Source: Butyrivibrio sp.
GTDB taxonomy: Bacteria; Bacillota_A; Clostridia; Lachnospirales; Lachnospiraceae
Assembly (NCBI GenBank): GCA_024690635.1
Contig: JAILOW010000133.1
Coordinates: 1 to 20,675, forward strand
DNA: 20,675 nt
Direction of reading: 5' to 3'
In this document: positions 1 through 20,675 of the stretch, piece by piece
Layout of the letters: each line of letters starts with the position of its first letter
Numbering within the stretch: position 1 is the first letter of the stretch
The notes under the pieces: model-generated
What the model was told of the DNA's origin: nothing
Seen by the model: only the letters and a program-made list of their open reading frames with translations
Databases searched by the model: none
Made by a program: the position numbers and the translations under genes

Positions 1-639
1 ACTCGTGTATCATATCCTATCAACCACATCAAGAACATCGTTCTTAATGTACATCCTACATCATCAGGCCCTGCAGCTCAGAATGTTATCTTCCTTTCAG
101 CTGATGCTTTCGGAGTACTTCCTCCAGTATCAATCCTGACACCTGAGCAGACTCAGTACTACTTCCTTTCAGGATTCACAGCTAAGCTTGCTGGAACTGA
201 GAGAGGTATCACAGAGCCTACACCTACATTCTCAGCTTGCTTCGGACAGGCATTCCTTGAGCTTCATCCTACAAAGTACGGTGAGGAGCTTGTAAAGAAG
301 ATGCAGAAGTCCGGTGCTAAGGCTTATCTTGTAAACACAGGATGGAACGGCACAGGAAAGAGAATCTCCATCAAGGATACTCGTGGTATCATCGACGCAA
401 TCCTTAACGGCGATGTACTTAAGGCTGAGACCAAGAAGATCCCGATCTTCGACTTCGAAGTTCCTACATCACTTCCCGGAGTAGATCCTGCAATTCTTGA
501 TCCCAGAGATACATATGCTAATGCTTCCGAGTGGGAGACAAAGGCAAAGGATCTTGCAGAGAGATTCACAAAGAACTTCAAGAAGTATGAGGGCAACAAC
601 GCAGGTAAGGCACTTGTTGCAGCAGGCCCCAAGCTTTGA
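1..639 (+). CDS. pckA: Phosphoenolpyruvate carboxykinase (ATP), C-terminal part
   Basis: This is the last 212 codons of a gene whose start lies before the window; frame 1 is open from base 1 to the TGA at 637-639. The enzyme interconverts oxaloacetate plus ATP and PEP plus CO2 plus ADP in the cytosol, linking C4 acids and glycolysis or gluconeogenesis; in anaerobic gut Firmicutes it may run in the carboxylating direction (family knowledge, not visible here). Diagnostic ATP-PEPCK signatures are visible: [10 protein letters not shown] near codons 35-44 and [20 protein letters not shown] near codons 66-85, followed by the [16 protein letters not shown] segment typical of the C-terminal domain. 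The nucleotide-binding P-loop lies upstream and is not in the window. The gene ends just before a strong hairpin terminator. No frameshift is seen. The identification is sure. Confidence 0.96.
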
Positions 640-668
640 TCTGAAAACTCAGATGAATAAATAAAATT

Positions 669-704
669 ACGGCGCTGTATCAATTCGATACAGCGCCGTT
701 TTTA
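669..704 (+). terminator. Rho-independent terminator of pckA, probably bidirectional
   Basis: A 13-bp perfect stem (669-681 with 687-699, ACGGCGCTGTATC arm) closes a 5-nt loop, followed by a T run at 699-703. On the minus strand the same hairpin is followed by an AT-rich AATTTTATTTAT tract, so it can also stop pyrG, which ends convergently at 767. Confidence 0.93.
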
Positions 705-766
705 TTATGTCATATCAGTTATTAAATCATACAGCAACCATGGCAGTTATTTTGCTATAAGCAGTA

Positions 767-2413
767 TTACTTCTTCTTTGTTGTCTTAGCAGGTGCCTTT
801 TTTGTTCCCTTCTTTTCATGGGCAAGAGAAGCTTTGATGAAACCTGAGAAAAGAGGATGAGGTCTGTTAGGTCTTGACTTAAGCTCGGGATGACCCTGAG
901 TAGCCATGTGGAAATCGTTTGAAGGAAGCTCGATCATCTCAACGATCCTTCCGTCGGGAGATATACCGCAGAGCTTAAGACCATTGGTAACAAGAGCATT
1001 TCTGTAATCGTTGTTGACCTCGTATCTGTGGCGGTGACGCTCTGTAATGTTCTCTGAACCAAAGAGCTTGTATGCCTGAGAGTCTTTATCAAGTACGCAG
1101 GGATAAGAACCAAGCCTTAATGTTCCGCCGATGTCCTCTACTCCGTCCTGATCAGGTAAAAGAGCTATCATAGGATGCTGTGTTCCGGGATCAAACTCGA
1201 TTGAGTGCGCATCCTTGTAACCAACAACATTCCTTGCAAACTCAACAATTGCAAGCTGCATTCCAAGGCAAAGACCAAGGAAAGGAAGATTGTTCTCTCT
1301 TGCGTATCTGATGGAAGTGATCATACCCTCGATTCCGCGATCGCCAAATCCGCCGGGAACAATAAGTCCGTCCACATCAGAAAGGATCTCTGCCACATTA
1401 TCCTCAGTAACTTCTTCGGAATCTACCCACTTGATATCTACTGCGGTCTGATTGGAGATACCGCCGTGCTTTAAAGCTTCTACAACACTTATGTATGCAT
1501 CGTGGAGCTGTGTGTACTTACCTACCAGAGCAACTCTCACATCATGCTTTAATGAATAGAGAGTGTCCACCATCTTTTTCCAGTCGTCAAGATCGGGCTC
1601 GGGACAATCAAGCTCGAGACATTCGCAGGCAACCTGTGCAAGATGCTCCTTCTCCATGGCAAGAGGAGCTTCATAAAGATACTCAAGATCCAGGTTGTTG
1701 AGGACGTGGCTGCTGGGAACGTTACAGAAAAGAGCTATCTTGTCTTTTGTATCCTGATCAAGCTCAAGCTCACTTCTGCAGACGATAACGTCAGGCTGAA
1801 GTCCCATTCCCTGCATGGTCTTAACTGCTGACTGTGTGGGCTTGGTCTTTATTTCCTGAGAGCAGCGAAGATAAGGAATAAGAGAAACAAGGATAAGCAT
1901 TGCATTCTCATGTCCAACCTCGTGCTGGAACTGTCTGATAGCCTCAAGGAAAGGCTGGCTCTCGATATCTCCAACGGTTCCACCTACCTCGATGATGGCG
2001 ATCCTGGTCTCATCATCGGTAAAGTTGCGGTAGAATTTGCTCTTTATCTCATTGGTGATATGAGGGATAACCTGAACGGTACGTCCGCCGTAGTCACCTC
2101 TTCTTTCCTTCTGAAGAACGGACCAGTAGATCTTACCGGTGGTGACATTGGAGTTTTTATCCAGGTTCTCATCTATGAATCTCTCATAGTGACCAAGGTC
2201 AAGGTCAGTCTCTGTACCGTCTTCTGTCACGAACACCTCACCGTGCTGAACCGGATTCATGGTTCCGGGATCGATGTTGATGTAAGGGTCAAATTTTTGC
2301 ATTGTCACCTTGTAACCGCGGGCTTTTAAAAGCCTTCCCAATGAAGCGGCGGTGATACCCTTTCCGAGTCCGGAAACAACGCCTCCTGTGACAAAGATGT
2401 ACTTTACTGCCAT
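767..2413 (-). CDS. pyrG: CTP synthase
   Basis: It makes CTP from UTP, ATP and glutamine, the last step of pyrimidine nucleotide synthesis, in the cytosol. The 548-residue length is normal for the family plus a short tail. The synthetase domain (about 1-268) carries the P-loop [10 protein letters not shown] at residues 10-19 and the [12 protein letters not shown] segment at 141-152. The class I glutamine amidotransferase domain (about 292-530) has the oxyanion loop PGGFGDRG (353-360), nucleophile Cys382 in GLCLGMQ, and His508 and Glu510 in HPE. The C-terminus is a lysine-rich tail (534-548) not needed for catalysis in known members. The start at 2413 is set by an AGGAGG site (2424-2429 complement) ten bases upstream. 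It is convergent with pckA and divergent from ftsH. Regulation by CTP-dependent transcription initiation, known in Bacillus, could not be judged because no convincing minus-strand promoter was found. Confidence 0.97.
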
Positions 2414-2474
2414 GTTTTTAAGTCCTCCTGAGAAATAAATTTATAAAAGTTTCAGAATAAAAAAGATGAAATCA

Positions 2475-2503
2475 TTGAATCTTAAAATTGCACTCTATAT
2501 AAT
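2475..2503 (+). promoter_or_regulatory. Sigma-A-type promoter for ftsH
   Basis: TTGAAT (2475-2480), a 17-bp spacer and a perfect TATAAT (2498-2503) lie about 79 bp upstream of the ftsH start. The surrounding pyrG-ftsH divergent spacer (2414-2581) is very AT-rich. The TATAATATTATA block is almost symmetrical, so a minus-strand promoter for pyrG could overlap it, but no good -35 was found on that strand. Confidence 0.65.
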
Positions 2504-2581
2504 ATTATATATTTTGTGGTTTGTGGAGATAGTTTCAAAACATTATTCTTATTATAAAGGAAAGAACAGAAAGTTAAAAGC

Positions 2582-4771
2582 ATGGATAACAATCAAAATC
2601 AAAGAAATAATAATCCAGGGGGTGGAAACAACAATTCCCCGAGAAAACAAAACATAATATTGCTGCTGGTGGCGGCTCTGGTGACTATGATCTGCATGAC
2701 CTACTTCCTCAGAGCGTTTTCCGAAAACACCAACAGAGAGATCACTTATTCGGAATTCATGTCCATGGTGGACAAGGGTGAAGTTGAGAGCATTGTCATC
2801 GAGAGTGACAGAGTTGATATCTACCCCAAGGAGACCAAGGACGAAGACAAGCTTGGTAAAGGCTATTATTACTGGACAGGAAACACAACAGTAACATATT
2901 ACACAGGAAAAGCTGAAGAGGACAGCGTTCTCACACAGCGTATGCTTGAAAAAGGCGTTGAGGTTTCAAGCGAGGTGCCTGACAGCTCAGGCGCGATCCT
3001 TTCATTTATCCTTTATTACATCGCACCTATTCTTCTTATGTGGCTTCTTCTCTCACTTATTTTCAGGAGAATGGGAAAAGGCGGCGGTCCTTTGAGCGTT
3101 GGAAAGAGCAATGCCAAGGTATACGTTCAGAAGGAGACCGGTGTTACCTTCAAGGATGTGGCAGGTGAGGACGAGGCAAAAGAGTCTCTGGTAGAGGTTG
3201 TAGACTTCCTTCATAACCCTTCCAAGTATGCCAAGATCGGAGCCAAGCTCCCCAAGGGAGCCCTTTTGGTGGGACCTCCCGGAACAGGTAAGACGCTTCT
3301 TGCCAAGGCTGTTGCCGGTGAAGCACATGTTCCCTTCTATTCACTTGCAGGTTCAGACTTTATTGAATTATACGTGGGTGTAGGTGCCAGCAGAGTCAGA
3401 GACCTCTTTAACGAAGCCAGCAAAAACGCACCCTGTATCATCTTCATCGATGAGATAGATGCCATCGGACGAAGCCGTGACAGCAAATACGGCGGAGGAA
3501 ACGAGGAGAGAGAGCAGACACTTAACCAGCTCCTTTCCGAGATGGACGGATTTGATTCTTCCAAGGGTGTACTTATCCTGGGAGCAACCAACAGACCTGA
3601 GATCCTTGATAAAGCGCTTCTTCGTCCCGGACGTTTCGACCGAAGGATCATCGTAGACAAGCCCGACCTCAAGGGTAGAGAAGAGATACTCAAGGTTCAT
3701 TCCAAGGACGTTAAGATGGATGAGACCGTTGATCTTAAGGGAATTGCTCTTGCAACCAGCGGAGCCGTTGGATCTGACCTTGCCAACATGATCAACGAGG
3801 CTGCCATCAACGCGGTTAAGGCCCACAGAGAGTATGTATGCCAGCAGGATCTTATGGAAGCCGTTGAGCAGGTACTTGTAGGTAAGGAAAAGAAAGACAG
3901 GATCCTCAGCAAGGAAGAGCGCAAGATCGTTTCCTATCACGAGGTGGGACACGCGCTTATCAGTGCAGTTCAAAAGAATACAGAGCCTGTACAAAAGATC
4001 ACCATCGTACCCAGAACCATGGGAGCTCTTGGCTATGTTATGCAGGTTCCTGAGGATGAAAAATATCTTCAGACCAAGGATGAGCTTATTGATGATATCA
4101 TTGTTTCCCTTGGCGGACGTGCGGCAGAGGAAGTTATCTTCAATACCGTTACCACAGGCGCAGAGAATGATATTGAAAAGGCCACAAACATGGCACGCAG
4201 CATGATCACCATGTTTGGTATGAGCGACAAGTTCGGGCTTATGCAGCTTGAATCCATACAGAACAGATACCTTGACGGCAATAGGATCCTTAACTGCAGT
4301 GATCACACCGCAGCAGAGGTGGATGCGGAAGTTAAAAAGCTTCTGGCAGAGTGCTATGACAGAGCAAAGAAGATCATCAGCGAGCACCTTGATGCCATGG
4401 ACAAGATCGCTCAGTTCCTTATTGAGCAGGAGACCATTACAGGAAAAGAGTTCATGAAGATCTACCGTGAGGTTGAAGGACTTCCTGAACCCACAGAAGA
4501 GGAGCAGGAGGCAGCCAAGCACGGAAGGATCTATGCCACAAGAGCTGAGTCAGCCCTTGTTGGTGAGAACGTTCCCATCAAGTCCAAAAAGGACAAGGAA
4601 GAGCCCAAGGAGGAGCCTAAAGGCGATGAGCCTCAGGGCACCGGTGAAGTAGGAAATGAGACTTCTGGTGTTGAGAAGCCTTCAGAAGAGCCTTCGCAAG
4701 AGCAGGCGCCTGCAGCGCAGGGACAGGGAGTTTTCTCACACGTTCCCGGAAATTTTGATGATATGGCATGA
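2582..4771 (+). CDS. ftsH: ATP-dependent zinc metalloprotease FtsH
   Basis: This is a membrane-anchored AAA+ protease that unfolds and degrades damaged or short-lived membrane and cytosolic proteins as a hexamer. The domain order is as expected: a short Asn/Gly-rich cytosolic N-terminus, TM1 (about 24-45), an extracytoplasmic FtsH domain (46-136), TM2 (about 138-161), the AAA module with Walker A GPPGTGKT (231-238), Walker B IIFIDEID (286-293) and the second region of homology with the arginine-finger segment (about 337-355), then the M41 peptidase with HEVGH (453-457) and the third zinc ligand Asp530. The last 70 residues form a Glu/Lys/Pro-rich low-complexity tail ending FDDMA, longer than in E. 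coli. The ATG at 2582 has only a weak, distant ribosome site (AAGGAAAG near 2557), but the N-terminus it gives fits the family. The gene is monocistronic, between its promoter and a terminator. Confidence 0.97.
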   Translation: MDNNQNQRNNNPGGGNNNSPRKQNIILLLVAALVTMICMTYFLRAFSENTNREITYSEFMSMVDKGEVESIVIESDRVDIYPKETKDEDKLGKGYYYWTGNTTVTYYTGKAEEDSVLTQRMLEKGVEVSSEVPDSSGAILSFILYYIAPILLMWLLLSLIFRRMGKGGGPLSVGKSNAKVYVQKETGVTFKDVAGEDEAKESLVEVVDFLHNPSKYAKIGAKLPKGALLVGPPGTGKTLLAKAVAGEAHVPFYSLAGSDFIELYVGVGASRVRDLFNEASKNAPCIIFIDEIDAIGRSRDSKYGGGNEEREQTLNQLLSEMDGFDSSKGVLILGATNRPEILDKALLRPGRFDRRIIVDKPDLKGREEILKVHSKDVKMDETVDLKGIALATSGAVGSDLANMINEAAINAVKAHREYVCQQDLMEAVEQVLVGKEKKDRILSKEERKIVSYHEVGHALISAVQKNTEPVQKITIVPRTMGALGYVMQVPEDEKYLQTKDELIDDIIVSLGGRAAEEVIFNTVTTGAENDIEKATNMARSMITMFGMSDKFGLMQLESIQNRYLDGNRILNCSDHTAAEVDAEVKKLLAECYDRAKKIISEHLDAMDKIAQFLIEQETITGKEFMKIYREVEGLPEPTEEEQEAAKHGRIYATRAESALVGENVPIKSKKDKEEPKEEPKGDEPQGTGEVGNETSGVEKPSEEPSQEQAPAAQGQGVFSHVPGNFDDMA

Positions 4772-4778
4772 TGATTCA

Positions 4779-4810
4779 GAACCCTGATCGAAAGATCGGG
4801 GTTCTTTTTT
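4779..4810 (+). terminator. Rho-independent terminator of ftsH
   Basis: An 11-bp stem with one G-U pair (4779-4789 with 4794-4804) closes a GAAA tetraloop (4790-4793) and is followed by six T (4805-4810), starting eight bases after the ftsH stop. Confidence 0.95.
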
Positions 4811-4857
4811 GTTGCCAAAAAACGTTCAAAAGGAAGGGAAATTGTGAACAAACAGTG

Positions 4858-4883
4858 AAACTTTATTTCACAAAATAAAGTTT
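4858..4883. repeat. 11-bp perfect inverted repeat upstream of the surface-protein promoter
   Basis: AAACTTTATTT (4858-4868) and AAATAAAGTTT (4873-4883) are exact inverted copies around the four bases CACA. The repeat ends 14 bp before the -35 element of the next promoter. It lacks a following T tract, so an operator for a dimeric regulator is more likely than a terminator. No known regulator site was recognised. Confidence 0.6.
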
Positions 4884-4897
4884 ACTTAATAATTTTA

Positions 4898-4926
4898 TTG
4901 CATAAACTTACTATTTAATCTATAAT
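4898..4926 (+). promoter_or_regulatory. Probable promoter of the surface-protein / type VII region
   Basis: TTGCAT (4898-4903), a 17-bp spacer and a perfect TATAAT (4921-4926) are present; a second TATAAT overlaps at 4928-4933. The resulting leader of about 85 nt is purine-rich (GGGGAAGAGGGG near 4969-4980). No known riboswitch was recognised in it. Confidence 0.55.
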
Positions 4927-5007
4927 TTATAATGTTCATGAAAATTTTATAAAATACTATACCACGCAGGGGAAGAGGGGCTCCGACTGGTAGGAAGTAC
5001 TCATTTT

Positions 5008-5013
5008 AGGAGG
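5008..5013 (+). promoter_or_regulatory. Ribosome binding site deciding the ATG at 5021
   Basis: A perfect AGGAGG lies 7 nt before the ATG at 5021. An in-frame TTG at 5015 is only 1 nt from this site and cannot use it, so ATG 5021 is taken as the start. Confidence 0.85.
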
Positions 5014-5020
5014 ATTGGTT

Positions 5021-8000
5021 ATGAAACCGGTTAACGCCAAGTCTCGTATCATTAAGAGGCTTATTCCGCTACTTCTTGTCCCGGTGGTTCTTGGCAGTAA
5101 TTTTGCTGCTATCAATGTTTTTGCGGATGATCAGACCGCAGCCCAGGGGGAAGGAGCTGCAACAGAACAGAATGTGCAGCCCGATCAGGAACAGATTTCA
5201 CAGACAGAGACAATTGAAGAAGATGTTGAAGAGACTAATGAAGCTACAGACGAGACATCGGCAGAAGCTTCTGATGAGGCATCCCTTGAATCTTCAGACG
5301 AAAGCTCAGAAGCAGTAGAAGAGTCTTCGGATGAGGCGTCTTTTGACATTTCCGATGACGAGGAGTTATTGGAGCAGGAAGAGGAAGAACTTGCCGCAGC
5401 GCAGGATGAGACTCCTTTTATTTTTGTTCAGCTTGTTGTGGACGGAGATGATGAGGGAAAATCCGGATTTTACATGAATTACACCGATGGAAATCACAGC
5501 TATAAGTTGGGGGACGACTATAGCGAGGTTGAAGTTGATGATGAATATACTGCTGCATTCACCTATGGTATCAACACAGGATATAAGGTTGAACTGCAGG
5601 TTTCAGACGATGCTGAGCTTACCGCAGAGGACGGAGCGGCTACTATTAAGCTTTCTTCCGAGGAATACCTTGAAAATGAGTACACTATCACAGCCAGGGT
5701 ATCCTGCACAGATGAAAAAGATCCCCAAATTGGTGACGTGACACTGCCCACGGCAACATATGTAAAACTTGACGGGGTAAATGAATATATATCAAGCACA
5801 AGTGCATCGCTTGCGATTTCAGTAAGTGTTTCAGACGAGGGAGATGGAGAGTCCGGAGTAAAGAAAGTTACTCTTAAGACTTCTCTTGGAGATTTCGATA
5901 TGAGCGCGGAGGGCAGTGTTTATTCTTTTGCGCCGGGAAACTACGGCTCCTACGAGGTAACAGGTCTTGTTGCCGAGGACTATGCAGGTCATAAGGTGGA
6001 AAAGAGCTTTGAAGATCTCGGAAAAGCTTCTTTCATTCTTTGTTATTTCGACCCCAAAGAGGTTGGAAATATCAACGCATCTCTTAATATCTCAGATACA
6101 GACTGGTATTCAAAAAATAAAAGCGGAAAGATCGTTCTTACAGTTTCCGGACTTACCACCAGAAGGATCAGCGATATAACGGTTTACGATCCTGAAGAGG
6201 AAACAGTTCCCGCAAGTAGCGACCTTGCCATAAAGAGAGTAAGATCGAACTTTTATAACGTACAGACCTTTGAGCTTCCCGCAGACAGAGAGGGAAAGAC
6301 TGTTTACACCATCAAAGGACATTTTGTAGGTGACGAAAATACAGAGTTCAGCAAAGAGGTCACGACCATGATCGACAACACAGCTCCCAAGGGAGAAGTT
6401 AAGATCACACCTCTTCGGGACGACATCGTCTCCACTTTTGCAAGGATCTTTGCAGGTAAGAACCTGGTCAGATATAAAATTGAAGTCGCAGGCGATTGCG
6501 ACGAGAACGAAGGTCTTGAAGTCAGCGGCCTTGACTATGTACAGTTCAGAACAGCAGGCAGAGGGGAGCCTACAACCTTATTTGCAAAGAACAACAAAAA
6601 TTCTGACGGTTTCTATGAGTGGACGGAGAGAATTGAGGCTGGAAAAGACCAGGAGCTGATTGTTACTTTTGACGGAATCCGCCTTGTGGACATGGCCGGA
6701 AACCAGCAGACAGAAGTTGAAGTGATCGCTGACTTTGACAAGATCTATCTCGACTGGGGTGCACCCAGGATCAGTTATTCCGAGAAGAACCGAGTAAACG
6801 AGTTTGAAAATGTGGCTTACTACGACAAAGCTATCGAAGAGCAGGTAAAGATCGAAGACCTCAGCCTCGGCGAGAATAAGCCTGAGTTTAAAGAGATCAT
6901 TCACCACGAGGAGGATGGCATTGAGGCTGATGCAGATCATTGCAAGACAGATGAAAAGCTCTTTGCCATTTTCGATACAAGATTCTATGATTTTTCAGCA
7001 AAGAAAGACGGCGAATATCAGCTTAATACAAAGATAAAAGATACTTCGGGGAATGAAGGTCAGGCAGACAGCCGCGTCATGAGAGTAGATACCAAGGATC
7101 CCGTGATCGGAATAGCTCTTTCCGGTGGAGAGGCTCTTGATGATGCAGATGCAGAGCCTGTTTATACACCTGATGCTCAGGACGTTGTTGTAACTGTAAA
7201 AGAGCTCTGGATCGATAAGAGCAGATGCTCGGTATCCGTAACCGGTACAACAGACCTTGGTGAGGCAGTAAGCTTCAGCACAAAAGAATGGTCCGGCGAG
7301 CTTGGAGAAGAGGACCATGTGGCAACGATCTCAGGTCTTTCGGACGGTGAGTACACAGTTACCGTTGAGGCTTATGACCTTGCTCTTCATTCAGCATTTT
7401 CCGCATCAAGGAAGTTCTTTATAGATACCAAGAACCCTGAGGTGGTGCTCTCATTTGACACCTATGATGGTCAGAACGGCAAGTACTACAACGTTTCCAG
7501 AAAGGCAACCATCACCATCACAGAGTTTAACTTTGATGAAAAGCTGGTGGATGAGGATCTTTCACATGAGTACGGACATCCTTCCGAAAGCGACTGGAGT
7601 AATCCCGCACCCATGGTACACGTGAAAACCATCGACTTTAAGGAAGACGGAATTTATTCCCTTCAGATCAGCTGCAGGGATAAAGTAAAGCGCAAATCCA
7701 ACACCGAGAAAGAAGGCGAGTTCATCATAGACAGAACAGCTCCCGAGTTCTCAGTTGGCTATAACGCAGTATCTCCCAAAAACGGAAATTATTACAAAGA
7801 TACAAGAATAGCATCCATTACAGTAAAAGACCTCTCATTTGATGAGAACAAGCTTGAAGTAGGTACTCAGGCAATCGAAGAGGCAGCAGCACTTCCCGGC
7901 ATCAGCGGATTTTCCGGTTCCGGAATGGATCACGTAGGCACCATGACCTTTGCCGATGACGGCAACTACGGATACACACTTAAGTGCACAGACCTTGCGG

Positions 8001-9169
8001 GCAACAGCTCATCTGAATACGTATCAGATGTCTTTATCATAGACAAGACTGTTCCTGAGGTTAAGTTCTCAGGAGTTGAGAATTTCTCAGCCAATAACGG
8101 AGCGGTTGCACCTGTTGTTTCCTATGTGGACAAGCATATGGATATTGATGCAAGCTCTGTTACCATGACTGGCGCCAACAACGGAGCAGTATCCGTAAGC
8201 AGCCAGACAGCTCCTACAGAGAACGGCTTTGTTGTTTCCTACGGCGACTTTGCCCACGACAAGAGCATGGACGATCTCTATACTTTAGAAGCCCGTGTAT
8301 ATGACCTTGCAGGAAACGAAGCAAAGGAAGAGCTGGTATTTTCCGTAAACAGATTCGGTTCGGTATTCGTGCTCGGATCTGATGCCAGGGCTCTCAATGA
8401 GCAGTATTACACCAACGAACCCAAGGAAGTGTCCATAACAGAGATCAACGTGGATGACCTTACCAGAAAAGACGTATCCATAAGCCACGACGGAAACATC
8501 ACAGAGCTTAAGAGCGGCAAGGACTACAGGGTTACAAAGCAAGGATCTGATACCTCCTGGAAGACCTACACCTACACCCTTGGAAAAGAGAATTTTAACA
8601 GGGACGGAATTTATTCCGTAACCGTTTATACCCAGGACAGAGCAACCAATGTTCAGGACAACAAGAGCCGCGATGCGGAAGTAAACTTTGCGGTTGATAT
8701 AACTGCTCCCAGCATTGTGGCAGCAGACCTTAAAGACGGTGCGGTATTTAAAGAAGCTTCTCATGTTTTCAACGTAAATACCACAGACAACATGGGAGTT
8801 GTGGGACTTACCGTTTACAAGGACGGCGATGTGATAAAAGAGGTAAATGAAGCTGCCCTTGCAGCAGACGGCGGAATTGAAAGCTTTACGCTTTCTGAAT
8901 CCGACCAGCCTCAGACCATCACAATGGTTGCAGAGGATGTTGCAGGCAATAAAGAAACAGTAGTTTATAACAACATTCTTGTTTCCACCAAGGATAAGGA
9001 AGTTGTTATAGCTAATGATGATGCAATGGCACTTGAAGAAAAGCCCGAAGTTCTCGGAGCTGTAAGAGAGCGTAACTTCACGATCCTTTACATCATCATC
9101 GGACTTGCTGTAGTGGTTTTGGCAGCAGGCGCCGGACTTATCTTATACAAAAATAAATCATCCAGGTAA
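5021..9169 (+). CDS. Large exported Ig-like repeat protein with C-terminal membrane anchor
   Basis: The protein has 1382 residues. A signal peptide is clear: basic AKSRIIKR, a hydrophobic core and a probable cut after VFA (about residue 36). Residues 37-131 form a Glu/Ser/Asp-rich low-complexity linker, as often seen in surface stalks. The rest is a string of beta-rich units of roughly 100 residues, each ending or starting with a D-x-T-x-P strand: MIDNTAP (450), MRVDTKDP (687), FFIDTKNP (799), FIIDRTAP (901), FIIDKTVP (1005) and FAVDITAP (1223). They are paired with DG-x-Y...D-x-AGN motifs such as DGNYGYTLKCTDLAGN and with YY...ITITEFNFDE-type strands. This pattern is that of bacterial Ig-like surface repeats. 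One TM helix (about 1355-1376) followed by KNKSSR anchors it with the C-terminus inside; there is no LPxTG motif. The next gene starts 22 bp later, suggesting one transcript. The function is unknown; adhesion or an envelope-spanning role in the secretion locus are guesses. Confidence 0.85.
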   Translation: MKPVNAKSRIIKRLIPLLLVPVVLGSNFAAINVFADDQTAAQGEGAATEQNVQPDQEQISQTETIEEDVEETNEATDETSAEASDEASLESSDESSEAVEESSDEASFDISDDEELLEQEEEELAAAQDETPFIFVQLVVDGDDEGKSGFYMNYTDGNHSYKLGDDYSEVEVDDEYTAAFTYGINTGYKVELQVSDDAELTAEDGAATIKLSSEEYLENEYTITARVSCTDEKDPQIGDVTLPTATYVKLDGVNEYISSTSASLAISVSVSDEGDGESGVKKVTLKTSLGDFDMSAEGSVYSFAPGNYGSYEVTGLVAEDYAGHKVEKSFEDLGKASFILCYFDPKEVGNINASLNISDTDWYSKNKSGKIVLTVSGLTTRRISDITVYDPEEETVPASSDLAIKRVRSNFYNVQTFELPADREGKTVYTIKGHFVGDENTEFSKEVTTMIDNTAPKGEVKITPLRDDIVSTFARIFAGKNLVRYKIEVAGDCDENEGLEVSGLDYVQFRTAGRGEPTTLFAKNNKNSDGFYEWTERIEAGKDQELIVTFDGIRLVDMAGNQQTEVEVIADFDKIYLDWGAPRISYSEKNRVNEFENVAYYDKAIEEQVKIEDLSLGENKPEFKEIIHHEEDGIEADADHCKTDEKLFAIFDTRFYDFSAKKDGEYQLNTKIKDTSGNEGQADSRVMRVDTKDPVIGIALSGGEALDDADAEPVYTPDAQDVVVTVKELWIDKSRCSVSVTGTTDLGEAVSFSTKEWSGELGEEDHVATISGLSDGEYTVTVEAYDLALHSAFSASRKFFIDTKNPEVVLSFDTYDGQNGKYYNVSRKATITITEFNFDEKLVDEDLSHEYGHPSESDWSNPAPMVHVKTIDFKEDGIYSLQISCRDKVKRKSNTEKEGEFIIDRTAPEFSVGYNAVSPKNGNYYKDTRIASITVKDLSFDENKLEVGTQAIEEAAALPGISGFSGSGMDHVGTMTFADDGNYGYTLKCTDLAGNSSSEYVSDVFIIDKTVPEVKFSGVENFSANNGAVAPVVSYVDKHMDIDASSVTMTGANNGAVSVSSQTAPTENGFVVSYGDFAHDKSMDDLYTLEARVYDLAGNEAKEELVFSVNRFGSVFVLGSDARALNEQYYTNEPKEVSITEINVDDLTRKDVSISHDGNITELKSGKDYRVTKQGSDTSWKTYTYTLGKENFNRDGIYSVTVYTQDRATNVQDNKSRDAEVNFAVDITAPSIVAADLKDGAVFKEASHVFNVNTTDNMGVVGLTVYKDGDVIKEVNEAALAADGGIESFTLSESDQPQTITMVAEDVAGNKETVVYNNILVSTKDKEVVIANDDAMALEEKPEVLGAVRERNFTILYIIIGLAVVVLAAGAGLILYKNKSSR

Positions 9170-9191
9170 AGCGCGAAGGAAAAGCGACGTA

Positions 9192-10733
9192 ATGAGAAAC
9201 ATTTTAAGAAAATCAGTAATATCTCTTGTGGCGGTGAGCATGATGCTCTCGCCCATAAGCGCAGCGGCTGCGGAGGACTCCGCTACTGCCGGAAGCTCAA
9301 AAGAAGCACTTGTATCCACAGTTGAATCCGTGGATCAGGCAATGAACGGTGTTGTTCAGGTAAATACGGTCTTTGACGATGATGACGGAAACAAGCATAT
9401 CATCTGCGGAGGCGCAGGATTTCTCATCGGATCTGTAGAGGGAAGCGAGTACGTTGTAACCAACATTCATATAGCAGATCCGGATAACGACACAAAAAAA
9501 GCTGCTTACAAGTTTTACAAGATCCCCAAGAAAGACGGCAAGTGGGATGATATAAAACCCTATGTGGAAGTGGTACTTGAAAACGACGTGACAACAAATG
9601 CTTCCATCGTAAATTCAAGTGAGAACCTTGACTTTGTGGTATTAAAGCTCTCGCAGCCTCTTTACAACAGGACTCCTCTGACACTCCTTGTAGCTGACAA
9701 GGGAGCCACAAAAAAGCCCTATTCCACAACGGATGCCGTGTACGGACTTGGATTTCCCGAAGCGGTCAGCTATGAAAATCCCGTTTGCTATACCAACGAT
9801 CAGGTGACAATGTCCTCGGGAAAGATCGCCAACGTAACCGACTTTGAAGGTGCAAAGCTTATACAGCACAACGCCCAGATCGGCACCAACAACTGCGGCG
9901 GTCCGCTTCTTAACGAAAACGGCCTGGTGATAGGAATGAACGAGCTTTCTGCAGACAGCAGTAATAACTACTATTCTCTTGATGCTTCAGACATAGCCAA
10001 TATCCTCACGGGGCTGGGTGTTGAGTTTAACGCTATCACCGCATCAGAGTATGAGGAATGGCTTCACAGAAACGATCCTGTGGAAGTAAAAAAGCCTGAA
10101 GCGCCCACACAGGTCATCGTAAAGGAAGAAAAGCACACAACACCCGCATGGCTCATTATTGTTGTTGCAGTTCTTGCAGCACTTGTAGTGGCACTTATAG
10201 TTCTTTTTATCGTAGTTATGGCAAAGCAGAGCAAAAAAGATCCCGCCAAGGGTAAGAAGCCTGAGAAGGAAAAAGATGTAAAGATCCCTCCAAGGAGCCA
10301 GATTTCTCAGATGCATCCCGTACAGGCGGTAAAGAACCCCGCAGGAAACATGGAGACCGGGGTTATCGGAGGACCGGCGGCTCAGGGTGCAACCACAGTG
10401 CTGAATGCGTCAGCGCCTGCAGCAGGAGAGCCGCTCATTACTTCCGGAACTCTTATTAGGAGAAAGAATTCCGACAACATCATAATCGACAAGCAGTCCT
10501 TTAGTATCGGCAAGGACAGCCTGCATGTGGACTACTGCATAACCGACAATCCTGCAGTCAGCAGAACCCATGCAATGATAAACACAGTGAACAATCAGGT
10601 CTTTTTACAGGATTGTCATTCCACAAACGGAACCTTTATCAACAACAGAAAGCTTGCTGACGGAAGCTCGGAGCCCTTAAATAACGGGGACATCATCAAG
10701 CTTGGCGATGAGGAATTCCAGTACAGGATCTGA
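9192..10733 (+). CDS. Membrane protein: trypsin-fold domain with Cys in place of Ser, plus cytoplasmic FHA domain
   Basis: The protein has 513 residues. A signal peptide or N-terminal helix (1-27, ending ISAAAA) is followed by a trypsin-like domain (about 40-280), a TM helix (318-343), a Lys/Pro-rich linker and a C-terminal FHA domain (about 428-513). In the protease domain the His region is VTNIHIADP (His93), the Asp region is SENLDFVVLKL (Asp147), and the usual GNSGGPL is NNCGGPLLNENGLVIGMN, with Cys235 (TGC) at the nucleophile position. FHA landmarks are visible: FSIGKD (437-442), SRTHA (457-461) and STNGTFINN (477-485). The topology predicted is protease outside and FHA inside, a layout suited to linking an envelope event to phospho-threonine binding. 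It is either a cysteine-nucleophile protease or a non-catalytic binding module. The start has AAGGAAAAG a few bases upstream and lies 22 bp after the Ig-repeat gene. The domain calls are firm; the role is not known. Confidence 0.85.
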   Translation: MRNILRKSVISLVAVSMMLSPISAAAAEDSATAGSSKEALVSTVESVDQAMNGVVQVNTVFDDDDGNKHIICGGAGFLIGSVEGSEYVVTNIHIADPDNDTKKAAYKFYKIPKKDGKWDDIKPYVEVVLENDVTTNASIVNSSENLDFVVLKLSQPLYNRTPLTLLVADKGATKKPYSTTDAVYGLGFPEAVSYENPVCYTNDQVTMSSGKIANVTDFEGAKLIQHNAQIGTNNCGGPLLNENGLVIGMNELSADSSNNYYSLDASDIANILTGLGVEFNAITASEYEEWLHRNDPVEVKKPEAPTQVIVKEEKHTTPAWLIIVVAVLAALVVALIVLFIVVMAKQSKKDPAKGKKPEKEKDVKIPPRSQISQMHPVQAVKNPAGNMETGVIGGPAAQGATTVLNASAPAAGEPLITSGTLIRRKNSDNIIIDKQSFSIGKDSLHVDYCITDNPAVSRTHAMINTVNNQVFLQDCHSTNGTFINNRKLADGSSEPLNNGDIIKLGDEEFQYRI

Positions 10734-10739
10734 TACGTA

Positions 10740-10768
10740 TTGGTCATGCTACTGCATGTTTCAATAAA
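10740..10768 (+). promoter_or_regulatory. Weak candidate promoter before the WXG100 genes
   Basis: TTGGTC (10740-10745), a 17-bp spacer and AATAAA (10763-10768) lie 26 bp before the ATG at 10795, within the only sizeable gap (61 bp) of the downstream gene row. A small CATGC-TACT-GCATG hairpin (10745-10758) lies inside the spacer. The match to consensus is modest (3/6 and 4/6). Confidence 0.3.
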
Positions 10769-10794
10769 ACATCACACAAAAAGGAGACATAACA

Positions 10795-11097
10795 ATGGGA
10801 ATGGATGGAACAATTGGTGTTCAGGAACAGGGCGTTTACGATGCTATATCTGATCTTGACAGAAACAAAGCAGCTCTTGACACATGGCTTGGTGACATGA
10901 TGACTCTTAAGTCACAGGTTGTTGCTGAGTGGCTTGGTGATGCAGCAGGACAGTTCGATGCTAACTACACACGTCTCGATCAGGATATGCGCACAATGGA
11001 GGATGCTATCGATGCATTCAAGAATTGGGCACAGGAGACACTTAACAGCTACGCAGAGCTGGATGCACATCAGACAAACAGCATGTCAATGATTTAA
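10795..11097 (+). CDS. WXG100 family secreted protein (EsxA-like)
   Basis: The 100-residue acidic protein has no signal peptide and fits the WXG100 helical hairpin: helix one (about 10-43), the turn motif W46-L47-G48, and helix two (about 52-90). A second W-L-G occurs at 31-33. Near the C-terminus Y86-AEL-D90 matches the Y-x-x-x-D/E signal used for type VII export. These proteins are exported as helical dimers through EssC-type machines and often act as escorts or structural substrates. The start has AAGGAG eight bases upstream; ATG 10801 in frame is a weaker alternative. It is followed 15 bp later by a partner-size gene and then essC, the usual setting of an esx pair. Confidence 0.9.
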   Translation: MGMDGTIGVQEQGVYDAISDLDRNKAALDTWLGDMMTLKSQVVAEWLGDAAGQFDANYTRLDQDMRTMEDAIDAFKNWAQETLNSYAELDAHQTNSMSMI

Positions 11098-11103
11098 GGG
11101 AGG
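11098..11103 (+). promoter_or_regulatory. Ribosome binding site deciding the ATG at 11113
   Basis: GGGAGG sits directly after the preceding stop codon. It is 9 nt from ATG 11113 but abuts the in-frame ATG at 11104, so 11113 is the better start. Confidence 0.75.
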
Positions 11104-11112
11104 ATGAGGAAA

Positions 11113-11418
11113 ATGGCAGATAGATTAGTCAACGCCGAGCTTCTCAGAGGCCAGGCAAACAGCTTCAGATCATTTGCAAATGATCTTACAAACAGGATTT
11201 CAGATACACAGAACGCGATCGATACACTTACAACAGCTGTACACGGCGATGCAAGTGCAGCTTGCTTTAATCAGTGGGATACAGCAAAGGCAGCTATGCT
11301 TACCTATGTTCCCAAGCTCAACGATGTTGCTGACAGACTTGAGGCTGCAGCCAACACCAACATGAACCTCGACACAGGTCTTTCAGGATCGCTCAAGGTC
11401 GAAGTTACAAACAGATAA
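11113..11418 (+). CDS. WXG100-like partner without the WXG motif
   Basis: From ATG 11113 the product is 101 residues (MADRLVNAELL...). Two long amphipathic helices (about 5-41 and 50-82) are separated by a short turn, the same architecture and size as its upstream neighbour. The turn reads V43-H44-G45-D where a WXG protein has W-x-G, keeping the glycine but not the tryptophan. A tryptophan occurs later (W55). No YxxxD/E signal is seen at the C-terminus. A likely role is as heterodimer partner of the upstream protein, in the way EsxB-like proteins pair. This rests on position, size and helix pattern rather than a recognised sequence motif. The 68-bp gap to essC contains a strong hairpin. Confidence 0.75.
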   Translation: MADRLVNAELLRGQANSFRSFANDLTNRISDTQNAIDTLTTAVHGDASAACFNQWDTAKAAMLTYVPKLNDVADRLEAAANTNMNLDTGLSGSLKVEVTNR

Positions 11419-11423
11419 TTGTT

Positions 11424-11449
11424 CGGGTGGTGGGTCAAACCATCACTCG
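11424..11449 (+). promoter_or_regulatory. RNA hairpin between the WXG100 pair and essC
   Basis: The arms 11424-11433 (CGGGTGGTGG) and 11440-11449 (CCATCACTCG) form a 10-bp stem with two G-U pairs around a GTCAAA loop. No T run follows, so it is not a complete terminator. It may protect the 3' end of a short WXG100 message or cut read-through into essC. Confidence 0.55.
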
Positions 11450-11485
11450 GAATTTCCAGAATTTGATCAGGCAGGATATCTTTTA

Positions 11486-14400
11486 ATGAACTATCAACTG
11501 ACTCTGTACGGCAACAAAATATACAAAGAGATCAAGATCAAAGACAGCTTCGAGTCCGTGACCATAGGTACCTATAAAGAGTGTCAGGTCAGCCTTAAAA
11601 GGGAAGCCTTCCTTAGCGACTTCAAGATTGAGATAAAAAGGCGCGATGACAAATTCGTTGCCATCTGCGACGAGAGCATCTGCTTTAAGAGCGATACGGC
11701 CGGAGCCATCGGACAATACCTTTACGAACTTACCACACAAAACGTTACCAGTGTATGCTACACTGCTTCTGACGTTCCTTTTCTGTACATGGATTTCTCC
11801 ATGGATTTTGGAGCCCTTCAGGATAACTACGACCTTGCCATCACCATCCCTCAGGGGAAAAAAGTTGTTATCGGTGGTATAAGCGGCGCGGATATCTATG
11901 TTGCCGAAAAGATGGGACAGGGAGACTACATTTCCCTTACCTACAACGGCGAGTCAGGCTACTGCATAGGTCTTGAAAAGATAGGTCAGGGAATTGCCGT
12001 AAACGGTATTCCTGTCAGAAAAAAACAGATCAATATCCCTTCAAAAAAATTCCTGTCATTCTACAATATTTTCTTTTTCCTGGATGGGGAGGTCATAAGA
12101 ACCACCACCTCTTCAGGAGTTCAGACAAACCTTCCCATGGAAAGGAAGGATGAGCAGGCCAAGGCGGCGCCCTATCCGGAATTTATCAGAAGCGCAAGGC
12201 AACAGTATATAATGCCCGATGAAAAGATAGATATACTGCCCCCAAAGTCAGAGCCTACAGCAAATGCAAGAGGACTTATCCTTACCATTCTGCCTATGCT
12301 CATGACCATGGCTATCATGCTGCTTGTAAGGTCAATGATGAGCTCCAACAAAATGTATGCTCTTTACTTTGCAGCCATGATGAGCGCCGGAGTCATCGTA
12401 TCAATAATGAATTTCTTTATTGATAAAAAGGACCTGAAGAAAAAGAAAGCGGACAGGATCGTAAGATACAACGACTATCTGACAAAGAAAGAAGAACAGA
12501 TAGAAAAGCTGCGAAACGAGGAGAGGCTGGTTGCCTGCAAGATGGGCACCTCCACCACCGAGACATTAAAGAGCATCGAAAGCTTTGATGCAAGACTCTT
12601 TGAAAAAGAAAAGACTCACAAGGACTACCTTACTGTCAGCATCGGAACAGGAACCATAGAGTCCGAAAACCAGATTTCTTTCAGGGAGCAGGAATACCTT
12701 GAAACCGATGATGAGCTTATGAATTACCCCGAGCTCATACATGATAAATACAGATATATCGAGGATATGCCCATAGATATAGCCTTAAAGGACCTTGACG
12801 CCGTGGGCTTTGTGGGCAGCAGGAGCAGGCTCTATCAGATGATGAAAAACCTCATCATCTCTCTTGCGGGGCAGCACTTTTACAAAGATGTAAAGCTCAT
12901 TCTTATCATGGATGAGGAGGATGTGGAGCTCTTTTCCTGGGTGAGATGGCTCAGAAACAGCATGGACGACCAGATGATAAGGCGTTTTTTGATGTTCGAT
13001 GAGGACAGCACCAAGAGAGGCCTTGAGTTCATCTATTCAACTCTTTCACAAAGAGAGGGGCTTGCAAACGATATCACAGGAAAAAGCAGATCCATGAGCC
13101 CCGACTATGTGGTACTTGTATACAGATCAGAAAAGATAAGCGGTCATCCTGTCAATGAATATATTTCGAAGGCCAGAAGCCTTGGATTTTCCTTTTTGTT
13201 CTTTGAGGAAAGAGAAGAGCTTCTTCACAGAGCCTGCCAGAAGCGCGTGTTCCTAAGCGACAGCGATTATACCGGCTTCATTCAGGACATCGAAGACGGA
13301 ACCAGAATGCAGCCTTTTAAGTTTGAACATGTTCCTGCGGAAGCAGTGAAAAGAGCTGCAGTTAAGCTGGGCGGCGCTTATGTAAATGAAGTAAGCCTTG
13401 AAAGCACCCTTACCAAAAACATCACTCTTTACGAGCTCATGGGCATTATGAACGCCTACGACCTTGACCTTGGACAGAGATGGAAAACTTCAAAGATCTA
13501 TGAAACTATGGCAGCGCCTCTTGGCGTAAAGAGCGACGGCTCTGTCATAAGCCTTGATATCCATGAAAGAGGACACGGCCCTCACGGCCTTGTGGCAGGA
13601 ACCACAGGTTCCGGAAAATCAGAGATCGTTCAGTCCTATGTACTTTCCATGGCATCGCTGTTCCATCCTTACGAAGTCGGATTTATCATCATCGACTTTA
13701 AGGGAGGCGGCATGGCAAACCAGTTCAGGGATCTGCCTCATCTGAACGGTGCCATAACAAACATCGACGGAAAAGAGATCGAAAGATCCCTTAAATCAAT
13801 TAAGGCGGAGCTCCTAAAGAGACAGGAACTTTTTGCAAAATATGATACCAACAGGATCGATGAATATATTAAACTGTACAAGGAAGGCGTGACCCCGATC
13901 CCGCTTCCTCACCTCATTCTCATTGTGGATGAGTTTGCGGAGCTAAAGAGCGAGCAGCCTGAGTTCATGAAAGAGCTCATAAGTGCAGCCCGTATCGGAC
14001 GAAGCCTTGGTGTACACCTGATCCTTGCCACACAGAAGCCTGCAGGCGTTGTAAATGAGCAGATCTGGTCCAACTCAAGATTCAAGCTCTGCCTCAAGGT
14101 GCAGGATAAAAATGACAGTAATGAAGTGCTCAAGTCACCTCTTGCTGCAGAGATCAAAGAGCCCGGAAGAGCTTACCTTCAGGTTGGCAACAACGAGATC
14201 TTCGAACTCTTCCAGTCAGCCTACAGCGGAGCGCCCGCACAGGTGGGCAGCATAGACGAGGCAAGAGAATTCCGTATTTGCCAGGTGGGTCTGGACGGCA
14301 GAAGATCTGTTATCTATGAGCAGAAAAAGGGTAAGGCAGAGGGCAATATCACTCAGCTGGATGCACTTGTAAACAGGATAAACGAGTACTGCAAAGAGCA

Positions 14401-16045
14401 GCATATTGCAAAGCTTCCCGACATATGTCTTCCTTCTCTTGCAAATGTCATTCCCTTCACACTGGATGGCTACAAGCCAAAGAATGCAGACATCACTGTT
14501 CCTATGGGTGTTTACGACGATCCTTCCCATCAGTATCAGGGAATTGTTGATTTCGACCTTACCCAGGACAATTTCTTTATCGCAGGATCTGCGCAGTACG
14601 GCAAGACCAATATCCTCATGAACATCATAAGAGGACTGGCAGAGAGATATACTCCTTCGGAAGTTACCATTTACGCCATGGACTTTGCATCCATGATACT
14701 TGGAAGCTTCAAGGAGCTTAAACATATGGGAGGCGTGGTATTCTCCTCTGACGAAGAGAAGGTCACAAACCTCTTCAGGATCCTTGAAAAAGAGATCACC
14801 AGGAGAAAAGAGATCCTTTCTTCCATGGGACTTTCCTCCTTTGCATCCTATCTGGATGCAGGAAAGAAGGAGCTTCCTCAGATCGTGGTTCTTCTTGACA
14901 ATTTCCACGCATTCAAAGAGCTCTATCCCGGCCTTGAGGGAAATTTCCTGAACCTGTGCAGAGAAGGTCTTTCCATGGGTATATCTGTTGTGGCAACTGC
15001 CTCACAGTCAGCAGGAGTTGGACTTAAGCTTATGGCTGCCTTCTCCAAGAAGGTGCCTCTTAACTGCAATGATGACACAGACTATGCACTTTTACTTGGA
15101 AGATGCAGGCTTCGTCCCAACGATACCCCCGGAAGGTGTATAGTAGAGCTTGACAGAGAGCTGTACGAGTGCCAGACCTACCTGGCCTTCGATGCAGAAA
15201 AAGAGATCGACAGGATAAGGCAGATCAAAGCCTTTATCGAAGAAAAGAACGCACAGAACAAGGACTTCCGCGGAAGCTTCATTCCCGAAGTGCCCAAGGA
15301 GTACACAGATGAGTTCATCAAAGAGAACTATCCCGACTTTACTCTCGGCGAGTACGAGGTTCTCCTTGGTATCAACTACTCCAATACAATGCCTCTTTCC
15401 ATCGATCTTAAGAGCAAGAACCTTATCTGCATGAGCGGCCTTCGCCATAAGGGCAAGAGAAATTACATCACATATATGCTAAGTGCTCTTAACAATAACC
15501 GGGACAAGGCGCCTGTTGAGATTTATATCCTTGATTCCTTCGAGCACCTGCTGGAAGAGAACAAGGACCTGGAAAGCGTAAAGCTCTATACGCTGATACA
15601 CGACGAGATAAATGCAAAAGTCCAGGAGATAGCAAAGACTCTGGAGGAGAGATATCAGAAGATGATGTCCGGCGATACGCAGTTCATAAAGGAGGAGCCT
15701 CTCCTTATGATCCTCATCAACTCCAACGACTATTGCCAGTCCATGCCTATCGGAAATCCGATGCTGAATGTCTACAGACAGATCATCAGCAGAGCAGGCT
15801 CTTTAAAGGCAGCAGTCATCCTTACGGACATGCCTACAACTGCTCAGGGCTACTCGTCACCGGAGCTGGTAAAGGCTGTATACAACAGCAAGAACCTGAT
15901 GATCTTCGAGGATCTGAGAGTCCAGAAGGTGGTAGAACCTCCTGTGCAGATGCTGAGGGCAAACAACAAGCCGCTTAAGCCGGGAGATATGTTCTATGTA
16001 AGTGAAGGCAATATCGGAAAGATAAAGACGCCTTTGTTTAAATAA
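11486..16045 (+). CDS. essC: Type VII secretion ATPase EssC (FtsK/SpoIIIE family)
   Basis: This is the motor and core membrane component of type VII secretion, which binds WXG100-type substrates and drives export. The 1519-residue length fits EssC (about 1480 in Staphylococcus). The N-terminal 1-210 region holds two degenerate FHA-like domains (SVTIGTYKECQVSL near 24-37; VVIGGISGADIYV and AVNGIPV in the second). Two TM helices follow (about 264-281 and 291-312), then a charged coiled region. ATPase 1 is complete: Walker A GTTGSGKS (705-712), the IIDFKGGGMANQF segment, Walker B with D815-E816 in LIVDEFAEL, and the IGRSLGVHLILATQKP motif. ATPase 2 has Walker A GSAQYGKT (1034-1041) but LLDNF (Asp1138-Asn1139) where the catalytic Glu is expected. 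ATPase 3 has GLRHKGKR (1318-1325), lacking the Ser/Thr, and no acidic Walker B in LLMILINSND. The start has AGGA nine bases upstream. Confidence 0.94.
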   Translation: MNYQLTLYGNKIYKEIKIKDSFESVTIGTYKECQVSLKREAFLSDFKIEIKRRDDKFVAICDESICFKSDTAGAIGQYLYELTTQNVTSVCYTASDVPFLYMDFSMDFGALQDNYDLAITIPQGKKVVIGGISGADIYVAEKMGQGDYISLTYNGESGYCIGLEKIGQGIAVNGIPVRKKQINIPSKKFLSFYNIFFFLDGEVIRTTTSSGVQTNLPMERKDEQAKAAPYPEFIRSARQQYIMPDEKIDILPPKSEPTANARGLILTILPMLMTMAIMLLVRSMMSSNKMYALYFAAMMSAGVIVSIMNFFIDKKDLKKKKADRIVRYNDYLTKKEEQIEKLRNEERLVACKMGTSTTETLKSIESFDARLFEKEKTHKDYLTVSIGTGTIESENQISFREQEYLETDDELMNYPELIHDKYRYIEDMPIDIALKDLDAVGFVGSRSRLYQMMKNLIISLAGQHFYKDVKLILIMDEEDVELFSWVRWLRNSMDDQMIRRFLMFDEDSTKRGLEFIYSTLSQREGLANDITGKSRSMSPDYVVLVYRSEKISGHPVNEYISKARSLGFSFLFFEEREELLHRACQKRVFLSDSDYTGFIQDIEDGTRMQPFKFEHVPAEAVKRAAVKLGGAYVNEVSLESTLTKNITLYELMGIMNAYDLDLGQRWKTSKIYETMAAPLGVKSDGSVISLDIHERGHGPHGLVAGTTGSGKSEIVQSYVLSMASLFHPYEVGFIIIDFKGGGMANQFRDLPHLNGAITNIDGKEIERSLKSIKAELLKRQELFAKYDTNRIDEYIKLYKEGVTPIPLPHLILIVDEFAELKSEQPEFMKELISAARIGRSLGVHLILATQKPAGVVNEQIWSNSRFKLCLKVQDKNDSNEVLKSPLAAEIKEPGRAYLQVGNNEIFELFQSAYSGAPAQVGSIDEAREFRICQVGLDGRRSVIYEQKKGKAEGNITQLDALVNRINEYCKEQHIAKLPDICLPSLANVIPFTLDGYKPKNADITVPMGVYDDPSHQYQGIVDFDLTQDNFFIAGSAQYGKTNILMNIIRGLAERYTPSEVTIYAMDFASMILGSFKELKHMGGVVFSSDEEKVTNLFRILEKEITRRKEILSSMGLSSFASYLDAGKKELPQIVVLLDNFHAFKELYPGLEGNFLNLCREGLSMGISVVATASQSAGVGLKLMAAFSKKVPLNCNDDTDYALLLGRCRLRPNDTPGRCIVELDRELYECQTYLAFDAEKEIDRIRQIKAFIEEKNAQNKDFRGSFIPEVPKEYTDEFIKENYPDFTLGEYEVLLGINYSNTMPLSIDLKSKNLICMSGLRHKGKRNYITYMLSALNNNRDKAPVEIYILDSFEHLLEENKDLESVKLYTLIHDEINAKVQEIAKTLEERYQKMMSGDTQFIKEEPLLMILINSNDYCQSMPIGNPMLNVYRQIISRAGSLKAAVILTDMPTTAQGYSSPELVKAVYNSKNLMIFEDLRVQKVVEPPVQMLRANNKPLKPGDMFYVSEGNIGKIKTPLFK

Positions 16046-16071
16046 AAAAAGAAACTGTAGGAGAGCGTGAT

Positions 16072-17361
16072 ATGTCAGACGAAGCACAATTTTTTGTTTC
16101 GGGTAAAAGTGAATGGGATTCGGATCATTCTGCTTTTTCGGGACAGGAGCTAAAGGGTGTTGAAAAAAACTACAGACTTATCGTACTTACTGCAGGAAGT
16201 GCCAATGATGCCATTAAAAACAGCGGCCTTCCCATATCGCCTTTTGAAGTGAGCATTTCAGGCACCATGGTTGCCAATTATGAAAAAAAGGGCGATGTCC
16301 TTGAAAGCTTCACAAGGAACATTCACGGTGAAGTTCTTTCTCTTGTGGATGATCCCTTCAACGATGCAGTGACCACAACTCTCGGAGATATTCTGGTCAT
16401 TGCGGAGCGTGGACTTGCCAAGGGTGAAAACAATTTAGAGGATGATATTAAAAATATCCTGAACGGAACCTATGACACCTGTGAAACTGTGGTGATGGAT
16501 GAGGCGACGGTTCAGGCTCTTCAGGAGCTTCTTGGTGAGGACGGAACCCAGGTGTTCCTCGGATATTTGAAGGACTGCGCCGGAGATACCGGAATAGGCA
16601 CAGCCACAAAATATTACTATGTTGACGGATACAGATTTACCATCAGTAAGGATGGAAATAAGATAAGACTTGTTGATGTATTATCCAGAGTTGACGGCAA
16701 AAATAACGCAGCAAAAGAGTTTATGGACAAACTTGCCAAAACCGCCGACGGAAACGGCTGGCAGGAATTTGAGATAAGAAGGATCTTAAGACAGGACGGC
16801 GTTCCCGTAAACAGAATGGATCTGTCTGATCTTCAAAAGAACTATCCCGAGCTTGGGGAGTATATCACCATCAGACAGTCAGGCACTGCCGAGAGGATGG
16901 CTGCTGCAGGAAGAGCAGGAATCACTACCTTCAGAGACTCCTTCAACTATCCCAAGCAGGTTAGCGAAGCAAAGGTTAAATGGCAGAGCGGTCACAAGGT
17001 GGCGGCAGTTGCGGATGCTGCAGGCATCGTAATGGACGTTATCACAGTGGGCGTTGATCTGCATCAGAATAATACTGATTACTACGGAAATGCCGATGTT
17101 ACTGTGGCTAATGTTCAAAGAGGTATCACCGATGCGGTGGTTGACCTTACAACAGGCGCAGGAGCAGCTGCAACGGGAGCTGTGATCGGAACCTTTATTG
17201 GCGGTCCTGTGGGAACTGCAGTCGGCTTTCTTGTTGGAGCAGGAATAGACCTTGCCATGTCTTATATTGATGTAAACGGCGACGGAAAAGGACTTACCGA
17301 CGATCTCAAGGATTTCGCCGATGACGCCGTTGACTTTATGACAGGGGGAGCAACAGCGTAA
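16072..17361 (+). CDS. Candidate type VII substrate/effector with glycine zipper and EF-hand-like loop
   Basis: The 429-residue protein is of no family I recognise and has no signal peptide. Residues 1-300 are a mixed alpha/beta region with several acidic stretches (for example 82-131 and 143-170). Residues 362-391 form a glycine/alanine-rich hydrophobic stretch (GAGAAATGAVIGTFIGGPVG and on) of the glycine-zipper type seen in many secreted toxins and membrane-inserting proteins. Directly after it, residues 400-411 read D-V-N-G-D-G-K-G-L-T-D-D, matching the 12-residue calcium loop DxNxDG...D. The gene follows essC by 26 bp with TAGGAG eight bases before the ATG, and overlaps the next gene by one base (TAATG). 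An effector role is inferred from the position next to essC, the zipper and the overlapping two-TM partner. It could also be a structural or scaffold part of the machine. Confidence 0.6.
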   Translation: MSDEAQFFVSGKSEWDSDHSAFSGQELKGVEKNYRLIVLTAGSANDAIKNSGLPISPFEVSISGTMVANYEKKGDVLESFTRNIHGEVLSLVDDPFNDAVTTTLGDILVIAERGLAKGENNLEDDIKNILNGTYDTCETVVMDEATVQALQELLGEDGTQVFLGYLKDCAGDTGIGTATKYYYVDGYRFTISKDGNKIRLVDVLSRVDGKNNAAKEFMDKLAKTADGNGWQEFEIRRILRQDGVPVNRMDLSDLQKNYPELGEYITIRQSGTAERMAAAGRAGITTFRDSFNYPKQVSEAKVKWQSGHKVAAVADAAGIVMDVITVGVDLHQNNTDYYGNADVTVANVQRGITDAVVDLTTGAGAAATGAVIGTFIGGPVGTAVGFLVGAGIDLAMSYIDVNGDGKGLTDDLKDFADDAVDFMTGGATA

Positions 17362-18101
17362 TGGAAAATATACTCAGATTTGAAAGCAAATGCGGCGCGA
17401 CATTTCGTAAGACCATGATCGTGATCTTCTGGCTTCTTACCCTGTGCGGCACTGTGATATCCGGGTCTGTGTACTTCAAGCTCCTTAAAAAAGTATCCGG
17501 GATATCCGTCTATGACGATGATCAGAAAAGATTTTTCATATACCTGATACTGCTTGTTATACTGACTCATTATCTTTTCACAAGGTGCCTGAGATATCAG
17601 TGCGTGCCGTACTGGAACAGGATCTTTTCCAAAAACCAGTTAAAGGAACTGCTCCGGGATGAAGTATTTGAGCCAATTGACGATTCGGAAGATGCCCACA
17701 CTAAGCTCGTTATGGAGAGCAGAAACTGGATCTGCATAAGCGGATATCTTTTTCCCAAGGCTCTGACAGCATCTCTAAACGGCTACAATCCAAGGCCCAG
17801 CATAGGCTACGGACATGTGAGGGCGTGTTTTATAAACGGCAGGACAGTGACAGAATCCGCCAGGGGATACATCTGGCTTACAGAAGATCAGGACCGCGTT
17901 GTTGCAAGACTTAAACAGACAACAGCAGGGGACTGCAGGAGAAAATACGGACATGACTATACCAAAGTCTTTGCAAAAATTTACAAAGAGGTTTTGGGAT
18001 ACACGGATTATAAAAATGTTACCAACGAAGATCTCTGGCGCATCAGAGAGGTTTGGGATCAGCAGGTAAAATCCATAGAAGGAAGGTGTCAGAATGGGTG
18101 A
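17361..18101 (+). CDS. Two-TM membrane protein, possible immunity protein or partner of the upstream gene
   Basis: The 246-residue protein has TM helices at about 17-39 and 57-73 with a short loop between them, then a soluble cytosolic domain of about 170 residues containing several Trp, Tyr and Cys residues (for example Y149-GHVRACFINGR and the C-terminal EDLWRIREVWDQQ). No family was recognised. The ATG shares its A with the TAA stop of the 429-residue gene, so translation is probably coupled and the two products may be needed in fixed ratio. This layout, together with a hydrophobic candidate effector upstream, fits a membrane immunity protein, but no residue proves it. Its own stop overlaps the next gene by eight bases. 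Confidence 0.55.
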   Translation: MENILRFESKCGATFRKTMIVIFWLLTLCGTVISGSVYFKLLKKVSGISVYDDDQKRFFIYLILLVILTHYLFTRCLRYQCVPYWNRIFSKNQLKELLRDEVFEPIDDSEDAHTKLVMESRNWICISGYLFPKALTASLNGYNPRPSIGYGHVRACFINGRTVTESARGYIWLTEDQDRVVARLKQTTAGDCRRKYGHDYTKVFAKIYKEVLGYTDYKNVTNEDLWRIREVWDQQVKSIEGRCQNG

Positions 18102-18414
18102 TGTGATAATCGATGTGGAAACCATGAACACCCTCGAGGGTTATTGCAAGAACTGTTCTTCCAAGGCGAAAAGCGCAAAGAACAAGCTTGAGACACTGAG
18201 AGTGACCATGGCCAATATGTATTCGGGCCAGGCCTATGACAATGTTCAGACCGGTATCGACATGCTAAGGAGTCAGTACACTCTTATAATGAACAGCTAT
18301 GATGTGCTTGCGGATTACGTCCGCGGAGTAAAAGATCTGATGGTTACCAATGATGATCATCTCGGCACAAGGGCAGCAGAAGTAATAGACTATACGACAC
18401 CGAACGGGGACTAA
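18094..18414 (+). CDS. WXG100-size helical protein with YSG turn
   Basis: The 106-residue protein has two predicted long helices (about 8-40 and 46-88) around a turn with Y43-S44-G45, a variant of W-x-G in which an aromatic residue and the glycine are kept. There is no signal peptide and the product ends DYTTPNGD. The GGAAGG site seven bases before ATG 18094 supports the start, which overlaps the end of the preceding gene by eight bases. It is paired with the next gene 3 bp downstream, much as WXG100 or LXG-partner (Lap) pairs are encoded. Likely secreted or an escort for the candidate effector; inferred from size, turn and position. Confidence 0.65.
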   Translation: MGDVIIDVETMNTLEGYCKNCSSKAKSAKNKLETLRVTMANMYSGQAYDNVQTGIDMLRSQYTLIMNSYDVLADYVRGVKDLMVTNDDHLGTRAAEVIDYTTPNGD

Positions 18415-18417
18415 AAA

Positions 18418-18744
18418 ATGAAGGGTTCAACATCAAGCGAATACATAAAAGCAGATGAAGGAAAGATTGAGGATCTTTCTGAGATCTACAAGCAGATGAA
18501 TGAATTTTTGGTGGATGTGGAGAGTCTTGGAGATTACAAAGCCAAGATCGCGCAGACCATAGCCACCGATAAATGGCAAGGAATAAACAAGGACTATTTT
18601 GTAACCGCATCTGAGTATCTGAGTACCTATGAAGACGGAGTCAGGGCTTGCTATGACAAACTTAAGGAGGACATCCAGCTTCTGATAGACAATGTGGACG
18701 GATTTACCGCAGTATCGCCTTCTACTCAGAGCCTTGGAGAGTAA
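18418..18744 (+). CDS. WXG100 family-like protein (WQG motif)
   Basis: The 108-residue acidic protein has a helical hairpin pattern: helix one (about 14-47), then D-K-W53-Q54-G55 in the position of the WXG turn, then helix two (about 58-94) that includes FVTASEYLSTYEDGVRACYD. A Y-x-x-x-[DE]-like stretch is not found near the end (the tail is AVSPSTQSLGE). The start has GGGGA seven bases upstream and follows the previous stop by 3 bp, so the two are probably translated together. It is the second canonical WXG-motif protein in the locus, which suggests a second substrate or escort pair dedicated to the downstream half. Confidence 0.7.
   Translation: MKGSTSSEYIKADEGKIEDLSEIYKQMNEFLVDVESLGDYKAKIAQTIATDKWQGINKDYFVTASEYLSTYEDGVRACYDKLKEDIQLLIDNVDGFTAVSPSTQSLGE
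18736..18741 (+). promoter_or_regulatory. Ribosome binding site favouring a TTG start at 18750
   Basis: GGAGAG, inside the end of the preceding gene, is 8 nt from TTG 18750 but 14 nt from the in-frame ATG 18756. TTG is therefore a credible start, though the two-codon difference has little effect on the product. Confidence 0.45.
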
Positions 18745-18749
18745 AAACG

Positions 18750-19223
18750 TTGATAATGGACGAAAAGCAACTGGAAACAGTAGACTACGAAAATGTTCTT
18801 TATAAATCTTATGCATTTCCATACAGGCAGTTTAAAGCCGTAGTGCAGGAATTCAGTGACGGCATAAGAAAAAGAGGACTAAAGGCAAAGGGGATGTTCT
18901 TTTATACCCTTGACGGAATAGACCAAAAAGACGAGGGAGATTCAGAGGTTCGTGTAACCCTCTATCAGCCACTGGCTCAGCCCGTCAGTCATGTTGACGA
19001 CGGATACATGTTTGAAGACAGACATTACTATGGCGGCCTTACCTACAGAGTAGTGGAAGATGATTATGACAGAAATGCCCAGAAGGCATATTTCGAGATC
19101 ATGGACGAGGCAAAAGAAAAAGGAAAAAGAGTAACCTCGGCTTTTTACAACGAGTTCTTAGAGACAAAGGATGAAAAAGGCAACAAAAAGGTCATCTGCG
19201 TCATAAAGGCACAGATAGAATAA
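18750..19223 (+). CDS. Small soluble protein, perhaps DUF5085/GyrI-like
   Basis: The 157-residue product (155 if ATG 18756 is used) has no signal peptide or TM helix. The pattern ENVLYKSYAFPYRQFKAVVQEF, then GMFFYTLDGI, EVRVTLYQPL, and a second half with YRVVEDDYDRNAQKAYFEIM and KKVICVIKAQIE alternates strands and helices. This gives an overall shape like the effector-binding (GyrI-like) fold. From memory it resembles the DUF5085 proteins often found near type VII genes, but this cannot be confirmed here. It lies 5 bp after the WQG protein, so it belongs to the same transcript. A chaperone or adaptor role for the neighbouring helical proteins is only a suggestion. Confidence 0.55.
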   Translation: MIMDEKQLETVDYENVLYKSYAFPYRQFKAVVQEFSDGIRKRGLKAKGMFFYTLDGIDQKDEGDSEVRVTLYQPLAQPVSHVDDGYMFEDRHYYGGLTYRVVEDDYDRNAQKAYFEIMDEAKEKGKRVTSAFYNEFLETKDEKGNKKVICVIKAQIE

Positions 19224-19241
19224 CAGAAGGGTGAGATAACG

Positions 19242-19595
19242 ATGGCTTCGGGAAAAGGACATTGGGAGAGACAGGAAGATCCTGAAAAGGTGGCACTTAG
19301 AAACAGATATTCTGATCTTCTTACAAAGCTCTACGAGTATCAGGGCGACATATCTCTGTATCATTTTTCGGCAGAAAATTCCAGACCCACAGTGGAGATG
19401 AGTACTGTGATCTGCGCTGTAAGCGGTGACTACGCCGATAAATACGACGAGTACAGAAAGAAATGGATCGCAGACGGTTTTGCCCTTCATCAGGGGGCTG
19501 AGGCCACAGAGACAAGTCTTGCCACTAAAATTTCAGAGATAGAAGAGATCAGAAACGGCATCGATATTTATACAAATGTATGGGTTGAGGACTAA
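19242..19595 (+). CDS. Small helical protein of unknown function in the type VII row
   Basis: The 117-residue, charged protein has no signal peptide. A helix (about 13-36, KVALRNRYSDLLTKLYEYQG), a middle strand-like stretch (TVEMSTVICAVSG) and a long helix (about 63-112) are visible. Its size and alpha-helical content are like the small partner proteins of LXG effectors, but it has no WXG motif. The start has AAGGGTGAG just upstream. The gap to the gene before is 18 bp and to the gene after 12 bp. I do not recognise the family. Confidence 0.55.
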   Translation: MASGKGHWERQEDPEKVALRNRYSDLLTKLYEYQGDISLYHFSAENSRPTVEMSTVICAVSGDYADKYDEYRKKWIADGFALHQGAEATETSLATKISEIEEIRNGIDIYTNVWVED

Positions 19596-19607
19596 ACAGG
19601 AAAAGAC

Positions 19608-20549
19608 ATGAAGACGGAACAGTTATACTCACATATCGCATACACCCTTGAAGAGGGAGATAAATTCTCGGATCTTGGACTTAAGACCCTGCAGACAAGG
19701 CCTGTAAAAAACTGCGTGGTTCCGGGAAGGCTTATTTTAAACGGCTCGGACCGCCTTGTATACAAGACAGAAGAGCTGTCATCCGTGGCATCGCTTTCAA
19801 GCAGGATAGGTGTAAAGGAGTCCCTTCGGATATTATGGGATCTTTCGGCGCTTCTGACAGAACTTGAAGACAGCGCATTTTTGGATAAAAGATACATAGA
19901 CCTTGATGCGGAGCACGTGTATTTAAGGCAGGAGGATGAAACCTTCAGATTTATTCTTGTGCCGGCTGAGACTGCATCAGGGGAGAAGGCACAAAAGGCC
20001 AAGTCCTTTGTGGGAGGTCTTCTGGCAAGATGTGAAAAAGAAGCGCCTGCCGCAGAAGCTGCAAGACTTCTTCCGGGCATTACCGACAGTACTTCTGCGG
20101 AATATTCACAGATCGATGCAATGCAGATGCTGGATGTTATAAGAGATGTCTTTGCGGGAGCGGAAGTGGAGCTTCCTAAGCTTGTTCCTGAAAAGGAGCA
20201 CAAAACGGAAGGGCTTAATGATGCTCCTTTGGTAGAAGAGGTTGAGCTCAGGTACAGAGGGCCTCACGGGGCTTTTGCTTTCTTTGACAGGAAGGAAGAG
20301 TTCTTTATCGGAAAAGAGGTAAGTAACGACGGCGTGATCAACCTCAATTCTGCTGTCAGCAGAAGACATTGCAAGATCGTAAACAAGGGAGTACGCAGCT
20401 TTGTGGAAGATCTGGGCAGCAAAAACGGAACTATGCTGAACGGAGTGGGACTTCTTCCCGGACAGCGCTCTGCTCTTACCACCGGGGATAAGCTTCAGAT
20501 CGCGGATATGGTATTTGATGTGACGGTACATCAGAAGATCACAGGATAA
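19608..20549 (+). CDS. Cytosolic FHA-domain protein with DUF6382-like N-terminal region
   Basis: The 313-residue protein has no signal peptide or TM helix. The N-terminal region (about 1-190) reads NGSDRLVYKTEELSSVASL, KESLRILWDLSALLTELEDS, then RYIDLDAEHVYLRQEDETFRFILVPA. From memory this matches the DUF6382 region that precedes FHA domains in clostridial proteins, and its strand-helix-hairpin order recalls a degenerate kinase lobe as in EssB. The C-terminal FHA domain (222-308) keeps the phospho-threonine-binding landmarks: FIGKE (233-237), SRRH (251-254) and GSKNGTMLNG (270-279). A likely role is to bind a phosphorylated partner, possibly one of the membrane FHA proteins' regulators or a kinase outside the window. 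The start has AGGA six bases upstream. Confidence 0.8.
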   Translation: MKTEQLYSHIAYTLEEGDKFSDLGLKTLQTRPVKNCVVPGRLILNGSDRLVYKTEELSSVASLSSRIGVKESLRILWDLSALLTELEDSAFLDKRYIDLDAEHVYLRQEDETFRFILVPAETASGEKAQKAKSFVGGLLARCEKEAPAAEAARLLPGITDSTSAEYSQIDAMQMLDVIRDVFAGAEVELPKLVPEKEHKTEGLNDAPLVEEVELRYRGPHGAFAFFDRKEEFFIGKEVSNDGVINLNSAVSRRHCKIVNKGVRSFVEDLGSKNGTMLNGVGLLPGQRSALTTGDKLQIADMVFDVTVHQKITG

Positions 20550-20553
20550 ATAT

Positions 20554-20675
20554 ATGAGAAACAACACGATACTAATAGTCAGCAGTGACATTGAATATGT
20601 CACTTCCATAGAGTGCATACTGGCCACGGAGATAGATCCCAGATATACCCTGGAGATCATCACAGACAGGGAGTA
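20554..20675 (+). CDS. 5' end of a receiver-like protein (cut by window end)
   Basis: Forty codons are visible from ATG 20554, with AGGA seven bases upstream and only 4 bp after the FHA gene stop. The N-terminus RNNTILIVSSDIEYVTSIECIL, followed by YTLEIITDRE, has the beta1-alpha1-beta2 layout of a response-regulator receiver, but the usual acidic pair after strand one is S-S-D. CpaE-like proteins (receiver-like domain then a MinD-type ATPase) begin in this way, so that is one possibility. Too little is present for a firm call. Confidence 0.5.
   Translation, partial: MRNNTILIVSSDIEYVTSIECILATEIDPRYTLEIITDRE

Follow-up and report, generated by a model that had tools for sequence, protein, structure and literature searches.

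A gene encoding a membrane protein with an outer trypsin-like and an inner FHA domain is located in a type VII secretion locus of Butyrivibrio, within the 20,675 nucleotide stretch of DNA that was analyzed (hereafter the window). The gene (9192..10733, +) is an open reading frame of 513 codons with Pfam matches to Trypsin_2 and FHA. It directly precedes two genes encoding WXG100 proteins (10795..11097 and 11104..11418, both + and both PF06013), which are followed by the gene encoding the EssC ATPase (11486..16045, +; TIGR03928, 1148.7 bits). On its other side lies a gene (5015..9169, +) for a 1,384 amino acid long TsdI/TseI-like envelope protein with Ig-like domains (Pfam Big_13 and Big_3_3), in which a signal sequence and a C-terminal transmembrane segment can be read and which is probably the counterpart of TsdI/TseI. 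This Ig-like protein is 65% identical over 396 amino acids to one in a related locus (L084). Near the end of the window a TsxJ-like DUF6382-FHA protein is encoded [19608..20549, +; PF19909 (27.1 bits, cut-off 26.7) and PF00498]; the phosphothreonine residues of its FHA domain are present in the alignment, and the 50 structural matches listed for its model are of the FHA type. Between essC and this gene are found a 429 amino acid protein (16072-17361) with a Gly-rich hydrophobic C-terminal stretch and no convincing Pfam match (best E 0.04), and ORFs of 106-246 amino acids (18094-19595), one of which is DUF5085-like just under the cut-off and one weakly YwqH-like. Judged by sequence, they resemble a substrate of type VII secretion and its partners. 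No kinase gene was found within the 20,675 nucleotides, and kinase D, phosphatase F and YukD-like B, which belong to T7SSe/T7SSj loci, were not seen in the window.

The trypsin-FHA protein starts with a signal peptide (about residues 1-26; 9192..9269, +; helix 2-19 in the predicted model), followed by an HtrA-fold domain (about residues 41-290; 9312..10061, +), a transmembrane helix (residues 319-346; 10146..10229, +) that is a helix in the model and is hydrophobic with a Lys-rich C-terminal side, a disordered linker (pLDDT < 50 at residues 349-413) and a cytoplasmic FHA domain (residues 438-505; 10503..10706, +) recognized by Pfam and by conservation over 161 aligned rows. The linker contains two T-x-x-[L/I] motifs (10353..10409, +), E388-T389-G-V-I and A400-T401-T-V-L404, which are GarA-like candidate phosphosites, and the FHA domain has the phosphothreonine-site residues G440, K441, S457, R458, H460, T478 and N479. 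An earlier reading made from the sequence alone (the sequence-only reading) had described an envelope trypsin-fold domain joined through the membrane to an FHA domain, and Pfam, the model and the sequence, with its predicted transmembrane helix, bear this out. The sequence likewise contains, as that reading had stated, the motif NNCGGPL (residues 233-239; 9888..9908, +) with a TGC codon for Cys235 (9894-9896, +), together with His93 (CAT; 9468..9470, +), a residue that is altered in many relatives, and Asp147 (GAC; 9630..9632, +).

The predicted model and structure comparison confidently assign the outer domain to the trypsin/HtrA fold, and the closest solved folds are those of HtrA. Compared to the HtrA/Deg proteases HtrA1, HtrA3 and DegS, Cys235 takes the place of the Ser of the His-Asp-Ser triad of HtrA (S1C), Asn233 occupies the place of the oxyanion-hole Gly that precedes the nucleophile in the Ser forms, the triad is changed in relatives, and a transmembrane helix and an FHA domain are present instead of a PDZ domain, which was not found in a Pfam scan of the protein. 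His, Asp and Cys are all present, as in PA-clan cysteine peptidases. Viral 3C and 3C-like proteases also have a Cys in a trypsin-like fold, but these enzymes keep a Gly before the Cys, which the window protein does not have, and the triad is not kept as a unit in its family. Kinship with viral proteases was considered but is not favoured: among viral folds a trypsin-like serine protease matched best (E 1.8e-13) and HtrA1 matched slightly better still (E 5.2e-14), in a comparison in which a poor or absent match would not rule out kinship.

The window contains EssC and WXG100 proteins, as does the canonical T7SSb. EssB/YukC was found in none of the 34 EssC-bearing related genomes at E 1e-5, with a positive B. 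subtilis control; four genomes without a trypsin-FHA match (G057, G058, G059, and G075) are among those negative for EssB/YukC. Several components by which T7SSe and T7SSj have been defined, EssC, WXG100 (two in T7SSe), the Ig-like TsxI and the DUF6382-FHA protein TsxJ (PMC11217815, Garrett 2024), are all found in the window. An EssC-like ATPase, WXG100 and a DUF6382-FHA protein are shared between the window and T7SSe, T7SSf and T7SSj, and an Ig-like TsxI with T7SSe and T7SSj, while a YukD-like protein, a PP2C phosphatase, a kinase and a ParA/TadZ-like ATPase (the latter in T7SSf) are shared with relatives of the window (PMC11217815). The window and its relatives mix parts of T7SSe/j and T7SSf. 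The locus is best read as a type VII system that probably lacks EssB and comes nearest to T7SSe/j/f, with a component set that resembles T7SSe/j plus a T7SSf-type ATPase. The passages of the 2024 survey used here name no trypsin-FHA component, and the word trypsin occurs 0 times in its main text (PMC11217815); no trypsin-FHA type VII component was found either in the titles and abstract openings of the literature searched.

To relate the gene to type VII secretion in relatives, 79 genomes were searched that belong to the genus of a related genome, G001, whose locus record is titled Butyrivibrio, and the gene was present in 20 of them at E 1e-12 or better and EssC in 31. The gene and EssC co-occur: the gene was found in 18 of the 31 EssC-bearing genomes versus 2 of the 48 EssC-less genomes (Fisher p 9e-8, with kinship ignored). 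In a grouping that was made after seeing the data, it was present in 17/17 genomes with a 'type A EssC' versus 1/14 other EssC-bearing genomes. Among genomes with the nearer EssC type, 15 have the gene and essC on one contig, giving 16 pairs that are 1.1-12.6 kb apart, except for one at 32.8 kb. Copies of the gene and of essC do not always pair off: two genomes (G073 and G080) each carry the gene twice along with two near-type essC, G080 with a third, divergent essC in addition, but in G151 the gene is matched once beside two essC, and in G234 three times beside two essC. From a scan of genome contigs 80 loci were kept, of which only one (L001) matched over nearly the full length and most others over the FHA end.

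The gene neighbourhood was analyzed in 40 fetched stretches, representing 40 of the 52 distinct places in one search set and 1 of 3 in another, with gene families defined as single-linkage BLAST groups. Families of PP2C phosphatases (21 stretches) and Ser/Thr kinases (18 stretches; either family in 23) are neighbours of the gene in some relatives, as are essC (15), YukD-like (15), DUF6382-FHA (14), a ParA/AAA_31 ATPase read as TadZ-like (12), and an Ig-like envelope protein (11). From the PP2C, kinase, YukD-like and ParA families, one or two members each were compared with Pfam, and two members were confirmed for PP2C and for the kinase. A full essC family member is absent from 25 of the 40 stretches. 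In the 14 stretches in which the protein has a His-Asp-Ser (HDS) triad, PP2C was found in 14 and the kinase in 13; in the 23 stretches with a protein lacking Gly at position 233, each was found in 5. The possibility that Cys forms belong to type VII systems and Ser forms do not was refuted by mapping EssC in the genomes: in 6 of the 14 HDS stretches (G307, G229, G290, G139, G453, and G417), essC lies about 10-20 kb off on the same contig.

The triad was examined in 222 distinct homologous proteins, taken from the best 120 of 204 and the best 120 of 348 matches. Among these listed homologues, residues 93/147/235 are HDS in 94 and HDC in 43 (together 137), and the remaining 85 have other combinations: SNC (16), TNA (10), HDY (9), ANA (9), QDC (7), TGV (5) and a further 18 rarer ones, with 2 of the 222 gapped at the His. 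The 13 best homologues among the matches listed (P0002-P0014) are all HDC. A tree was calculated with the catalytic columns masked, after 161 rows had been reduced to 128; the rows dropped were three spurious ORFs (L164_2703, L169_8577, and L169_11064), one short protein (P0088) and all those with at least 93% identity to a row that stayed in. The tree is of a quick kind that flags long branches that meet, and its root is a chosen outgroup, so that counts of changes are undirected. Rows without Gly at position 233 form one clade of 87 (SH-aLRT 93, which by this quick method deserves moderate trust).

Within this clade the triad has changed repeatedly. With each triad residue coded as kept or not in 86 clade rows, parsimony requires at least seven changes at the His, at least five at the Cys and at least five at the Asp, the direction of which is not told. 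HDC is found in 42 of the 87 rows, in which H, D and C are by definition invariant. The Cys is kept in 25 of the 33 rows that lack the His and is absent from 10 of the 53 rows that have it, HDY and HDI sisters among them. The sequence-only reading had asked whether Cys235 is conserved with His93 and Asp147 in homologues. It is not: position 235 is C, Y, I, V, N, A, or S within the clade. Ranked by entropy over 234 columns, H93 is 119th (about the median), C235 69th and D147 38th, and G236, G237, P238, and G248 never vary. A comparison of His loss and Cys loss in independent pairs yielded just four pairs on supported branches. Cys235 has no common disulphide, since no outer-domain Cys accompanies it throughout (at most 29 of 77). 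By these alignments the scaffold is under selection, but the three triad residues are not conserved together. Conservation of the triad as a unit across the family, characteristic of PA-clan cysteine peptidases, was not found; recurrent change of catalytic residues in HtrA-fold homologues, as in HtrA-type pseudoproteases, was. Of the two roles that the sequence-only reading had offered, a thiol protease is disfavoured by the variation at position 235 in the same clade and by the frequent persistence of the Cys without the His, and the comparison supports a peptide-binding pseudoenzyme, in that the triad changes repeatedly while the fold and the GGPL loop persist. The Cys triad is genuine, yet one among many states of a repurposed HtrA domain. 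Activity of the window protein itself is disfavoured but conceivable, because all 13 of its best listed homologues are HDC. A distant lineage (L167, L168, and L169) has SNT, DNT and TNT, in which Thr replaces the nucleophile and the His and the Asp are both absent; its genes are near several WXG-like ORFs, and the fold has apparently been retired here too, by the same replacement (Thr) that MamO shows.

Among the 222 homologues listed, all 100 Ser forms have Gly at position 233, which we take to be Gly193 of chymotrypsin, and 76 of the 77 Cys forms have another residue there; Asn is the commonest in the non-Gly233 clade (70 of 87). The contrast between GNS and NNC therefore touches two catalytic positions. 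Because 32 retired Ala, Val or Thr forms outside the clade (in the same 222) retain Gly233, its loss marks the clade and not retirement generally, and the contrast partly reflects one inherited clade difference. An exception among the Ser forms is the genome-derived L151 (SNS), in which this position is Ser. Some active trypsin-like enzymes have a non-Gly residue at 193, and Asn tolerates left-handed backbone angles; nevertheless, the loss of Gly233, as read from the alignment, disfavours catalysis.

The linker and the FHA domain are conserved. Among ungapped positions in the 222 listed homologues, T401 is Thr in 221/221, L404 is Leu in 220/220 and T389 is Thr in 215/219. In a structure-based alignment of 79 of 120 sequences, T401 and L404 were likewise invariant and T389 was almost invariant. 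Since alignment programs may pull motifs into register, linker motifs were also counted without alignment in 220 of the 222 proteins, leaving out two without a recognized FHA start. T-x-[VILM]-L (x not Pro) was present in 218 of 220 linkers and in at least two copies in 192, compared to 7.6 (maximum 17) and 0.125 (maximum 2), respectively, expected from 200 shuffles in which related linkers are treated as independent. A stricter motif, [ED]T-x-[VILMN]-[LMI], is present in 96 of 120, and ETGVI and ATTVL of the window protein do not match it. In the wider set that includes genome loci, T401 is present in 151 of 161 rows; the ten others are one truncated row, L147 (HDC), three with QDV or TDV, one with TNT and four of the outgroup. 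The seven phosphothreonine-site residues of the FHA domain are kept in 150-160 of the 161 rows. GarA/OdhI-type proteins likewise combine an FHA domain that has phosphothreonine-binding residues with a conserved Thr motif in a disordered segment next to it, although FHA domains can also act without phosphate. The suggestion that the outer domain is coupled to the inner FHA domain in a type VII locus gains support from the persistence of both linker motifs and FHA site, and this conserved candidate phospho-motif with its FHA domain is, as far as sequences tell, a more interesting finding than the Cys triad.

We propose, with a probability of roughly 60%, that the protein is a phospho-regulated scaffold of a type VII system without EssB, in which a repurposed HtrA domain does the binding on the outside, and that this membrane protein is probably a sensor or scaffold of the secretion machine more than an enzyme. 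It would cross the membrane once, as part of a type VII secretion system of the kinase/FHA type, and its outer domain would derive from an HtrA protease of the His-Asp-Ser type by a change from Ser to Cys. This domain would mainly bind protein or peptide without needing catalysis, which the window protein may have lost, and its ligand could be a signal in the envelope, the TsxI-like protein with its Ig-like domains or a substrate of secretion. Inside the cell, a Ser/Thr kinase would phosphorylate Thr401 and/or Thr389 in the T-x-x-L motifs of the flexible linker, and the phosphothreonine would be bound by the protein's own FHA domain, within one molecule or between neighbouring ones, on the pattern of GarA/OdhI, or alternatively by that of the DUF6382-FHA protein, while the PP2C phosphatase would reverse the phosphorylation. 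Outer binding and inner phospho-assembly could then control assembly or activity around EssC, and the protein perhaps fills the membrane role of EssB elsewhere.

Both halves of this proposal have precedents. MamO is an HtrA pseudoprotease turned metal-binding module, which like the predicted domain has an HtrA fold with an altered nucleophile kept for a non-proteolytic role; it differs in binding metal, in its transporter domain and in having Thr for Ser (PMC4794232), and it is not a type VII protein. GarA has an ETTS phospho-motif in an unstructured extension, and its own FHA domain binds the phosphothreonine (PMC5448819). The window protein shares with GarA/OdhI the Thr motif in the disordered flank of an FHA domain with a phosphothreonine site, but GarA is soluble and controls metabolism (PMC5448819), whereas the window protein is membrane-anchored, belongs to a secretion locus and has its motif between the transmembrane helix and the FHA domain, with phosphorylation being a prediction. 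The 2024 survey raises phosphorylation control of type VII secretion as a possibility, from gene neighbourhoods (PMC11217815). The protein is a new candidate membrane component for EssB-less, kinase/FHA-linked type VII systems of Lachnospiraceae, with Cys235, Thr389, and Thr401 as concrete sites for testing. If the proposal is true, it adds another case beside MamO of HtrA domains repeatedly leaving proteolysis and, within type VII secretion, connects threonine phosphorylation with a binding domain in the envelope.

A point against a pseudoprotease is that HDC is kept in the 13 best listed homologues and in 42 of the 87 rows of the clade, which is more than a role in structure alone would require. 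This, together with the confident HtrA fold of the model and an Asn at position 233 that tolerates left-handed angles, would suit a thiol protease in which Cys235 of the HDC subset works as the nucleophile, with 3C-like chemistry on an HtrA scaffold, and brings a secreted substrate to maturity, like mycosin of the mycobacterial systems; degenerate relatives would have lost activity secondarily. We consider this unlikely, as the Gly233 of all Ser forms is gone in all but one of the Cys forms and Cys and His come and go separately in the clade. Slightly less likely again, in our estimate, is that Cys235 forms a covalent adduct with a secreted peptide, or cleaves it, and signals through a GarA-type phospho-FHA switch; if true, HtrA would here exist in a cellular thiol form that is linked to phosphorylation on Ser/Thr.

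Persistence of the Cys in most His-less rows, and the precedent of MamO as a metal-binding HtrA pseudoprotease (PMC4794232), would agree with a non-hydrolytic thiol (a redox sensor, metal ligand or covalent peptide trap) kept without His or Asp, but Tyr, Ile, Val or Asn at position 235 in other clade lineages and the absence of a Cys partner throughout make this improbable. We regard as more doubtful still an ordinary envelope HtrA quality-control protease fused to an FHA domain without a special type VII link. The HDS members, 94 of the 222 listed, do resemble active HtrA-type domains in sequence, and most stretches are without a full essC family member; against this stand the association with essC, the HDS genes that are also near essC, and the change of the triad, which speaks against housekeeping proteolysis. 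The reading we prefer remains a repurposed HtrA domain in a phospho-regulated scaffold.

Two further observations concern FHA domains and their possible ligands. By eye, the N-terminal FHA region of EssC (11486-12200) is without the GR/SRxH/NG phosphothreonine signature, and the other two FHA proteins of the locus carry GK, SRxH and NG. In relatives, small membrane proteins with repeats are encoded near the trypsin-FHA gene, with ETTVM in 8 and ETELL in 4 of the 40 stretches. Examples with repeated ETTVM/ETTVL or ETELL [L163:703-1431(-), L166:13941-14528(+), and L155:13481-13987(+)] adjoin kinase, phosphatase and trypsin-FHA genes, and such proteins are candidate multivalent FHA ligands, perhaps TseK/TseH-like.
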